64,000 nt of DNA from Jiangella asiatica (lineage in GTDB: Bacteria; Actinomycetota; Actinomycetes; Jiangellales; Jiangellaceae), in NCBI RefSeq assembly GCF_004349065.1, contig NZ_SMKZ01000015.1:62001-126000 (forward strand). The letters are read 5' to 3'. Position 1 is the stretch's first letter. The number at the start of each line of letters is the position of its first letter. A program made the translations under genes and the position numbers. A model generated the notes under the pieces. The model searched no databases, had not been told where the DNA came from, and was given only the letters and a program-made list of their open reading frames with translations. Below, piece by piece: positions 1 through 64,000 of this stretch.

Positions 1-806
1 ACCTGTCGCCCATGCAGGCCCGCGCCGTCGCCCGCCGGTGCCGCTCCGTCACCCTGGCCGGCGACCTCGGCTTCTCCACCGGGCCCGGCAAACACGACTC
101 CTGGGCCGAGCTGACCAGCTACTTCGCCGCTGAGTCGCGTGAGGCCACGCTCACCCTCGGCTACCGCGTGCCGCGGCCGGTGGTCGAGCTCTCGCGGCGG
201 CAGCTCCCGGACGGGGCCAGCGCGCTCACGGTGCCGGGGTCGCTGCGCGACGGCCTGGGCAACCCACTGGTCCGCCGGGTCGATCCCGACGACGTCGTCC
301 CGGTCGCGCTCTCGGCCGCCGATGCTGCCGCGGGCACCGGCTTCAAGGTCGGCGTCGTCGTCGCCGCCCACCGCTACGACGCCACCATGCGCTACTGCAG
401 TGCATCCGGGCTCAAGGTCGGCGACGGGCGCGACGGCGACCTCGGCCTGCCAGTCACGCTGCTCCCCGCCGACATGACGAACGGCCTCGAGTTCGACGCG
501 GTCGCCCTGGTGGCGCCAGACGAGATCGCCGACGGGACGGAGCTCGGCCGGCGCCGGCTCTACGTCGCCATGACGCGGTGCACCCAGTCGCTGGCCATCT
601 TCCACTCCGAGCCCATGCCGGCGGGCTTGGAGCACCTGGACCGCAAGCCGTCGCCGGCGCGGGAGCCCGAGGTCGAGCACCGGCCCAAGCCGGCCGCCAC
701 CGACGACCTGTTCGAGCTGTTCAACCTGCTCCGCGACGACGACCGCATGCTGGTCGAGGTCATGATCCGCCGGCTGCTGCGCGACTCGCTGGAACGGAAC
801 GACTGA
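1..806 (+). CDS. UvrD-like superfamily 1 helicase, 3' part only
   Basis: The frame is open from the first base of the window, so the gene starts further left. The first in-frame residues, LSPMQ, match the segment that follows the DEAQD Walker B motif of UvrD/Rep and HelD/HelR-type helicases. Further on, NGLEFDAV fits motif V and RRLYVAMTRCTQ fits motif VI with its arginine finger. A charged tail of about 60 residues follows, rich in Pro and acidic residues at first and then helical. The protein would use ATP to translocate on DNA or to remodel RNA polymerase; the fragment does not separate UvrD from HelR. The stop is at 804-806, and about 230 bases separate it from the next gene. Confidence 0.85.
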   Translation, partial: LSPMQARAVARRCRSVTLAGDLGFSTGPGKHDSWAELTSYFAAESREATLTLGYRVPRPVVELSRRQLPDGASALTVPGSLRDGLGNPLVRRVDPDDVVPVALSAADAAAGTGFKVGVVVAAHRYDATMRYCSASGLKVGDGRDGDLGLPVTLLPADMTNGLEFDAVALVAPDEIADGTELGRRRLYVAMTRCTQSLAIFHSEPMPAGLEHLDRKPSPAREPEVEHRPKPAATDDLFELFNLLRDDDRMLVEVMIRRLLRDSLERND

Positions 807-1036
807 GAAGGCCGCCTCGCGCTCCTGGGGAATTGCCGAACTCGAGAGCTACACCGCTTCCTGAGTTCACCTAGCGAAACGGCGCCCACAATCCACTCCT
901 GTCTACTCGGGAGACTGGGCCTTGCGGCAATTCAGTACCGCCATTTCGGTGCACAATGAAAAGGGCGGTGTTTGCCTGGCGATTCCTCCAACTCGGGCAT
1001 AGCATGATCGCTTGGCAGTGCTGTGGAGGGGGCGCC

Positions 1037-1957
1037 ATGGCTGGTGGGCGGGACCAACTCGGTCCATTGGAAAGAGTCACACGCGTGCTCGTCGCGCTGA
1101 TCGCGGCCGAGCCGACTGGCATTCCAACGCCGCGGTTACTGAGGATCGCGGCATTCGGGGGTGGCGAGCAGCATCATGTGCGGCAGCTCAAACGCCTCAT
1201 CGAGTACCTCAATCGTGCCGGCTGGGACATCCGCAACACCATGCCGCCGGGACAGACCGCCGTCTATCGGGCGTATGCCGGCGACAACCGCCTGCGGGTG
1301 AACCTCACACCGGAACAGCAGACCGAGCTGGCCCGCGCCGCCATGATCGCCGGCGACCACACGTTCGCCGGACGCATCGGCGTCGACCTCGGCGAGCTGG
1401 CCGGCGTCCCGGAGCTGCGCACGTCGCGGCAGCCGCATCGGGCCGACGCCGCGCTCAACACCGTGCTGTACGCGCTGGAGCACCACTGCCGCCTGCGGTT
1501 CGTCTACAAGAAGCGCCCGCGGGTGGTCCACCCGCACTTCGTCTACCCGGGCACGTCGGGCTGGCACCTCGTCGCCCACGAGGACGGCAGCGATCGCGAC
1601 AAGCAGTTCATCACCGACCGCATGTCCGCCGTCACCGTCGACCTCCCACGCACCGCGGCAGCCCGCCACGAGCCGTACCACGACGAGCTCGACCCGCTGT
1701 CGTGGGCGGTCGACCCGCCCGTCGACGTCACCGTCGAGACCACGCCGGAGTTCCGCGGCCAGGTCGAGAACCTGCTGGGCACCCCGTCCTATCACGAGGT
1801 CGACGACGACGTCGTCCGTCTCACGATCCCGGTCACGCACCGGGCGGCCTTCCGAAACCGGGTCTACGAGCTGGGCCCGCGGGTCCACGTCCTGGGCCCG
1901 GCGGACATCCGCGGCGAGCTCATCGCCGGGCTCGAGTCACTCCTGGAACGCCTATGA
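1037..1957 (+). CDS. WYL-domain transcriptional regulator, PafB-like
   Basis: A 306-residue protein with an N-terminal winged helix-turn-helix (about residues 5-75) and a WYL domain (about 150-225), where the usual motif is drifted to GWHLVAHEDG. It ends in the WCX-type C-terminal extension. The start at 1037 follows a GGAGGG ribosome site seven bases upstream; an in-frame ATG at 956 would add 27 residues of unlike composition. The stop overlaps the next start in ATGA, so the pair is translationally coupled, as in PafBC, the heterodimeric activator of the mycobacterial DNA-damage response. No proteasome or pup genes are nearby, so this may be a paralogous pair. The helicase-type gene upstream would suit a DNA-damage role, but that is inference. 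Confidence 0.8.
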   Translation: MAGGRDQLGPLERVTRVLVALIAAEPTGIPTPRLLRIAAFGGGEQHHVRQLKRLIEYLNRAGWDIRNTMPPGQTAVYRAYAGDNRLRVNLTPEQQTELARAAMIAGDHTFAGRIGVDLGELAGVPELRTSRQPHRADAALNTVLYALEHHCRLRFVYKKRPRVVHPHFVYPGTSGWHLVAHEDGSDRDKQFITDRMSAVTVDLPRTAAARHEPYHDELDPLSWAVDPPVDVTVETTPEFRGQVENLLGTPSYHEVDDDVVRLTIPVTHRAAFRNRVYELGPRVHVLGPADIRGELIAGLESLLERL

Positions 1958-2946
1958 CCAACCCGCCCACGTTCGTGCTCCGCTTCGAGCGGGTCACGCG
2001 TGCACTGCAGATCCTCACCATGCACCCCGACGGGCTGCCGCTGGGCCGGCTGGCCGCGGAGCTCGAGACCGACGAGAAGACGCTGCGCGAGGAGATCATC
2101 GCGTTCTACCGCGCGGACATCTCCCCCGCGTTCGAGGCCGGGTCCTACCGCCAGGTCCGCATCGAGTTCCTGGGCGCCGACGGCGAACCCGACGAGGTCG
2201 AGCCGGCCGAGGCCGAGATCGTCCGGGCTTCGACCGACCAGCCGGCCGCGGAGATCGGCGTGGTGCACACCGCGCCCGCCGAGCTGGCCGACATCTACCG
2301 GGCCGGGCAGGCCCTGCTGTCGCTCGAGCCGGAGAACAACGTTCTCGACGGCGCCCTGAAAGCCCTCGGCGAGACGATGTTGCAGGGCATCCGGCCGATG
2401 GACGACCACTGGAAGGCGGAGCTGGCCGGCACGCTCCTCGGAGCCGTCCACCGGCGGCACAGGGTACGCATCGACTACTCGCCGGTGTGGCGTGATGAGT
2501 GTCGCGAACACGTCGTGGCGCCGTACCGGCTGCTGCGCACGCGCCGCGGCTGGGAGCTCGACGCCGGCGTGTCGCCGGACGGCCGCGTCATCGGCACTTT
2601 CCTGCTCACCGGGATCCGTGACGCCGTCGTGCTCGACGAGACGTTCGAGCGCTCCGACGATCTTGACGAGGCGATGGCCGAGAACCGCCGCGAGCTCGCC
2701 GTCGACGTCGTCGTGCCGCAAGACGCGCGGTGGGTCGTCGACCGTTTCGCCGAGAGCTCGGAGGTCCTCGACGAGGACGAGGAGTCGGTGAAGCTGCGCG
2801 CTCGCCTGCTGCCGCCGGTCGACCAGCGCCTGGGCATCCTGCTGCTCGTGGCCGGCCCGCTGGCGTTCGTGACCGACCCGCCCCATCTCGCCGATGCCGG
2901 CCGTACGCTGGCACGAGAGCTGCTCGACCACTACCGGCGGTGCTGA
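1954..2946 (+). CDS. WYL-domain transcriptional regulator, PafC-like
   Basis: A 330-residue second member of the WYL pair. The N-terminal HTH region (residues 5-60, FERVTRALQILTMHPDGLPL) is followed by an acidic linker, a WYL domain (about 160-230, VAPYRLLRTRRGWELDAGV) and a WCX-like C-terminal domain. Its ATG overlaps the stop of the first regulator by four bases, so the two are probably made in equal amounts and act together. PafC homologues usually have a similar length and the same order after PafB. The ligand and target promoters cannot be read from the sequence. Confidence 0.8.
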   Translation: MTNPPTFVLRFERVTRALQILTMHPDGLPLGRLAAELETDEKTLREEIIAFYRADISPAFEAGSYRQVRIEFLGADGEPDEVEPAEAEIVRASTDQPAAEIGVVHTAPAELADIYRAGQALLSLEPENNVLDGALKALGETMLQGIRPMDDHWKAELAGTLLGAVHRRHRVRIDYSPVWRDECREHVVAPYRLLRTRRGWELDAGVSPDGRVIGTFLLTGIRDAVVLDETFERSDDLDEAMAENRRELAVDVVVPQDARWVVDRFAESSEVLDEDEESVKLRARLLPPVDQRLGILLLVAGPLAFVTDPPHLADAGRTLARELLDHYRRC

Positions 2947-2979
2947 GCGGCCCAGCGCGGACAGCAAGAGGGGGCAGCC

Positions 2980-3963
2980 GTGCACACACGGACCGTTGCG
3001 GTGCTCGGATACAACGGCGCGCAGGTCATCGACGCGACCGGTCCGGCCGAGGTGTTCGCCATCGCCAACGAGCTGGCCGGCGGGCGGCTGTATCGCGTGG
3101 TGCTGGCCTCGGTGGACGGCCGTGACGTCGTCGGCGCGTCGGGCCTGCGGCTGGGGGTGGAGCTGCCGCTCGGTGACATCGCCGACACGGTCGGCCCGCT
3201 CGACACCGTCGTCGTTCCAGGCACGTACCGGTGGACCGTGGCCGCCGGGCAGACCGGCCTGCTCGACGCGCTGCGCGGCGCCGCCGCCAGCAGCCGGCGG
3301 GTCGCGGCGGTCTGCGCGGGTGCGTTCCTGCTCGGACGAATCGGCCTGCTCGACGGACGGCGAGCGACCACCCACTGGATGCTCCTCGACGAACTGGCCG
3401 AGCGGTTCCCCGCCACGAAGGTCGAGCGCGGGCCGATCTTCGTCGCCGACGGCGCCGTGTTCACCTCCGCAGGGGTCACGGCCGGAATCGACCTCGCGCT
3501 GGCGCTGGTGGAGGCCGACCACGGACCCGTCCTCGCCCGGCAGGTCGCGCGCTTCATGGTGGTGTTCATGCAGCGCCCCGGCGGGCAGCGACAGTTCAGC
3601 GTCCGGCTGCGCAGCGAGATCACCAAGCCCGTGCTGCGCGGCCTGCTCGACGCCATCAGCGCCGATCCGGCCGGCGACCACCGCCTGTCGGCACTGAGCA
3701 GCCGTGCCGGGTTCAGCGAACGGCACTTGAGCCGCCTGTTCGCGCGCGAGCTCGGAACGACCCCGGCGCGATACGTCGAGCAGGTGCGGGTCGAAGCCGC
3801 CCGGGCGCTGCTGGAGACCTCCGACGCGCCGCTCGACGTGATCGCCCGGCTGTCCGGACTGAGCTCCGCTGAGACGTTGCGGCGCAGCTTCACCCGGGAC
3901 GCCGGCGTCACGCCACACGCCTACCGGCAGCGCTTCCGCTCGACCGGCGCCACCACCGGCTGA
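2980..3963 (+). CDS. GlxA-family transcriptional regulator (DJ-1/PfpI plus AraC HTH)
   Basis: A 327-residue fusion of a DJ-1/PfpI-like domain (residues 4-170) and a C-terminal AraC/XylS double helix-turn-helix (about 215-320, with HLSRLFARELGTTP and a second helix ending in PHAYRQRF). The nucleophile-elbow cysteine is present (C112 in VCAGAF). The GTG start at 2980 follows a purine-rich AGAGGGGGC. Proteins of this architecture are cytoplasmic regulators that often control nearby oxidoreductase or hydrolase genes. The convergent alpha/beta hydrolase a few bases downstream is a positional candidate only. Confidence 0.88.
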   Translation: MHTRTVAVLGYNGAQVIDATGPAEVFAIANELAGGRLYRVVLASVDGRDVVGASGLRLGVELPLGDIADTVGPLDTVVVPGTYRWTVAAGQTGLLDALRGAAASSRRVAAVCAGAFLLGRIGLLDGRRATTHWMLLDELAERFPATKVERGPIFVADGAVFTSAGVTAGIDLALALVEADHGPVLARQVARFMVVFMQRPGGQRQFSVRLRSEITKPVLRGLLDAISADPAGDHRLSALSSRAGFSERHLSRLFARELGTTPARYVEQVRVEAARALLETSDAPLDVIARLSGLSSAETLRRSFTRDAGVTPHAYRQRFRSTGATTG

Positions 3964-3969
3964 CGGCCG

Positions 3970-4797
3970 TCACCCGACGGGCGGCCGCGCGTGCTCCGTC
4001 GCCCAGGCCAGAGCGTGGTCGGCTACCTGCTCCCAGCCCGGGGCGCCGCACGTGAAGTGGTCGCGACCCTCGAACTCGTAGTACTCGGTGAGAGCGGACG
4101 ACTTGTCCCAGTGCCCGACGTTGGACTTGTTCACCGACGGCGGCATGATGTGGTCCTCGCTGCCACCGATGAACAGCAGCGGCGCGCGGCCGTTGTTGCC
4201 GAAGTCGACCCACGTCTCCTGGTGACCGGGCTTCAGGTTCGCCAGCAGGCCGTACGACCACACCCAGCTGCCCGGCGCCGGGATGTGGTATCGCTCGTAG
4301 ACCTCGTCGGAGTCGTCGCGCGACAGCGTGTTGGTGAACGCGTAGTGGAACTGCTCGGGCGTGAATCCGACCGCCTGGTGCCGCTTCTTCGGGTTGTTCA
4401 GGATCGGGTAGAGCGACTTGATCTGCGACGGCGGGCTGACGCGGATTCCCTCCGGCGGCGCGGAGTCGATGACGACGCCGACAGCACCGTGGCCGCGGTC
4501 GAGCAGCAGCTGGGTCAGCGTGCCGCCGAACGAGTGCCCCATGATGATCGGTGGCCGGTCGAGCTGCGTGATCAGCTTCTCCAGGTGTGCGACCGTGTCC
4601 GGGACCGTGACGGTGGCGATCGGCGACGGGTCGGCGCGCAGCCCTTCGACCTCGGGCTCGAAGCCGGGATAAGTGGGCGTGACGACGCGCAGCCCGCGCG
4701 CCTCGTAGTACGGAACCCAGTGCTCCCAGCTGCGCGGAGTCGTCCAGAGTCCGTGGATCAGAACGACGGTGTCGGGCGTGGTCGAGTCGGTGCTCAT
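3970..4797 (-). CDS. alpha/beta hydrolase
   Basis: A 275-residue single-domain hydrolase without signal peptide. The oxyanion-hole HGLW motif is at residues 15-18, the nucleophile elbow GHSFGG gives Ser89, the acid is probably the Asp of GGSEDH, and the catalytic His is in the GRDHFT block near the C-terminus. The start at 4797 has an AGGAGGG ribosome site; an upstream ATG at 4884 would add 29 residues lacking fold character. It resembles bacterial esterase/lipase-like or C-C-bond hydrolases, but the substrate is unknown. Confidence 0.85.
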   Translation of the reverse strand: MSTDSTTPDTVVLIHGLWTTPRSWEHWVPYYEARGLRVVTPTYPGFEPEVEGLRADPSPIATVTVPDTVAHLEKLITQLDRPPIIMGHSFGGTLTQLLLDRGHGAVGVVIDSAPPEGIRVSPPSQIKSLYPILNNPKKRHQAVGFTPEQFHYAFTNTLSRDDSDEVYERYHIPAPGSWVWSYGLLANLKPGHQETWVDFGNNGRAPLLFIGGSEDHIMPPSVNKSNVGHWDKSSALTEYYEFEGRDHFTCGAPGWEQVADHALAWATEHARPPVG

Positions 4798-5002
4798 TGG
4801 CGGTCCCTCCTGGCCGTCCGGCTGCCGCGGAGGAATGCACTGTCGCTGCGTCGCGCCGAGCCGTCCCCCCATGCGAGCATCCACCCGTGCCGATCACGAC
4901 GACAAGGACGCGTGACCCACACATCCGGACCTGACCCGGCGCCCGTTCGCGGCGCCCCGGGGCCGTGCGGATCGTCACGATGTCCCATGACAGGGTGGTC
5001 AC

Positions 5003-5434
5003 ATGGCTGACACATCCCAGCGATCGGTGTCCCTGCGACGCACCGGCCCCCGCAGCTACGTGGCCACCAACGTCCGCGGCGGCGAGCTCGCCTTCGGCGA
5101 AGGCGCGGACGGCGAGTTCACGCCGGTCGAGCTGATGCTGACCGCGATCGCCGGGTGTTCGGCCATCGACGTCGACTACATCACCGCGCGCCGGGCCGAG
5201 CCGGAGACGTTCGAGATCGACACCACGGCGGACAAGATCCGCGACGGGTCCGGCAACCGGCTCGAGAACATCGAGGTCGTGTTCAGAGTCACCTTCCCCG
5301 CCGGCGACGACGGCGACGAGGCTCGCGCGGTGCTGCCGGACGCGGTCGCGAAGTCGCACGACCGCCTGTGCACGGTCAGCCGCACCGTCGAGCTGGGCAC
5401 ACCCATCGCCATCCAGATCGAGAAGGACGAGTGA
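5003..5434 (+). CDS. OsmC-family peroxiredoxin-like protein
   Basis: A 143-residue OsmC/Ohr-fold protein with both family cysteines: C52 in AIAGCSAID and C123 in SHDRLCTVS. These act as peroxidatic and resolving residues for organic hydroperoxides in the family. The sequence is closer to the YhfA/OsmC-like branch than to Ohr proper. It is monocistronic and read away from the hydrolase, with about 205 bases between the two starts. Confidence 0.9.
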   Translation: MADTSQRSVSLRRTGPRSYVATNVRGGELAFGEGADGEFTPVELMLTAIAGCSAIDVDYITARRAEPETFEIDTTADKIRDGSGNRLENIEVVFRVTFPAGDDGDEARAVLPDAVAKSHDRLCTVSRTVELGTPIAIQIEKDE

Positions 5435-5452
5435 CGGTCGGCTGACGGAACG

Positions 5453-5734
5453 TCAGCGGGGAGCGCCCGCGGCGACACGTGCCTCGTACCGGGCACGTGC
5501 CTTGGCCGCCTCGACCTCGCGGTCGCGCGGCGGCGCGTTGGTGACCCAGGAGTCGAGCAGGTGCCGAGTCACGTGCGCGATCTCGGCGACGGCCTGGTCG
5601 AACGCCTCGCGGTTGGCCTGCGATGGGGTGCGCGTCCCGGACAACTTGCGCACGTACTGCAGCGCGGCGTCGTAGACCTCGTCGGCACTGGCGGGCGGGG
5701 CGAGGTTGTAGAGGGGCTTGATGTTCCGGCACAT
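5453..5734 (-). CDS. DUF2277 family protein
   Basis: A 93-residue protein beginning MCRNIKPLYN, the N-terminal signature of DUF2277. The family is small, cytosolic and of unknown function, common in Actinobacteria and Proteobacteria. A helical core (residues 15-65) is followed by a charged Arg/Ala tail. It converges on the osmC-like gene with an 18-base gap. Confidence 0.85.
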   Translation of the reverse strand: MCRNIKPLYNLAPPASADEVYDAALQYVRKLSGTRTPSQANREAFDQAVAEIAHVTRHLLDSWVTNAPPRDREVEAAKARARYEARVAAGAPR

Positions 5735-5842
5735 GCTTCGAGGGTATGCCGTCGCGCCGACAGACCACTACGAGGCTTTCCCACGCCTCACCACGCTGGC
5801 AAGGGCTGCCGCGGAATGCCGCGCGTGGCGACATCACGAGGA

Positions 5843-5926
5843 ATGATCACGTTCAGCAGGATCCCCCGAGCCTCACCATGATTGCGAGCATGGTGTGACA
5901 CGAGATCTCGTGCTGAACGTGATCAT
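5843..5926. repeat. intergenic inverted repeat, copy A of a dispersed element
   Basis: A perfect 16-base inverted repeat (5843-5858 against 5911-5926, arm ATGATCACGTTCAGCA) encloses a smaller hairpin (CACCATG/CATGGTG, 5874-5880 and 5889-5895). It also encloses a perfect 14-base palindrome at 5899-5912 (CACGAGATCTCGTG). The right 38 bases (5889-5926) recur at 24020-24057 with two mismatches, so this is a repeated element and not a single terminator. It lies between the 3' end of the AlkZ-like gene and the 5' end of the DUF2277 gene, both on the minus strand. Confidence 0.8.
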
Positions 5927-5963
5927 CACGAGGGCCGCGCACCACCGGAGGCAGCAGGAGAGC

Positions 5964-7154
5964 TCACGTGGCGGAGGTGAGGCGGAGCTCCAACGGGGTG
6001 CGGAAGCTGGGGACGACGGAGGCGGACTCCAGGCGGCCGTGCAGCTGCGCCGCGGCGGACTCCACCGCCGCGACCGCTTCGGCGCCCGCGTCCTCCAGCA
6101 GCTCCCACACGATCTCGCCGGCGCACATGCCCCAGCCGCCCACGATGCGGCCCTCCCACCACACCGTCGGGCCGATGTTGCCGTTGCGGTCGAACAGCTC
6201 CGCCCGGTGCGGGCCGAGGTACCAGTCGCGCTGTTGCCAGCCCATCGGCGTGGGGTCCAGCGCCGGCAGCAGCGTCACGACCGGCGGCTCGCCGCCGTCG
6301 TCCGGCTCGTGGTCGACGTCGGAGGCGAGCACGATCCCGGGCGCACCGTCCAAGTCGACCTCGACGGTGTCCAGCCGGGCCAGCACCGCCCGGGTCGCGC
6401 CGAGAGTCCAGCCCGTCCACCACTGCAGGTCGGTGACCGTGGCCGGGCCGAACACCTCGAGCCACCGCCGGGCCAGGGCCTCGCGCGCGGACTGCTCCGG
6501 CACCGCGGGTATCCCGTCCGGCCACAGCCCGCGAACCGAGGCCCAGCGGTGCTGGCGGGACAGCCAGGTGCCGGCCGGGCGGCCGCGCACGACACGCCCG
6601 TCGGCACCCATCAGCGTGAGCACCCGGCTGGTGATGTTCTGCTTGACGTCCCACTTCTTGTCGGTGGTCGGCAGCACCGCGGTGCGCAGCCGGGGCTCGG
6701 CCTTGGCCAGCTCCGTCGCCAGGGCCTCGCCGCGCGCGTCGACGGCCCGCTCGGTGCTGGCTTCGACGTCGGCGAGCCAGGCCGCGACGTCGCCCTCGAC
6801 CGCCGGCTCGGTGGGCAGCGTGCTCAGCTGCTGGACCAGCTGGCGGCGGAGCCGGTCGGCGATGGCGAGCCCGGCCGCGCTGTGCACGACCGGCGCGAAG
6901 GCGGTCGGCACCACGAACATGGTGCGGCGCATCGCGATCATCTTGACCAGCGTCCGCTCGTCGTAGAGCGCCGCGGAGACGTCGGCGAGCTTGGCGCCGG
7001 GGCACCGTGCCAGGGCCGAGAGATACACCGTCGCCGGGTCGGTGGCGTGGAACACGACCAGGCTCGCCACGGCCTCGGCCACCGAATCGGCCCGGGCACC
7101 GGCCGCCAGGCCGTGGCGGCGGGCCAGCCGCCGGCGGCGCTCCTCGACGCTCAT
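5964..7154 (-). CDS. winged-helix DNA-binding protein, AlkZ/YcaQ-like (HTH_42)
   Basis: A 396-residue protein of the HTH_42 superfamily, which includes the DNA glycosylases AlkZ and YcaQ that unhook interstrand crosslinks. Family features visible are the N-terminal RRHGL block, the VFHATDPATVYLS segment, RRTMFVVP and the C-terminal LDPTPMGWQQRDWYLG and LFDRNGNIGPTVWWEGRIVGGW blocks. The catalytic Gln motif (QxQ) of true AlkZ cannot be placed with confidence, so activity is uncertain. The start at 7154 (MSVEERRRR) is preferred over an ATG 33 codons upstream, whose extra residues look unrelated. A second, distant member lies at 43270-44370. Confidence 0.8.
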   Translation of the reverse strand: MSVEERRRRLARRHGLAAGARADSVAEAVASLVVFHATDPATVYLSALARCPGAKLADVSAALYDERTLVKMIAMRRTMFVVPTAFAPVVHSAAGLAIADRLRRQLVQQLSTLPTEPAVEGDVAAWLADVEASTERAVDARGEALATELAKAEPRLRTAVLPTTDKKWDVKQNITSRVLTLMGADGRVVRGRPAGTWLSRQHRWASVRGLWPDGIPAVPEQSAREALARRWLEVFGPATVTDLQWWTGWTLGATRAVLARLDTVEVDLDGAPGIVLASDVDHEPDDGGEPPVVTLLPALDPTPMGWQQRDWYLGPHRAELFDRNGNIGPTVWWEGRIVGGWGMCAGEIVWELLEDAGAEAVAAVESAAAQLHGRLESASVVPSFRTPLELRLTSAT

Positions 7155-7313
7155 CGTCAGCACGATCCCGATCCTGACACGGGCCACCGACAGACGCGCA
7201 CCTGCGACCGGTCGACCACGGAACGGAAACGAAATCACCGAACCGCTTGACATGCACCGTAAGGTATGAATTTGGAAGGTTTCTTCTCACTTCGTGGACT
7301 TTCGGGGGGCTCC

Positions 7314-7484
7314 GTGAGTCAGCACAAGGCAACGGAAGAACGGCGCTACCGCCTGGAGCTGGCGGCAGTCATCGCCGTCGGGCTCGCTCTCGCGGTCATC
7401 GCGGTCGTGGCGATCCTGGCGGTCAACCCGTCGCCCAGAGACGATCTCGAAGAGTTCGGAGGGCTGCCCGCGAGCATCGGATAG
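7314..7484 (+). CDS. small single-pass membrane protein
   Basis: A 56-residue protein: a charged N-terminus (QHKATEERRYR), one hydrophobic helix (about residues 15-38) and a short acidic tail. The GTG at 7314 follows a GGGGGGC run at close spacing; an ATG at 7266 would extend it by 16 residues. A TTGACA -35 match lies at 7247-7252, but no well-spaced -10 was seen. No family is recognised. Confidence 0.45.
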   Translation: MSQHKATEERRYRLELAAVIAVGLALAVIAVVAILAVNPSPRDDLEEFGGLPASIG

Positions 7485-7647
7485 CAGGGCATGCGCCGGT
7501 CACCGCCACCACATGTCCGATTCCAGCCAGTTCGCGGCCTTGCCATTGCCCCGGTCGATCATGTCGCCGTAACGTGCCGGCATATCCGGCCGTATTCGCC
7601 GGACGCCGTGCCCCCGACGGTTGGAACGATTCACTAGGAGGCCGACG

Positions 7648-10600
7648 ATGGCCGACCGCCCCGACCACGACGTGACCAGCCCCGACCGCGGCGACCATCG
7701 CGAACGGGTCAGCCGCCGGGCCGTGCTCGGCGGTGCCGCGGCCGGTTCGGTCGCGGCCGGAGCCGGCGCCCTCCGCCTCGGCCCGACGGCGGCCGCCGCC
7801 ACGCCCGGCGTCCCAGCGGCGGCCGTCCCGGCAGCGGTCACCGGCGCCGGGCCGCTCCGGCTGGCGGGGCTCACCACCGAGTACGCGCCCACCCTGCTCG
7901 GCACGGACGTCCGCCGGCCGCGACTGTCGTGGGTGGCCACCGCCGGCGGACATGGCGCGGCCCAGACCGCGTACCAGGTACTGGTCGCGTCGTCGCCGGA
8001 CCTGCTCGAGCCCGGCCGGGCAGACGTGTGGGACTCCGGGCGGATGGAGTCGGCGGAGTCCGTCGGCATCGAGTACGGCGGGCCGGACCTGGCACCCCGC
8101 ACCCGCTACCACTGGCGGGTCCGGCTCTGGGACGGAACCGGACGCGGCACCCGGTGGAGCGAGCCGGCGTGGTTCGAGACCGCCCTGTTCGACGAGGGCT
8201 TCGGCGCCGCCGGCTGGATCGGCGCCGAGCCGGAGCCGGCGGCCGAGCGTCGCGACGTGGAAGGTGCCTCCTGGATCTGGCTCCCCGGCGCCACGAGCGG
8301 TGGCGCGCCGGCCGGGCCGGGGTGGTTCCGCGGCGGGCTGACGCTGCCGGCCGGCCTTGCGGTCGCGACGGCGCACCTCGTCATGACCGCCGACGACGAC
8401 TACACCGCCTACCTGCAGGGCCAGCCCATTCTCACCGCACCGCAGCAGGTCGACGGCTGGAAGTCGGCAGAGGTTGCCGACGTCACCGACCTGGTTGGTG
8501 CGGCGGTGGGTGGCGACCTCGTCCTCGCCGCCGTCGCACACAACCGCGGCGACGTCGCCGTCAACCCCGGCGGCCTGCTAGCCAAGCTCGTCGTGACGAC
8601 GGCGGACGGCGAGCGGCTGGTGCTGCACACCGACGGCTCCTGGCGCAGCTCCGGCACCGAGCGGTCGGGCTGGGAGCGGCCGGACCACGACGACTCCGGC
8701 TGGGACACCGTCGCCGTGCTGGCTCCCTACGGCGACGGACCGTGGGGCAGCCAGGTCACCGTTCCGCAGCGGGAGACGCTCGACCTGCTCGGCGCGGAGT
8801 GGGTGTGGAGCCCCGGCGCGACCACCTCGGACGCCCCGGAGGGCAGCCGCTGGTTCCGGGGCCGGTTCGCGCTGCCGGCGGGCCTGGAGGTGGCGTCCGC
8901 CGACCTCGTCATGACCGCCGACGACGACTACAGCGCCCACCTCCAGGGCGAGCCGGTTCTCGGCGCACCGCAGCAGGTCGACGGCTGGCGTACCGCCGAG
9001 GTGGCCGACGTGACGGAGACGGTGACGGCCGCCGGCGGCACGTCCGCCGACCTCGTGCTGGCCGTGCGAGCCACCAACCGGCCGGGGCCGTCGGTCAATC
9101 CGGCCGGGCTGATCGCCAAGCTGCTCATCCGCACCGTCGCCGGCGACGACCTGGTATTCGTCACCGACGCCTCGTGGCGCACGTCCGAGACCGAGCGGCC
9201 AGGCTGGGAAGAGCCGGACCACGACGACTCCGGCTGGGACGACATCACCGTGCTGGCCTCCTACGGGCAGGGTCCCTGGGGCACCGGCGTCTCGGTCACC
9301 CGGCCCGAGAAGCCCGCACCGCTGCTGCGCCGCCCCTTCACGCTCGCGAAGCCGGTGGCCCGGGCGCGGCTCTACGCCAGCGGCGTCGCCTACCACGAGC
9401 TGCACCTCAACGGCGCGCGCGTCGGCGACTCCGTGCTCGACCCCGGGTTCACCGACTACGACCAGACCATCCTCTACGTCACACACGACGTCACCGACCT
9501 GCTGCGGTCCGGCGACAACGTGCTCGCCGCCGAGCTCGGCCGCGGCTTCTACGGCATGACCACCGACAACGTCTGGCGGTGGCACCAGCCGCCGTGGCAC
9601 GGCGAGCCGCGGCTGATCGCCAGGCTGGTCGTGGAGCACCCCGACGGCAGCGCCACCGAGGTGGTCTCGGACCAGGACTGGCGCGTGACGGGCGGCCCGA
9701 CGGTGTCCAACTCGCTCTACGCCGGCGAGAGCTACGACGCCCGCCTGACCCCGGACGGCTGGACCGCACCCGGCTTCGACGACACCGGGTGGGCGGCGGC
9801 GTCGCCGCTCACCGCGCCGGCCGGCCGGCTGACGGCACAGGAGAACGAGCCGATCCGCGTCGTCGAGGACGTCTCGCCGGTCGAGCTGACCGAACCGGTG
9901 CCCGGCAGCTGGGTGGCCGACTTCGGCCGCACCACCGCCGGCTGGTCGAGGCTGCGCGTCACCGCACCGGCCGGCACCACGATCCGGCTGCTGCACGGCG
10001 AGACGGTCGCCGCCGACGGCACCGTCCAGGCGTCGACGGGGCACGTTCCGGGCCGCTTCCAGCTCGACGAGTACACCACCCGCGGCGACGGCGAGGAGGT
10101 GTGGGAGGCCAGGTTCTCCTACAAGGGCTTCCGCTACGTCCAGCTCGACGGACTGCCGGCCGCGCCGACGCCCGAGACCGTGACCATGCGCGTCGTCCAC
10201 TCCGACGTCGCCGAGGTCACCACGTTCGAGTCCGACCAGCCCATGTACGGGCAGCTGGAGGGGATGATGCGCCGCACCATCCTCAACAACCTGCACAGCA
10301 TCCCGACCGACACGCCCATGTACGAGAAGAACGGCTGGACCGGTGACGCCCAGGTCGGCGCGCCGACCATGGCCGAGACGCTGGGCATGGCCAGGTTCTT
10401 CACCAAGTGGCTGGGCGACCTGCGCGACAGCCAGATCGGCTCCGGGCAGGTGCCGGTCATCGTGCCCAGCGGCGGTTGGGGCTACCAGGAGCTGGCACCG
10501 GCGCCGGAGTGGACCACCGTCTACCCGTTCGTGCTGCGCGAGATGCACCGCTGGTACGGCGACCGGCGCGCCCTCGCCCAGCACTGGGAGCCGGTGCTGG

Positions 10601-11553
10601 CCTACCTGGACTGGGAGCTGGGCCGGCTGCAGGACGGGCTGGCCGTCACCGCCCTGGGCGACTACCTGTCACCCGGCACCGGCGGCAACCCGCCGGAGGA
10701 CACTCGGCTCACGGCGACGGCGTATCTGCACCGCGCGCTGCTGGCCATGGCCGAGGTCGGCGACCTGCTCGGCCACGGCGCCGACGCCGCCCGGCTGCGC
10801 GAAGCCGCCGACGGCCTGCGGACCCGGCTGAACGAGACGTTCCTCGACACCGCCCAGGGGCTCTACCGCACCGACCGCGACCCGCACTACCGGCAGACCT
10901 CCAACGCGGTGCCGCTGGCGTTCGGGCTGGTGCCGCCGGAGCACGTCGACGCCGTCGTCGCCAACCTGGTGGCCGACGTCGAGGCCCGCGACTGGCACCT
11001 CAACACCGGCTGCCTGGGCACCAGCGTCCTACTCCCGGTGCTGACCACGCACGGTCACGCCGACGCCGCCGCGAAGATCGCGCTGCAACGGACCCAGCCC
11101 AGCTGGGGACACTGGATCGACAACGGCGCGGACACGATGTGGGAGATGTGGCAGGTGAACACCCGCTCCCGCGACCACTACTTCCACGGGACCGTCGCGC
11201 AGTGGCTGTTCGAACATGTCGCCGGCCTGGTGAACCTCGAAGAGGGCTGGCGGCGGTTCCGCGTGCGGCCCGACGCGCGCAGCCAGGTCGGCTCGGCGTC
11301 GCTGGCCATCAGCACGGTGCGCGGCCTGGCCAGCGCGGCATGGACGCAGCGCGGCCGAGCGCTGGACCTCACCGTGGTCGTCCCGGTCGGCTCGACCGCG
11401 GAGGTCTGGGTGCCGGCGGAGTCCGCCGACGACGTCACGGCGTCGCCGTCGCGGTTTGTCACCGAGGTCCGCGCCGAGCCCGGCTGGGCCGTCTACACCG
11501 TCGGCTCCGGGCAGTGGCGCTTCGACAGCCGCTCCGCACCCACGCTCCCGTGA
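7648..11553 (+). CDS. Tat-exported alpha-L-rhamnosidase, GH78
   Basis: A 1301-residue secreted glycosidase that releases terminal L-rhamnose from glycosides or polysaccharides. The start has an AGGAGG site at 7636-7641. The N-terminus carries a twin-arginine signal (SRRAVLGG followed by an Ala-rich stretch). An Fn3-like domain (about 70-200) is followed by two tandem accessory modules (about 206-380 and 382-550), the Bac_rhamnosid_N-type sandwich (about 560-720), a further beta domain, the (alpha/alpha)6 catalytic domain (about 860-1195) and a C-terminal beta domain. GH78 motifs are GWTGDAQ near residue 896 and a glutamate near 1166 in WEMW. It converges on dgoD with 15 bases between stops, over a CCGTGATCACGG palindrome. 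Confidence 0.92.
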   Translation: MADRPDHDVTSPDRGDHRERVSRRAVLGGAAAGSVAAGAGALRLGPTAAAATPGVPAAAVPAAVTGAGPLRLAGLTTEYAPTLLGTDVRRPRLSWVATAGGHGAAQTAYQVLVASSPDLLEPGRADVWDSGRMESAESVGIEYGGPDLAPRTRYHWRVRLWDGTGRGTRWSEPAWFETALFDEGFGAAGWIGAEPEPAAERRDVEGASWIWLPGATSGGAPAGPGWFRGGLTLPAGLAVATAHLVMTADDDYTAYLQGQPILTAPQQVDGWKSAEVADVTDLVGAAVGGDLVLAAVAHNRGDVAVNPGGLLAKLVVTTADGERLVLHTDGSWRSSGTERSGWERPDHDDSGWDTVAVLAPYGDGPWGSQVTVPQRETLDLLGAEWVWSPGATTSDAPEGSRWFRGRFALPAGLEVASADLVMTADDDYSAHLQGEPVLGAPQQVDGWRTAEVADVTETVTAAGGTSADLVLAVRATNRPGPSVNPAGLIAKLLIRTVAGDDLVFVTDASWRTSETERPGWEEPDHDDSGWDDITVLASYGQGPWGTGVSVTRPEKPAPLLRRPFTLAKPVARARLYASGVAYHELHLNGARVGDSVLDPGFTDYDQTILYVTHDVTDLLRSGDNVLAAELGRGFYGMTTDNVWRWHQPPWHGEPRLIARLVVEHPDGSATEVVSDQDWRVTGGPTVSNSLYAGESYDARLTPDGWTAPGFDDTGWAAASPLTAPAGRLTAQENEPIRVVEDVSPVELTEPVPGSWVADFGRTTAGWSRLRVTAPAGTTIRLLHGETVAADGTVQASTGHVPGRFQLDEYTTRGDGEEVWEARFSYKGFRYVQLDGLPAAPTPETVTMRVVHSDVAEVTTFESDQPMYGQLEGMMRRTILNNLHSIPTDTPMYEKNGWTGDAQVGAPTMAETLGMARFFTKWLGDLRDSQIGSGQVPVIVPSGGWGYQELAPAPEWTTVYPFVLREMHRWYGDRRALAQHWEPVLAYLDWELGRLQDGLAVTALGDYLSPGTGGNPPEDTRLTATAYLHRALLAMAEVGDLLGHGADAARLREAADGLRTRLNETFLDTAQGLYRTDRDPHYRQTSNAVPLAFGLVPPEHVDAVVANLVADVEARDWHLNTGCLGTSVLLPVLTTHGHADAAAKIALQRTQPSWGHWIDNGADTMWEMWQVNTRSRDHYFHGTVAQWLFEHVAGLVNLEEGWRRFRVRPDARSQVGSASLAISTVRGLASAAWTQRGRALDLTVVVPVGSTAEVWVPAESADDVTASPSRFVTEVRAEPGWAVYTVGSGQWRFDSRSAPTLP
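8263..9318 (+). repeat. tandem duplication inside the rhamnosidase gene
   Basis: Two in-frame copies of a roughly 528-base unit begin at 8263 and 8791 and encode modules starting GASWIWLPGAT and GAEWVWSPGAT. Each has WFRG, LVMTADDDY, APQQVDGW and DHDDSGWD landmarks in the same order. The nucleotide match around the LVMTADDDY block (8375-8404 and 8903-8932) is near exact and offset by exactly 528 bases. The duplication therefore looks recent, or is being homogenised. The modules resemble the carbohydrate-binding beta-sandwich of GH78 enzymes. Confidence 0.85.
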
Positions 11554-11568
11554 TCACGGAAGCCTCGG

Positions 11569-12714
11569 TCACCACTCGGCGAAGCTGCCGTCGGTGTGCC
11601 GCCACAGCGGGGTGCGCCACCGCCGCCCGGCCTCGGCCGCGCGGCGGACGGCATCCTCGTCGATGGTGATGCCGAGGCCGGGCCCCATCGGCCGCTGGAC
11701 GAACCCGTTCACGAACTCGAAGACGGCCGGGTCGACGAGGTAGTCGAGCAGGTCGTTGCCGACGTTGTAGTGAATGCCGAGGCTCTGCTCCTGGATCAGG
11801 AAGTTCGGCGTCGCGAACGCGACCTGCAGGCTGGCGGCCAACGCGATCGGGCCCAGCGGGCAGTGCGGCGCCAGAACGGCGCCGCTCACCTCCGCCTGTG
11901 CGGCGATCCGGCGCACCTCCGAGATGCCGCCGGCATGTGAGATGTCCGGCTGCACCACGCGCACGCCCGCGGCCAGCGGCCCGACGAACTCGTGGCGGCT
12001 GAAGTACCGCTCGCCGGTCGCGATCGGGATCGGGCTGCACGCGACGATCGACGGGAGCTGCGCGGCGAGCTCCGGCACCACGGGCTCCTCGACGAAGAGC
12101 GGATGGAACGGCGCCAACAGCGGCAGCAACCGGTGCGCGTTGGCCACCGACACCCGGCCATGGAAGTCGATCGCGACGTCGCGGTCCGGACCGAGTGCCG
12201 CTCGTGCCGCGGCGACCCGCTCGACGACGGCGTCGGTCTCGGCCGCCGTCGCGATCGGCGCCATCGCCGGCGACCCGTTCATCTTCACCGCCGTGAAGCC
12301 GTGCTCGACCCGCTCCGCGATCGCGTCGGCCACCTCGGCGGGCTCGTCGCCGCCGATCCACGAATAGATGCGCACCCGGTCGCGGACCGGACCGCCCAGC
12401 AGCGCGTGGACCGGCGCGCCGTAGGCCTGTCCGGCGATGTCCCACAGCGCTTGGTCGAGGCCGGCGACGGCGCTGGAGAGGACCGGGCCGCCGCGGTAGA
12501 ACGTCGACTTGGTCATCACCTGCCAGTGGTCCTCGATGCGCAGCGGGTCCTGGCCGATCAGGTAGTCGGCAAGCTCGTGGACGGCGGCACGGACGGTGTC
12601 GGCGCGGCCCTCGACGATCGGCTCACCCCAGCCGACGACGCCCTCGTCCGTGACGACGCGGCAGAACAGCCACCGCGGCGGCACGGCGAACGTCTCGATG
12701 TCGACGATCTTCAT
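11569..12714 (-). CDS. dgoD: D-galactonate dehydratase, enolase superfamily
   Basis: A 381-residue enolase-superfamily enzyme that converts D-galactonate to 2-keto-3-deoxygalactonate. It follows the Escherichia coli DgoD pattern from end to end: PPRWLFCRVVTDEGVVGWGEP at the start, YRGGPVLSSA, DFHGRVS and FVEEPV (metal ligands), the ATGERYFSR block, then HCPLGPIALA, QEQSLGIHYN and a C-terminal PLWRHTDGSFAEW. The start at 12714 follows a GGGAGAGGG site. The SDR gene 100 bases upstream on the same strand could supply the preceding sugar dehydrogenase step of a De Ley-Doudoroff-type route. Confidence 0.93.
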   Translation of the reverse strand: MKIVDIETFAVPPRWLFCRVVTDEGVVGWGEPIVEGRADTVRAAVHELADYLIGQDPLRIEDHWQVMTKSTFYRGGPVLSSAVAGLDQALWDIAGQAYGAPVHALLGGPVRDRVRIYSWIGGDEPAEVADAIAERVEHGFTAVKMNGSPAMAPIATAAETDAVVERVAAARAALGPDRDVAIDFHGRVSVANAHRLLPLLAPFHPLFVEEPVVPELAAQLPSIVACSPIPIATGERYFSRHEFVGPLAAGVRVVQPDISHAGGISEVRRIAAQAEVSGAVLAPHCPLGPIALAASLQVAFATPNFLIQEQSLGIHYNVGNDLLDYLVDPAVFEFVNGFVQRPMGPGLGITIDEDAVRRAAEAGRRWRTPLWRHTDGSFAEW

Positions 12715-12814
12715 GGGTTCCCTCTCCCCGACCGGAACTCGCGGGCGGCGGTGCCACTCACGCTCAGGTGTGCAGCCACGGCGCCGTGGCCGCACAGGTG
12801 CGTGAGGCCCGTGT

Positions 12815-13615
12815 TCATGCCGAGTCCGCCGTCACGCTCCAGCCGCCGTCGACCACCAGGCTCGCGCCGGTGACGTACGAGGCATCGGCCGAGCCCAGGA
12901 ACGCCACCACGGCGGCGACCTCCGCCGGCTGCCCGAACCGCTGGAGCGTGGTCGCTCGGATGCTGCGCTCGCGGTCGGGCTCGGACACGGAGTCCCAGGC
13001 TTGGGACATGATCGGCCCCGGTACGACGGTGTTCACCCGGACCGCCGGACCGTAGTCGGCGGCGAGCTGGCGGCTCAGCGACAGCAGGGCGCCCTTCGAG
13101 GCCGCGTATGCCGGCCGCCCCGGCAGCCCACGTACGGCGTGCACCGACGACGTCAGCACGATCGAACCGCTCGAGCGCTCCAGCAGGCCGACCAGCGAAC
13201 GGACCGCGAGAAAGGTGGCGGTGAGGTTGACCGCGAGCTGGCGGTCCCAGTCCGCGACGGCGAGCCGGCCGGCCGGTTCGATCACCGCGATCGCGGCGTT
13301 CGAGTGCAGCAGGTCCAGGCGGCCGGGCCCGTTATTCAGCCGGTCGGCCAGGGCCGCCCAGCCCGTCTCGTCGGCCACGTCCAGCACCACGCCCTCGGCG
13401 CCGCCGCCGTGGCCCGCGGCCTTGCCGGTGGCCGCGACCGCGGCTTCCAGCGCTGCCTCGTCGAGGTCAGCCAGGACGACCTGCGCCCCCTCCGCGGCCA
13501 GCCGGCACGCCGTCGCGGCGCCGATGCCCGACGCGGCTCCCGTCACCAGGGCGACCCGCCCGCGGTACCGCGGCGCAACCTCGTCCACCACGACCGGCAC
13601 GGTATCACTTGTCAT
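12815..13615 (-). CDS. SDR-family oxidoreductase, probable sugar dehydrogenase
   Basis: A 266-residue classical short-chain dehydrogenase. The NAD(P)-binding TGAASGIG is at about residues 25-32, an acidic residue after the second strand (LADLD) suggests NAD preference, and the catalytic set is Ser in LTSSVHA, Tyr and Lys in YAASK. The NVVPGPIMSQ and GASLVVDGG blocks complete the fold. Position directly before dgoD suggests it oxidises an aldose such as galactose, fucose or rhamnose. An inverted repeat overlaps its start codon. The extra N-terminal 18 residues carry no motif. Confidence 0.85.
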   Translation of the reverse strand: MTSDTVPVVVDEVAPRYRGRVALVTGAASGIGAATACRLAAEGAQVVLADLDEAALEAAVAATGKAAGHGGGAEGVVLDVADETGWAALADRLNNGPGRLDLLHSNAAIAVIEPAGRLAVADWDRQLAVNLTATFLAVRSLVGLLERSSGSIVLTSSVHAVRGLPGRPAYAASKGALLSLSRQLAADYGPAVRVNTVVPGPIMSQAWDSVSEPDRERSIRATTLQRFGQPAEVAAVVAFLGSADASYVTGASLVVDGGWSVTADSA

Positions 13616-13625
13616 CTTGTATGAC
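13611..13625. promoter_or_regulatory. inverted repeat over the SDR start, possible GntR-type operator
   Basis: GTCAT-CTTGT-ATGAC is a perfect 5-base inverted repeat around a 5-base spacer. It covers the start codon (13613-13615) of the SDR gene. Short repeats with a TTGTATGAC-like core are typical of FadR-class GntR operators on sugar-acid operons. No GntR gene is in the window, so this is a candidate site only. Confidence 0.4.
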
Positions 13626-13745
13626 TAATGGCTGATCGCGCTCCTGCGGCTGCGGCGGCGACCCGGCCGGCGAGGGCACACAGCTCGGCACGCAGTTCCT
13701 CCGGCTTCGCCGAGGTCCGCTGACGAGCGCAACTACCCTCGGAGC

Positions 13746-14693
13746 ATGACCTCCTCGTCCCCACGTGCCGGCGGCGCCCTGCTCGGACTGTCGATGTTCG
13801 TGGCTGGCGTCGCCGGTACCTGGGCGAGCTGGCGCTGGTTCGTCGACACCGCGACCGGTCAGCGGCTCGACGAGGCCGCTTTCGAAGGCTCGGCCATCGG
13901 CCGCAACACGCTGTGGCGGGGCGCGGAGCCGGTGCTGGACGTCGTCTCGGTCCCGTTCATCGTCGTGGTGCTCGGCGCGGTCGCGCTCATCGCTCTGATG
14001 CGCAGGCGCTGGTTCCTGGCCCTGCAGGTCGCCGTCCTCGTCGGTGGCGCCAACCTGACCACCCAGGTGCTCAAGCACGTCGTCCTCGACCGGCCCACCC
14101 TGGCCGCCGACGTCGGGCCGGCCGGCAACTCGCTACCCAGCGGCCACACGACGGTTGCGGCCAGCGTCGCGGCGGCACTACTGCTCGTCGTACCAAGACG
14201 GGCCCGGCCCATGGTGGCGGTCCTCGGTGCCGGCTACACCGCGGTGACCGGCGTGTCCACGATGATCGGCGGCTGGCACCGTCCATCCGACGTCGTCGCC
14301 GCCATCATGGTCGTGCTCGCCTGGGCGGGGTTGACGACGGTACTCACGGCACTCGGCACCCCCGAGCGCACGGACGCCGGCACCGGCTCGTCAGGTACGA
14401 CGGTGGTGGCCGCACTGTTCGTTGTGACGGCCGCCGGTTCCGGCCTCGTCGCCGCCTCGGCGCTGCGCAGCACTCGCGATCTCCTGGCCGAATCCGGGTC
14501 CGTCACCGCGCGCGACGACCTCGCCACCGCCTACCTCGGCGCCGGCATGGGTGTCGTGGCCGCGACGGCCCTGACCTTCGCGGCTATCCTGGTCGCGCAC
14601 CAGGTCGCGAGCGGCCGAGCCGGGTCCGACACACCCCGCTCCAGGTCACGCGTCCCGGCGGGAACGCATGTTCCGCAGCGCCCGCCAAAGTGA
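13746..14693 (+). CDS. PAP2-family membrane phosphatase
   Basis: A 315-residue integral membrane protein with about six hydrophobic helices and the three phosphatase motifs: KHVVLDRP, PSGHT and GGWHRPSD, spanning roughly residues 117-185. Family members dephosphorylate lipid phosphates such as undecaprenyl pyrophosphate or phosphatidic acid on the outer face of the membrane. The C-terminal third adds two helices and a basic, Pro-rich tail. It is probably monocistronic. Confidence 0.88.
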   Translation: MTSSSPRAGGALLGLSMFVAGVAGTWASWRWFVDTATGQRLDEAAFEGSAIGRNTLWRGAEPVLDVVSVPFIVVVLGAVALIALMRRRWFLALQVAVLVGGANLTTQVLKHVVLDRPTLAADVGPAGNSLPSGHTTVAASVAAALLLVVPRRARPMVAVLGAGYTAVTGVSTMIGGWHRPSDVVAAIMVVLAWAGLTTVLTALGTPERTDAGTGSSGTTVVAALFVVTAAGSGLVAASALRSTRDLLAESGSVTARDDLATAYLGAGMGVVAATALTFAAILVAHQVASGRAGSDTPRSRSRVPAGTHVPQRPPK

Positions 14694-14703
14694 TGGTCAA
14701 GAG

Positions 14704-14733
14704 TTGACATAGTCTTCCAAAGAGGGCTACACA
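14704..14733 (+). promoter_or_regulatory. housekeeping-type promoter for the 14763 gene
   Basis: A perfect TTGACA -35 (14704-14709) is followed after 18 bases by TACACA (14728-14733), a plausible -10. It ends 29 bases before the ATG of the small gene at 14763, and a CTGAGG ribosome site lies between them. This is the clearest primary-sigma promoter seen in the window. Confidence 0.55.
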
Positions 14734-14762
14734 ACGGCCGTGACGAGCGGCACACTGAGGCA

Positions 14763-14987
14763 ATGACCTCTCGTACACCGGCCGCGAGGCCTGTTCTTCC
14801 TTCGAGTCCGTTCCGCCCCATCGTTCCCCCGCCCATCGAGAAGTTCGCCGTCGACGACCTGCTCACTCACGATCGGCACGGATTGGGCCGTGTTGTCAGC
14901 GTCCCGGGCGAGAATGAAGTGCACGTCGATTTCGGCACAGCGGTACGCCGTATCGCCCTGCCGAATCCGAAGGTGACCCGTCTTTAG
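14763..14987 (+). CDS. small protein resembling the UvrD/CarD-type Tudor-like tail
   Basis: A 74-residue protein. A Pro-rich N-terminal third is followed by about 48 residues (from EKFAVDDLLTHDRHG to the end) that read like the small beta-barrel found in CarD-type RNA polymerase-binding proteins. The same barrel occurs at the C-terminus of UvrD/PcrA helicases, with the pattern gD-v-H-d-fG-G-V-...-v-DFG. The resemblance is by motif only. It has its own promoter and a stop at 14985-14987. Confidence 0.6.
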   Translation: MTSRTPAARPVLPSSPFRPIVPPPIEKFAVDDLLTHDRHGLGRVVSVPGENEVHVDFGTAVRRIALPNPKVTRL

Positions 14988-15087
14988 AGCGGAAATCCAC
15001 CACCAACGGTTCACCGCACCGAAAATCGGCTTCCGGTCGCCCGGTTTGCCCGCTCCCGATGCTGCCGGGCGATCGGAATCCTTGTCG

Positions 15088-15951
15088 TCACGACCCGGCG
15101 CACAGTAGACCTCGCATCCGGTCGGGATTGCGGAACACGAGCAGGCGGGTCACCCTGCCCTGGTCCGTCTCGACCAGTGCGGCGGCCTCGACCCGTTCCG
15201 CCGACCACAGGACGATCCCCGGCTCGCCGTTGAGCTCGACGAAGCCGAACTGGAACCCGTCCAGCTCGCCCTTGCCGATGATGCCGAGGGCGAACCGCGC
15301 CACCTTTGCGGCGCCTACGATGGGCCGGCGCGCGGCCCTGGCCTTGCCGTCGGCATCGTTCACCATGACCACCTCCGGCGCCAGCACCTCCAGCAGGGCC
15401 GCCATGTCGCCCTCGAGGCAGGCGCGCAGGAACCGCTCGGTCACCTCGCGGCGCTGCTCGGGGTCGGCGTCGAACCGCGGCCGCCGCGCCTGCACATGCT
15501 CGCGGGCCCGGTGCGCGACCTGTCGCACCGACGGCTCGCTGCGGTCGAGCACCTTCGCTATCTCCGCGTAGGGGAACCCGAACACCTCACGCAGCACGAA
15601 CACCGCGCGCTCCACCGGGCTCAGGGTCTCGAGCACCACGAGCATGGCCATCGAGACCTCCTCCGTGAGCTCCACCTCGCTGGCCGCGTCCGCCCCGGTC
15701 ATCAGGGGCTCGGGCAGCCACGGCCCGACGTAGGTCTCCTTCCGGGCGCGCAGCGTGCGCAGCCGGTTCAGCGCCAGCCGGGTGGCGATGCGCACCAGGA
15801 AGGCCTTCGGCTCGGCGACGTCGGCGCGGTCCGCGGCCGACCACCGCAGCCAGGTGTCCTGGACGACGTCCTCGGCGTCGGCCACGCTGCCGAGCATCTC
15901 GTAGGCGACCGTGAACAGCAGGCCGCGGTTCTGCTGGAACTGATCGGTCAC
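15088..15951 (-). CDS. ECF41-family RNA polymerase sigma factor (SigJ-like)
   Basis: A 287-residue sigma factor: sigma-2 region (residues 8-75), sigma-4 region (about 105-160) and a C-terminal SnoaL/NTF2-like domain (about 170-287). ECF41 hallmarks are GPWLPEP in the linker and a drifted NPDRM near the C-terminus; the family's C-terminal domain modulates activity in place of an anti-sigma factor. The GTG start overlaps the stop of the preceding CMD relic (GTGA), so coupling to that gene is retained although its product is gone. An ECF41-type promoter lies upstream of the relic, which fits autoregulation. Confidence 0.92.
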   Translation of the reverse strand: MTDQFQQNRGLLFTVAYEMLGSVADAEDVVQDTWLRWSAADRADVAEPKAFLVRIATRLALNRLRTLRARKETYVGPWLPEPLMTGADAASEVELTEEVSMAMLVVLETLSPVERAVFVLREVFGFPYAEIAKVLDRSEPSVRQVAHRAREHVQARRPRFDADPEQRREVTERFLRACLEGDMAALLEVLAPEVVMVNDADGKARAARRPIVGAAKVARFALGIIGKGELDGFQFGFVELNGEPGIVLWSAERVEAAALVETDQGRVTRLLVFRNPDRMRGLLCAGS

Positions 15952-16100
15952 GGCGCCGGCACCTCACAGCGGTTCTTGAAGCCCTGCCCGGTGATGCCGA
16001 GCGCGGAGTTGCTGCGGAGTGTAGAGGTCGGAGTCGCGCCAGCCGGCCACGCCCCGTAGCTTGGCCGGGTCCGCTTAGGCTCCATCGAGATCCGTGCCAT
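15948..16100 (-). pseudogene. carboxymuconolactone decarboxylase (CMD) gene reduced to its two ends
   Basis: A 50-codon frame. Its first 11 residues (MARISMEPKRT) match the start of ECF41-linked CMD proteins. Its last 22-25 (SNSALGITGQGFKNRCEVPAP) match their C-terminus. The roughly 120-150 residues between, which carry the CxxC active site, are missing, and the frame is kept across the joint. The AAGGGGAG ribosome site, the upstream ECF41-type promoter and the GTGA overlap with the sigma gene are all intact. It may persist as a short leader reading frame that delivers ribosomes to the sigma gene. Confidence 0.75.
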
Positions 16101-16141
16101 GTGCGAGCTCCCCTTCCCGTCGTCGCGTGGTCGATCACCTA

Positions 16142-16168
16142 GACACGGCGCGTACCGCGGATGTGACA
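16142..16168 (-). promoter_or_regulatory. ECF41-type promoter
   Basis: On the minus strand TGTCACA (16168-16162) is followed by exactly 16 bases and TGTC (16145-16142). The published ECF41 consensus is TGTCACA-N16-CGTC, so only the first base of the -10 differs. Transcription would begin near 16135, about 35 bases before the CMD relic start at 16100, and continue into the sigma gene. Confidence 0.75.
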
Positions 16169-16202
16169 TCGCCGCGGCGCCCATGTGGCAGAGTCACCGG
16201 CA

Positions 16203-16718
16203 ATGAGCGCGTTCACCTATCCCGAAGTCGGCGCCACCCGCGGCGGCGAGCCGCTGCCGGCCGGCTACCACCACGTCCGAATGCGCGAGCGGATCGGCCA
16301 CGGCCGGCCGGTTTTCGAGGCCGTGGCCGAAGGCGTCGTCACCTGGGACCTGCACCGCAGCATCGGCCTGCGGGTCTCCGCGACGGCGAACCGCGCGGCC
16401 GAAGGAGCCGAGGTCACCAGCAGGCTGGTCGTCGGCCCGCTGTCGCTGCTGCGCATCCCGTGCCGGGTGGTGTGGGTCCTGGACGAGCCGGACCGCGCCG
16501 GCTACGCGTACGGCACACTGCCCGGCCACCCCGAGCGCGGCGAGGAGTCCTTCGTCGTCGAGATCGACTACGACGGAGCGGTCTGGTTCACGGTGACGGC
16601 GTTCAGCCGGGCCGCGGCCTGGTACGCCCGGCTCGGCGGGCCGGTGACGCGATGGATCCAGCACCTGGCCACTCGCCGGTACATAGCCGCCGCCCGGTCC
16701 ATCACGGCCACGAGGTGA
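16203..16718 (+). CDS. DUF1990 family protein
   Basis: A 171-residue protein with the DUF1990 pattern (FTYPEVGAT at the start, then GYHHVRMRERIGHG, WDLHRSIGLRV, PCRVVWV and GYAYGTLPGHPERGEESF). The family is of unknown function and probably adopts a START/SRPBCC-like ligand-binding fold. It is divergent from the ECF41 locus, starting about 35 bases beyond its -35 element. No good ribosome site is visible; a GTG at 16185 is the alternative start. Confidence 0.85.
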   Translation: MSAFTYPEVGATRGGEPLPAGYHHVRMRERIGHGRPVFEAVAEGVVTWDLHRSIGLRVSATANRAAEGAEVTSRLVVGPLSLLRIPCRVVWVLDEPDRAGYAYGTLPGHPERGEESFVVEIDYDGAVWFTVTAFSRAAAWYARLGGPVTRWIQHLATRRYIAAARSITATR

Positions 16719-17051
16719 CCTGGACCTCGACGATCTGTTTGTTTCGGTGTAGGAATCGAGAAAGAGATCGCGCCGGCGCATCGGCGGGTTCTCGCCCCGG
16801 CGGCGGCTCGACCAGGTCGGCGAGCGGCGTGATGAGAGGGCATCGGCCACCGGACCGCTGCCGTGGCCAGTTCGCCACCGAGACCATCGACCACGCGCCT
16901 TGGCGCCCGACCAGGCGGCACGACACGGCACTCCAGCGCCGCCGACGCTCCGAACCTTCAGCGGCGCGTCCCATGCCGGTTGCGGCCCCGGCTCGCTGCG
17001 GAGGCCGGGGTCGCAACCTCAGGTCCGCTCCCGGCAGGGCATGCTCGTCCC
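16719..17051. other. 333-base intergenic stretch with a long hairpin
   Basis: No convincing gene was found. A 15-base stem with one mismatch (16978-16992 against 17004-17018, loop 11) lies about 35 bases before the acVLRF1 start and could be an attenuator or terminator. The 12-mer GTCCCATGCCGG occurs at the base of this hairpin and again over the acVLRF1 start codon. The segment near 16735-16765 is AT-rich for this genome and may hold a promoter. Confidence 0.4.
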
Positions 17052-17708
17052 ATGCCGGACCGCGTGCTCGACATCCCGCCCGAGCGACTGCCCGGCTGGC
17101 TGGCCGGCTTCGCTCACCGGCACGGCCCCACCCACCACGAGGCCGGGCCTGACGCCGTCGTCGTCCGAGCCGCCGATGGTGCTGTCGCCAGCTGTGCCGT
17201 TCCGTTCCCGCCGCTGACCGTCGACGACGGCGCCCCGTACGGCGGCCTGTTGGTCCATGCCGCTCTGGACCGGCGGGTCGGCGTCCTGCTCGTGCGCCGC
17301 GGCGGCTACGCGGCTGGGCTCTTCGAAGGGCCCCGGCTGATCGCGTCCAAGGTCGGCTCCCGGCACGTGCAGGGACGTACCGCGGCCGGCGGGCAGTCGC
17401 AGCAGCGCTTCGCACGACGCCGCGAGAAGCAGGCCCGCGAGGCGTTCGAGGCCGCCGCCGACGTAGCCGCCCGGGTGCTCGTGCCGCACCTGGGCGAGCT
17501 CGACGCCATCGTGACCGGTGGCGACCGGGCCGCCGTCGAGGCCGTCCTTGCCGACCGCCGGCTGGCCGGCCTGCGCGAGCTCGCGGTCGGCGCATCGCTC
17601 GCCGTCCCCGACCCGAAGCTCGCGGTGCTGAAGGACACGCCCGCACGGTTCCGGGCGGTGCGGATCGCCCTTTCCGAACCCGCGCCACAGGCTGCGCCGC
17701 GACCGTGA
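17052..17708 (+). CDS. acVLRF1-family peptidyl-tRNA hydrolase (Vms1-like release factor)
   Basis: A 218-residue actinobacterial homologue of eukaryotic Vms1/ANKZF1, an eRF1-like factor that frees nascent chains from peptidyl-tRNA on stalled 60S-type ribosome complexes. The signature GGQSQQRFARRREKQAREAF loop (about residues 116-135) carries the catalytic Gln region. The surrounding VLF1 core has the expected short length. The ATG at 17052 has only a weak ribosome site; the frame is open further upstream, but those residues do not resemble the family. Confidence 0.88.
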   Translation: MPDRVLDIPPERLPGWLAGFAHRHGPTHHEAGPDAVVVRAADGAVASCAVPFPPLTVDDGAPYGGLLVHAALDRRVGVLLVRRGGYAAGLFEGPRLIASKVGSRHVQGRTAAGGQSQQRFARRREKQAREAFEAAADVAARVLVPHLGELDAIVTGGDRAAVEAVLADRRLAGLRELAVGASLAVPDPKLAVLKDTPARFRAVRIALSEPAPQAAPRP

Positions 17709-17822
17709 TCGGGCCAACACCGGAGAGTTCCGGCCGTGTGTGGTCGGCGTCTGTGGGTGAGGCGTAGGTTAGCCAATGACAGGCTTCGCGCCTGACGATC
17801 GCCGTCGAGAGGACATTGAGGA

Positions 17823-18446
17823 ATGGCTGCCTATTCTCTGCCGGATCTCCCCTACGACTACGGTGCGCTCGAGCCGCACATCTCCGGCCAGATCATGGAG
17901 CTGCACCACTCCAAGCACCACCAGACGTATGTGACCGGCACGAACACCGCGCTGGAGCAGCTCGAGGAGGCCCGCTCGGCGAACAAGCTCGAGACGGTCA
18001 ACCAGCTGCAGAAGAACCTGGCGTTCAACCTCGCCGGCCACGTGAACCACACGGTGTTCTGGAACAACCTCGCGCCCGAGGGCGGCGACAAGCCCGACGG
18101 TGAGCTCGGCGCAGCCGTTGACGAGTTCTTCGGGTCCTTCGACGGCTTCCGCGCCCACTACACCGCGGCGGCGCTGGGCATCCAGGGTTCGGGCTGGTCC
18201 ATCCTGGCCTGGGAGTCCATCGGCCAGCGCCTGGTCATCGAGCAGCTCTACGACCACCAGGGCAACCTGGCGGCCGGCACCGTCCCGCTGCTCATGCTCG
18301 ACATGTGGGAGCACGCCTTCTACCTGCAGTACAAGAACGTCAAGCCCGACTACGTGGCCGCGTTCTGGAACATCGTCAACTGGCCGGACGTCGGCACGCG
18401 CTTCGAGGCGGCCCGGTCGAAGACCTCGGGTCTGATCACGTCCTGA
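17823..18446 (+). CDS. sodA: superoxide dismutase, Fe/Mn type
   Basis: A 207-residue cytosolic superoxide dismutase. The four metal ligands are in place: His28 (ELHHSKHH), His76 (NHTVFW), Asp160 and His164 (DMWEHAF). QGSGW and the QLYDHQGN segment, with His145 near the metal, are typical of actinobacterial enzymes, in which Fe or Mn can be used. A GAGG site precedes the ATG. A strong hairpin follows the stop. Confidence 0.96.
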
Positions 18447-18455
18447 GCACCGCAT

Positions 18456-18492
18456 GAGGGCGCCGGTGGCCGGCCGGCGTACCGGCGCCCTC
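18456..18492 (+). terminator. hairpin after sodA
   Basis: A perfect 12-base stem (GAGGGCGCCGGT at 18456-18467 and its complement at 18481-18492) with a 13-base loop starts 10 bases after the sodA stop. There is no T-run, as is common for intrinsic terminators in high-GC actinobacteria. Confidence 0.6.
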
Positions 18493-18511
18493 GTACCGAC
18501 GGAGGCCGCAC

Positions 18512-18628
18512 GTGTTCAAGCCACCGCCGCAACCCGAACACAGCCGCACCGGCCTGCGAGTCGCCGTCGCCGCGCTGGTGGTCGGGTACGCGTCGGTGGT
18601 GTCGGGCTGGCTGCTCTCGATCGTGTGA
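18512..18628 (+). CDS. 38-residue single-pass membrane peptide
   Basis: A short frame missed by length cut-offs. GTG at 18512 has a GGAGG site six bases upstream. The peptide has a hydrophilic N-terminus (FKPPPQPEHSRTGLR) and one hydrophobic helix ending SGWLLSIV. It sits between two hairpins, so it may be a separate small transcription unit or a readthrough product of sodA. No family is recognised. Confidence 0.5.
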   Translation: MFKPPPQPEHSRTGLRVAVAALVVGYASVVSGWLLSIV

Positions 18629-18650
18629 CCGTGCCCGCCCTCCGTTCCCA

Positions 18651-18676
18651 CGCCCGCGTCGCCGACGCGGGCGTTC
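18651..18676 (+). terminator. GC-rich hairpin after the small membrane gene
   Basis: A perfect 10-base stem, CGCCCGCGTC (18651-18660) and GACGCGGGCG (18664-18673), has a three-base loop and is followed by TTC. It lies 22 bases after the small open frame and about 105 bases before the CMD gene. Confidence 0.55.
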
Positions 18677-18779
18677 GTCATCCGCGTCGCCTGTGTCCGG
18701 CCTCACACCGATGACCGTCACGTTCGCACCCTCCCGTCCAGTCGTCTTGGTGTCGACACGTCACACCGAGAGGACCGAC

Positions 18780-19223
18780 ATGACCCAACGCCTGAACCTG
18801 CAGGCCGTGACGCCCGAGGGCTACCGGGCGGTACTCGGCCTGGAGAAGTACGTCCGGGCCAACATCGACACCACGCTGCTGCACCTGGTCAAGATGCGCG
18901 CCTCGATCATCAACGAGTGCTCGTACTGCGTCGACATGCACAGCCGTGACGCGCTGGCCGCCGGCGAGGACCGGCGGCGGATGTTCGCCGTCGCCGCCTG
19001 GCGCGACGCACCGTTCTTCGACGAGCGGGAGCGGGCCGCGCTCGAGCTGACCGACGCCGTCACCCGGCTGGAGCCCGGCGGCGTGCCCGACGACGTCTGG
19101 GACGTCGCCGCGAAGCACTTCGACGAGACCGAGCTGGGCAACCTCCTGCTCGCCATCGTCACGATCAACGCGTGGAACCGGATCACCGTACCGACCCGGC
19201 GAGAGCCACCCGTCCACACGTGA
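18780..19223 (+). CDS. carboxymuconolactone decarboxylase / AhpD-like protein
   Basis: A 147-residue AhpD-fold protein with the redox motif CSYC followed by VDMH (about residues 43-50), the arrangement used by AhpD-type peroxidase partners. ATG at 18780 follows GAGAGGA. Its TGA overlaps the GTG of the ECF41 sigma factor (GTGA), the standard genomic partnership of ECF41. The protein is distinct in sequence from the CMD relic at 15948-16100. No exact TGTCACA-N16-CGTC promoter was found upstream. Confidence 0.88.
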   Translation: MTQRLNLQAVTPEGYRAVLGLEKYVRANIDTTLLHLVKMRASIINECSYCVDMHSRDALAAGEDRRRMFAVAAWRDAPFFDERERAALELTDAVTRLEPGGVPDDVWDVAAKHFDETELGNLLLAIVTINAWNRITVPTRREPPVHT

Positions 19224-20104
19224 CCGACGCGGCGACCGACCTCCAGCGCCATCGGCCGATGCTCCTCGGCATGGCGTACCGCATGCTGGGCTCCACCGGT
19301 GACGCCGAGGACGTCATCCAGGACGCCTACCTGCGCTGGAGATCGGTCGACCGCGACGAGGTGACCGAGCCACGCCGCTACCTGTCCCGGATGGTGGCGC
19401 GGCTCGCCCTCGACCGGCTGCGCGAGCGCCGCGACCGGGAGCGGTACGTCGGGCCGTGGCTGCCCGAGCCGGTGATCACCGCGGTGCTGCCCGCACCCGC
19501 ACCGCCGAACGACCCGCAGGAGACCGCCGAGCAGCGCGACACGTTGTCGGTCGCGACCCTGTACCTGATGGAGCGGCTGAACCCGGTCGAGCGTGCGGTT
19601 TTCGTCCTGCGCAGCGCGTTCGAGCTGCCGTACGACGAGATCGCCGGCATCGTCGACCGCACGCCTGAGCACTGCCGGCAGCTGCACCGCCGGGCCGTGG
19701 CTCGGCTGGCCGACGACCGCCAGCGTTTCGAGCCCAGCCGCCGCGAGCACGCCGTCCTGCTCGAGCGGTTCCTGAGCGCCGCCCGCGACGGCGACCTCGC
19801 CAGGCTGCGCGCCCTGCTGCACGACGACGTCGTCGCATGGACCGACGGCGGCGGCAAGGCCAAGGCGGCCCGCAACCCCGTCCTGGGCGCGGACCGGGTG
19901 GCGCGCTTCTTCGCCGGCATCCACAGCCGGAACCGGCCGGCCATCGTGCTGCTGGAGCTCAACGCGTCGCCTGCCGCGCTGCTCGGCCTGAGCACCCCGC
20001 AGGCCGTCACGTTCACCGTCGTAGACGGGCGGATCAGTGGGTTGTTCGTCGTCGCCAATCCGGACAAGCTGGCCCGGCTCCCACTGCTAGCGTCGGTGAC
20101 GTGA
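19220..20104 (+). CDS. ECF41-family RNA polymerase sigma factor
   Basis: A 294-residue sigma factor with sigma-2 (LLGMAYRMLGSTGDAEDVIQDAYLRW, residues 14-40), the ECF41 linker motif GPWLPEP, sigma-4, and a C-terminal SnoaL-like domain ending with the family motif NPDKL. The start is GTG at 19220, overlapping the CMD stop; a GTG at 19172 would lie inside the CMD gene. Its own stop overlaps the GTG of the proline dehydrogenase gene, giving three coupled genes. Confidence 0.92.
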   Translation: MTDAATDLQRHRPMLLGMAYRMLGSTGDAEDVIQDAYLRWRSVDRDEVTEPRRYLSRMVARLALDRLRERRDRERYVGPWLPEPVITAVLPAPAPPNDPQETAEQRDTLSVATLYLMERLNPVERAVFVLRSAFELPYDEIAGIVDRTPEHCRQLHRRAVARLADDRQRFEPSRREHAVLLERFLSAARDGDLARLRALLHDDVVAWTDGGGKAKAARNPVLGADRVARFFAGIHSRNRPAIVLLELNASPAALLGLSTPQAVTFTVVDGRISGLFVVANPDKLARLPLLASVT

Positions 20105-20976
20105 TCGCACCACTTCGCCGGGCGCTCTACGCGCTGGCCACCAACCCTCAGCTGGAGTCCGCGGTCCACGCGGTCGCGCCGGTGGAGGAGCTCGCCTACC
20201 ACGCCGCCCGCCGCTACGTCGCCGGCCGCACCCTCGACGAAGCGTTGACCACCGTGCGGCGGCTGGTCGACCACGGCCTCGCGGTCAGCCTCGACCTGTT
20301 CGGTGAGGGCGTCGACGACGAGGCCGCGCTCGCCGACGTGGTGGACGGGTATCGCCGGGCCGCCGCGGCGCTCGGTGACGTCGACGGAGACGTCTACCTC
20401 GAGATCGTGCCGTCGCACCTCGGACTCGACCTCGGGGCCGACATCTGCCGGCGGCACGTCGAGGAGCTGGTCGGGATGCTGCCGGCAGGTGCCCGGCTCG
20501 AGATCAGCGCCGAGGAGAGCCGGCGCACACCGCGGATCGTGGACCTCACGCTGGCGCTGGCCGCGGCCGGTGCCCCGGTGCAGGCGACGGTCCAGGCCAA
20601 CCTACGCCGTAGCCCTGCCGACGTCGACCGGCTCGCGGCCAGCGGCGTGCCGATCCGGCTGGTGAAGGGCGCGTACCTGGAGCCGGCGTCCGTCGCGCAC
20701 CCCTGGGGCGAGGAGACCGACCTGGTCTACGTCCGGCTGGCCCGTCAGGTGCACGCCGCCGGGTCCGGCTTGGTGCTGGCCACGCACGACCGCGTCCTGC
20801 GCGAGGCACTGCTGGAAACGCTGCCCGGCACGACCGTCGCGATGCTGCTCGGCGTGCGCGAGGACGACGCCCGCACGCTGGTCGCCCGCGGTCATCCGGT
20901 TCGCATCTACGCGCCCTACGGCGACAGCTGGTTCCGCTACCTGATGCGCCGGCTGGCCGAGGCCCAAGGCGCCTGA
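20101..20976 (+). CDS. proline dehydrogenase family protein
   Basis: A 291-residue TIM-barrel flavoprotein that oxidises proline to pyrroline-5-carboxylate. Family blocks are GRTLDEAL, LDLFGEGV, the IRLVKGAYLEP strand with its substrate/FAD lysine, ATHD and the C-terminal PVRIYAPYGDSWFRYLMRRLAE, whose paired arginines bind the proline carboxylate. It lacks a fused P5C dehydrogenase, and none is adjacent. The GTG start lies in a GTGA overlap with the ECF41 gene, so its expression is probably tied to that sigma factor. Confidence 0.9.
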   Translation: MIAPLRRALYALATNPQLESAVHAVAPVEELAYHAARRYVAGRTLDEALTTVRRLVDHGLAVSLDLFGEGVDDEAALADVVDGYRRAAAALGDVDGDVYLEIVPSHLGLDLGADICRRHVEELVGMLPAGARLEISAEESRRTPRIVDLTLALAAAGAPVQATVQANLRRSPADVDRLAASGVPIRLVKGAYLEPASVAHPWGEETDLVYVRLARQVHAAGSGLVLATHDRVLREALLETLPGTTVAMLLGVREDDARTLVARGHPVRIYAPYGDSWFRYLMRRLAEAQGA

Positions 20977-20980
20977 GCGG

Positions 20981-21289
20981 TCACACCGGCTGCAGCACCT
21001 GCTCGTCGAAGAGGCGGTCGGCCACGTCCTCACCGTCGGTGACGAACGCGACGAGGTAGGCGCGCAGCTCGCGGCTGAACAGCTCCACGTCGTCCGGCGC
21101 GAACCCGGCGATCGTCGCCAGTGCCGCCACGTCGGCCGACTCGGAGTCGACGACCGCCTCGACCATCCGATCCGTGTCCAGGCCGCGTGCCTTCGTCAGG
21201 CTCAGGACCGTCTCGCCTCTGGCCAGCGCGGCCGCCAGGGCCTTGGGTGTGACACCGAGCAGCTCCGCCGCCGTCGTCATCGCGTACAT
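20981..21289 (-). CDS. conserved hypothetical small helical protein
   Basis: A 102-residue, mostly helical acidic protein. The N-terminus (TTAAELLGVTPKALAAALARGETVLSLTKARG) reads like a short helix-hairpin segment seen in actinobacterial proteins of unknown function. ATG at 21289 follows a GGAGGAG site. It converges on the proline dehydrogenase gene with a four-base gap. No function can be assigned. Confidence 0.65.
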   Translation of the reverse strand: MYAMTTAAELLGVTPKALAAALARGETVLSLTKARGLDTDRMVEAVVDSESADVAALATIAGFAPDDVELFSRELRAYLVAFVTDGEDVADRLFDEQVLQPV

Positions 21290-21475
21290 CGCCGTTCTCC
21301 TCCCCCGGAGTCGATCTCGCGTCGTGCTGTCGATCTTTCCCGGCGTTCCTGAGAGGAGACGAAGACGCCCCTGAGAAACCTGTGTGACTCTGGACGGCGA
21401 GGGTATGCCGGAACCGACGGCCGGGCCATGCTGGTGACGGGACACCCGAGCCGACCGATCGGAGGAGCGGCGACG

Positions 21476-23968
21476 ATGCTCAGGAAGCCGACCCGTGACG
21501 AGAAGTCCCATCCCGTCGACGATGACCTGCTCACGCGCATCGACGCGTGGTGGCGGGCGGCCAACTACCTGTCCGTCGGGCAGATCTACCTGCTGGACAA
21601 CCCGCTGCTGCGGGTGCCGCTGCGCGCGGAGCACATCAAGCCGCGGCTGCTCGGCCATTGGGGCACCTCGCCCGGCCAGAACTTCCTCTACGCGCACCTC
21701 AACCGCGCGATCGTCCAGCGCGACCTCGACATGATCTACATCGCCGGGCCCGGGCACGGCGGCCCGTCGCTGGTCTCCGCGGCCTGGCTGGACGGCACCT
21801 ACGGCGAGATCTACGCGCATGTCGGCGACGACGAGTCCGGCCTGCGTGAACTGTTCCGGCAGTTCTCGTTCCCCGGCGGCGTGCCCAGCCACGTGGCACC
21901 AGAGACTCCGGGCTCGATCCACGAGGGCGGCGAGCTGGGCTACGCGCTGTCGCACGCCTATGGCGCTGCGTTCGACAACCCCGGCCTGACCGTGGCCGCC
22001 GTCATCGGCGACGGTGAGGCTGAGACCGGGCCGCTGGCCACGGCCTGGCACAGCAACAAGTTCCTCAACCCGGTCACCGACGGGACCGTCCTGCCGATCC
22101 TGCACCTCAACGGGTACAAGATCGCCAACCCGGCGGTGCTGGCCCGCATCCCGCGCGCGGAGCTCGAAGCGCTCATGGTCGGCTACGGGCACACGCCGTA
22201 CTGGTTCGACGGCGGCTTCGACGAGGAGGAGCCACTCGACGTCCACCGGCGCTTCGCCACCCTGCTCGACGAGGTGCTCGACCACATCGAGGCGATCCGT
22301 GCGGAGGCCGCCGACGGTGGCCGGCCGGGTCACCGTCCGGCCTGGCCGATGATCGTCTTCCGGACGCCGAAGGGCTGGACCGGGCCGCGAGAGGTCGACG
22401 GCCAGCAGGTCGAGAACACCTACCGCTCGCACCAGGTGCCGATGAACGCCGTGCGCGGCAACGAGGAGTACACCCGGCTGCTGGAGAGCTGGATGCGTTC
22501 CTACCGGCCCGAGGAGCTGTTCGACGACGCCGGCCGGCTCCGCGCCGACCTGCGCGAGCTGTCACCGTCGGGACCCCGGCGGATGAGCGCCAACCCGCAC
22601 TCGAACGGCGGCGTGCTGACCCGCGACCTGATGCTGCCTGACTTCCGCAAGCGCGCTGTCGACGTGCCCGTGCCTGGGGGCTCCGTCGCCGAGCCGGCCC
22701 GGGTGCTCGGCCAGTGGCTGGCCGACGTGGTGCGGGCCAACCCCACCAACTTCCGGGTCTTCGGCCCGGACGAGACCGCGTCGAACCGGCTCAGCGCGAC
22801 CGTCGACGTCGCCGGCAAGACGTGGATGGGCGAGATCCTCGACGTCGACACCGACCTGTCGCCGAGCGGGCGCGTCATGGAGATGCTGTCGGAGCACCAG
22901 TGCCAGGGCTGGCTGGAGGGCTACCTGCTGACCGGCCGGCACGGCCTGTTCAACTGCTACGAAGCGTTCATCCACATCATCGACGCGATGTTCAACCAGC
23001 ACGCCAAGTGGCTCAAGGTGTGCCGCGAGATCCCCTGGCGGGCGCCGATCCCGTCACTGAACTACCTGCTCTCGTCCCACGTGTGGCGGCAGGACCACAA
23101 CGGCTTCTCGCACCAGGACCCCGGGTTCATCGACCACGTCGTCAACAAGAAGGCCGACGTCATCCGGGTGTACCTGCCGCCGGACGCGAACACTCTGCTG
23201 TCCACCTACGACCACTGTCTGCGCAGCCGCGACTACGTCAACGTCGTGGTGGCCGGCAAACAACCCGGGCCGCAGTGGCTGACCATGGACGAGGCCATCG
23301 CGCACTGCACCCGCGGCATCGGCATCTGGGGATGGGCCAGCACCGACGACGGCTCCGGCGACCCTGACGTCGTGCTTGCCTGCGCCGGTGACGTGCCCAC
23401 GCTCGAAACCCTGGCCGCCGTCGACCTGCTCCGCTCGGAGCTGCCCGACCTGCGCGTCCGCGTCATCAACGTCGTCGACCTGATGCGGCTGCAGGACGAG
23501 CGCGAACACCCGCACGGGCTGCCCGAACGCGAGTTCGACGCGCTGTTCACCACCGACAAGCCGGTCGTGTTCGCCTACCACGGCTACCCGTGGCTGATCC
23601 ATCGGCTGACGTACCGCCACACCAACCACGACAACATCCACGTCCGCGGCTACAAGGAGGAAGGCACCACCACGACGCCGTTCGACATGGTGATGCTCAA
23701 CGACCTGGACCGCTACCACCTGGTCATGGACGTGATCGACCGCGTGCCGGGACTCGGCTCGCGGCAGGCGGCGCTGCGGCAGCGGATGGCCGACGCGCGG
23801 CTGCGCGCCCGCCAGCACACCCGCGAGCACGGCACCGACATCCCCGAGGTGGCCGACTGGGCCTGGCCCGCCGCCCGCGAGCTGGGCCTGCCGGGCAGTA
23901 GCGGCGACGACACTGCCGCCGACTTCGAGGCGGCCGGCCCCGTGAAGGGCGACCGCACCTCCGGCTGA
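21476..23968 (+). CDS. xfp: xylulose-5-phosphate/fructose-6-phosphate phosphoketolase
   Basis: An 830-residue thiamine-diphosphate enzyme that splits xylulose-5-P or fructose-6-P into acetyl phosphate plus a triose or tetrose phosphate. Family blocks run in order: [38 protein letters not shown], the ThDP site [11 protein letters not shown] with NGYKIANP, and later [26 protein letters not shown] and [18 protein letters not shown]. The length is normal. ATG at 21476 has a GGAGGA site. No acetate kinase is adjacent. Confidence 0.96.
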
Positions 23969-24019
23969 CCTATCCGGACGCCATCACCAGGATCACCCGT
24001 GCATCACCAGGCATACACC

Positions 24020-24057
24020 CATGGTGCGACACGAGATTTCGTGCTGAACGTGATCAT
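24020..24057. repeat. dispersed intergenic repeat, copy B
   Basis: These 38 bases match 5889-5926 at 36 positions (CATGGTG...GACACGAGAT and the end GCTGAACGTGATCAT). The left arm of copy A is absent here; instead ATCACCAGG occurs twice just upstream, around 23984 and 24003. It lies after the phosphoketolase and overlaps the last four bases of the tandem-GNAT gene. Confidence 0.75.
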
Positions 24058-25010
24058 TCGGAGAGGGGGGCGCGGAGGACGGTGAAGGTGCGGGTGATGG
24101 TGAAGCCGGCGTCGAGGTAGAGGCGGCCGGCGGGGGTCTCGGGGCCGGTCCACAGGAACCACGCACTGTGCGCGCCCTCGGCCCGCATCCGGGCCAGCGT
24201 GACGTGCAACAGCACCTTGCCCAGCCCGAGGCCGCGTCGCACGGGCGCAACCCCGAACGGGCCGAAGCGCTCGGGCAGGCCGCGGTACGCGCCGTAGGTG
24301 GCGAAGCCGACCATGACGCCATCGGGGTCGCGGCAGACGACGACCCGGCCCGGCCGGCCGTACCGGAGCACCGACTGGCGGATCGCCTCGCCCCAGTCCG
24401 GCGCGAGCTGTTCGGCGGCGAAGGCCATCACGTCGGGCAGGTCGTCGAGGCGGGCCGGGCCGACGGTGAAGCCCTCGGTCTGCCGCGCCGCCAGCAGCTG
24501 CGCCACCGGCTCCGGCATCGTGTACGTCGCCAGGCCGAGGTCCATCGCGACGGGCCGGTACAGCGTCTGGAACCCGAGCCGCTCGAGCAGCCGAAGCCCG
24601 TCGGGGTACCGCTCGGCGTCGAGCCCAGGCAGGAAGTACGCCGGTGGGTACGCCGACCAGTTCGCCCAGTGGGCCCCGCCGTCGCGCAGGAACGCCAGCG
24701 CCCGCTCGACCAGCTTCGTGCCGATGCCGCGCCGGCGGGCCGCCGGGTGCACGGTCCCGATGGTCAGCCAGCCGCCGTCGGGGTCGACCGGGATCGATCC
24801 GGCGCCGCGCCAACCGCTGACCGCGTGCACGAAACCGACCGGCTCGCCGCCGTCCACGGCGACGATCAGCCCGTCCGGGTCGAAGTTCGGGTCCAGGAGG
24901 ACGTTCTCGGCGAACCAGTCGCGAGTGACGGGGTCGGCGGGCTGCCCGGCCTCGACCAGGGCCACCAGCGCGTCCAGGTCGCCGGGACGGAAGCCGCGCA
25001 GCCGGGTCAC
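24054..25010 (-). CDS. tandem GNAT N-acetyltransferase
   Basis: A 318-residue protein with two GNAT folds. The N-terminal unit (1-165) has an acetyl-CoA loop AARRRGIGTKL, and the C-terminal unit (175-318) has PVRRGLGLGKVLL. The GTG start overlaps the stop of the upstream PIG-L deacetylase gene (GTGA). A tandem GNAT is also the architecture of mycothiol synthase MshD, but the sequence was not recognised as MshD itself. Its partner suggests an amino group exposed by the deacetylase is then acylated; this is inference. Confidence 0.85.
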   Translation of the reverse strand: MTRLRGFRPGDLDALVALVEAGQPADPVTRDWFAENVLLDPNFDPDGLIVAVDGGEPVGFVHAVSGWRGAGSIPVDPDGGWLTIGTVHPAARRRGIGTKLVERALAFLRDGGAHWANWSAYPPAYFLPGLDAERYPDGLRLLERLGFQTLYRPVAMDLGLATYTMPEPVAQLLAARQTEGFTVGPARLDDLPDVMAFAAEQLAPDWGEAIRQSVLRYGRPGRVVVCRDPDGVMVGFATYGAYRGLPERFGPFGVAPVRRGLGLGKVLLHVTLARMRAEGAHSAWFLWTGPETPAGRLYLDAGFTITRTFTVLRAPLSE

Positions 25011-25705
25011 CCGAGCACCTCCACGCGCGAGCCGTCGCCGCTGGACAGCGCCACCGCCCGGTCGGTGCGGGCGAGGCAGCCGCGCATGGTCAGCTGCGCG
25101 GTGTAGTAGTCGATGTACCGGAACCCGTAGGTCTCGCCCCGCGCGAACGCCTGCCCCTCGATGGCTGCCCGCCACCGCTGGAACGCCGGCTCCGAGACCG
25201 CGACGTAGGTGTCGGCGGCGAACCCACGATCGTCCTCCCAGTTCTCGGCGTAGAGCAGCCGGCCGACTGCGTGCTGGTCGCCATCGGAGGGAGCCCACCC
25301 TGGCAGCCCGGCCAGGAAGCGGGCCCGTTCGGCGACGGTGGAGGCGTTCTCGTGGTCGGTGTGGATGCTGTGCTTCCAGTGCGCGATGAGCCAGTCCGGT
25401 TCAGCGGCGCGGATCAGTCGCGCCAGCCGAGCCGCGACGTCGTCGGTCGGCGTCAGAAAGCCGTCGGAGAGGTCGTCGAAGACGTGGAACTCCGCGCCGA
25501 TAGCCGCCGCGAACGCCTGCCCTTCCGCGATCTTCCGCGCCCTGTACTCGTCGACACCCAGCCGGGGGTGGCCGCGTTCGCCGGGCGTCAGCGCCACCAG
25601 GACGGCCCGGCCCCCGTCCTGGACGACCTGCGCCAGCAGCGGCCCGGCCGCCAGATCCATGTCACCGATGTGTCCGCCGACGGCCATGACCGTGCGCGCT
25701 GCCAC
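25007..25705 (-). CDS. PIG-L/LmbE-family deacetylase
   Basis: A 232-residue zinc-dependent de-N-acetylase of the LmbE/MshB type. The metal motif, normally AHPDD, reads GGHIGDMD near residue 10, keeping His and Asp. HTDH near residue 117 supplies the later metal His. Substrates in the family are N-acetylglucosaminyl conjugates. GTG at 25705 has a GGAGGAGG site, and the gene is coupled to the tandem GNAT gene. Confidence 0.85.
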   Translation of the reverse strand: MAARTVMAVGGHIGDMDLAAGPLLAQVVQDGGRAVLVALTPGERGHPRLGVDEYRARKIAEGQAFAAAIGAEFHVFDDLSDGFLTPTDDVAARLARLIRAAEPDWLIAHWKHSIHTDHENASTVAERARFLAGLPGWAPSDGDQHAVGRLLYAENWEDDRGFAADTYVAVSEPAFQRWRAAIEGQAFARGETYGFRYIDYYTAQLTMRGCLARTDRAVALSSGDGSRVEVLG

Positions 25706-25812
25706 GTGTGCTCCTCCTCCAGCCGCTGCCCATTTATCGGAACCGCCATCTTCTCCGGTCAGTTCCTCGTATAACGAACAGGCCCGTCCTTGACCGCAGG
25801 AGGTATCTGCTG

Positions 25813-26508
25813 ATGTCCCCCAAGACCCGCCGCCGTCTGCTCATCGCTGTGGGCGGTCTGGTAGCGCTGGTCGTGCTCGTCGTCGGCGGGACGTACCTCT
25901 ACATCAACGTCATCAACGACGACGCGCCCGCGCCGCTGGCGTTGGAGACGACCCCGCCGGACTCCACGTCGCGGCCGGTGGAGACGGCGGAGCTCGACGG
26001 CACCTGGTCGATCGCGGACGGGTCCGAGGCGGGCTACCGGGTGGACGAGGTCCTCAACGGCCAGGACAACACCGTCGTCGGCCGCACCAGCGAGGTGACC
26101 GGCGAGGTCACCGTCGCCGGCGGTGACGCCACCGCCGCCGAGGTGACGGTGGACATGGCCAGCATCACCACCGACAGCGGCAGCCGCGACGGTCAGTTCC
26201 GCGGCCCGATCATGCAGACCGACGACTTCCCGACCTCGACGTTCACGCTGACCGAGCCGGTCCCGCTCGACGAGCTCGACGGCAGCGGGCCGGTCAGCAT
26301 AACGGCCACCGGCGACCTGACGGTTCGCGACGTCACCCAGCCCATCGAGATCCAGCTCGACCTCCAGCTGGTCGGCGAGGAGGTCCAGGTGGCCGGCTCC
26401 GCGCAGATCACGTTCGCCGACTTCGAGGTGGACCCGCCGAACCTCGGCTTCGTCCGGGTCGAGGACGAAGGCACGGTCGAGTTCCTGCTGACCCTCAGCC
26501 GGGGCTGA
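25813..26508 (+). CDS. membrane-anchored YceI-family lipocalin-like protein
   Basis: A 231-residue protein with a basic N-terminus, one membrane helix (about 9-32), a short Pro/Thr linker and a YceI beta-barrel (about 60-231). Family landmarks are DGTWSIADGSEAGYRV, SITTDSGSRDGQF, TDDFPTSTF and the final FLLTLSR. YceI proteins bind long isoprenoid or amphiphilic ligands; here the domain faces outward. ATG at 25813 has an AGGAGG site, and a TATAAC -10-like hexamer lies at 25770-25775. Confidence 0.9.
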   Translation: MSPKTRRRLLIAVGGLVALVVLVVGGTYLYINVINDDAPAPLALETTPPDSTSRPVETAELDGTWSIADGSEAGYRVDEVLNGQDNTVVGRTSEVTGEVTVAGGDATAAEVTVDMASITTDSGSRDGQFRGPIMQTDDFPTSTFTLTEPVPLDELDGSGPVSITATGDLTVRDVTQPIEIQLDLQLVGEEVQVAGSAQITFADFEVDPPNLGFVRVEDEGTVEFLLTLSRG

Positions 26509-26526
26509 CGGGGCCACCTCGCGGTC

Positions 26527-27405
26527 TCAACGCGGCGGCGCCGGCGGCTCGTCGTCGCGTGCCGGTCCCGCCTCGCCGTCGGCCGGCGGTTCGGTGTCGG
26601 CCGGTCGCTGCGCAGGCGGCGGAGGTGGGACGACGCCAGCCGTCGTGGCCGCCGGCGTGGCGGCGGCTTCACCGGACGGGGCCTGGTTGCGGTTGCGAGA
26701 CAGGAAGAACAGCAGGGCGATCAACCCGACCACGACGACGATGACGAGAATCCACAGCCACAACGGCAGGCCGTCGCCGCCACCGCCGCCGGAGTCCGCG
26801 GACCGGGCGTTGATCTCGAGGTTCTCGCCGGGCACCGGGGTCCAGCTGACCGTGGTGCCGTCGAGTTCGCCGTTGTGGTCCAGTACCTCGCCCGGGAACG
26901 TGATGCTGACGTTCATCTCGAAGGAGTCCATCAACCCCTCGAGGTCGCCGAACTGCTCGGCCTCGGGGCCGAGCTGGTCCTGCAGACCCTCGAGGTCGCC
27001 GCTGGTCATCGAGCCGGGGTCGAGCTGGGACATGTCGAGGTTGCCGGAGACGATGATCTCCTCGCCCTCGTGGGTGATGCCCAAACCGCTCTCGGACTCG
27101 TCGAACTCCGAGAGCGCGACGTCGTCGAAGGTGTACTGCTGGCCGACGAAGTCGTCGTCCTCGTACTCCTCGGCCTCGGCACCCTCGGGCAGCCCTTCGG
27201 TACCGAAGCTCTCGAACAGGGCATCAGGGTCCTCGCCGACCGATTCGGCCATGGCGGCGGCGTCGCGGCTGAGCGCCAGCACCATCGTGCCGTCGACGGT
27301 GTCGTCGGAACTCACGTCGAGCTCTATGTCCATCTTCATGCAGCCGGTCAGCGCCATCGCCGCGACGGCCGCCACCAGCGCACGCACAGAAGTCGCACGT
27401 CTCAT
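26527..27405 (-). CDS. LppM-like lipoprotein (DUF3153)
   Basis: A 292-residue lipoprotein. The signal peptide ends at the lipobox LTGC (Cys about 21). An acidic, Asp/Glu-rich extracytoplasmic domain has the DUF3153 pattern (MKMDIELDVSSDDTVDGTMVLALS and FPGEVLDHNGE). After it come a C-terminal membrane helix (about 215-237) and a Pro-rich cytosolic tail. The layout matches mycobacterial LppM, which affects envelope lipids and phagosome interaction. The start at 27405 is chosen because the signal peptide begins there. Confidence 0.85.
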   Translation of the reverse strand: MRRATSVRALVAAVAAMALTGCMKMDIELDVSSDDTVDGTMVLALSRDAAAMAESVGEDPDALFESFGTEGLPEGAEAEEYEDDDFVGQQYTFDDVALSEFDESESGLGITHEGEEIIVSGNLDMSQLDPGSMTSGDLEGLQDQLGPEAEQFGDLEGLMDSFEMNVSITFPGEVLDHNGELDGTTVSWTPVPGENLEINARSADSGGGGGDGLPLWLWILVIVVVVGLIALLFFLSRNRNQAPSGEAAATPAATTAGVVPPPPPAQRPADTEPPADGEAGPARDDEPPAPPR

Positions 27406-27478
27406 GGGCGCAGCCTGGCACAAGGTCCGCGGTTTGGGCACCTCATCGACACCTCCAATCCCCGGTTACGGTGATCGG

Positions 27479-28369
27479 ATGCGGATCGTGTCGCTGTTGC
27501 CGTCGACGACGGAGATCGTCTTCACGCTCGGCGCCGGGGACGACGTCGTCGGGGTGACGTTCGAGTGCGACTTCCCCGAGGAGGCTCGGACCCGCCGGAT
27601 CGTGTCCACCAGCGCGCTGCCGGAGGGCCTGCCACCGGCCGAGATCGACCGGGTCGTCGCCGCCCGGATGGCCGCCGGCGAGGATCTCTACCACCTCGAC
27701 GAGGGCGCGCTGGCCGGCCTGGACGCGGACCTCGTGCTCACCCAGGACCTCTGCGCGGTCTGCGCCGTCGACGTCGCCGACGTGCGTGCCGCGCTGGACC
27801 ATCTGGCCTGCACGGCGGACGTGCTCACCGTCGATCCCGCCGACCTCGCGGAGGTGATCGAGTCGATCCGCACGATCGGCGTCGCGACGGGCACCAGCCA
27901 CCGGGCCGCCGAACTGGTGGACGCGCTCACCACCCGGCTGGCGGCGGTGCGTTCGGCCACCGCGGACCGCCGCCCCGTGCCGACGCTGGTGCTGGAGTGG
28001 ACCGATCCGCCGTTCGCGCCGGGGCACTGGGTGCCGGACATGGTCACCGCCGCGGGCGGGATCAACGTGCTGGGCCGCTCGGGCGAGAAGTCGTACCGCG
28101 TCGGCTGGCCTGAGGTGACGGCGGCAGGCGCGGAGGTGGTGGTCTGCGCGCCGTGCGGCTTCGGTCTAGACGAGTCGGCGCGCCTGGCGGCGGCGCTGAT
28201 GGAACGTGACGTGCTGCCGGCCGGCACGCCGGTGTGGGCGGTGGACGCGAACGCCTCGTTCGCGCGACCCGGCCCTCGGCTCGTCGACGGGGTGGAGGCG
28301 CTGGCCGCGGTCCTGCACCCCGAGGCCGTGGGCGACCCGGACCCGCGGCTGGCGCGGCGGGTGCGGTGA
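27479..28369 (+). CDS. cobalamin-binding-type periplasmic-binding-fold protein (BtuF-like)
   Basis: A 296-residue helical-backbone metal-receptor protein, beginning RIVSLLPSTTEIVFTLGAGDDVVGVT, the standard BtuF/FecB entry. It also has the EGLPPAEID segment, QDLCAVCAVD and VPDMVTAAGG. There is no signal peptide or lipobox, so unlike the E. coli protein it may stay in the cytosol. Homologues of this kind without transporter partners are common in actinobacteria and are annotated as cobalamin-binding. It starts divergently from the lppM-like gene, 73 bases away. Confidence 0.82.
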   Translation: MRIVSLLPSTTEIVFTLGAGDDVVGVTFECDFPEEARTRRIVSTSALPEGLPPAEIDRVVAARMAAGEDLYHLDEGALAGLDADLVLTQDLCAVCAVDVADVRAALDHLACTADVLTVDPADLAEVIESIRTIGVATGTSHRAAELVDALTTRLAAVRSATADRRPVPTLVLEWTDPPFAPGHWVPDMVTAAGGINVLGRSGEKSYRVGWPEVTAAGAEVVVCAPCGFGLDESARLAAALMERDVLPAGTPVWAVDANASFARPGPRLVDGVEALAAVLHPEAVGDPDPRLARRVR

Positions 28370-28379
28370 CCCCTGACGA

Positions 28380-28835
28380 TCACGGCACCCGGTCGGCCAG
28401 GATCTCCAGCGCCCGGTCGGCGTGCCGCTCCATGTCGAGCTCACTGCGGACGACCTCGATGACCCGGGAGTCGGTGCCGATGACGAACGTGTGCCGCTTG
28501 ACGGGGATCGGCCCAAGGCGGCGCCGGACGCCGAACTGGGACGCAACCGTGCGCTCGGGGTCGCTCAGCAGCGGGAAGCCGAAGCCGTGGCGGCCGGCGA
28601 ACTCCTGCTGCCGCTCCACGGCATCGGCGCTGATGCCGACCGGCTGGGCGCCCACCTCGGCGAACTGCGCGGACAGGTCGCGGAAGTGACAGACCTCTGC
28701 CGTGCAGCCCTTGGTCATCGCTCCCGGGTAGAAGAACAGGACCACCGGACCGGCCGACAGCAGCTCGCTCAGGCGCCGTGGTGTGCCGTCCTGGTCCGGG
28801 AGCTCGAAGTCCTCGACGAGATCACCAGCATCCAT
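28380..28835 (-). CDS. peroxiredoxin, BCP/PrxQ type
   Basis: A 151-residue atypical 2-Cys peroxiredoxin. The PxxxTxxC motif is PGAMTKGC (about residues 41-48), with a second Cys five residues on (GCTAEVC), the PrxQ spacing for resolving within one subunit. ATG at 28835 begins DAGDLVEDFELPDQDG. It lies just downstream of a glutathione-peroxidase-type gene on the same strand, giving a small peroxide-defence pair. Confidence 0.92.
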   Translation of the reverse strand: MDAGDLVEDFELPDQDGTPRRLSELLSAGPVVLFFYPGAMTKGCTAEVCHFRDLSAQFAEVGAQPVGISADAVERQQEFAGRHGFGFPLLSDPERTVASQFGVRRRLGPIPVKRHTFVIGTDSRVIEVVRSELDMERHADRALEILADRVP

Positions 28836-28897
28836 CGCTTCATCCTCGCATCCGGCCGGCCGCGAGCCGTTCGTGGATGTCGACGACGTCGCGGCGG

Positions 28898-29389
28898 TCA
28901 CCGCGGCAGGTGCGCCTCGATGGCCTCGACGATCTGTGCGGACTCCGGCTCGGTGCGCGGACGGAACCGGGCAACGACCGTCCCCTCGGCGTCGACCAGG
29001 AACTTCTCGAAGTTCCACTGGACGTCGCCCGCCTTGCCGTCGGCGTCGGACACCGCGGTCAGCTCCGTGTACAAAGGCTGCTGGTCCGCGCCGTTGACGT
29101 CGGCCTTCGCGAACAACGGGAACGTCACGCCGTACGTCGTCGAACAGAACGTCTTGATCTCGTCGGCGGTGCCCGGCTCCTGGCCGCCGAACTGGTTGGA
29201 CGGGAAGCCCAGGACGGTGAAGCCGCGGTCGGCGTAGCGCTCATGCAGCCGCTCGAGCCCTTCGTACTGCGGCGTCAACCCGCACCGGGAGGCGACGTTG
29301 ACCAGGAGCAGCACCGTGCCCTTGTAGTCGGCCAGCGCGGCCGGCGCTCCGTCGATGGTCTGAAGGGGAATGTCGTACAGGCTGGTCAT
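28898..29389 (-). CDS. glutathione peroxidase family, Cys type
   Basis: A 163-residue thioredoxin-fold peroxidase. The peroxidatic residue is Cys36 (ASRCGLTPQYE) in place of selenocysteine. The active-site Gln lies in the FPSNQFGGQEPG block and the Trp-Asn pair in WNFEKFLV near 125. Bacterial members generally use thioredoxin rather than glutathione. AGAGGAG precedes the ATG. The gap to the peroxiredoxin gene is 62 bases. Confidence 0.95.
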   Translation of the reverse strand: MTSLYDIPLQTIDGAPAALADYKGTVLLLVNVASRCGLTPQYEGLERLHERYADRGFTVLGFPSNQFGGQEPGTADEIKTFCSTTYGVTFPLFAKADVNGADQQPLYTELTAVSDADGKAGDVQWNFEKFLVDAEGTVVARFRPRTEPESAQIVEAIEAHLPR

Positions 29390-29486
29390 CGCGCTCCTCT
29401 GGACGGGCTGGCCGGTGCATTCGCTCGATGCAACCAGCGGGGTGCCCGGGTTCTTCCGGTCCCGCCGACACGGCATACTCGGGCGG

Positions 29487-29975
29487 GTGGAGATCCGAGA
29501 CGCACGCCCGGAGGACTGGCCGTCCATCTGGCCGTTCCTGCGCCAGATCCTCGCGGCCGGCGAGACGTACTCACTCCCGCGCCATCCCACCGAGGAGTGG
29601 GCCCGCGCGATGTGGATGCTCGAGCCGCCGGGACGGACGGTGGTCGCCGTCGACGACGCCGGGACGGTGCTCGGCTCGGCCAAGTTCGGCCCGAACCACC
29701 TGGGTCCGGCGGGTCACGTCTCCACCGCCAGCTTCATGGTGGCGCCCGACCACGCCCGCCGCGGCGTCGGCCGCGCGCTCGGCGAGCACGTGCTCGACCG
29801 GGCGCGCACCGAGGGATATCGCACCATGCAGTTCAACGCCGTCGTCGAAACGAACGACCGCGCCGTCGCTCTCTGGCGCTCGCTCGGCTTCGAGGTCATG
29901 ACCACGTTGCCGGAGGCGTTCGACCATCCGACGCACGGCTACGTCGGCCTGCACATCATGTATCGGCGGCTATAG
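29487..29975 (+). CDS. GNAT-family N-acetyltransferase
   Basis: A 162-residue single GNAT domain. The acetyl-CoA pyrophosphate loop is HARRGVGRALGEHV (about 91-104), and the later strand/helix ETNDRAVALWRSLGFEV is typical of phosphinothricin-acetyltransferase-like members. The GTG start at 29487 begins the fold directly (VEIRDARPED). It is divergent from the peroxidase pair. The substrate is unknown. Confidence 0.85.
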   Translation: MEIRDARPEDWPSIWPFLRQILAAGETYSLPRHPTEEWARAMWMLEPPGRTVVAVDDAGTVLGSAKFGPNHLGPAGHVSTASFMVAPDHARRGVGRALGEHVLDRARTEGYRTMQFNAVVETNDRAVALWRSLGFEVMTTLPEAFDHPTHGYVGLHIMYRRL

Positions 29976-29980
29976 CGCGG

Positions 29981-30136
29981 CTACCAGTAGTGACGACGGC
30001 CGGCGAGCGGGCGGCCGACGGCGCCGAGGACGTAGAGCACCACGCCGACGATCAGGAGGATGATGCCGATCGTCGTCAGGATGCTCAGGCTGGTGAACAG
30101 TCCGATGAGTAAGAGAACGACACCGAGGATGATCAT
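29981..30136 (-). CDS. DUF6131 small membrane protein
   Basis: A 51-residue protein with two hydrophobic helices (IILGVVLLLIGLF and TIGIILLIVGVVLYVLG) and a C-terminal RPLAGRRHYW, the pattern of DUF6131. It starts at 30136 behind a purine-rich stretch with GGAGG further upstream. It converges on the acetyltransferase gene with a five-base gap. Function is unknown; such peptides are often stress-induced. Confidence 0.8.
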   Translation of the reverse strand: MIILGVVLLLIGLFTSLSILTTIGIILLIVGVVLYVLGAVGRPLAGRRHYW

Positions 30137-30218
30137 GGGGGGCTCCGTTCCTCCGAGTGAATGGGACGTGCAGCGCATTCGTCCCATACCCGGTGGAATG
30201 ACCTTCATTCTCGGCTGA

Positions 30219-31178
30219 TCATGACCTCGTCCCGCTCAGGTCGCGGCGGCGCAGGTCGCTCAGCCACGCCTGGACCCGTTCGACATCGGGCTCGGCCGGC
30301 AGGAACGTCGTGGCCGCCGCCGCCTCCAGGCGCTGCTGCACCTCCATGCGCCACGACTCCACCTGGTCCCAGGGCAGTTGACCGGCGCGCACCTGGGTCA
30401 GCCGCTCCTCGTGACCGGCGACAGCTCCGACTGCGTCACCGGTGCGCAGCAGCGCGATCCCGGCCAGCAGCACGCGCACGAGGTCGGCCGCCAGCGCCCA
30501 CCGGTGCTGGCTGCGATGCCGCTCGCTGGTCTCGAGCTGCTCGCCGAGCTCCAGCTGGTCGCCCTGCTCCAGCTCCTTGAACTGCTCCAGGACGGACGTG
30601 GCGTACCGCGGGGCGATCGACTGGGACAGGAACGCGAGGCGAAGGTCCCGGAGCTCCCGTCCGGCGTCGCTGACCCAGATGGTGCGCGGCGACCAGAGCA
30701 GCTCGTGGCAGGTGGGGTCGCCTTCGAGTGCGAGCCGGCAGAACGCCTCGACCTCCCACGACAGCCAGCCAGCACCCGGGCCGCTCACCTGCTCCGCCGG
30801 AGGGCTCAGCGACCACAACGTGTCGGTGGGCGCCTGGAAGACGCCGCGGACGGCCGCGGGCCGGTTGCCGTCGGCCGGGATCACGTCGGACCGGTGACCG
30901 ACCTCCGCCGCCAGGATCGTGCGCTCGACGACCAGACGCTCCGGTGACGGGGTCGGCGCCGGCGCGGGTGGCGGGCTCGACCCGTGCCCGACCGTCATCA
31001 GCCGCTCGCCGGGTGCGTCGACCAGCCGCCCGTTGACCAGCGCGACGGTGTAGGCGCCGCCGGTGTCGTGGACGATGCGACCGGCGATGCCGCGGCCGGT
31101 GCCGGCACCCGCCGCGTCGGCCGCCTCGCCGGTGACCACCACGTGTGTGCCAAGCGGAACCCGGGGCGGTTCGTTCAT
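30219..31178 (-). CDS. RlaP-like nucleotidyltransferase-fold protein with SH3-like N-terminus, probably inactive
   Basis: A 319-residue protein. Residues 7-65 look like a small SH3-like beta domain (GTHVVVTG ... VNGRLVDAPGERLM). The rest follows the RNA-repair/PF10127 nucleotidyltransferase pattern: VRGVFQAP, WSLSPPAEQV, WEVEAFCRLALEGDPTCHELLWSP, then a long helical part. Where active members have GSRAYGL and the DxD metal motif, this protein has GHRSDVIPADGNRPAAV at the same place. Both acidic metal ligands and the GS motif are therefore missing. Substrate and role are unknown. Confidence 0.75.
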   Translation of the reverse strand: MNEPPRVPLGTHVVVTGEAADAAGAGTGRGIAGRIVHDTGGAYTVALVNGRLVDAPGERLMTVGHGSSPPPAPAPTPSPERLVVERTILAAEVGHRSDVIPADGNRPAAVRGVFQAPTDTLWSLSPPAEQVSGPGAGWLSWEVEAFCRLALEGDPTCHELLWSPRTIWVSDAGRELRDLRLAFLSQSIAPRYATSVLEQFKELEQGDQLELGEQLETSERHRSQHRWALAADLVRVLLAGIALLRTGDAVGAVAGHEERLTQVRAGQLPWDQVESWRMEVQQRLEAAAATTFLPAEPDVERVQAWLSDLRRRDLSGTRS

Positions 31179-31333
31179 CGCGGCACCAGCCCCGGCTCGG
31201 CGTGGAGCGACGACGATGTCCCGCACAGTCCAGACATGAGCATCATTGTCTCGCGCCGCCCGCGGCGGCGACCCGGGATTCACGCGCTTTCACCCGAATG
31301 GAGCAGACCGACCACGCCGGTAGGTTGAGTTTC

Positions 31334-32008
31334 ATGAGCCAGGACCAGTGGAACGCCGTCGACCGTTACCTCATCGAGCACCTGTTGCCAGCCGACCCGC
31401 AGCTCGACGCGGCGTTGCTGGCCAGCGACACCGCCGGGCTGCCGGCCATCAACGTCGCTCCCAACCAGGGCAAGCTGCTGCACCTGCTGGCCCGCGTCGC
31501 CGGTGCGCGGCGCATCCTCGAGATCGGCACGCTCGGCGGCTACAGCACCATTTGGCTGGGCCGGGCGCTGCCCGACGACGGCCGCCTGATCACGCTGGAG
31601 GCCGATCCCGCGCACGCCGCCGTCGCCACCGACAACCTCGCCAGGGCCGGCCTGGCGGACCGGGTCGACGTGCGGGTCGGCAAGGCCCTGGAGACACTGC
31701 CGTTGCTGGAGGCCGAGAACGCGGGCCCGTTCGACCTGGTCTTCATCGATGCCGACAAGCCCAGCAACCTCGAGTACTTCTCCTGGGCGCTGCGGTTGTC
31801 GCGGCGCGGCAGCGTGATCGTCGTCGACAACGTCGTGCGCCGCGGCGCGATCATCGACGCCACGACCGGCGACCCGTCGGTCGACGGCACTCGCCGGCTG
31901 TTCGAGCACGTGTCCGCCGAGCCGCGGGTGACGGCGACGGCGGTGCAGACCGTCGGCGGCAAGGGCCACGACGGCTTCCTGCTCGCCCTCGTCACCGCGG
32001 ACGTCTGA
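31334..32008 (+). CDS. class I SAM-dependent O-methyltransferase
   Basis: A 224-residue methyltransferase of the caffeoyl-CoA/catechol O-methyltransferase family. Motifs: LEIGTLGGYSTIWLGRAL (SAM loop, about 61-78), LITLEADP, FDLVFIDADKPSNLEYF with the metal-ligand aspartates, and VIVVDNVVRRG with the third metal ligand. It needs a divalent cation and methylates a catechol-like hydroxyl; the acceptor is unknown. Its start is divergent from the RlaP-like gene. Confidence 0.92.
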   Translation: MSQDQWNAVDRYLIEHLLPADPQLDAALLASDTAGLPAINVAPNQGKLLHLLARVAGARRILEIGTLGGYSTIWLGRALPDDGRLITLEADPAHAAVATDNLARAGLADRVDVRVGKALETLPLLEAENAGPFDLVFIDADKPSNLEYFSWALRLSRRGSVIVVDNVVRRGAIIDATTGDPSVDGTRRLFEHVSAEPRVTATAVQTVGGKGHDGFLLALVTADV

Positions 32009-32098
32009 CTCAGTGCCACGCCGTGGAGCTCCACATCCGCGACCGATGCGGAGCTGCGCGGGCCGTCGCTATCATCGTCCCGGCGATCGGAGGGCCAC

Positions 32099-32386
32099 GT
32101 GTCTGACGACATCCCCAACCCCTACCTGGCGGCCCTGAGGGAGGCCCGGGACGATGCCGGGCCGGTCGCTGACGGCATCCGCGAGGAACTGCGCGGCGTC
32201 AAGGACGCGATGGATGCCGGCGCCTGGGTCAGTAGTGCGGCCGACGAGTTCTACACCGCGCTCACCACACAGAACACTCGGTTGGATGCCGCTGCCGACG
32301 AGGCCATCTCCGACCTCGACTCCGCGATCGAGGGCCGGCCGGAGATGGTCCCGCCGGACTCCCGCGACGGCCGGTGGAAACCGTAG
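32099..32386 (+). CDS. WXG100-like helical protein, first gene of toxin cassette
   Basis: A 95-residue acidic helical-hairpin protein with a WVS turn at residues 43-45 (GAWVSSAADEFY) in place of WxG. This is the style of ESX/type VII secretion partner proteins. GTG at 32099 follows GGAGGG, and a TATCAT hexamer at 32070-32075 is a possible -10. The stop directly abuts the toxin ATG (0-base gap), so the two are probably made and exported as a pair. No type VII secretion machinery lies in the window. Confidence 0.7.
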   Translation: MSDDIPNPYLAALREARDDAGPVADGIREELRGVKDAMDAGAWVSSAADEFYTALTTQNTRLDAAADEAISDLDSAIEGRPEMVPPDSRDGRWKP

Positions 32387-34399
32387 ATGGCTGAGGCGTC
32401 GATCGACATCGAGCAGATGTCCGCCCTGGTGTCGGCGATGGAGGCGGCCAGCAGCACCGTCGGGCAGAGCAAGCGATCGATGACAGACCTCCTTTCCGGG
32501 GTCGACGTCGACACGTCGTCGATGAACCGCCTCGACGACGTGGGGGGGTGGGTGAGCGACCAGCTGCCCGGCGTGCGGCGCCGGCTCGCGATGGCCGAGG
32601 CCATCGAGGCTCAGACGCCCGGGCAGCAGTTCGTGGTGACGATCGACGAGAGCCTGCTCTCCACCCTCAGCCCCGAGGAGGCACGCGAAGCGGCCCGACG
32701 CGCGGCCGAGCTGATCGCTGAGAACGACCTCGACCCGACCGTCTCCGACGAGCTCCTCGACCAGTACGGCCTGCCCCAGGAGCTGCTTGACCTGCTGGGC
32801 GACAACGCCCTCGATCCCTATTTCGCCCAGGAGCTCGCCCGCACCACCAGTCCCGAGGACGTCGGGGTCCTGGTCGCCGAGGTCGCCGCCTACCGGCAGC
32901 GCGTCGCCGACAGCCCGATCGAGCTCGTGTCGCTCGAAGACGTCGACGCGCAGTACGAGTCGCTGCTCTCCGGACTGGGTAGCTCCCTTGGCCTGGCCAC
33001 CCGCACGAACGCGGATCTGCGCCTCCCCAACGACATCCGCGACCGGTGGGTGGAGGCCGTGTCCGTCCCGTACGGGGGTCTGGGCGACGACGCGTTCCCG
33101 GGGCAGGCCTCCGCGCTCGCGCTGGTGGTGTCGCGCGGCGACTGGAGCACGCCGTTCCTCTACGAGGCCGCCAACCAGATCTACGCCCGCGAGCACCTGC
33201 AGGGAGTCGGGGTGTGGGGCGATGAGATCCCGCTGGTCGCCCCGGGCGGCGACAGCTTCGGTGACCCGCTGGCCGGGGTGCTGGCGGCGATGGGGACCAA
33301 CCCCGAGGCGGCGCAGTGGGTCTTCGACGACTCCACCACCCCCACGGTCGACATCGACGGCCACGAGGTCGAGCTGTCCGGGTTCCTCGAGTACGCCCTG
33401 CGCCGGGGCTGGCAGAGTGACGGCGGCGCCGGCATGCAGGCGGCGCTGCAGGCCGCCGTCACGCCGTTCGAGGGCGGCAGCACCGTCAGCGCCGACATCG
33501 CGGCCGAGGCCAGCGAGCTGATCGAGGCCATCACCACCGAGCAGCGGGAGGCCCAGGAGGAGCACGACCGCAACTGGCTCTCGCGGCTCGGACACACCGT
33601 CCTCGACATCGTCGGCCTGATCCCGGTGCTGGGCGAGCCGGCCGACGCGGTCAACGCCGCCTGGTACTCAGCCGAGGGCGACTACGTCAACGCCGGGCTG
33701 TCGGCTGCGGGCGTCATCCCCGTCATCGGGTGGTCGGCCGTAGGCGGCAAGTGGGTGCGCCGCACGCTGAGCGCCGACGAGCTGGCCGACATCAGCCGCC
33801 AGCTGGAGGCTGCCGGCCAGCTACCCGAGGGTGCCCGCGTCGTGAACGCCGACCCGAGCGCCGTCGTCCGGCTGACGACCGGTGGTGCACCCACCGGTGG
33901 CGTCTTCGTGAGGGAGAAGCCCGAGTGGCTGCGCAACATCCTCCGCGGCAACGAGTTCGAGCGGACCCAGACACCGAACATCCTGGCAGCGGGCGGCACC
34001 ACACAGCTGCGCGTCCAGCAGCGGGCCATCGATCCCGACACCGGCCTGCCAGCCGTCGACGAGGCCGGCAACCCCGTCTACCGCGACAGCTACCCGTACA
34101 ACATCGTCGACGGCTACATCGACGGTGACCAGATCATCGAGATCAAGTCGACGCAGTTCGCCGAGGTCACCGAGGAGCACGCGCTCAGAGAGATCCGGTC
34201 GCTGGGCAACAAGTACCCGCCAGGCACCCCCATCGCCGACGTGCCGTCGACCCCCGACGCGCTGCGCGGCACGAACCTGAACGGCCGGCCCGTCCTGCTG
34301 GTGCCGCCACAGACTGCCGACATACCGCCGAATGTCCTCGCCGAAGCGCGCAGACTGGGTGTGGAAATCCGCGACTCCGACGGAAGGATCTACACGTAA
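32387..34399 (+). CDS. polymorphic toxin with pretoxin domain and PD-(D/E)XK-like nuclease end
   Basis: A 670-residue multi-domain protein. Residues 1-80 form an ESX-like helical segment with a WVS turn near 55. Residues 85-395 are a long, mainly helical region. Residues 407-450 match the pretoxin PT-TG pattern (DIVGLIPVLGEPADAVNAAW and GDYVNAG followed by IPVIGW). Residues 515-670 are a C-terminal toxin module with VDGYIDGDQIIEIKST: D575, E585 and K587 fit the D...ExK core of restriction-endonuclease-fold nucleases. The expected action is DNA or RNA cleavage in competitor cells after contact-dependent delivery. The stop overlaps the next ATG in TAATG. Confidence 0.82.
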   Translation: MAEASIDIEQMSALVSAMEAASSTVGQSKRSMTDLLSGVDVDTSSMNRLDDVGGWVSDQLPGVRRRLAMAEAIEAQTPGQQFVVTIDESLLSTLSPEEAREAARRAAELIAENDLDPTVSDELLDQYGLPQELLDLLGDNALDPYFAQELARTTSPEDVGVLVAEVAAYRQRVADSPIELVSLEDVDAQYESLLSGLGSSLGLATRTNADLRLPNDIRDRWVEAVSVPYGGLGDDAFPGQASALALVVSRGDWSTPFLYEAANQIYAREHLQGVGVWGDEIPLVAPGGDSFGDPLAGVLAAMGTNPEAAQWVFDDSTTPTVDIDGHEVELSGFLEYALRRGWQSDGGAGMQAALQAAVTPFEGGSTVSADIAAEASELIEAITTEQREAQEEHDRNWLSRLGHTVLDIVGLIPVLGEPADAVNAAWYSAEGDYVNAGLSAAGVIPVIGWSAVGGKWVRRTLSADELADISRQLEAAGQLPEGARVVNADPSAVVRLTTGGAPTGGVFVREKPEWLRNILRGNEFERTQTPNILAAGGTTQLRVQQRAIDPDTGLPAVDEAGNPVYRDSYPYNIVDGYIDGDQIIEIKSTQFAEVTEEHALREIRSLGNKYPPGTPIADVPSTPDALRGTNLNGRPVLLVPPQTADIPPNVLAEARRLGVEIRDSDGRIYT

Positions 34400-34887
34400 T
34401 GGCCGCGACCATCTCGTACGGCAACCTCTGGAACCGCTCGAACAACACTGTCGGTGAGAGTCTGCCCGAGGACGAGGCCCGGCGGCGGCACGCGGACCGC
34501 GAGCGCTACTGCGCGGTGCTCGAGGAGGACGGCAGACCGGTTGTCGCACTCGACATCAACTTCCGGCCGCCGGTGGTGGACGTGTTCTTCCTCGACGAGC
34601 AGGCCCGGGCGGCCGGCCAGTACACGTTCGTGGCGCATCCCGACGGCGACGGGCTCTGGCTCGAGCAGACCCGCCAGCGCCGGTTCGTCGGGCCGCGTGA
34701 GATGGTCGCGCAGGACTCCACCTGGACCCGGCCCGACGGACGGCTACGCAACGAGGTCCGTGCCAAGAACAACCCGACGGTCGATGTCACCGAGGGACGG
34801 TTCGATCCGGCCGAGCACCCGGAGCTGCGCGAGCCGATGCCCGAGTTCGGCGACTACGACTCCATCGCGCGCTGGGAACGCACCTGA
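34399..34887 (+). CDS. putative cognate immunity protein
   Basis: A 162-residue acidic, soluble protein of no recognised family. A beta-rich core (RYCAVLEEDGRPVVALDINFRPPVVDVFFLD) is followed by Arg/Asp-rich loops with several Trp. It begins inside the toxin stop (TAATG), so it is translationally coupled to the toxin. By position, size and lack of signal peptide it is the expected immunity protein. The immunity role is inferred from context only. Confidence 0.65.
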   Translation: MAATISYGNLWNRSNNTVGESLPEDEARRRHADRERYCAVLEEDGRPVVALDINFRPPVVDVFFLDEQARAAGQYTFVAHPDGDGLWLEQTRQRRFVGPREMVAQDSTWTRPDGRLRNEVRAKNNPTVDVTEGRFDPAEHPELREPMPEFGDYDSIARWERT

Positions 34888-35030
34888 CGCTCGCCATGGG
34901 GACCGGGCAAACGCCCTCCGACTCCCGCGCGAAGCCCGGATGAACCTCTGGAACGTCTCTATCGTGTCGTCCTGCCCGATTCCTACCGTGATCCACGACA
35001 TCCACCGGTGCGGGAGACACGGAGGCTGGC

Positions 35031-36893
35031 ATGCACGCCGAACACGACGCTGTCGCGACGGGTGACAACAGGATGGACGACGGCGGGACGGTCTCGCGCC
35101 GGACCCTCCTGGCGACGACGCTCGGCGGTGCGGCTGCCGCCGGTCTCGGCCTGCCGGCGGCGCGAGCGCTGCCCGCGACGGCCTCGACGGGCACGCCCGC
35201 CGGGGGCGCGGGGGGCATGCGGCCGATCAGCATGGCCATGCACATCCACGGCTCGTTCAGCGAGGGCACGGCCAGCTACGCGGCACACCTGCACCAGGCC
35301 CGCCTCAACGACGTCGACGTCATCTGGTGGACCGACCACGACTTCCGGGTCGCGGCACACGACCACCGGCGCGAGGTCCGGTTCGACGGGCTGCGCGAGG
35401 TCGTCAACACCATGGAGTGGACGTGGACGGAGTCCCGCGAGGGGGCCGTCACCACCGGCGGCGCGCAGTTCGTCGACGACCCCCGCTCCCCGGATGAGCC
35501 GGGCACGGCCATGCGGCTCACCGCGGCCGGCACCGGCTGGGGCATCCTGTGGTACTCGGCCGCGTCGTGGAACCAGACCTACAGCGGCTCGCTCGCCGAC
35601 ACCACGATCGACCTCGACGTGCTGACCGAGGCGACCGGGCCGGGCCGTGAGCTCGTCATCGAGATCAACACGTCGTACCACCCGGCCCACGCCGGCCGTC
35701 CCGCCGGCCGCTACCTGCTGCAGTACCGCATCGGCGGCGGCACCGACGGCCCCGTCGTCCACCGCACCGACGGACTGCGCGGCTACGTGGAGATCCCGGT
35801 CCCGGCGAGCCGGTGGCACCGCGTCACGTTCCGGCCGGTCGACGACCTGCGGGCGCTCTGGCCCGACCTCGTCGCCGCGGACAACTCGATGCACACGCTG
35901 CGCCTGGGTGTCCGGGTCGACGGCACGACCGAGACGCGCGCCGTCGTCGACCGGCTACGCATCGACTACGGCCGGCGTGACGGCGCGGGCGGCATCGGGC
36001 TCCGGCGCGACGTACTGGCCGAGTACGACGCGCAGTACCCCGACATCGCGCACCACGAGGCGTTCGAGGTCTCGTTGGTTCGTCACCTCAACTGGATCGG
36101 CGGGGACCTGGTGATGCCGGAGCTGCCGAGCCCGCCGCGGCGGGACAACGATCCGGACCTGACGGCCGAGATGATCGAGTTCATGCATGCGCACGGCGCG
36201 CTGGCACAGTGGAACCACCCGCTGGACGTCGAGACCGCGGAATCGCTCGTTCAGCTCATGATCGAGCGGAACTGCCTGGGCGCCGATCTCATGGAGATCG
36301 GCCGCAGCCCGGTCGAGGACCTGCGCCGGGTCTTCGACGCGGCGGCCCGCAACGCGCTGTTCATCACCGCGGTCGGCGTGAGCGACGACCACGGTGGCCA
36401 GAACTGGGCGGGCCTCGCCGACAACAACATCACGTACGTGTGGTCCCGGTCGACCGGCAAGGACGACCTGGTCGAGGCGCTGCGGGCGGGCCGCGCCTGG
36501 TGGGTGAACCCGGTGCGCTGGCGCGGGGCGATGGACATCGAGGTGGCCGGCCGCCGGGCGCTCGGCTCGGCGCTGGTGACGTCCGCGGCACGGCTGAAGG
36601 TCCGGCTCACCGCGACCGACCTGCCCGCCGACGGCGCCCTGCACATCGTCCAGAGCCCGGTGGACTACCCCGGCGCCGCGGACCCGACACCGGCCACGAC
36701 CAGCGTCGTGATACCCGCCGCCGACCTGCTCGACGGCCGCCGAGACCACGTCCTCGTGCCCGGCGACGGCGCCTACCTGCGTCTGCAGGCGCGCGACGCG
36801 GAGGATCGCGTCGTCGGCGAGAGCAACCCGTTCTGGGTGCTCCGCGCCGAGCCGCCCCACGGCATCCCCGCGACCCGCCTGGTCCGCGCGTGA
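35031..36893 (+). CDS. Tat-exported PHP-domain phosphoesterase-like protein
   Basis: A 620-residue protein. The twin-arginine signal is SRRTLLATTLGG (residues 22-33). The PHP metal motifs are split: HIHGSF (71-76) and WWTDHD (99-104) at the start, then WNHP near 394 and GVSDDHG near 448. About 200 residues lie between (about 115-330) and read as a jelly-roll/lectin-like insert (LLQYRIGGGTDGP and RWHRVTFRP). A C-terminal beta domain closes the protein. It is probably a metal-dependent extracellular hydrolase of a sugar or polymer phosphate; the substrate is unknown. ATG at 35031 has a GGAGG site. Confidence 0.82.
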   Translation: MHAEHDAVATGDNRMDDGGTVSRRTLLATTLGGAAAAGLGLPAARALPATASTGTPAGGAGGMRPISMAMHIHGSFSEGTASYAAHLHQARLNDVDVIWWTDHDFRVAAHDHRREVRFDGLREVVNTMEWTWTESREGAVTTGGAQFVDDPRSPDEPGTAMRLTAAGTGWGILWYSAASWNQTYSGSLADTTIDLDVLTEATGPGRELVIEINTSYHPAHAGRPAGRYLLQYRIGGGTDGPVVHRTDGLRGYVEIPVPASRWHRVTFRPVDDLRALWPDLVAADNSMHTLRLGVRVDGTTETRAVVDRLRIDYGRRDGAGGIGLRRDVLAEYDAQYPDIAHHEAFEVSLVRHLNWIGGDLVMPELPSPPRRDNDPDLTAEMIEFMHAHGALAQWNHPLDVETAESLVQLMIERNCLGADLMEIGRSPVEDLRRVFDAAARNALFITAVGVSDDHGGQNWAGLADNNITYVWSRSTGKDDLVEALRAGRAWWVNPVRWRGAMDIEVAGRRALGSALVTSAARLKVRLTATDLPADGALHIVQSPVDYPGAADPTPATTSVVIPAADLLDGRRDHVLVPGDGAYLRLQARDAEDRVVGESNPFWVLRAEPPHGIPATRLVRA

Positions 36894-36894
36894 G

Positions 36895-37233
36895 TCAGGT
36901 GGACCGGAGGAACCGCTGGCCGACGTCGCGGAAGTAGGCGATCAGCTCCGGCGGGGAGACCACCTCGAAGTCCGCGCCGATCGACGCCAGCACGACGGCC
37001 GGCCACTCGAACGAGTCCACGTTCATGGAGAGGCGGGAGCTCGCTGCGGCGAGCGGCTCGACCCCGCCCCAGTTCCACACCGTCCGCCTGACGACGTCGG
37101 CCGGCGCGGCGACGTCGACCACAACCCGGTACCGCGTCGGGATGGCGGCGATCCGCTCGCGGACGAACGCTGCCGCGTCGTCGGCCGGCAGGTCGCGCTG
37201 GCGGAACCGGGCACCGGTCGCGACCGGGTCGGG
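36895..37233 (-). pseudogene. 3' remnant of a WYL-domain regulator
   Basis: About 110 codons match the C-terminal WCX part of YafY-like WYL regulators (RFRQRDLPADDAAAFVRE, WNWGGVEPLAA, SRLSMNVDSFEWPAVVLASIGADFEVVSPPEL). The N-terminal HTH and WYL core are absent. The similarity stops around 37215-37235, where a permease fragment on the opposite strand begins. An in-frame ATG at 37239 could give a short product, but it would have no DNA-binding part. Confidence 0.75.
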
Positions 37234-37599
37234 CTGCACGTCGGCGGGGTTCTGCTCGGCCTGGCGCTGCTCGCGGTGATGGCCGTCGGGCTGGGCGCGC
37301 TGTCGTACACCCTCGCGCTGGCGTCGAAGAACACCGAGTGGCTGTTCTGGACCGTTCAGCAGACGGTGCTGTTCCCGCTCCTGCTGCTGGCCGGCATTCT
37401 GCTCCCGGTGGAGAACGGCCCCGGCTGGCTCCGGGCGCTGTCCGACGCCAACCCGCTCACCTACGTCGTCGATGCCCAGCGGGCGCTGTTCAACGGCGAG
37501 TTCCCGGCCGGGACCATCGCGGCGGCGGCGGCCTCCGCGACCATCGTGGCCGCCCTCGGCCTGGCCGTCGGCACCAGGGCCATGCGCCGGTCGTCCTGA
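37222..37599 (+). pseudogene. 3' remnant of an ABC-2 type permease
   Basis: About 120 codons of the C-terminal half of a drug/daunorubicin-type ABC-2 permease are present: three hydrophobic helices, with FPLLLLAGILLPVENGPGWLRALSDANPLTYVVDAQRALFNGEF. The N-terminal half and any ATPase gene are missing. The frame stays open leftward into the WYL remnant on the other strand, so the joint lies at about 37220-37240. A GTG at 37276 could start a membrane stub. Confidence 0.75.
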
Positions 37600-37606
37600 C
37601 CCATAG

Positions 37607-37666
37607 GCCCGTGATCATCAACGGTTGGCGACGTCATGGCGTCGCCGACCGTTGATGATCACGGGC
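37607..37666. terminator. 27-base-stem bidirectional hairpin
   Basis: Arms 37607-37633 and 37640-37666 pair over 27 bases with a single mismatch and a six-base loop (TCATGG). The right arm runs through the methyltransferase stop codon (37659-37661). It lies between two converging reading frames. Part of the arm (GTGATCATCAACG) resembles the core of the repeats at 5.9 kb and 56.7 kb. Confidence 0.7.
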
Positions 37667-38324
37667 GAGGAGAGTCGTCGGTGCGCTGGAACACCAGGCA
37701 GTAGTCGCCGGTGAGCCACTCCGGTTGGGAGTCCCAGCAGAGGAACACCTCCTGTCGGAACGTCAGGTGCTCGGCGAGCAGGCGGCCGACATCCCAGGCC
37801 AGCAGCGTCGGCACGCCGTCGTCGACCATGTTTCCGACGTTGACCACGAGGTGGCCGCGCGGCCGGAGCAGCTTGGTCACCTGGCCGAAGATGTCGCCCA
37901 GCTCGGCCAGGTAGGTCGAGTAGTCGCCGTCCAGGGTGAGGTACCCGTTCAGCGGGTTCTCCGGGTGGTCCGCGCGGCTCATGTACGGCGGCGACGTCAG
38001 GCAGAGGTCGACCGGACGGTCCACCAGCCGAGCCACCTGCCGGGCGTCACCGGTGATGAGCTCGCCGTGGCCGTCGAGCCGACGACGCACCAGCTCGGCG
38101 CGGTCGGGCAGCAGCTCCAGCCCAAGGCCGCGCCGGCCCATGCGCTCGGCGACCACCAGCGTGGTGCCGAACCCGGCGAAGGGATCGAGCACCAGCTGCC
38201 CGGGCAGTGAGTACTCGGCAATGACGGTCTCGGCCAGGTTCTGGGTGAAATGGACGTCCTCGTCGGCGTCGGCGAAGCGCTCGCCCTCCAGGTCGTCGCT
38301 CCACTGCTGCAGCCAGGGCCTCAT
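37659..38324 (-). CDS. solitary DNA N4/N6-methyltransferase-like protein
   Basis: A 221-residue methylase. The SAM-binding motif DPFAGFGTT (about residues 45-53) precedes the catalytic TSPPY (about 107-111), the order of the gamma-type and TRM11-like enzymes. It is shorter than most restriction-linked methylases, and no target-recognition domain is obvious. No restriction endonuclease gene is adjacent. It could be an orphan DNA methylase or an RNA methylase. The start at 38324 is preferred; a GTG lies two codons upstream. Confidence 0.8.
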   Translation of the reverse strand: MRPWLQQWSDDLEGERFADADEDVHFTQNLAETVIAEYSLPGQLVLDPFAGFGTTLVVAERMGRRGLGLELLPDRAELVRRRLDGHGELITGDARQVARLVDRPVDLCLTSPPYMSRADHPENPLNGYLTLDGDYSTYLAELGDIFGQVTKLLRPRGHLVVNVGNMVDDGVPTLLAWDVGRLLAEHLTFRQEVFLCWDSQPEWLTGDYCLVFQRTDDSPRP

Positions 38325-38399
38325 CCGCACATCTTGCTCGACGCCGGCTGACGGCGCCCGCTCCACCCCTCGATTGCCGCCGCCCGTACCCTGCTGGCT

Positions 38400-39653
38400 G
38401 TGAGCGCACCTGGGACGAACTGGGCCGGCAACGTCGCCTACGGCGCGCGCCGCGTGCACACCCCGTTGTCGGTGTCGCAGGTGCGGGAGCTGGTCGCCGG
38501 CAGCCCGCGGATCCGGGCTCTGGGCAGCCGGCACTCCTTCAACGAGGTCGCCGACACCGAAGGCGACCTGCTCTCGCTGGCCGGCCTGCCGCCGGAGGTC
38601 GTAGTCGACGCCGAGGCGGGCACAGTCACCGTCGCCGCCGGGCTGCGCTACGGCGACCTCTGCCTCCCGCTGCACGAGCAGGGCTGGGCGCTGCACAACC
38701 TGGGCTCGCTGCCGCACATCTCCGTCGCCGGTGCCTGCGCGACCGCCACCCATGGTTCCGGTGACGGCAACGCCAACCTCGCCGCAGCGGTTGCCGCGCT
38801 CCAGCTGGTCACGGCCGACGGCGACCTCGTCACGCTGCGCCGGGGCGACGACGACTTCGCCGGCGCCGTGGTCGGGCTGGGCGCAGTGGGTGTCGTCGTC
38901 AGTCTGACGCTCGACATCGTCCCGGCCTTCGACATCCGGCAGGAGGTCTACGAGGGCCTCGCCCGCGAGACCGTGGAGAAGCGGTTCGACGAGATCTTCG
39001 CCACCGCCTACAGCGTCAGCGTGTTCACCGACTGGGCCGCGCCGACGATGCTGGCCTGGGTGAAGCGGCGCGTGGACGAGCCCGACGACTGGGCGCCGGA
39101 CCAGGGCTGGATGGGCGCGCGGCCGGCCGACGGCCCTCGGCACCCGGTGCCGGGCATGCCCGCGACCTACTGCACGCCGCAGCTGGGCGTGCCCGGCCCG
39201 TCGTACGACCGCCTCCCACACTTCCGGCTCGACTTCACCCCGAGCAGCGGCGAGGAGCTGCAGTCGGAGTACCTCGTGCCGCGGGTGCACGGGGTCGACG
39301 CGCTGCGCGCGCTTGACCGCATCCGCGGACGGATCGCCCCGGTGCTGCAGATCTCCGAGATCCGCACCGTAGCCGCCGACGACCTGTGGCTCAGCGCCGC
39401 GTACGGCGGCGACGTCGTCGGCTTCCACTTCACCTGGGTGCGCGACGCCGCGGCCGTGCTCCCGGTGCTCCCGCTGATCGAGCAGCAGCTGGCCCCGTTC
39501 GACGCCCGGCCGCACTGGGGCAAGCTCTTCACCGTCGATCCCGAGCGGCTGCCGGAGCTCTATCCCCGGCTGGCGGACTTCCGGGAGCTGCGGCGCCGCT
39601 ACGACCCGAAGAACACCTTCGGCAACGCGTTCACCGACCGCTACCTCGGGTAG
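38400..39653 (+). CDS. FAD-dependent alditol oxidase-like protein
   Basis: A 417-residue vanillyl-alcohol-oxidase-fold flavoprotein. The FAD-binding half has RALGSRHSFNEVADT, NLGSLPHISVAGACATATHGSG and GLGAVGVVVSLTLDIVP; the C-terminal ALO-type domain ends PHWGKLF and RYDPKNTFGNAF. This matches Streptomyces AldO and xylitol oxidases, which oxidise the C1 hydroxyl of sugar alcohols and make H2O2. There is no signal peptide. The GTG start at 38400 is divergent from the methylase. Confidence 0.92.
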   Translation: MSAPGTNWAGNVAYGARRVHTPLSVSQVRELVAGSPRIRALGSRHSFNEVADTEGDLLSLAGLPPEVVVDAEAGTVTVAAGLRYGDLCLPLHEQGWALHNLGSLPHISVAGACATATHGSGDGNANLAAAVAALQLVTADGDLVTLRRGDDDFAGAVVGLGAVGVVVSLTLDIVPAFDIRQEVYEGLARETVEKRFDEIFATAYSVSVFTDWAAPTMLAWVKRRVDEPDDWAPDQGWMGARPADGPRHPVPGMPATYCTPQLGVPGPSYDRLPHFRLDFTPSSGEELQSEYLVPRVHGVDALRALDRIRGRIAPVLQISEIRTVAADDLWLSAAYGGDVVGFHFTWVRDAAAVLPVLPLIEQQLAPFDARPHWGKLFTVDPERLPELYPRLADFRELRRRYDPKNTFGNAFTDRYLG

Positions 39654-39691
39654 CGCGGAACCGACCCGCGGCGGCCGGCGTCGAATCGAGC

Positions 39692-41605
39692 ATGAGGCGG
39701 TGGTTTGCCGGCCTTGTCACCTTGGGCATGATCGCCGGCTGTTCTCTTTCCGATGACGACGACGGCGGCACCGGCGGCGGTCCGGTCGCCGTCATGGGGC
39801 TGACGTCCTTCGACGCCTGCGCCGATCTCCTCGACCATCTGAAGGCCGAGGCCCGGGACCGGGTCGGGCCGTGGGGGCTGGGCACCGGTGACATCGCGTA
39901 CGCGGCCGAGGGAGGAGCGGTGGAGGACAGCGCGGCGGCTCCGCTCTCGTCCATCGCGCCGCAGTCGGTTCCGGACCACTCCACCACGAACGTGCAAGAG
40001 GCCGGGGTCGACGAGCCCGACGTCGCCAAGACCGACGGACGGCTGATCGTCAGCGCCGCCGGAGGCGACCTGCGCATCGTCGACGTCACCGGCGACGCGC
40101 CTCGCGAGGTCGGCCGGCTCCGCCTCACCGTCGACGACTACACCGACGCGTCGCTGTTCCTCGCCGGTGACCGAGTCGTCGTGCTGGTCCGGGAGAACTC
40201 GATGATCGCCTACGACGCGCCCGGCTCGTTCATGCCGCCGGCGACGCGGACCACCGTGCTGCTGGTCGACATCTCCGACCCCGCCGACCCGGCCATCGCG
40301 TCGACGCTCGAGGTCGACGGCAGCTACCTGGACGCCCGGATGGTCGACGACACTGTCCGGCTGGTCGTCAGCTCCGCGCCGTCGCTGGAGTTCCCGATGG
40401 ACGAGGACGACTGGGAGCGGCCCGAGGCGGAACTGACCGAGCGCAACCGCGCCGTCGTCGAGGAGTCCACCATCGAGGACTGGCTGCCGTCCTACGAGTT
40501 CACCGACGGCTCCGCCGACCCGGTGACCGGCCAGCTGGTCGAGTGCGAGCGGATGAACCAGCCCGCGGAGTTCGCCGGCTTCGCCACGCTCAGCGTGGTC
40601 ACGTTCGACCCCGCCGCCGGGCTGAGCGCCGACGGCACGGTCGGGGTGCTCACCGACGGCGAAACCGTCTACGCCAGCCCGGACCGCCTCTACGTCGCGA
40701 CCACCCGGTGGGGCGAGCCGTTCCCCGTCGAGACCTCGCGCATCGGGCCACCCGATCCCGGTCCGGCCGAGCTGACCACCGGCATCCACGCGTTCGACAT
40801 CGCCGGTGACGCGCCGGCCCGCTACCTCGCCTCCGGTGAGGTCGACGGGCGCATCATCGGGCGCTACGCGATGTCGGAGTTCGAGGGTGTGCTGCGCGTC
40901 GCCACCACGATGGACTCCTGGTCCGGCGACACCGACACCAGCGAGAGCCAGCTGGTCACACTGGAGCAGCGCGGCAGCGAGCTGGTCCAGCTCGGGCGGG
41001 TGGGCGGCCTGGGCAAGGGCGAGCAGATCTACGCGGTCCGCTACTTCGGCCCGATCGGGTACGTGGTCACGTTCCGCCAGATCGACCCGCTGTACGTGCT
41101 GGACCTGGCCGACCCGGCGGCACCGGCGGTCAGCGGCGAGCTCAAGATCACCGGCTACTCCGCCTACCTGCACTCCGTCGGCGAGGACCGGCTGGTCGGT
41201 GTCGGCCAGGAGGCGACGCCCGACGGCATGAGCATCGGCGCCCAGGTCTCGCTGTTCGACGTCGGTGACCCGGCCGCGCCGGTCAAGCTCGACGGACACG
41301 TCGTCCCCGGCGCCTGGGCACAGACCGAGTACGACCCGCAGGCCTTCCTGCACTGGCCCGACTCCGGCCAGGTCGTGGTGCCGATCGAGGGCATGTCCGG
41401 GTCCAGCGCGCTGGTCGTGCGGGTCGACGCCGACACCGTCACCGAGCAGGGCACCGTCACCCGGACCGAGCCGGCACCGGACGGCTACGCGTGGCTGCGC
41501 CGCAGCATCGTCATCGGCGACTCGCTGTACACGGTCTGGCAGGACGGCATCCAGGTGAACGACCTGGACGACCTCGAGCCGGGCGGCTGGCTGTCGTTCA
41601 CCTGA
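39692..41605 (+). CDS. secreted beta-propeller lipoprotein (Beta_propel family)
   Basis: A 637-residue lipoprotein with a signal peptide ending at the lipobox MIAGC (Cys about 16). The mature protein has the TNVQEAGVDEPDVAKTDGR block that opens the Beta_propel family. Repeating beta-propeller blades follow (LRIVDVTGD, VLLVDISDPADP, LSVVTFDP, LYVLDLADPAAP, VSLFDVGDPAAP), with a C-terminal W-rich closing strand. Function in the family is unknown; it is expected on the outer face of the membrane. Confidence 0.9.
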   Translation: MRRWFAGLVTLGMIAGCSLSDDDDGGTGGGPVAVMGLTSFDACADLLDHLKAEARDRVGPWGLGTGDIAYAAEGGAVEDSAAAPLSSIAPQSVPDHSTTNVQEAGVDEPDVAKTDGRLIVSAAGGDLRIVDVTGDAPREVGRLRLTVDDYTDASLFLAGDRVVVLVRENSMIAYDAPGSFMPPATRTTVLLVDISDPADPAIASTLEVDGSYLDARMVDDTVRLVVSSAPSLEFPMDEDDWERPEAELTERNRAVVEESTIEDWLPSYEFTDGSADPVTGQLVECERMNQPAEFAGFATLSVVTFDPAAGLSADGTVGVLTDGETVYASPDRLYVATTRWGEPFPVETSRIGPPDPGPAELTTGIHAFDIAGDAPARYLASGEVDGRIIGRYAMSEFEGVLRVATTMDSWSGDTDTSESQLVTLEQRGSELVQLGRVGGLGKGEQIYAVRYFGPIGYVVTFRQIDPLYVLDLADPAAPAVSGELKITGYSAYLHSVGEDRLVGVGQEATPDGMSIGAQVSLFDVGDPAAPVKLDGHVVPGAWAQTEYDPQAFLHWPDSGQVVVPIEGMSGSSALVVRVDADTVTEQGTVTRTEPAPDGYAWLRRSIVIGDSLYTVWQDGIQVNDLDDLEPGGWLSFT

Positions 41606-41615
41606 CCACGGCCGG

Positions 41616-42254
41616 TCAGGAGGACGTGGCGCTCGCGGCGGCCTCCGCGGCGCAGTCGTCGGCGAGGCTGGCCAGGTAGTCGGCCAGCGGCTCCAGCCCG
41701 ACCTCGGCGCGCCGCTCCTCGACCCCCTCCGGGTCGGCGAGCCGCGCCGGCTGTGCCTCGCCGTCCACGCAGCCGATCTGGGTGCCGTACACCTGCTCAC
41801 CGCCGATGTTGAGCGCGACGCGGTCCTCCAGGTACGCCAGCTCCGTGGGGTCCGCGGCACCGGCGGCGACGGCGTCGCGCATCAGGTCCAGCGCGTCCTC
41901 CTGGAAGGGCACGTCCAGGTCGGAGTGCTGGGCGATCACCCAGGCCGCGCTGGCGCCGTCCTGCCCGACGACGTCCCAGGTGGGCCAGCCGTGCTCGTCG
42001 ATGATCTCGCGCAGCCGGTCGGTGCGCTCCTGGTCATTCCACTCACCGGCGACCTGGCCGGTGCGCTCGGCCTGGTCCTGCTCCTGCATGGCCAGCAGCT
42101 CGTCGCGCAGCTCCGGCTCGGTGACGCCCGGCTCGACCGGCCCGGCGGCCGTAGTGCTGCCGGACCCTTCGCCGTCGTCGGGCTCGGAGCTGTCGTCGGG
42201 CCCGGAGCAGCCAACCAGCAGCAGACACACGAGCACGATCGCCGACCTGATCAT
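41616..42254 (-). CDS. DUF6624-type lipoprotein
   Basis: A 212-residue lipoprotein: signal with lipobox LLVGC (Cys16), an acidic Ser/Gly linker, then a helical domain of the DUF6624 pattern (ELLAMQEQDQAER, IIDEHGWPTWDVVGQDGASAAWVIAQHSD and a late YGTQIGC). Function is unknown. It converges on the beta-propeller gene with a 10-base gap. Confidence 0.85.
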   Translation of the reverse strand: MIRSAIVLVCLLLVGCSGPDDSSEPDDGEGSGSTTAAGPVEPGVTEPELRDELLAMQEQDQAERTGQVAGEWNDQERTDRLREIIDEHGWPTWDVVGQDGASAAWVIAQHSDLDVPFQEDALDLMRDAVAAGAADPTELAYLEDRVALNIGGEQVYGTQIGCVDGEAQPARLADPEGVEERRAEVGLEPLADYLASLADDCAAEAAASATSS

Positions 42255-42319
42255 CCCGACAGTATGGCGACCGGAGGCCCGTAGCGGAACAGCTCAGCAG
42301 GAGCGGGACCGCAGGGAGG

Positions 42320-43225
42320 TCAGCGGTCGGTGTTGGCGCCGCACAGCACGATGCACGGCAGCTCGCCGGGCACCCGGCCGGCCAGCCAGGCGGCGAACGG
42401 CACGGCCGCCGCCGGCTCGACGAGCAGCCGGAACTCCTCCCACAACCGGTCGCGAGCGGCCAGCAGCTCGTCGTCGCTGACCAACACCGAGCGAGTGTCG
42501 GCCGCGGTGAGCACCGCCAACGGCAGAGTGCCGACCCGGGTCGCGCCCAGCGCCGACGACGCGACCGAGTCCACCGGGGAGTCGACCGGCTCGCCCGCCT
42601 CGAGTGCCCGGTGCAGGGCGCAGCACCCCTGCGGCTCGACGGCGACGGTGACGCGGCCGCCGATGGCCAGCGCGGTGCCGGCCGCCAGGCCGCCCCCGCC
42701 GACGGCGACCGCAACCGCGTCGACGTCGGGCGCCTCGGCGACCACCTCGGCCGCGACCGTGCCCTGCCCGGCGATCACCGCCGCATCGTCGTAGGCCGGG
42801 AGGTACCGCACACCCGGCCGCGCGGCCACCGCGGTGGCGGCAGCGGCGGCCTCGGCGTACGTGCTCCCGTGCCGGATCAGCTCGGCGCCGGACTGCTCGA
42901 TGCGCCGGGCCTTGCCCTCCGGCACCGTCTCCGGCACGAACACCGTCGCCGGGAGATCGAGCAGCTTCGCCGCCGTGGCGACGCCCAGGCCGTGGTTGCC
43001 GCCGGACGCGGTGACGACGCGGTCCGGACGCTCGCCGCCGCGCAACGCGTTGAGCGCGCCACGCAGCTTGAACGAGCCGCTGCGCTGGAGGTGCTCGAGC
43101 TTGACCACCAGGGGTCGCCCGTCGACCTGCGCCCTCATCAGCGGAGTGTGCCGGACGTACTCGGTGATCGTCGCCGCCGCGGTGCTGACGTCGGCGACGG
43201 CCGGCAAGCCGGTGGAGGTGGTCAT
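42320..43225 (-). CDS. PLP-dependent threonine/serine dehydratase
   Basis: A 301-residue fold-type II PLP enzyme without the regulatory ACT domain, so of the catabolic or racemase-like class. The Schiff-base lysine is in SGSFKLRGA, the phosphate-binding glycine loop is VGGGGLAAG, and SGGNHG binds the substrate carboxylate. It would deaminate threonine or serine to a 2-oxo acid. The length is slightly below the usual 310-330. Confidence 0.9.
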   Translation of the reverse strand: MTTSTGLPAVADVSTAAATITEYVRHTPLMRAQVDGRPLVVKLEHLQRSGSFKLRGALNALRGGERPDRVVTASGGNHGLGVATAAKLLDLPATVFVPETVPEGKARRIEQSGAELIRHGSTYAEAAAAATAVAARPGVRYLPAYDDAAVIAGQGTVAAEVVAEAPDVDAVAVAVGGGGLAAGTALAIGGRVTVAVEPQGCCALHRALEAGEPVDSPVDSVASSALGATRVGTLPLAVLTAADTRSVLVSDDELLAARDRLWEEFRLLVEPAAAVPFAAWLAGRVPGELPCIVLCGANTDR

Positions 43226-43269
43226 GGGTCTACCCTGGACGCCTGGCGGGCGATCGGCAAAATCGATGC

Positions 43270-44370
43270 TCAGACCCGGCTGGTCTCGACCCGGGCCGGT
43301 CGGCCGAGGAACTCGCCGTGTGCGTCGGCGGCCATTTCCAGGGCCCGCAGCTCCGCCTCGTCGAACGGGCGGTACAGCACGGCGTGGACGGTGACGGCGT
43401 CGGCGGTGGCCGTGCGCTTCCACCGCCCGGCGACCTGGGTGTCGACCACGATGACGCCGTTGGGCAATGCCAGCTGGTCCGGTGCCGCGGCGACCAGACC
43501 TTCGATGTCGAGCAGATGCTTGCTGCGGGTGTAGCCGACGATGTACTCGTCGTAGGCCTGCAGCAGGTGCACGGCCGGAGACCGCACCGGCGGTACGGCC
43601 GGGCCGGGCGCGAACCAGTAGGTGGCGCCGTCGACGTCGATGCTCTCCAGCGCGTCGCCGGCCAGCGACAGGCCGGTGGCGATGTCGCTCATGGTCAGGC
43701 TGGACCACCAGGCGATGTCCTTCGCCGTCGCCGGGCCGTGGCTGGTGAAGTACCGCCGGGTCAGCTCGGCCAGCGCCGCTTCGCGGTCGAGGCTCACCGC
43801 ACCCGGTGCACGTTCGTCGAGCAGGGCGTAGGTGTGCTGCTTGCCGTGTAGCGGGCCACTGCAGATGACCCGCTCCAGCTCGGCGTGGATGAGGATGTAG
43901 CCGAGACGGACCCGCACCGCCGCGATGCCGTGGCCGTCGAGCATGGCCGCCACCTGGGCGCGGGTCAGGTGGTTGCCGCCGGCAACGGCGTCAGCGATGA
44001 GGTCCGCGGTGCGTGTGAGCAGGTCCGCGCCGAGGCCGGTCTGCCGATAGGCGTACGCGTTGAGCGCGTGCACCCGTGGCGCGGTCAGCTCCAGCAGCCA
44101 GCGGATGTCGGCCGGCGTGACGAAGTGCCACGTCGGCCGCAGCACGTGGGTGCGCAAGAAGACACCGTCGTCGAACGCGCGGTCGAGGTCCTGGTCGGTG
44201 AGGCCGCCGCCGAGGCGCTGCGCGACCGCCCACGTGGCCGGATGGTAGTCCTGCGACTGCACCGCGCCGAACCAGGCCACGACGCCGGCCGCGTCGCCGA
44301 ACCGAACCGGCGGCGCGGCGCCCAGACCGACCGTGCTCACGCGCCGGTGCGCGAGCTCGCGCTCGTCCAC
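43270..44370 (-). CDS. winged-helix DNA-binding protein (HTH_42), AlkZ-related
   Basis: A 366-residue HTH_42 protein. Typical blocks are RRVSTVGL, FGAVQSQDYHPATWAVAQRL (carrying the QSQ tripeptide that corresponds to the catalytic QxQ region of AlkZ-type glycosylases), LRTHVLRPTWHFV and VHLLQAYDEYIVGYTRSK. The QSQ and RPTWHFV elements make a DNA glycosylase role more likely here than for the paralogue at 5964-7154. The GTG start lies two bases after the stop of the DUF885 gene, so the two are co-transcribed. Confidence 0.82.
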   Translation of the reverse strand: MDERELAHRRVSTVGLGAAPPVRFGDAAGVVAWFGAVQSQDYHPATWAVAQRLGGGLTDQDLDRAFDDGVFLRTHVLRPTWHFVTPADIRWLLELTAPRVHALNAYAYRQTGLGADLLTRTADLIADAVAGGNHLTRAQVAAMLDGHGIAAVRVRLGYILIHAELERVICSGPLHGKQHTYALLDERAPGAVSLDREAALAELTRRYFTSHGPATAKDIAWWSSLTMSDIATGLSLAGDALESIDVDGATYWFAPGPAVPPVRSPAVHLLQAYDEYIVGYTRSKHLLDIEGLVAAAPDQLALPNGVIVVDTQVAGRWKRTATADAVTVHAVLYRPFDEAELRALEMAADAHGEFLGRPARVETSRV

Positions 44371-44372
44371 CG

Positions 44373-46046
44373 TCAGCCCTGCCCGTCGACCCAGGCGCGC
44401 ACGACCTCGTCGAGCACGCCCATCGGCAGCGCGCCGCTGCCGAGCACGACGTCGTGGAAGGCCCGGATGTCGAAGGCGTCGCCGAGCGCGGCCTCGGCGA
44501 CGGCCCGGATGCGCTGAATTTCCAGCCGGCCGACCATGTACGCCAGCGCCTGGCCGGGCGCGGAGATATAGCGGTCGACCTCCGTCTCGATCTCGACCTG
44601 ACTGGTAGCGGTGTTGGCGACCATGAAGTCCACCGCCTGCTGCCGGCTCCAGCCCTTGGCGTGCAGGCCGGTGTCGACGACCAGCCGGCAGGCGCGCAGG
44701 GAGTCCTCGCTGAGCATGCCGAGCCGGGCGACGTCGTCGGAGTACAGGCTCATCTCGTCGGCGAGCCGCTCGGTGTAGAGCCCCCAGCCCTCGTCGTAGG
44801 CCGTGACACCCATGAGGCGGCGCAGACGCGGCAGGTGGGTCAGCTCCTGGGAGATGGTGATCTGGAAGTGATGGCCGGGCACGCCCTCGTGGAACGCGAC
44901 GGACTCGGCGCTGTAGCGGTCGCGCTTCTCCGCCTCGTGGGTGTTGGCGAAGTAGGTGCCGGGGCGGCTGCCGTCGAGGGCGGGCTGCATGTAGTAGGCG
45001 CCAGGCGCCCCCGGCGCCTCGGCGGCCGGCACCGCTTCGACCACGCAGCTCTGCGACGGCAACCGGCCGAACCACCGCGGCGCGACCTCCTCGGCGCGCA
45101 TGATGGCCGAGCGGGCCGCGGCCAGCAGCTCGTCGCCGTCCTTCCAGCGCATGGCCGGGTCGGTGCGCAGCCGGCCGAGGATATCGCGAAGGTCGGTGGT
45201 GCCGAAGACCCGGCTGCCGACCTCCGCGTACTCGTCGGTCAGCCGGGCCAGCACCTCGAGCCCGGTCTGGTGCAGCTGGTCGGGGGTGCGGTCGGTGGTG
45301 GTGTGGCCCCGCGCCAGCCGTGCGTAGAAGTCGTCCCCGCCGGGGAGCCAGGACAGGCCGGGGCGGTCGTCGGGCCGGCCGTACGGCACGACGTCGGCGG
45401 CCACGGCGTCGCGGTAGCGGCCCACGGCCGGGTACACGACATCGGTGAGCAACCGGTCGCGCTCGGCCCGAAACGCGCCGGTGTCGGCGCCGCTCCCGGG
45501 CGCCGGCTCCGGGCGTCGCAACGGGTCGTCCGCGGGCGCGGCGAGGTACCGCTCGAAGTGGGCGACGGTGGCCTCGGCCAGCCGCCGCACCGGAAGCCTG
45601 CCGGCCGCGACGCCGGAGCGGTGCCGCTCGGCGATGGCCGCGAACAACGTGGGCAGGGCGGCCAGCCGCGCCAGGTAGCCGTCGGCGTGCGCCTGCTCGG
45701 TGATGCCGACGAGCGGCAGCTCGGAGAGCGTGCCGACGGCCGGGGCGAAGAAGGAGTTGACGACGGTGTACTCGATGCCGCGGGTGGCCAGCCGGTCGCG
45801 TTCGATCTCGATCTGCCGCAGGACGACGGACCGGGTCACGCGGTCGTCGGGGCTCAGCCCGGCCGGGTCGACCGCGCGAGCCCGCTCGGCGAGCTCGGCC
45901 AGGCGTCGGTCGACCGCGGTCTCACCGGCCTCGGTGTAGTCGGTCAGCCGGTCCTCGCGGTCGCGGATGCCCAGCAGCGAGGCCTCCAGCGGTGCGGCGT
46001 CGAGCAGGACGTCCAGGAGCTCGTCGGCGAGCTGGGCGATGGTCAT
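44373..46046 (-). CDS. DUF885 metallopeptidase-like protein
   Basis: A 557-residue protein without signal peptide. The metal motif is HEGVPGHHFQ at about residues 382-391, an HExxxGH-type zinc site, followed about 30 residues later by DEGWGLYTERL, which supplies the third ligand. The length and the C-terminal PGQALAYMVGRLEIQ block are as in the family. It is a predicted cytosolic peptidase of unknown substrate. Linked by a two-base gap to the HTH_42 gene. Confidence 0.88.
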   Translation of the reverse strand: MTIAQLADELLDVLLDAAPLEASLLGIRDREDRLTDYTEAGETAVDRRLAELAERARAVDPAGLSPDDRVTRSVVLRQIEIERDRLATRGIEYTVVNSFFAPAVGTLSELPLVGITEQAHADGYLARLAALPTLFAAIAERHRSGVAAGRLPVRRLAEATVAHFERYLAAPADDPLRRPEPAPGSGADTGAFRAERDRLLTDVVYPAVGRYRDAVAADVVPYGRPDDRPGLSWLPGGDDFYARLARGHTTTDRTPDQLHQTGLEVLARLTDEYAEVGSRVFGTTDLRDILGRLRTDPAMRWKDGDELLAAARSAIMRAEEVAPRWFGRLPSQSCVVEAVPAAEAPGAPGAYYMQPALDGSRPGTYFANTHEAEKRDRYSAESVAFHEGVPGHHFQITISQELTHLPRLRRLMGVTAYDEGWGLYTERLADEMSLYSDDVARLGMLSEDSLRACRLVVDTGLHAKGWSRQQAVDFMVANTATSQVEIETEVDRYISAPGQALAYMVGRLEIQRIRAVAEAALGDAFDIRAFHDVVLGSGALPMGVLDEVVRAWVDGQG

Positions 46047-46120
46047 GGCATCTCCCGCGGTATCGGCTGGTGAGCACGACCGTACCGGTCGGTGCCGACA
46101 GGCACCTGCGAATTCCCGAG

Positions 46121-46162
46121 CGGCCTGATGCCCGCCGCACGCACCCGGCGGGCATCAGGCCG
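46121..46162. terminator. 17-base perfect hairpin at the protease stop
   Basis: Arms 46121-46137 and 46146-46162 are perfectly complementary, with an eight-base loop. The right arm contains the stop codon of the HtrA-like gene (46155-46157). It would end minus-strand transcription from that gene about 75 bases before the DUF885 start. Confidence 0.7.
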
Positions 46163-47441
46163 CGGGGCCCTCCGTCAGCGTGACCGTGGCGGTCTGCGTC
46201 CCGCCGTCGGTGCTGGTCCACGTCAGTTCCACCGAGTCGCCCGGGTCGTAGCCGTCGAGGATCTGGCGCAGGTCGTCGGCGGAGCCGACGGTGACGCCGT
46301 CGACGGCGGTGATCGTGTCGCCGGCACGCAAACCCGCCGAGGCCGCCGGCCCGCCGTCGACAACACCGGCGATCGCCGCACCCGCCGCGCTCTGCTCGGA
46401 CCATCCGCCCCGGCCCATGCCGCCCGGCACCGATCCGGAGTTTCCCGTCGCGAGCTCGACGCCGAGGAACGCGGGGTAGCCGATGGTGACGGTGTCGGTG
46501 TCCTGGCCGGCCAGGATCGTGTCGACCACCTGCATGGCGTCGTCGATCGGGATGGCGTACCCGGCGATGTCGGTGCCGGCGGAGTACGCGGCCGGCATGC
46601 CGTTCGTGTCCGTCGCCGCGGTGTTGACGCCGACCACCTCGCCCTCGTCGTCGAGCAGCGGTCCGCCGGAGTCGCCGGCGACGATGTCGGCGTCGACCTC
46701 GATCAGCGACTGGAGCGTCTCGCCGGCGGCACCGTACGACGTCGACGCCGTGATGGTCTGGTCCAGCGCCGTGACCGTACCGGCGGCTGCCACCAGCTCG
46801 CCTTCGCCGTAGGCGTTGCCGACACCGGTGACCTCGTCGCCGACACCCGGGTCGCCGTCGTCGTCCAGGTCCGCGACGTCGAGGCCGCTCGCGTCCTCGA
46901 GCTCGATCACGGCGATGTCCGCGGTGGCGTCCCGCCCGATGACCGTGGCCTCGTACGTCTGGCCGGTCGCCGGCACGGTGACCGTGATCTCGGTCGAGCC
47001 CTCGATCACGTGGTTGTTGGTCAGGACGAGGCCGTCGGAGGTCAGGACGATGCCGGTGCCGGCAGAGACCGAACGGGAGTAGCCGTTCGCCGCTTCGATG
47101 ATCACGACGCCCGCCTCCTGCTCGTCGGTCGCGTCGGTGACGTCGAGCGTCGCGGTCGCGGATTCGTCGGGGGCGACCCCGCCGCCGTTCGGTCCGCCCG
47201 GCCCAGCCGGACCGAACGGCGAACCTGAGCCGCGGCCCGCACCCGGCTGGAGCGCCACGCTGTCCGCCGGTGCCCACCCCTCGTCGCTCGTGACGGCGAG
47301 TGCGGCGCCGGCGGCCACCGCAGAGATCAGCAGCGTGCCGCCCAATGTGGCCGACACCAGCCAGAGCCGCCGCCGCGGACGCGTGGCGTCCTGGCCGCTG
47401 GGTGCGGTGATGTCGCTGGACTCGTCACCTGTACGGTTCAT
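46155..47441 (-). CDS. membrane-anchored HtrA/PepD-like serine protease with PDZ domain
   Basis: A 428-residue envelope protease: a cytosolic basic N-terminus, a membrane helix (about 27-50), a Gly/Pro-rich linker, a trypsin-like domain (about 105-310) and a PDZ domain (about 320-425). The triad is intact: His144 (TNNHVIEG), Asp175 (TADIAVIE) and Ser258 (GDSGGPL). Such proteases degrade misfolded exported proteins and feed envelope-stress signalling. The start at 47441 follows a GGGAGGAA site. Confidence 0.92.
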   Translation of the reverse strand: MNRTGDESSDITAPSGQDATRPRRRLWLVSATLGGTLLISAVAAGAALAVTSDEGWAPADSVALQPGAGRGSGSPFGPAGPGGPNGGGVAPDESATATLDVTDATDEQEAGVVIIEAANGYSRSVSAGTGIVLTSDGLVLTNNHVIEGSTEITVTVPATGQTYEATVIGRDATADIAVIELEDASGLDVADLDDDGDPGVGDEVTGVGNAYGEGELVAAAGTVTALDQTITASTSYGAAGETLQSLIEVDADIVAGDSGGPLLDDEGEVVGVNTAATDTNGMPAAYSAGTDIAGYAIPIDDAMQVVDTILAGQDTDTVTIGYPAFLGVELATGNSGSVPGGMGRGGWSEQSAAGAAIAGVVDGGPAASAGLRAGDTITAVDGVTVGSADDLRQILDGYDPGDSVELTWTSTDGGTQTATVTLTEGPAA

Positions 47442-47546
47442 CGTCGGTTCCTCCCGTGATCGCCACCTTTGATGACGTCGAGCAAACCGGAGGAACCCGA
47501 GAGCGGACTGAAAGGCACCTTAAGCGCTGCGAAGAATCCGGCGAGG

Positions 47547-47741
47547 TCAGATTCGCCGCCGGGCCAGGGCGAGGACGAGGACCACGAGCACCGCCATCAG
47601 CGCCGCGCTCACCGACGCGGCGACCGTCACGCCGGAGACGAACGCCTCGCGGGCCGCGCAGAGCACCGCGAGAGCGGCCCGCTCACGGCGGCCGGCGCAG
47701 TCGGGTACGGACGGAGAGTCGACAGCTTGGCTCGAGGTCAC
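47547..47741 (-). pseudogene. MFS drug-efflux gene reduced to its two ends
   Basis: A 64-codon frame. Residues up to about 29 (MTSSQAVDSPSVP then AGRRERAALAVLC) read like the cytosolic start and first-helix entry of DHA2-type MFS transporters. From about residue 29 the frame passes directly into AAREAFVSGVTVAASVSAALMAVLVV and an ARRR tail, typical of the last helix. Some 400 residues of the transporter are missing and the frame is preserved. The MerR/SoxR-type operator upstream survives, ending about where a leaderless GTG start at 47741 would need it. Confidence 0.55.
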
Positions 47742-47748
47742 GGGACCG

Positions 47749-47779
47749 AGGATTCAACCTCAACCGTTTTTGAGGTCAA
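47749..47779 (-). promoter_or_regulatory. MerR/SoxR-type promoter-operator
   Basis: ACCTCAA (47757-47763), six bases, TTGAGGT (47770-47776) form a 20-base dyad. Its CCTCAA-N6-TTGAGG core matches the SoxR-type operator layout. On the minus strand it lies inside a TTGACC -35 (47779-47774) with the long spacer usual for MerR-family promoters. The -10 (AATCCT, 47754-47749) is weak. It reads toward the MFS relic. No MerR gene is adjacent. Confidence 0.6.
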
Positions 47780-47854
47780 GCGTCGAGCACATCGTCTCGC
47801 CCTGGACGGGTACCACTACCGCGATGAGACGACCCCCGCGAGGACCGCACTGAC

Positions 47855-48334
47855 GTGCAGACGTTTCTGCCGTACCCCGAGTTCGAGGAATCCGCGCGCG
47901 TACTCGACCAGCGCCGGCTCGGCGGCCAGCGCGTGGAGGCTCTGCAGGTCCTGCGCGCTCTCACTCGGCCCGGCTACGGCTGGCGACACCACCCGGCGGC
48001 CGCCATGTGGGCCGGCTACGAGGAGGCGTTGGCGCGCTACGGCTTGGACATCTGCGCACGCTGGCGCTCACTCGGGCACGGCGACACCGTGGCCGTCACG
48101 ATCGATGCCGATCTGGCGGGCGCCACCGGTATCACGCCGGCTCGCACCCAACTCGAGCTGGCGGCGGCGGGCGAGCTGCCGCCGTGGCTCGGCGACCCGG
48201 AGTTCCACCGCTCCCACCAGTCCGCCCTCGTGCGCAAGAACCCCCAGCACTATCGCCGCTGGCTCCCCAACGTCCCGCCCGACCTGCCCTACGTGTGGCC
48301 GCGATCGGACCGGCCACGGCGGGTCCCGCCATGA
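47855..48334 (+). CDS. MSMEG_6728 family / pyrimidine-dimer glycosylase-like protein
   Basis: A 159-residue protein with QTFLPYPEFEESARVLDQRRLGGQRVEALQVLRAL at the start, then GWRHHPAAAMWAGYEEAL and the late FHRSHQSALVRKNPQHYR. This is the pattern of the actinobacterial MSMEG_6728 family, which is annotated near endonuclease V-type pyrimidine-dimer DNA glycosylases. Activity is unproven. The GTG start at 47855 has only a weak ribosome site. Confidence 0.8.
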   Translation: MQTFLPYPEFEESARVLDQRRLGGQRVEALQVLRALTRPGYGWRHHPAAAMWAGYEEALARYGLDICARWRSLGHGDTVAVTIDADLAGATGITPARTQLELAAAGELPPWLGDPEFHRSHQSALVRKNPQHYRRWLPNVPPDLPYVWPRSDRPRRVPP

Positions 48335-48544
48335 CCCGCGCCCCCGAGCTTGGTTACGAAGACCGGGTCCAGCCCGGTAGGTCCACGAGCTCACGCTGAC
48401 TCGGCCGCGCGCCGGCGACGTACCTGCCGTACAGCGGCGCCAGCAGCGAGTACCGCGCCTGCGCCGCCCACCTCGTTCGGCGCTTCGCGCAGATCGCTCT
48501 CGAGAGTGAGGACGACGGGTGGCGTCGAACTCGATACTTGAGCC

Positions 48545-49729
48545 GTGGCGAGAATCGGCGAGGCCGTGCGGCGGCTGGCGGAGCGGAGCAAGGACCTGCC
48601 CGCCGCTGCCGTCGATGCCGCGATCGCGGTGGCGTGCTGGTCGTACGTCATGTTCGACGCCGGGGTGGACGGCACCTTCGCCTGGTGGGTGCCGCTGGCG
48701 GGCGCGCTCAACTGCCTCCCGCTGCTGTGGCGGCGGCGCTTTCCGTTCGCCGTCGCCGGCATCACCGGCATCACCACGACGTGGCTGTCCATGGTGAACG
48801 TGCTGAGCGACGTACCGGCGGCACAGCTCGTGGCCACGTACACGTTCGCCGCGTTGTCGCCGCCGGTGAAGCGGCTGATCGCGGTTGTCCTGACCATCAT
48901 CGGGATCTCGGTGTCGATCCTGCTGCCCCGCGACGAGGCGCTCAACCTCGGCGTCATCGGCATCATGTTCGCGGCCGCGTACGTGCTGGGCACGTCGGCA
49001 CGCGCCCGTCGCGACCGGATCGCCATGCTGGAGGAGCGAGCGCTGCGGCTCACCCGCGAACAGGAGACCGCCGCCACCCGGGAGCGACAGCGGATCGCCC
49101 GCGAGATGCACGACATCCTGGCCCACTCGATGAGCCTGGTCGCCATCCAGGCGGAGGCGGGGCCGGTGGTGGTGCGCAGCGACCCGGACAAGGCCGCGCA
49201 GATGTTCGACACCATCGCCGCCACGTCCCGCGACGCGCTGGCGCAGCTGCGCCGCTCGCTCGGGGTGCTGCGGTCCGCGGCCGAGACCGACCGGGAGCCG
49301 CAGCCTGGCATCGAGGCGCTACCGGGACTGGTCGAGCGGGTCCGTGCGGCCGGAGTGGACGCGACGCTGCGGCAGGAGGGCGAACCGCGGCGGCTGCCGC
49401 CGGACCTCGCCGCCACCGTCTACCGGCTGGTCCAGGAGTCGCTGACCAACACCGTCAGGCACGCCGGCGCCAGCCGGGTCGACGTGCGGCTGGCGTGGAC
49501 GGCCGGCGCGTTGCGGCTGGAGGTCACCGACGACGGACGGGGTCCCGGCCAGGCCCCGGCGAGCGGCGCCCTCCCGCCGTCGACCAGCGCGAACCTTAGC
49601 CGGGACGGCGGCGGTCACGGGCTGGTCGGCATGCGCGAACGGGTGGCCGCGGTCGGCGGCGGTCTCGACATCGGACCCGGGCCGGGCGGCACGGGCTTCC
49701 GCGTGGCGGCCACCGTGCCCTTAGATTGA
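48545..49729 (+). CDS. NarL-type sensor histidine kinase
   Basis: A 394-residue membrane kinase: about four to five hydrophobic helices (residues 22-150), a short coiled region, a HisKA_3 dimerisation domain with REMHDILAHS (phospho-acceptor His189) and an HATPase domain with QESLTNTVRHA, DDGRGPG and GHGLVGMRERV. There is no extracytoplasmic sensor domain of any size, so it probably senses within the membrane. The stop is three bases before the response-regulator GTG. Confidence 0.93.
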   Translation: MARIGEAVRRLAERSKDLPAAAVDAAIAVACWSYVMFDAGVDGTFAWWVPLAGALNCLPLLWRRRFPFAVAGITGITTTWLSMVNVLSDVPAAQLVATYTFAALSPPVKRLIAVVLTIIGISVSILLPRDEALNLGVIGIMFAAAYVLGTSARARRDRIAMLEERALRLTREQETAATRERQRIAREMHDILAHSMSLVAIQAEAGPVVVRSDPDKAAQMFDTIAATSRDALAQLRRSLGVLRSAAETDREPQPGIEALPGLVERVRAAGVDATLRQEGEPRRLPPDLAATVYRLVQESLTNTVRHAGASRVDVRLAWTAGALRLEVTDDGRGPGQAPASGALPPSTSANLSRDGGGHGLVGMRERVAAVGGGLDIGPGPGGTGFRVAATVPLD

Positions 49730-49732
49730 CCC

Positions 49733-50422
49733 GTGCCCGATCCGATCCGCGTACTGATCGCCGACGACCAGGCGCTGGTCCGTGACGGCTTCTCGATGAT
49801 CCTGGGCGCGCAGCCGGACCTCGTCGTCGTCGGCGAGGCCGCGGACGGCGCCCAGGCCATCCAGGCCGCCACGGAGCTGCGTCCGGACGTCGTGCTGATG
49901 GACGTGCGGATGCCGGACGTCGACGGCATCCAGGCCACCGAGGCCATCTGCCGCGACACCGCCGCGAAGGTGCTGGTGCTGACGACGTTCGACATCGACG
50001 AGTACGTCTACGACGCGCTGCGTGCCGGTGCCAGCGGGTTCCTGCTCAAGGACATGCGCCGCGACGAGCTGGTCGACGCGGTCCGGGTGGTCGCGAACGG
50101 CGAGGCCCTGCTGGCGCCGTCGGTCACCCGGCGGTTGATCGCCGACGTCGTGGGCCGGTCCCGGGCGGCGACGGGGACGAGGCACGGGCCACGCCCGGAC
50201 GACCGGCTGACGGCCCTCACCGCCCGTGAGACCGAGACGCTGCGCCAGGTCGCGCGGGGACTGTCCAACGCCGAGATCGCCGCCGAGCTGTTCGTCACCG
50301 AGCACACCGTCAAGACCCACGTGAGCAGCGTGCTCAGCAAGCTCGGTCTACGTGACCGGGTGCAGGCCGTCGTGCTGGCGTACGAGTCCGGGCTGGTCCA
50401 GCCGGGCGAGCCGCAGGGCTGA
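49733..50422 (+). CDS. NarL/FixJ-type response regulator
   Basis: A 229-residue regulator: receiver domain (1-120) with Asp11/Asp12, phospho-acceptor Asp57 (VVLMDVRMP), Thr near 86 and Lys in LLKDMR; LuxR-type HTH at about 160-225 (LTARETETLRQVARGLSNAEIAAELFVTEHTVKTHVSSVLSKLG). It is co-transcribed with the kinase. The MMPL transporter gene 140 bases downstream in the same direction is the obvious candidate target. Confidence 0.95.
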   Translation: MPDPIRVLIADDQALVRDGFSMILGAQPDLVVVGEAADGAQAIQAATELRPDVVLMDVRMPDVDGIQATEAICRDTAAKVLVLTTFDIDEYVYDALRAGASGFLLKDMRRDELVDAVRVVANGEALLAPSVTRRLIADVVGRSRAATGTRHGPRPDDRLTALTARETETLRQVARGLSNAEIAAELFVTEHTVKTHVSSVLSKLGLRDRVQAVVLAYESGLVQPGEPQG

Positions 50423-50562
50423 CCGGGGTCGCCGACTCACTCCTGAGAGCGAGACGGCCACTCCCCGGAGTGGTGCCGTAGTCCGCTCTTCACGGCGATC
50501 CGCCCGAGGGGGTCTCGGGAGAACCATCGAGGCAGTCATCAGACCCCCGATGGGAGGCAGTC

Positions 50563-52683
50563 ATGTTCCGCATGATCTCAGGGTTCACGATCCGCCGGCC
50601 GCTCGTCGTCGTGCTGGCCTGGGTCGCCGTCATCGGTGCCGGGTTCGGTATCGGCACCGGCGTGTTCGAGCGGCTCATCTCCGACGTCGGCACCGTACCG
50701 GGCAGCGAGTCGATGCGCGTCGAGGAGCGCCTGGACGACCTCGCGCCGCAGCCGGAGACCATCACCGCCGTCGTCGCCGGCCCGGTCGACGACGCGGCCC
50801 TGGTCGAGCAGGTGGCCGCCGCCGTCGACGACGTCCGGGCGCTCCCCGGCATCGCCGAGGTGAGCGAGCCGCTGCCGTCACCGGAGACCGGCGAGGCGTT
50901 CCTGGTCGAGGTCGGGCTCACGCCCGGCGACACCGAGGAGGACGCGGCCGAGGACGCCGCCGACCGGCTGGGCGAGATCGACGCCGGCACGGTCACCGTC
51001 GCCGGCGGGCCGCTCTCGGAGGTGGAGTTCGGCGAGCAGGCGCAGGAGGACGTCGCCCGGGCCGAGCTGCTGAGCATGCCGGTCGTGCTGGTGCTGCTGC
51101 TCCTGGTGTTCGGCGGCTTCCTGGCCGCCGGGCTGCCGCTGCTGATCGCCGGCGTTGGCGTCGGCGGGACGTTCGGCATCCTCTACGCGTTCAGCATGGT
51201 CTCCGACGTGTCCGTCTACGCCGTCCAGATCACCACCATGCTCGCCGTCGGGCTGGCCGTGGACTACGCGCTGCTGATGGTCAGCCGGTTCCGCGAGGAG
51301 CGCCGCGCGGGCGGAGAGGTCGCCGAAGCGGTCGCCCGCACCGTCGAGACCGCCGGGCGCACGGTCGTGTTCTCCGGGCTGACGGTCGCGGTCGCGCTGA
51401 CCGGGCTGGTCGTCTTCCCCGACCCCTTCCTGCGCTCGATGGGCCTGGCCGGTGCCGCCGTCGTGCTGGTCGACATGGCCGCCGCGCTCACCCTGCTGCC
51501 GGCGCTCCTGGGCCGCTTCGGCCACCGGATCTCCCCGGCCAAGGAGCGGACCGGCGACGGCGTGTTCGCCCGGGTGGCGCGGCTGGTGCAGCGGCGGCCC
51601 GTGCTCACCCTGGTGGTCACCGGCGCCGCCCTGGTCACGCTGGCCGCCCCGGTCGTGACGATGCACATCTCGCAGGGCGACCCGCGGATGCTGCCGACCT
51701 CCACCGAGACCCGCCAGCTCTGGGACGACCTCGGCACGCACTTCCCCGAGCAGGCGCGCTGGCTCGGCGACATCCAGGTGATCGCGGACGCACCGGCCGA
51801 CGACCCCGCCGTCACCGAGCTGGGGAACTCGATCGCCGCGATGCCGGGCACCGAGTCGGTCGAGGTCGAGGCGCTCACCGACGGGCTGGCCGGTCTCGAC
51901 GTCGTCCCGTCCGGCTCCGTGGAGGGCCAGGCCGCGCAGGACGCCGTCCAGGCCATCCGCGAGCTGAACGCGCCGTTCGACGTCCAGGTCACCGGCGACA
52001 CCGCGATGCTGGTCGACTACACCGCCATGCTGGGTGAGCGGCTGCCGTGGGCGATCGCGGTCGTGGCGCTGGGCACCCTGGTGCTGCTGTTCGCCTTCAC
52101 CGGCTCGATCGTCCTGCCGCTCAAGGCGATCCTGACCAACCTGCTCAGCATCGGCGCAGCCCTCGGCGTCGTGGTGTGGGTGTTCCAGCAGGGCAACCTG
52201 GCCGGCGTCGTCGGCGCCGACGGCCTCGGCTACCTGCACCTGACCGTCCCGATCCTGGTCGGGGCGATCGCGTTCGGGCTCTCGGTCGACTACGAGGTGT
52301 TCCTGCTGTCCCGCATCCGCGAGCGCTGGCTGGCCGGCGCGGGCGCCTCCCGGTCGGTCTCCGAGGGACTGCAGCGCACCGGCGGCATCGTCACCGCGGC
52401 CGCCCTGGTGATCGCGGTGGTGTTCGCCGGGTTCGTGGCCGGCGGGTTCGCTCCGATCAAGGCGATCGGGCTCGGCCTGGTCCTGGCCATCGCCCTGGAC
52501 GCGGTGGTGGTGCGGATGCTGCTGGTTCCGGCGACGATGACGCTGCTGGGCTCCCGGAACTGGTGGCTGCCGCAGCCGCTGCGCCGGCTGCACTCCCGCA
52601 TGGCCCTGTCCGAGGCCGCGCCGACGCCGTCTCCCGCCGTCATCGAGCGCGTCCCGGCGACCGCGCCGGAGCCCGTCGCGTGA
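50563..52683 (+). CDS. MMPL/RND-family membrane transporter
   Basis: A 706-residue transporter with the MmpL layout: helix 1, a periplasmic loop (about 40-170), five helices, a cytosolic turn with a basic stretch, helix 7, a second loop (about 360-485), and five helices. Conserved intramembrane blocks are GLAVDYALLMVSRFREE and AFGLSVDYEVFLLSRIRE, whose Asp-Tyr pairs carry the proton relay. Likely substrates are lipids or drugs. ATG at 50563 follows GGGAGG. A CCACTCC/GGAGTGG dyad at 50458-50473 lies upstream. Confidence 0.92.
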   Translation: MFRMISGFTIRRPLVVVLAWVAVIGAGFGIGTGVFERLISDVGTVPGSESMRVEERLDDLAPQPETITAVVAGPVDDAALVEQVAAAVDDVRALPGIAEVSEPLPSPETGEAFLVEVGLTPGDTEEDAAEDAADRLGEIDAGTVTVAGGPLSEVEFGEQAQEDVARAELLSMPVVLVLLLLVFGGFLAAGLPLLIAGVGVGGTFGILYAFSMVSDVSVYAVQITTMLAVGLAVDYALLMVSRFREERRAGGEVAEAVARTVETAGRTVVFSGLTVAVALTGLVVFPDPFLRSMGLAGAAVVLVDMAAALTLLPALLGRFGHRISPAKERTGDGVFARVARLVQRRPVLTLVVTGAALVTLAAPVVTMHISQGDPRMLPTSTETRQLWDDLGTHFPEQARWLGDIQVIADAPADDPAVTELGNSIAAMPGTESVEVEALTDGLAGLDVVPSGSVEGQAAQDAVQAIRELNAPFDVQVTGDTAMLVDYTAMLGERLPWAIAVVALGTLVLLFAFTGSIVLPLKAILTNLLSIGAALGVVVWVFQQGNLAGVVGADGLGYLHLTVPILVGAIAFGLSVDYEVFLLSRIRERWLAGAGASRSVSEGLQRTGGIVTAAALVIAVVFAGFVAGGFAPIKAIGLGLVLAIALDAVVVRMLLVPATMTLLGSRNWWLPQPLRRLHSRMALSEAAPTPSPAVIERVPATAPEPVA

Positions 52684-52707
52684 CGCCGGCGCCGCCACTG
52701 GATCCGT

Positions 52708-53988
52708 CTACCGCGCCGGCTCCGCGGGGTCAGCACCACCGACCTCGCGGAGCCGGCGCCGCAGCAGGCGCCGCTCCGGCTCGGTCCCGGCCGCGTCGAT
52801 CGCGACGACGTAGGCCGCGGCGGCCTCGCGGTAGCGACCGGCCCGGCGGAGAAGGTCGGCCCGGACCGCGGGCACCAGCGGGTAGTCGGCGAGTCCGCCA
52901 CCCGTCTCCAGCTCCGACAGCTCCGCCAGGCCGGCCTCGGGACCGGCCCGGAAGCCGACGGCGATCGCCCGGTTCAACGCCACCACCGGCGACGGGTTCA
53001 GCGCGAGCAGCGCGTCGTAGGCCATCACGATCCGCACCCAGTCGGTGTCGGCCGGCGAGGCCGCAGTGGCGTGCAGCGCGGCGATCTCGGCCTGCAGCCG
53101 GTACCAGCCGGGCGGGCGGCCGGTGGCCCGCGCCGCCGCCAGGCTCTCCAACCCGGCCGCGATCTGGGCGCCGTCCCACCTGCCGCGGTCCTGCTCCTCC
53201 ATCGTGACCAGGTCGCCGACGGCGTCCGTGCGGGCCGCTCGCCGGGAGTTCTGGAGCAGCAGCAGCGCCCGCAGCCCGTGCACTTCGTCGTCGCCGGGCA
53301 GCAGCTCGGACACCAGCGCGGTGAGCTGGATCGCCTCGGTGGCCAGGTCGTCGCGGAACCGCTCGCCCTCGGTCGCGGCATAACCCTCGTTGAAGACGAG
53401 GTAGATGACCGCGAGCACGGACGCGGTCCGCTCGGCCAGCCGGTGCGGCTCCGGCACCCGGAAGCCGATACCGGCGTGGGCGATCTTGTTGCGGGTGCGC
53501 AACAGCCGCTGACCCATCGTGGCCTCGCTGACCAGGAACGCCCGGGCGATCTCGCGTGTGGACAGCCCGGCCACCGACTTCAGCGTCAGTGCGACCCGGC
53601 CGGCCATCGGCAGCGCCGGGTGGCAGCAGGCGAACAGCATCCGCAGCCGGTCGTCGCCGTACGGGCCGGGGACGTCGTCGCCGGTGACGTCGCGCTCCAG
53701 CTCGGACAGGGCGTGCAGCTCGCGCAGCTTCTCGCGCTCGGTCTGCCGGCGGCGCAGCACGTCGACGGCACGACGCCGGGCCGCCGTCGTCAACCAGGCC
53801 GCCGGGTTGGCCGGGACCCCGTCGTCTGGCCACCGTTCCAAGGCGCGGGCGGCTGCGTCCTGGACGCAGTCCTCCGCCAGCTCCCAGTCTCCGGTGATCC
53901 TCACCAGCGACGCGACGATGCGCAGCCGCTCGGCGGCCACGGCGTTCGCGACAGCCGCCGAGCTGCGCGCGTGGGGCGGAACCGTCAC
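52708..53988 (-). CDS. ECF42-family RNA polymerase sigma factor with TPR-like tail
   Basis: A 426-residue sigma factor: sigma-2 (about 10-75), sigma-4 (about 115-170, MAGRVALTLKSVAGLSTREIARAFLVSEATMGQRL), then the DUF6596 segment (ERTASVLAVIYLVFNEGYAAT) and a C-terminal TPR-like helical region. This is the diagnostic ECF42 architecture. The GTG start overlaps the stop of the DGPF gene (GTGA), the family's standard partner. Confidence 0.93.
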   Translation of the reverse strand: MTVPPHARSSAAVANAVAAERLRIVASLVRITGDWELAEDCVQDAAARALERWPDDGVPANPAAWLTTAARRRAVDVLRRRQTEREKLRELHALSELERDVTGDDVPGPYGDDRLRMLFACCHPALPMAGRVALTLKSVAGLSTREIARAFLVSEATMGQRLLRTRNKIAHAGIGFRVPEPHRLAERTASVLAVIYLVFNEGYAATEGERFRDDLATEAIQLTALVSELLPGDDEVHGLRALLLLQNSRRAARTDAVGDLVTMEEQDRGRWDGAQIAAGLESLAAARATGRPPGWYRLQAEIAALHATAASPADTDWVRIVMAYDALLALNPSPVVALNRAIAVGFRAGPEAGLAELSELETGGGLADYPLVPAVRADLLRRAGRYREAAAAYVVAIDAAGTEPERRLLRRRLREVGGADPAEPAR

Positions 53989-54326
53989 TCGTCGCCCAGC
54001 GGCCAGAACGGCCGCAGCTCCAACCGTCCGGCGTAGGCCATCGGATGCCTGGACGCGACCTCGATCGCTTCGTCCAGATCCGCGCACTCCAGCACGTCGA
54101 ATCCGGCGATCCACTCCCCGGCCTCGGCGAACGGACCATCGGTGACCAGCAACTCGCCGCCGCGCACCCGCACCGTGGTGGCGTCGGCGGCCGGCCGGAG
54201 CCGGTCGCCGATGACGTGGCTGCCCCTGCCCTGGACGTAGTCGGCCCACTCTTCGATGTCCGGCGCGGCCGCGGCGTCGGACTCGGTGTGGTCGGAGTCT
54301 GTGGTCACGAACATGAGGTACTTCAC
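53985..54326 (-). CDS. DGPF/YCII-domain protein, ECF42 partner
   Basis: A 113-residue YCII-fold protein with the namesake VTDGPFAEAGEWIAGFDVLEC block at about residues 60-80. GTG at 54326 follows an AAGGAGAG site and begins KYLMFV. DGPF proteins are encoded next to ECF42 sigma factors across bacteria; their biochemical role is unsettled. The downstream sigma gene is coupled through GTGA. Confidence 0.92.
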   Translation of the reverse strand: MKYLMFVTTDSDHTESDAAAAPDIEEWADYVQGRGSHVIGDRLRPAADATTVRVRGGELLVTDGPFAEAGEWIAGFDVLECADLDEAIEVASRHPMAYAGRLELRPFWPLGDE

Positions 54327-54360
54327 GGGTCTCTCCTTCGCTCGTCGTCTCGGAACACCC

Positions 54361-55029
54361 CTACGACGAACGGGAGTCTCCCGATCCGACATCGTGGCCG
54401 CGACCGAAATCGATGCGCATGACCACCCGCCGAGGCGTGGGATGCGAAACCTCGGTGAAGCCGGCCTCCTCGAAGACCTGGCGGGCGCCCACGTTGAGCT
54501 CGCCCCACGTGATCTCCTTGCCCGGCTGCGTGATCATCGGATACGCCTCGAGCGCGCGGGCACCCCGGTCGCGCGCGTAGTCGACGGTGGCCCGCGCGAG
54601 CGGGTACGTCAAGCCCCGCCCGCGATAGCCCTTGCGGACGATCATGCAGGTCACCGCCCACACGCCGTCGTCGTCCTTGTCCTCGTCCCGGCCGCTCCAC
54701 GGCAGCCGCGACCCCCGCAGCTTGGGGTAGGCCGGGCGCGGCTCGACCGCCACCCAGCCCGCCGGCTCGTCGTCGACGTAGCCCACCAGGCCGCTGGTGG
54801 CCGGTGCGCCGGAAACCCCGCAGGCCGTCTGCACCCGGAGCATCGCGACCCGCTCCTCGTGTGTGGAGTCGCGCCAGATCCAGCCGGCGACCTTGAGCCG
54901 CTGGCACTGGCACCGCGCGGCGTAGTCGGCGGTGCCGAGAACCGCCTGCAGGTCGTCCCACGACGCCTCGTTGGCCGGGACGACCGTCAATTGATCGTCG
55001 GTGACGATCGGCTGCACGCTCGCCATCAT
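54361..55029 (-). CDS. GNAT-family N-acetyltransferase
   Basis: A 222-residue acetyltransferase of the type beginning with a DDL...LG...CQCQRLK block (Cys-rich CQCQ near 41-44) and with the acetyl-CoA loop VRKGYRGRGLTYPLARATV (about 130-148). The C-terminal GARQVFEEAGFTEV and RRVVMRIDF complete the fold. ATG at 55029 overlaps the stop of the DinB-like gene, so both belong to one transcript. The substrate is unknown. Confidence 0.85.
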   Translation of the reverse strand: MMASVQPIVTDDQLTVVPANEASWDDLQAVLGTADYAARCQCQRLKVAGWIWRDSTHEERVAMLRVQTACGVSGAPATSGLVGYVDDEPAGWVAVEPRPAYPKLRGSRLPWSGRDEDKDDDGVWAVTCMIVRKGYRGRGLTYPLARATVDYARDRGARALEAYPMITQPGKEITWGELNVGARQVFEEAGFTEVSHPTPRRVVMRIDFGRGHDVGSGDSRSS

Positions 55030-55577
55030 GGCTGCGGCGGGTCCTCTCCAACCAGCCCGTCGACTGCTTCGCGCAGCAGGTCCGCGTGCCCGGCGTGCCG
55101 GATGTAGTGCTCGACCCCGTCCACCAGGACCCGCCGGAGGTTGGGGTGCTCGCCGTCGCTGGTCGTGAAGATCGACGGCTGGTCGAGTCCCCCGTCGGCG
55201 AGCACGCGCGCCCAGGCCGCGCGCGAGCGTTCCACCGACCCACGCCATAGCGTGTACAGCTCCTCCGGGGTGTCGTCGGCCGCCGAGTGCCATTCCCAGT
55301 CCGGATCGGCGTCGAAGTTCTCCTGCTTCCACGGCGACGGCATCGGGTCGCCGGTCAGGTACTCCGCGATGCGCAGGTCCTCGGCAAAAGCCGCGTGCTT
55401 GAGCAGGCCGCCCAGGGTCATCGTCGACGGTGGCAGCCTCCTGTTCAGCCCGGCGGCATCCAGCCCGCCGCACTTCCAGGCGAACTGCGCCCGGGCCCGG
55501 TCCAGGGCGAACATCAGCATCTCGACCTCGTCGCCGGCCAGCGACTCCTTGATCACGGTCAGGTCCTTGAGCTCCAT
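55026..55577 (-). CDS. DinB-like (DUF664) family protein
   Basis: A 183-residue four-helix-bundle protein of the DUF664/DinB class (ALDRARAQFAWKCGGLDAAGLNRRLPPSTMTLGGLLKHAAFAEDLRI and a C-terminal HYIRHAGHADLLREAVDG with metal-type histidines). Related proteins are thiol- or metal-dependent transferases of the YfiT/bacillithiol or mycothiol type. The start has no ribosome site, so the mRNA may be leaderless. The start is divergent from the WYL regulator across a 10-base dyad. Confidence 0.85.
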   Translation of the reverse strand: MELKDLTVIKESLAGDEVEMLMFALDRARAQFAWKCGGLDAAGLNRRLPPSTMTLGGLLKHAAFAEDLRIAEYLTGDPMPSPWKQENFDADPDWEWHSAADDTPEELYTLWRGSVERSRAAWARVLADGGLDQPSIFTTSDGEHPNLRRVLVDGVEHYIRHAGHADLLREAVDGLVGEDPPQP

Positions 55578-55594
55578 GACTGGCACGCTAGAGT

Positions 55595-55623
55595 CGATTC
55601 CGGACGTTCGGCTTCCGGAATCG
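55595..55623. promoter_or_regulatory. perfect dyad between DinB-like and WYL genes
   Basis: CGATTCCGGA (55595-55604) and TCCGGAATCG (55614-55623) form a perfect 10-base inverted repeat with a nine-base spacer. It fills most of the 53-base gap between the divergent starts at 55577 and 55631. Its place and symmetry fit an operator for the adjacent WYL-type regulator. Confidence 0.6.
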
Positions 55624-55630
55624 AGGTGTC

Positions 55631-56470
55631 GTGGCGATCGACACGAGTCCGACGGCGCGCGCGCTGCTCGCGTTGCAGCTGATCCAAAGCGGCCAGGGCA
55701 TCACCGCGGACCGGCTCGCCGACAAGCTCGGTGTCACCGAGCGGGCCGCCCGCCGCTACGTCGGCATCCTCCGCGAGGCAGGCATCCCTATCGAGTCCAT
55801 GCGCGGCCCGTACGGTGGCTACCGGGTCGGACGCGGGGTCCGGCTGCCGCCGCTGATGTTCACCGCCACCGAGGTCCTCGGACTGGTCATGGCTGTGCTC
55901 GACGGCCACCACGACGCCGCCGACACCGCCGACCCGGTCGGCAGCGCCCTCGGCAAGCTGCTGCGCGCCCTGCCCGAGCCGATCGCGCGCCAGGCGGCCG
56001 CGGTCCGCCGTACGACCGCTCCCGCCCCGGACCGCGCCGCCGCCCGGCCCGACCCGATGACGGCGACGACGCTCGTGCAGGCATCCATGGACCACCGCGT
56101 CGTGCGGCTCGGCTACCGCTCCGAAGCCGGCTCCGAGTGGGTGGCCGAGGTCGTCGTCGACGCGCCGGCCTCGACGGTGATCCCGTGTGTCCCGCGGGTC
56201 CTGGGTCTCGTGGAGCCGATCGACGACGACACGTGCCGGCTGGTCGGCAGCACCAGCAACCCCTGGTGGTACGCCGAGCAGCTCGCGGCGCTCCCGGCGC
56301 CGTTCCGGATCGTCGGCGGACCGGAGCTCCAGGCCACCGCCCGCGCACTGGGCCAGCGCCTCCTCGCCGCCGCCGACCCGCGTTGGCCTGAGTCTCCGGT
56401 GGCCGGGTGTCCACCCGGGGCGAGCGGGCGGTACGCACGTTCACCTCGGTCATATGATCGTCGCCAATGA
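55631..56470 (+). CDS. WYL-family regulator lacking the core of its WYL domain
   Basis: A 279-residue protein. The N-terminal winged HTH is complete (residues 8-70, ITADRLADKLGVTERAARRYV). The WYL domain begins normally (SMDHRVVRLGYRSEAGSEWVAEV, to about 174) but passes at once into VVDAPASTVIPCVPRVLG, which belongs to the C-terminal WCX part. About 70 residues that carry the ligand-binding WYL strands are absent, in frame. The last 30 residues, from about 250, run into antisense relic DNA, so the original stop may also be lost. It may bind DNA constitutively or be dead. Confidence 0.7.
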   Translation: MAIDTSPTARALLALQLIQSGQGITADRLADKLGVTERAARRYVGILREAGIPIESMRGPYGGYRVGRGVRLPPLMFTATEVLGLVMAVLDGHHDAADTADPVGSALGKLLRALPEPIARQAAAVRRTTAPAPDRAAARPDPMTATTLVQASMDHRVVRLGYRSEAGSEWVAEVVVDAPASTVIPCVPRVLGLVEPIDDDTCRLVGSTSNPWWYAEQLAALPAPFRIVGGPELQATARALGQRLLAAADPRWPESPVAGCPPGASGRYARSPRSYDRRQ

Positions 56471-56612
56471 TCGGCTCGAGTCGGACGGGGCGCCGCCGGG
56501 TTGTCGAACAGCCGGATCCCGTCACCGAACAGGATCGGCGCCATATGCAGGTTGATCTCGTCGATCAGTCCGCGCTCGAGCAGCGACCGACGATGTCGGC
56601 GTCACGGAGGCT
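56427..56612 (-). pseudogene. 3' relic of a RibD-C/dihydrofolate-reductase-like gene
   Basis: Three minus-strand frames in turn spell the end of a DHFR/RibD C-terminal-like protein: LLERGLIDEINLHMAPILFGDGIRLFDNP, then after a shift RPVRLEPIIGDDHMTEVNVRTA. Upstream, a further shift leaves DADIV. The 5' half is absent and at least two frameshifts are present, so it cannot be functional. It overlaps the last codons of the WYL-type gene on the other strand. Confidence 0.65.
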
Positions 56613-56723
56613 GCCGATCGGCTCTGGCTCGGTCGTGGTGTGATCGGCACGGTGACACCCTGGTCGGCTCGGTTATTGTGACGGCGACCCGGCCGGCGCA
56701 CCTGGCACCAAGGATGCCGCTGG

Positions 56724-56814
56724 GGTTGATCATCAACGATCGCGTACATCACCAGGGGCGTGTGTGCTTCACCAGGCTTGCATCCATGGTGAAGCGTGGG
56801 AACGCCTGGTGATG
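56724..56814. repeat. nested inverted-repeat element
   Basis: An outer 10-base pair (CATCACCAGG 56747-56756, CCTGGTGATG 56805-56814) encloses CTTCACCA (56767-56774) and TGGTGAAG (56787-56794). GTTGATCATCAAC lies just to the left (56725-56737). The building blocks ATCACCAGG, CCATGGTG and TGATCATCA recur in the elements at 5.84 kb, 24.0 kb and 37.6 kb, so this is probably another member of the same intergenic repeat family. Confidence 0.65.
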
Positions 56815-56852
56815 GGCCCACCCGCGGCGGGTTCGTCGTCAACCCCAGTGAC

Positions 56853-56885
56853 GCCGTCGTCGTCATCGACGATGACGACGACGGC
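56853..56885. repeat. 33-base perfect palindrome
   Basis: Arms of 16 bases (GCCGTCGTCGTCATCG at 56853-56868 and its exact complement at 56870-56885) flank one central base. It would extrude a full cruciform or act as a binding site; there is no loop for an ordinary terminator. An ACCCCAG/CTGGGGT pair follows at about 56901-56930. Confidence 0.8.
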
Positions 56886-57152
56886 TAACAGCTACGGCGT
56901 TACCCCAGGGCCTACGACGGGCTGGGGTGTCGATGAACACCCTGGTGAAGGTATAGCAGGGACAGACGCATGACCCTGGCTATTCAACGTGGCGGCGGTA
57001 TACCGTGCGGTTGTCGATCACCGTTGATGACGTGATCCGTTCCGCACTGCACACGCCGCTGCCGCAGGAGGTTTGTGACAGCACTAACCAAGTCGAGGAT
57101 TACCGCGCTGACACTGACCATTCCCACGCTCAGACGCGGCGTGCCTCCACCT
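56886..57152. other. non-coding remainder of the 56.5-57.15 kb scar
   Basis: No open frame with protein character was seen on either strand. The segment is less GC-rich than its left neighbours and carries short dyads and a lone AGGAGG at 57066-57071 with no sensible frame behind it. It ends at the stop of the LacI-type regulator. Confidence 0.5.
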
Positions 57153-58211
57153 TCAACTACGAAGAGGCTTCTGATTCCGGGCCTCACCCACCGACGAACC
57201 GGTGACGAGTGTCGGTTCCATGGGGGAGAACTCGTCGGGCTCCCCGCCACGAACCATGGCGGCGATGTAGTCCGTTGCCGCCCGCGCATGAGCCGCCAGG
57301 TGGACATCCACGGTGGTCAGGGCAGGCGAAGAATACAACGACAGACGCGTACGCCCGAGCCCCATGACCGAGACGTCCTCCGGAACGCTCTTGCCGACGG
57401 ACTGCACACCGCCGATGGCGCCGACCGCCATAGAGTCGGCCGCTGCGAGGATCCCCGTGACCTCCGGCCTTTCCGTCAACAGTTCCGCGGTGGCCTCACT
57501 TCCCGATTCCGGGGAGTAGTCGGCGTGTTTCACGTGCACGTGAGCACCGGCATCGCGCAGAACGTTCTCCATGCCGCGTAGGCGCTGAGTGGTCGTCTCA
57601 CTGTTCGGCGGACCGGTGATGATGCCGACCTGCTTGTGCCCGTATCCGACCAGGTGATTGGCCATGAGAGCGCCGACTGCGCCGTTGTCCACCGTGAACG
57701 ACGGCACATCCACCAAACGAGGAGACAAGGTCACGACGACCACACCCGCGGCGGTTATCTGTTTGACCAACGCGGTGAACTTCTCCGCATGAGTGCGCTG
57801 ATCAAAACCTCCGCCAGCGATGATCAATCCGTCGACGCGCTGCTCCCACAATTGCCGACAATGCTTGAGCTCTAACTGCGCCGACCGCTGCATGTTGGAC
57901 ACGATCGCCATCATCGAGTGCGCTTCTTCGGCCCGCACCGTCACCGATTCGGCGATTTCCGCGAAGTACGGATCGAGCATTTCGCCGATCACACACCCGA
58001 TCGTATTCCCGCTACCACGACGCAGGTTACGAGCGACCATGTTCGGGACATAGTTCAATTCCGCGGCGGCTTTGTGAACCCGTTCTGCCAATACCTCGTT
58101 GACAGACGCCTCCGAACGCAAGACCCGGGCCGCGGTGGCCAGCGATACTCCGGCCCGCTCGGCCACATCGGTGACCGTCGCCTGCCTGGTGCCACGACTA
58201 CGGCGTGCCAT
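57153..58211 (-). CDS. LacI-family transcriptional regulator
   Basis: A 352-residue regulator: N-terminal LacI HTH (about 10-60, TVTDVAERAGVSLATAARVLRSEASVNEVLAERVHKAAAELNYVPN) with hinge helix RNLRRG, then a periplasmic-binding-type sensor domain with GCVIGEMLDPYFAEI and DNGAVGALMANHLVGYGHKQVGIITGP. It is the last gene of the minus-strand catabolic cluster, 58 bases after the hydratase gene, and is the natural candidate to control that cluster. Confidence 0.93.
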   Translation of the reverse strand: MARRSRGTRQATVTDVAERAGVSLATAARVLRSEASVNEVLAERVHKAAAELNYVPNMVARNLRRGSGNTIGCVIGEMLDPYFAEIAESVTVRAEEAHSMMAIVSNMQRSAQLELKHCRQLWEQRVDGLIIAGGGFDQRTHAEKFTALVKQITAAGVVVVTLSPRLVDVPSFTVDNGAVGALMANHLVGYGHKQVGIITGPPNSETTTQRLRGMENVLRDAGAHVHVKHADYSPESGSEATAELLTERPEVTGILAAADSMAVGAIGGVQSVGKSVPEDVSVMGLGRTRLSLYSSPALTTVDVHLAAHARAATDYIAAMVRGGEPDEFSPMEPTLVTGSSVGEARNQKPLRS

Positions 58212-58269
58212 CACCAACAAACCCCCATGTAATCCCACAAAGCCACACCAGAGCCTAGCTTCTCGCACC

Positions 58270-59046
58270 TCAGCGACCCTTGAACTGCGGCACTCTCCCC
58301 TCGGCGAAGGCACGACGCCCCTCCACCCGGTCTTCCGTGTCCCGCAAGTTTCCCCACACGAACTGCTCGAACTGAAGCGCTGAGGCCAACGGCATCGCCA
58401 TGCCCTCGCGGACGACGCGCTTGATGGCACGTACCGCCAGCGGACCGTTGCGCGCTATTCGGTTGGCCATCTCTCGTGCCCGCGGAAGCAGCCCCTCTGG
58501 TGTTTCCACCTCGCTCACCAAGCCGGATTCCAGCGCCTTGGCCGCATTGATGCGGTCGCCGGTCAGGAGCATCTGCATCGCCAGCGACTGAGGAACGGCT
58601 CGCGGCAGGTGCTGGGTTCCCCCTCCGCCTGGAATGGTGCCATGCCGCACCTCTGCCAAACCCAGCTCGGCATTGGTTGATGCCAATCGAATGTCGCAGG
58701 CCAGTGCCATCTCCAGCCCACCGCCGATGGCGTAACCATTGATCGCGCAGATGATGGGCTTGTCCGTATTCATGCCGGTCAGCAGGTGTTGAGACCTGGT
58801 CGAGTTGAACGTCAGCTGCGCGAAGCTCTCCTGAGGCGGCATGGTGCGCTTCAGGTCGGCGCCGGCGCAGAACGCCTTGGTGCCGGCGCCGGTCACCAGT
58901 GCGACGCGGATCTCCGGATCAGATCCGACCCGCCGCCACGCCTCGTGCAAACGCTCGCGCATCTCCGCATCAATCGCGTTACGCGCCTCGGGGCGGTTCA
59001 AGGTGATCTCGGCGACGCCATCGGTCACCGACACATCGACGGGCAC
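58270..59046 (-). CDS. enoyl-CoA hydratase/isomerase family protein
   Basis: A 258-residue crotonase-fold enzyme. The oxyanion-hole segments are FCAGADLK (about 59-66) and NGYAIGGGLEMALACD (about 103-118). The two catalytic acids of true hydratases fall at GLAEVRHGTIPGGGGTQHLPR (about 129-149), with Glu in LAEV present. It hydrates a trans-2-enoyl-CoA or handles a related CoA thioester. The GTG start at 59046 follows AAGGAG. Confidence 0.92.
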   Translation of the reverse strand: MPVDVSVTDGVAEITLNRPEARNAIDAEMRERLHEAWRRVGSDPEIRVALVTGAGTKAFCAGADLKRTMPPQESFAQLTFNSTRSQHLLTGMNTDKPIICAINGYAIGGGLEMALACDIRLASTNAELGLAEVRHGTIPGGGGTQHLPRAVPQSLAMQMLLTGDRINAAKALESGLVSEVETPEGLLPRAREMANRIARNGPLAVRAIKRVVREGMAMPLASALQFEQFVWGNLRDTEDRVEGRRAFAEGRVPQFKGR

Positions 59047-59103
59047 GACACTTCTCCTTCATTCCGATCGGACCAACCAACGCAAGGACCTGCGCTGCGG
59101 GAT

Positions 59104-60072
59104 TCAGGCACTTGCTGTACCGACACCGTCGCCTTGCATGAGCCCGGCGCGCACCAGAGCGTCACGGATAGCCAGCTTGCGCTGCTCCGACACTTCCACC
59201 GAAGGCAGCCGAACCCGCGACGACGGAATCTGACCCAGCTGGACGAGCGCCTCCTTCGTCGCGCTCGCTTCACTTTCCATGCCCCGGGGCACCTGGTTTT
59301 CGAACACGGCATCCATCAGCGGCAGACACGAACGAACGAAAAGGTCCCGGGCATGCTCCAACGGGCTCTCGTCGACAAGCCGCAGGAACTCGGCCCAGAG
59401 TGCTGGTTCGATCGCGGCAATACCGATCAGGGCGCCGTGCGAGCCGTGAAGAAGCATGCCGAGTAATCCCGGCGCATCCGTCGCCACCAGCACGCGGGTC
59501 TTCTCCGACAACGTGTCCCACAGTTCCGTGTACGTCGAGATGTCGACCGACGCGGCCTTGACGGCGACCACGTGCTCGAGCTCGGCAAGCCGAGACAAGA
59601 CCGCGAGCGGATACGCCGCCCCGGTGAAGTCCGGATACTGGTGCACAACCATCGGCAAGCCGACCCGCTTGTCCAACTCGGCGAAGAAGTGCAGCACCGA
59701 GTCCGGGTTGGCCGCCAGCCGCCGGTACGGTCGCACGTCGATCGGAGGCAGCACCAACAGGCCGTCCGCGCCAGCCACCTTGGCCCGCAGCCCTTGTTCC
59801 ACCAGATCCTCGGCACGGTAGCCCACGATGCCGGCGTAGACGACCTGCCCATTGGTACAGGTTGATTTCGCTACTGACACGATGTCGACTCGTTCTTTCG
59901 CGTCGAGGGCGAGGATCTCGCCGAGGTGGCCGTTCACGACCAACCCGCGGATGCCCGGAGCCGCCGCAGTTGCACTCAAATGCGCTTCGAGTGCCGGGAA
60001 ATCGATCTTCATGCTACTGGCGAACGGCGTCACGGTCGCCGGATAAAGGCCCGCAGGCTCTGCCGCGTTCAT
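59104..60072 (-). CDS. DapA-family (DHDPS/NAL-like) lyase with altered substrate motif
   Basis: A 322-residue TIM-barrel class I aldolase. The Schiff-base Lys172 (VVAVKAAS) and Tyr146 (VHQYPDF) are in place. The carboxylate-binding motif, GTTGE in pyruvate-specific members, is GHLGE at residues 48-52, so the usual pyruvate contact is changed. The length is about 25 residues above DapA. It is probably a retro-aldolase, hydratase-aldolase or dehydratase of the cluster's own substrate rather than a lysine-pathway enzyme. Confidence 0.85.
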   Translation of the reverse strand: MNAAEPAGLYPATVTPFASSMKIDFPALEAHLSATAAAPGIRGLVVNGHLGEILALDAKERVDIVSVAKSTCTNGQVVYAGIVGYRAEDLVEQGLRAKVAGADGLLVLPPIDVRPYRRLAANPDSVLHFFAELDKRVGLPMVVHQYPDFTGAAYPLAVLSRLAELEHVVAVKAASVDISTYTELWDTLSEKTRVLVATDAPGLLGMLLHGSHGALIGIAAIEPALWAEFLRLVDESPLEHARDLFVRSCLPLMDAVFENQVPRGMESEASATKEALVQLGQIPSSRVRLPSVEVSEQRKLAIRDALVRAGLMQGDGVGTASA

Positions 60073-60142
60073 TATGGAATGAGCTCCTCACCCTTGTTCA
60101 TCGGAACGTGTCGGCGCGACGGTGGTGTCGGCGCACGAGGCG

Positions 60143-61318
60143 TCATGCTGGAACCGCAAAGGTGGCCGCTTCGTCTACCGAAGCGCTCCGATCCGCTGGC
60201 AAGCGGCCGGCGACCACGCGGCACACGTCAGGCTGCGCGGTCACGAAGACCCGCTCGCCCTGTGTCCGGCCCCGCGTCGGAGCGGTGGCGATCAACCGGA
60301 CCCTGCCGACCCGCAGTGCGTATATGACCTGGTCACCGAGGTATGTCATACCTTCGACCCGTGCTTCCCAGCAATTGGCGCCGGGCTCTCCGTGGGTATC
60401 GACGACCAGAGACCCGGGACGGACGAGTACCGACGTCTCGCCCGCGCTGCCGACGGCACCGAGCTGCGGAAGCGATGAGTCGGCGCACATGACCTCGCCA
60501 ATTCCGGTCACGGCGACGACACCACCGCTGGAACGGCGCAGCTCGGAAATGGGAAGCAGGTTCACCGGCCCGATGAAGTCGGCGACGAACACGTCGGTAG
60601 GCTGCTCGTAGATCTCCTCGGGCGTACCCGCTTGAATCACCACTCCGTCGCGCATCACCAGTATCCGATCGGAGAGCGACAACGCCTCTTCACGGTCATG
60701 CGTCACATACAGCGCAGCGAACCCGAGCCGCTGTTGCAGTTCTCGCAGTTCGAGCCGCATCCGCTCCCGCAGCTTCGCATCAAGGTTGCTGAGTGGTTCG
60801 TCGAAGAGGAGAAGGTCCGGTTCGTAGACCAGGGTGCGCGCCAGCGCGACTCGCTGCTGCTGTCCGCCACTGAGCTCGGACGGGTACCGACGCGCAAGGT
60901 GGGCACAGTCCATCAATTCAAGTATGCGTGCCACCCGGTCGTCGATTTCGCCATGCCGCGCCTTGTCTCGTTTACCGATGCCGTGGCGGAGCGGAAAACC
61001 GACATTGTCGGCAACCGTCATATGGGGCCATACCGCGTACGATTGGAACACCATCCCCAGCCCACGGCGTTCGGGCGGAACATACGTACCGGCCTCCGAG
61101 GAGTAGACGATCTGGCCGGCGATATCGATCGTGCCGCCGGTCGGCGCCTCCAGACCGGCGATGGCACGCAGTGTGGTGGTCTTTCCACAGCCGCTGGGCC
61201 CGAGTAGACACACGAATTCGCCGCGCTCGAGCGTCAGGTCCAGATTGTCGACCGCCACGGTGGTGGCACCGTGTGAGACGAACTCTTTGCTGAGTCCTTC
61301 GACGCGGACTACCGACAT
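60143..61318 (-). CDS. ABC transporter ATP-binding protein, PotA/FbpC type
   Basis: A 391-residue ATPase. Walker A is GPSGCGKTT (about 40-48), the Q-loop is FQSYAVWPHMTV, the signature LSGGQQQRVALAR, and Walker B LLLFDEPLSNLDAKLR. A C-terminal TOBE-like domain (about 245-375) marks the CUT1/spermidine/iron group of importers. No permease or binding-protein gene lies in the window, so partners are either beyond the right edge or elsewhere. The start is ten bases after the DUF35 stop. Confidence 0.94.
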   Translation of the reverse strand: MSVVRVEGLSKEFVSHGATTVAVDNLDLTLERGEFVCLLGPSGCGKTTTLRAIAGLEAPTGGTIDIAGQIVYSSEAGTYVPPERRGLGMVFQSYAVWPHMTVADNVGFPLRHGIGKRDKARHGEIDDRVARILELMDCAHLARRYPSELSGGQQQRVALARTLVYEPDLLLFDEPLSNLDAKLRERMRLELRELQQRLGFAALYVTHDREEALSLSDRILVMRDGVVIQAGTPEEIYEQPTDVFVADFIGPVNLLPISELRRSSGGVVAVTGIGEVMCADSSLPQLGAVGSAGETSVLVRPGSLVVDTHGEPGANCWEARVEGMTYLGDQVIYALRVGRVRLIATAPTRGRTQGERVFVTAQPDVCRVVAGRLPADRSASVDEAATFAVPA

Positions 61319-61328
61319 ATCAGGCTCC

Positions 61329-61769
61329 CTAGATTGATGACACGGGCCGGCTCAACGCTGGACCCCACTGGACGACGGTGAACTCCAGAGACGAGCCCGC
61401 CTTGGTGAAGCGGGCGGACAGCGGCATGTCCATCGCGATATCGTCGGGCTCGACGCCCACCACCGTGCCCATCAGCCGCACCGGAGCGTCATCCAGCGCG
61501 ATGATGCCTACCGTGTATGGCACCTCTCGATAGCCGGGCGCAGTGGCACGACCGACAACGGTCCAGCTGAACAGGGTGCCGCTTGGTCGATGCTCTTCCC
61601 ACTCGAATTTCAGGCTTCGGCAATGCGGGCACATGGCCCGGGGCGGCCAGTTCATGCGTTCACAACCGCTGCACCGAGGCAGTATCAGCTTGCCCTTGGC
61701 AGTGCCCGCCCAGTACCCCTGAAAAAGCGGATCATCGAGATCCGGCGCCGGCACGTCACGCAGGTCCAT
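61329..61769 (-). CDS. Zn-ribbon OB-fold DUF35 protein, thiolase partner
   Basis: A 146-residue protein with a rubredoxin-like zinc ribbon (CSGCERMNWPPRAMCPHC, about 33-50) and a C-terminal OB fold (WTVVGRATAPGYREVPYTVGIIALD). Such proteins form complexes with thiolase-fold enzymes, for instance ChsH2 DUF35 with the Ltp2 aldolase of steroid side-chain breakdown. ATG at 61769 has GGAGG and overlaps the upstream thiolase-like gene by 14 bases. Confidence 0.9.
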   Translation of the reverse strand: MDLRDVPAPDLDDPLFQGYWAGTAKGKLILPRCSGCERMNWPPRAMCPHCRSLKFEWEEHRPSGTLFSWTVVGRATAPGYREVPYTVGIIALDDAPVRLMGTVVGVEPDDIAMDMPLSARFTKAGSSLEFTVVQWGPALSRPVSSI

Positions 61770-62925
61770 CGTGCCTCCCGAGAATGGTGATGGATCCATC
61801 GCCGAGGTTTCCCCAGCCCGTCACGGCGATGTGCCGCGCGCCCGGTACTTGCCGTGGGCCGCATTCACCCCGCAACTGGCGAGTAGCCTCCACGATGTGG
61901 TTCAGGCCCACCATGTGCCCCTCCGACAGCAGGCCACCGTGGGTATTGACCGGTAGCTTCCCGCCCAACCGGATGCCGTCCTCGAGGATCAGACGCCCGA
62001 TGGTGTCGGGCGTGGCGAAGCCGGCGGCCTCCAGCTGATGGGCGACCTCAAAGGTGAAGCAGTCGTAGACCATTGCCGCATCCATATCGTCGGGACCCAG
62101 CGAAACGGCGTTCCACAGCCGAGCCGCCGCCTTCTCGAGTCCTACATGCAAGAACGGATCGCGGTTGCTGATGTCGTCGGGCGGATCGGCGTGGCCTTCT
62201 TCCGTCGCGAGGATCGCAACAGCCGGTCTTTGATCGTCACCTCCTGGTTGAGCCGAAACGATGACCGCGCAGGCTCCGTCCGATTCCAGACAGCAGTCGT
62301 AAAGCCGGTAGGGGTCGGCGATCACTCGGCCCGAAAGATATTCCTCCAGTTCCAGCGTCCGTTCGTACATCTGAGCATCCGGATTGAGGTTGGCGTGCCA
62401 CCGGGCGGCCAGTGCTATCTCCGCCAGGTGCTCCCGCGTCAGACCGTGCTCGTGCATATAGCGCCGGCACAGGAGGGCGTACCGCTGCGACGGCGTGTTG
62501 CAACCGGCGACGTACTCCAGCTGGGTACGGAACTGTTGCGAGGGAAGGAACGACTTCCTCTGGGCCTTGCGCGGGCCCGAGTTCCCCTTGATACCGCGCA
62601 CGAGAATTACATTCCTTGCGACACCGCCGAGAACGTACAACGACGCCATTTGAAGGGCGGCAACGGCGCTCGCCCCACCGATATCGACAATGGCACGCAG
62701 CTTGACGTCCGGCAATGCCAGCTGGGCGATCACTTCGTCGGTCCCGATATGTCCGTGGTACACGATGATCCCGTCGATCTCGGACACCGGGATACCCGCG
62801 TCGGACGCGGCAGCATCTATCGCCTCGACGGCGAGCGCTTCCACCGAGCGCTCTGCTTTCTTGACGTACTTGGTGTTCCCCACGCCCCGGATGTAGGCCA
62901 CCGTTTCGCTGTTCACACCGGTCAC
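61756..62925 (-). CDS. thiolase-fold lipid-transfer-type protein, probable Ltp2-like retro-aldolase
   Basis: A 389-residue member of the SCP-x/lipid-transfer thiolase branch. The N-terminal half holds VDIGGASAVAALQMA (about 80-94) where biosynthetic and degradative thiolases carry their nucleophilic Cys; no Cys is present. C-terminal blocks are MVYDCFTFEVAHQLEAAGF and NTHGGLLSEGHMVGLNHIVEATRQLRG. The missing Cys and the adjacent DUF35 partner match the Ltp2-type retro-aldolases rather than true thiolases. The GTG start overlaps the upstream ligase stop (GTGA). Confidence 0.85.
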   Translation of the reverse strand: MTGVNSETVAYIRGVGNTKYVKKAERSVEALAVEAIDAAASDAGIPVSEIDGIIVYHGHIGTDEVIAQLALPDVKLRAIVDIGGASAVAALQMASLYVLGGVARNVILVRGIKGNSGPRKAQRKSFLPSQQFRTQLEYVAGCNTPSQRYALLCRRYMHEHGLTREHLAEIALAARWHANLNPDAQMYERTLELEEYLSGRVIADPYRLYDCCLESDGACAVIVSAQPGGDDQRPAVAILATEEGHADPPDDISNRDPFLHVGLEKAAARLWNAVSLGPDDMDAAMVYDCFTFEVAHQLEAAGFATPDTIGRLILEDGIRLGGKLPVNTHGGLLSEGHMVGLNHIVEATRQLRGECGPRQVPGARHIAVTGWGNLGDGSITILGRHDGPA

Positions 62926-64000
62926 CTCTCCCAGACCGCGCGCGCGTCGACCGCCACCGCTGCGGCGCCGTTAACCATGACGGGATTCACCTCAGCCGCC
63001 AGGAGCTGGTCGCCATGGGCCGTTCCCCACTCGGCGAATCGCCGCAGCACCTCGATGAGCGCACCGCGGTCGGCCGCCTCGGCGCCGCGATAGCCAGCCA
63101 GTAGCCGATTTAGCATCGGGTGAGAACCGACCATCGACGCCAGTCCGGCATCGGTGGTAGGAAGAACGACGGCGTTCACATCCGGAAAGAGTTCCGCCCG
63201 GACACCACCCACCCCGAGGACAAGCAGCAGCCCGAAGGCCGGATCCCGCTTCAGTCCCACGAGGACTTCGATACCGTCGACCATCCTCTGAACCAGGACC
63301 CGTGGCGAGTCCAGCCCGTCGTGCTTGGCGATATCCGCCAGCCGGGCGAGCTGGACCTCCAGCTGGTCGGCATCCGCGATCCCGACCGCCACAGCGCCCT
63401 TATCCGTCTTGTGGCTCAGCGCCGGTGAATCCAGCTTGATGGCCAGCGGATAGCCGACCTCGTCCGCAAGATCTTCGACCTCCTGCAGGTCGAGGCCGCG
63501 GGACAGTCTACCGGGAGCACATGGCACGCCGGCCGCTGCCAAGGAGACCAGCATTTCGCCCGCGGTCGACGTCGTTCCCGGACCGTTCCGACCGGTTTCG
63601 GTCCGGACATGAGCACACGTGCCCTCCGAAAGGAGCTCCATCAAGCTGGATGCCGGCTGGATGTTCTGCTGGTTTTGCCGGAATCGTGCGCTTGCCTCCG
63701 CGGCATGGGCCGCTCGCGCCGGGTCTGGAAAGGCGCTGATACCCGCATTGCCAAGTACCGCGGCCACTTCAGCACTCATCCCGACCCAGCCGACATACAG
63801 CTCCTGGGGAATCTCCTCGCGAACCGCGGCCAGAGCTTCCGCGACCGGGAGGGCGAGCGTTCCGCCGGCACCGCTGGCGATGACCACCGCGTCGATCGTG
63901 GTGTCTTTGGACATCGCTAAGAGCAGCGCCGGCAGCATCTCCGGTTGCGCCCACGTCCCGGTAACATCGACCGGGTTCTGGAGTCCGTTCTGGCCCGAGA
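62922..64000 (-). CDS. ADP-forming acyl-CoA synthetase (acetate-CoA ligase family), 5' end outside window
   Basis: The frame is open to the right edge (the first visible residues include NPVDVTG), so the N-terminal CoA-binding domain is cut off. The visible 359 codons cover the end of the second Rossmann-like region and a complete ATP-grasp_5 domain (PLAIKLDSPALSHKTDKGAV, VLVQRMVDGIEVLVGLKRDPAFGLLLVLGVGG and the C-terminal AEVNPVMV). It would activate a carboxylic acid with CoA as first step of the cluster. It is coupled to the thiolase-like gene through GTGA. Confidence 0.9.
   Translation of the reverse strand, partial: SGQNGLQNPVDVTGTWAQPEMLPALLLAMSKDTTIDAVVIASGAGGTLALPVAEALAAVREEIPQELYVGWVGMSAEVAAVLGNAGISAFPDPARAAHAAEASARFRQNQQNIQPASSLMELLSEGTCAHVRTETGRNGPGTTSTAGEMLVSLAAAGVPCAPGRLSRGLDLQEVEDLADEVGYPLAIKLDSPALSHKTDKGAVAVGIADADQLEVQLARLADIAKHDGLDSPRVLVQRMVDGIEVLVGLKRDPAFGLLLVLGVGGVRAELFPDVNAVVLPTTDAGLASMVGSHPMLNRLLAGYRGAEAADRGALIEVLRRFAEWGTAHGDQLLAAEVNPVMVNGAAAVAVDARAVWER

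Follow-up and report, generated by a model that had tools for sequence, protein, structure and literature searches.

Introduction

The systems closest to the locus described here are operons in which a CMD gene precedes an ECF41 sigma factor gene in the same direction (ydfG-ecf41Bli; RSP_0606-ecf41Rsp; SMb20029-rpoE9). As described, they have in common a TGTCACA -35 element followed by a 16-bp spacer, a C-terminal extension of the sigma factor and a WLPEP linker, and for the R. sphaeroides operon a gene overlap is reported (PMC3426412, PMC6180224). WLPEP is defined as the ECF41 linker motif, the -10 element reads TGTT or CGTC in the two cases mapped, and the COE genes, together with the sigma gene where it is cotranscribed, are given as the only detected ECF41 targets (Wecke et al. 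2012, PMC3426412). According to the same source, the COE is without effect on sigma activity, and co-expression of the B. licheniformis CMD in B. subtilis brought no significant change in Ecf41Bli promoter activation (reported there as data not shown; PMC3426412). A COE neighbor is not obligatory: 126 of 373 described ECF41 members, about one-third, are orphans, and 38 of the 126 carry an ECF41 promoter (Table 4 of PMC3426412). In these promoter-bearing orphans the promoter lies directly upstream of sigma, and orphans are common in actinobacteria (PMC3426412).

Here we describe a locus of Jiangella asiatica that lies within a 64,000-nucleotide stretch of DNA, the whole of which we refer to as the window. 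With the CMD-sigma operons it shares the -35 element, the spacer, the extension, the linker, the overlap and, in its ancestral form, the upstream CMD; unlike them, it has a destroyed CMD, a -10 element reading TGTC and not CGTC, and a promoter that precedes only a relic leader and the sigma gene. With the promoter-bearing orphans it shares the lack of a COE neighbor and the position of the promoter; unlike the orphans as described in PMC3426412, it displays an origin by CMD erosion and an in-phase relic leader. That it is an eroded CMD-ECF41 operon with a maintained sigma factor is, in our judgment, nearly certain.

Results

The window encodes an ECF41 sigma factor with its own promoter

The sigma gene (15088..15951, minus strand) encodes a protein of 287 amino acids. 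This protein scores 345.5 bits against TIGR02957 (SigX4; cut-off 323.25) and 319.2 bits against the SigJ model NF007214 (cut-off 271), both models being matched over nearly their full length, and both Pfam Sigma70_r2 and Sigma70_r4_2 are above their cut-offs. In the alignment, the protein carries YVGPWLPEP, the ECF41 linker motif, and a SnoaL-like C-terminal extension of about 100 residues is present; the SnoaL_2 match within it (E=0.0019, 19.2 bits) lies under Pfam's own cut-off of 27 bits. No anti-sigma gene is obvious next to the sigma gene. Its neighbors are (i) the destroyed CMD in place of a COE gene; (ii) a convergent downstream gene on the opposite strand (14763..14987, plus strand) for a protein of 74 amino acids, for which we found no Pfam or NCBIfam match; and (iii) on the other side of the promoter, a divergent DUF1990 gene (16203..16718, plus strand).

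The elements that the earlier note had read from the window are all there. The ECF41-type promoter TGTCACA-N16-TGTC occupies 16142..16168 on the minus strand (-35 at 16168-16162, -10 at 16145-16142), the -35 element and spacer being exact. The 41 nt between the -10 element and the leader ATG (16101..16141, minus strand) contain the purine-rich ribosome site GGGAAGGGG at 16118-16110, with a computed anti-SD pairing of -10.1 kcal/mol. The relic leader frame of 50 codons (MARISMEPKRTRPSYGAWPAGATPTSTLRSNSALGITGQGFKNRCEVPAP; 15948..16100, minus strand) starts with the ATG at 16100 and ends in a GTGA junction (15948..15951, minus strand), in which the sigma GTG (15951-15949) lies over the leader TGA (15950-15948). 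The gene following sigma is convergent here and in all 11 congeners, so that leader and sigma appear to be all that the promoter serves; scanning of 16001-16203 on the strand of DUF1990 revealed no ECF41-like site for that divergent gene. In the 7.03 Mb genome, the exact own-type sequence TGTCACA-N15-GTGTC has a single match, namely this promoter.

Three further observations concern the surroundings of the promoter and the window at large. A box, ACTCTGCCACA (16184-16194, minus strand), in the interval between the promoter and DUF1990 is conserved in 11 of 12 Jiangella genomes; in G005, box and promoter seem to have merged. The start of CMD or of the leader is just 8-9 nt past the -10 element in 10 of the 12, suggesting a leaderless mRNA, and 39-41 nt past it, with a ribosome site, in the window species (G000), G003 and the outgroup G012. 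The G+C content is about 65% in 56001-64000 and 71-73% elsewhere in the window.

The leader is built from three CMD remnants

Alignment with the orthologous locus of relatives, a check that the earlier note had proposed, recovered the intact CMD and allowed us to place the edges of the deletions. In comparison with the full CMD genes of five congeners, both ends of the leader are clearly CMD-homologous, as claimed, and somewhat shorter than the 11 and roughly 25 residues that had been estimated: the N-terminal remnant (29 nt, 16072..16100, minus strand) amounts to 9-10 residues, namely MARISMEPK and one codon that is shared, and the C-terminal remnant (66 nt, 15952..16017, minus strand), which is again in the CMD frame, to 22 residues (RSNSALGITGQGFKNRCEVPAP).

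The proposal that CMD survives only as its two ends, following an in-frame deletion, has to be revised. Between the ends lies a middle remnant of 54 nt (16071-16018, minus strand; 3' end CTCTACACT), which corresponds to CMD residues 93-110 (DPAKLRGVAGWRDSDLYT) and is identical at 45 of 54 nt to G001 and at 45 of 54 to G007. Because this piece survives out of the CMD frame, a single in-frame deletion is ruled out and two deletions must have occurred; the leader reads the piece out of frame, and there is thus more to the 50-codon frame than the joined ends of CMD. The missing pieces of 247 and 152 nt, the exact edges of which depend on the alignment, each shift the frame when taken alone and together make up 399 nt, or 133 codons. 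The leader frame matches no Pfam family, and thus lacks the CMD domain (PF02627) with its CxxC core; as controls for the CMD profile, the intact protein of G002 scored 43.2 bits (cut-off 23) and the core-deleted protein of G006 matched no family. What the earlier note had concluded about the outcome is borne out by the intact form in relatives: CMD was lost, and the promoter, start site and stop-start junction were kept.

As the genome is a draft of 134 contigs, one might ask whether the relic is an assembly or sequencing artefact. We consider this hardly conceivable: the locus lies inside a contig, and differently shaped relics are found in other assemblies, including the single-contig assemblies G003 and G008. 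A full CMD gene in the same strain, which would have pointed to such an error, was not found either; at E<=1e-8 there is no full CMD orthologue elsewhere in the genome, the next best match having 38% identity. The same holds for all five genomes with CMD stubs (G000, G003, G005, G008 and G009), none of which has a full match elsewhere at E<=1e-8, and we therefore also rejected the idea that the CMD copy had moved.

CMD has been lost repeatedly in Jiangella

We compared 12 Jiangella genomes, including that of the window species, with G012 as the outgroup. All 12 have the sigma orthologue, its frame being open in 11, and all 12 have the promoter site in the same place, in G003 as TGTCACG. A full CMD of 183 amino acids lies between the same promoter and sigma in five of the 12 (G001, G002, G004, G007 and G010), and the outgroup likewise has a full CMD in this position. 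In the other seven, CMD is broken: G000, G003, G005, G008 and G009 have stubs; in G006, an in-frame deletion has removed the core including CxxC, leaving no Pfam match; and in G011, the CMD frame is broken and sigma contains a nonsense codon.

G009 groups with G004 and G010, both of which have a full CMD (support of 100 in the concatenated tree, 99 without sigma and 55 for sigma alone), and G011 groups with G001, which also has a full CMD (support of 100 in all three trees). Owing to the positions of these two beside full species, at least five independent CMD losses have occurred within Jiangella, counted with no regain allowed and with G000 and G003, as well as G006 and G008, merged. The repetition of the same loss in relatives suggests that the reason for keeping the regulator is not the CMD enzyme.

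A similar erosion is found in Nocardioides

Of 215 genomes searched, nine carry the sigma factor of a Nocardioides clade at E<=1e-122. The sigma frame is open in all nine, and the promoter is present in all nine, counting the TGTCACG version of G395, which has a full CMD. CMD is full in six and a stub in three; the stub leaders, which are built from CMD ends, have 22 (G567), 23 (G487) and 18 (G568) codons and are all in phase. The sigma factor of G568 is 100% identical to that of strain YR527 (L044). Since most nodes of the clade tree are weak (support for G567 with G487 is 90), these stubs represent one or two loss events. The distance from the -10 element to the ATG varies within the clade (40, 42, 43 and 54). 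In two of the six full loci, G468 and G581, the CMD stop lies 76 nt before the sigma start without any overlap, and the four-base overlap is therefore not universal. G018, from the sister genus, has neither a CMD nor an in-phase leader.

Among 79 further ECF41 relatives, including six paralogues of the window genome, we found CMD upstream together with the promoter in eight, another CMD placement with the promoter in eight, the promoter without CMD in 19, another CMD placement without the promoter in 13, and neither in 31. Some of the promoters counted are more than 1.2 kb away, and short upstream frames in some orphans, in which no CMD remnant was recognized, were left uncounted.

The window itself holds a second, intact CMD-ECF41 pair (18693-20104, plus strand), the sigma factor of which is 44% identical to the one studied here and which has a GTGA overlap; there is no exact TGTCACA-N16-YGTC site at this pair. 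Its CMD is present in nine of 11 congeners when 20-kb stretches are compared.

The sigma gene is maintained where CMD is lost

For the sigma gene, dN/dS is 0.26 between G000 and G003 and 0.29 between G006 and G008, both of which are CMD-less pairs (dS 0.19-0.43), and 0.08-0.31 in the four computed pairs with CMD in both members. The values for G009 against G004 and G010 are 0.30-0.31, as opposed to 0.15 between G004 and G010, an increase that could reflect relaxation; the highest of the 14 pairs is G002-G008, with 0.41. The somewhat raised ratio toward G009 and the state of G011, with its frame-broken CMD and nonsense codon in sigma, would both be expected if the whole operon were decaying, CMD having gone first and sigma now being lost as well. 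We regard this as very improbable, given the open sigma frames in 11 of 12 Jiangella and nine of nine Nocardioides clade members, the low dN/dS between CMD-less species and the retention of the promoter throughout both groups.

Within sigma codons ~200-235, the CMD-less G006, G008 and G009 share the SnoaL residues ARLL.G..VR.EL, which are absent in G004, G007 and G010, where CMD is full, and also in the CMD-less G000, G003 and G005. The G009 segment thus resembles that of G006 and G008; windowed identity showed no clear recombination.

Most relics end in phase with the sigma gene

Stop-start overlaps (ATGA or GTGA) with a short upstream frame are a known arrangement for translational coupling. 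The window has both the four-base overlap and a short, in-phase upstream frame; unlike in systems with a dedicated leader, this short frame is what remains of an enzyme gene after decay.

Nine loci combine a broken CMD with an intact sigma gene, G011, the CMD frame of which is out of phase, being left out on account of the nonsense codon in its sigma gene. Eight of the nine leave a frame that ends in a four-base overlap with sigma: in addition to the three Nocardioides stubs, these are G000 (50 amino acids), G003 (13), G005 (11), G008 (13, the frame from the CMD start position being MAGHSLEPKVPMP) and G006 (144). In G009, the frame from the old CMD start runs in frame into sigma, resulting in a fusion. 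With a chance of 1/3 for each, eight of nine species in phase gives P=0.001, the species not being fully independent; merging the doubtful pairs into lineages, the most conservative count, gives four of five and P=0.045.

In G003, an SD for the sigma gene is nearly absent: anti-SD pairing is -1.0 kcal/mol there and -7.9 kcal/mol at the leader. In the window, sigma has an SD-like site of its own, GTGAGGTG, within the C-terminal CMD remnant (-9.2 kcal/mol), and in G005 its own SD is strong (-15.4). In G002, the sigma start used falls past the CMD stop; an upstream ATGA would restore the overlap.

The eight in-phase loci and the weak SD of G003 support the suggestion of the earlier note that the relic serves as a leader by which translation is coupled to sigma. 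We consider it probable that the relic is translated and acts as a coupling leader for sigma, CMD being dispensable and sigma maintained; activity of the promoter, translation of the leader and coupling as the reason for the kept phase are points that we infer from the sequences. Several observations speak against the full coupling model: the lineages are few, sigma in the window has its own SD-like site, the sigma SDs of the Nocardioides stubs (-5.0 to -6.2) are the same as those of their full relatives, G468 and G581 lack the overlap, the raised dN/dS toward G009 could reflect relaxation, and G018, without CMD or in-phase leader, has a strong SD of its own (-15.2).

The relic could instead be neutral, in which case the leader frame does nothing, its phase was retained by chance, the 5' end stayed for the sake of the promoter and the start context that it carries, and the 3' end for the SD of sigma. 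This agrees with the pairing of GTGAGGTG, with the strong SDs of G005 and G018, with the P value of just 0.045 for merged lineages and with the two full Nocardioides loci that manage without overlap. It sits less well with the in-phase count by species, with the near absence of an SD in G003, with the restoration of phase in the window after two frame-disturbing deletions, and with the leader lengths of G567 and G487, which differ by exactly 3 nt. On balance we hold a neutral relic to be possible, if somewhat unlikely.

A further reading, compatible with the coupling leader and with the other explanations, is that a segment within CMD, CTCTACACTGCG, survived because it carries a putative housekeeping -10 element, TACACT, for basal sigma synthesis. 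Besides the second codon, only ACT and GAA (0-based indices 109 and 112) are A/T-ending codons conserved in the five intact CMDs, and the counts of such codons in the neighbors are 0/200 (sig), 0/110 (DUF1990), 1/238 (PAP2) and 1/97 (CMD2); furthermore, CTACACT is kept in three of five stubs (G000, G005 and G009). However, it is missing in the stubs G003 and G008 and altered in G006 and G011, the outgroup G012 is without TACACT, and other controls are richer in conserved A/T-ending codons (SOD 5/183, all in the first 22 codons; the gene for the 74-residue protein 9/66). As two codons are weak evidence and no -35 partner was recognized, we consider an internal promoter unlikely.

Two sequence features may be noted in their own right. 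The element CTCTACACTGCGCTGGAA, with the core CTACACT, lies at 16018-16026 of the window and at the matching CMD codons of relatives; in intact CMDs it contains conserved rare codons. In the gene at 14763-14987 (plus strand), 9/66 A/T-ending codons are conserved in five species, versus 0-1 in sig, DUF1990, PAP2 and CMD2.

The own promoter is the only exact own-type site in most Jiangella genomes

Among the 12 Jiangella genomes, TGTCACA-N15-GTGTC has 13 matches, 11 of which are the promoter of this locus; the two off-locus matches are in G003, where the home site is TGTCACG, and in G001. The own promoter is consequently the sole exact own-type site in 10 of the 12 genomes. With the spacing relaxed to N14-17, G006, G001 and G010 each gain one site, and the own promoter is then the sole site in eight of the 12. 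We found no own-type GTGTC site outside this locus that is common to all 12 Jiangella.

The looser pattern TGTCACA-N16-YGTC yields 3-12 sites per genome, versus 0-3 for the reversed control, and 95 sites in total (eight in the window genome, versus one for the control). Of these 95, 11 are own promoters, and 74 of the remaining 84 end in CGTC, so that other ECF41 paralogues may account for many of them. Of 20 YGTC sites inspected by eye in 20 stretches, one of which contained no site and another two, some precede oxidoreductase-, DnaJ-, MMPL- or epimerase-like frames, and other adjoining frames look like antisense noise.

The sites L170, L171, L177, L178, L182, L183 and L186 lie, as judged by eye, upstream of oxidoreductase-, DnaJ- and MMPL-transporter-like frames, L170 and L171 being away from the listed ECF41 genes of G008. 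One 27-base YGTC site is identical in four genomes.

It is conceivable, and in our estimation quite improbable, that in two genera a dead enzyme gene repeatedly became a selected, translated leader, and that the sigma factor is close to an output-free autocatalytic loop or has an output that does not depend on promoters of this type, for example through competition for RNA polymerase or through its SnoaL domain.

Discussion

The CMD ancestry of the leader, the deletions, the retention of promoter and junction, the repeated loss and the intact, low-dN/dS sigma gene can all be read from the sequence comparisons reported here. We propose descent from a typical ECF41 operon, running from the promoter through CMD to sigma, with the CMD stop and the sigma start sharing four bases, and that two deletions then took 133 codons' worth of CMD in this Jiangella. 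The sigma factor would still transcribe its own gene from the former CMD promoter; ribosomes would enter at the former start of CMD, read through a leader of 50 codons that has no enzyme function, terminate at TGA and re-initiate at the sigma GTG that overlaps it. As the sigma factor is made by way of the promoter, start site, phase and junction, all four would be kept by selection.

An ECF41 gene without CMD and with its own promoter is already known; what is new is the recurrent erosion that leaves in-phase relics. In a literature search conducted mostly without subscription papers, we recognized no paper on CMD erosion, relic leaders or ECF41 of Jiangella. The earlier note had seen in the locus a natural test of the need for CMD in ECF41 function, a question already partly answered in the laboratory by the B. 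licheniformis co-expression experiment (PMC3426412).

The target described for ECF41 factors was deleted repeatedly, while the promoter and the sigma gene stayed and the latter evolved at a dN/dS well below 1. This leaves two options: ECF41 factors may have an output so far unrecognized, or a sigma factor that regulates itself may be retained for its own sake. The close pairs, G009 versus G004 and G010 and the Nocardioides stubs versus their full relatives, make this question directly testable, and the same pairs show one way in which actinobacterial orphan ECF41 genes may arise.
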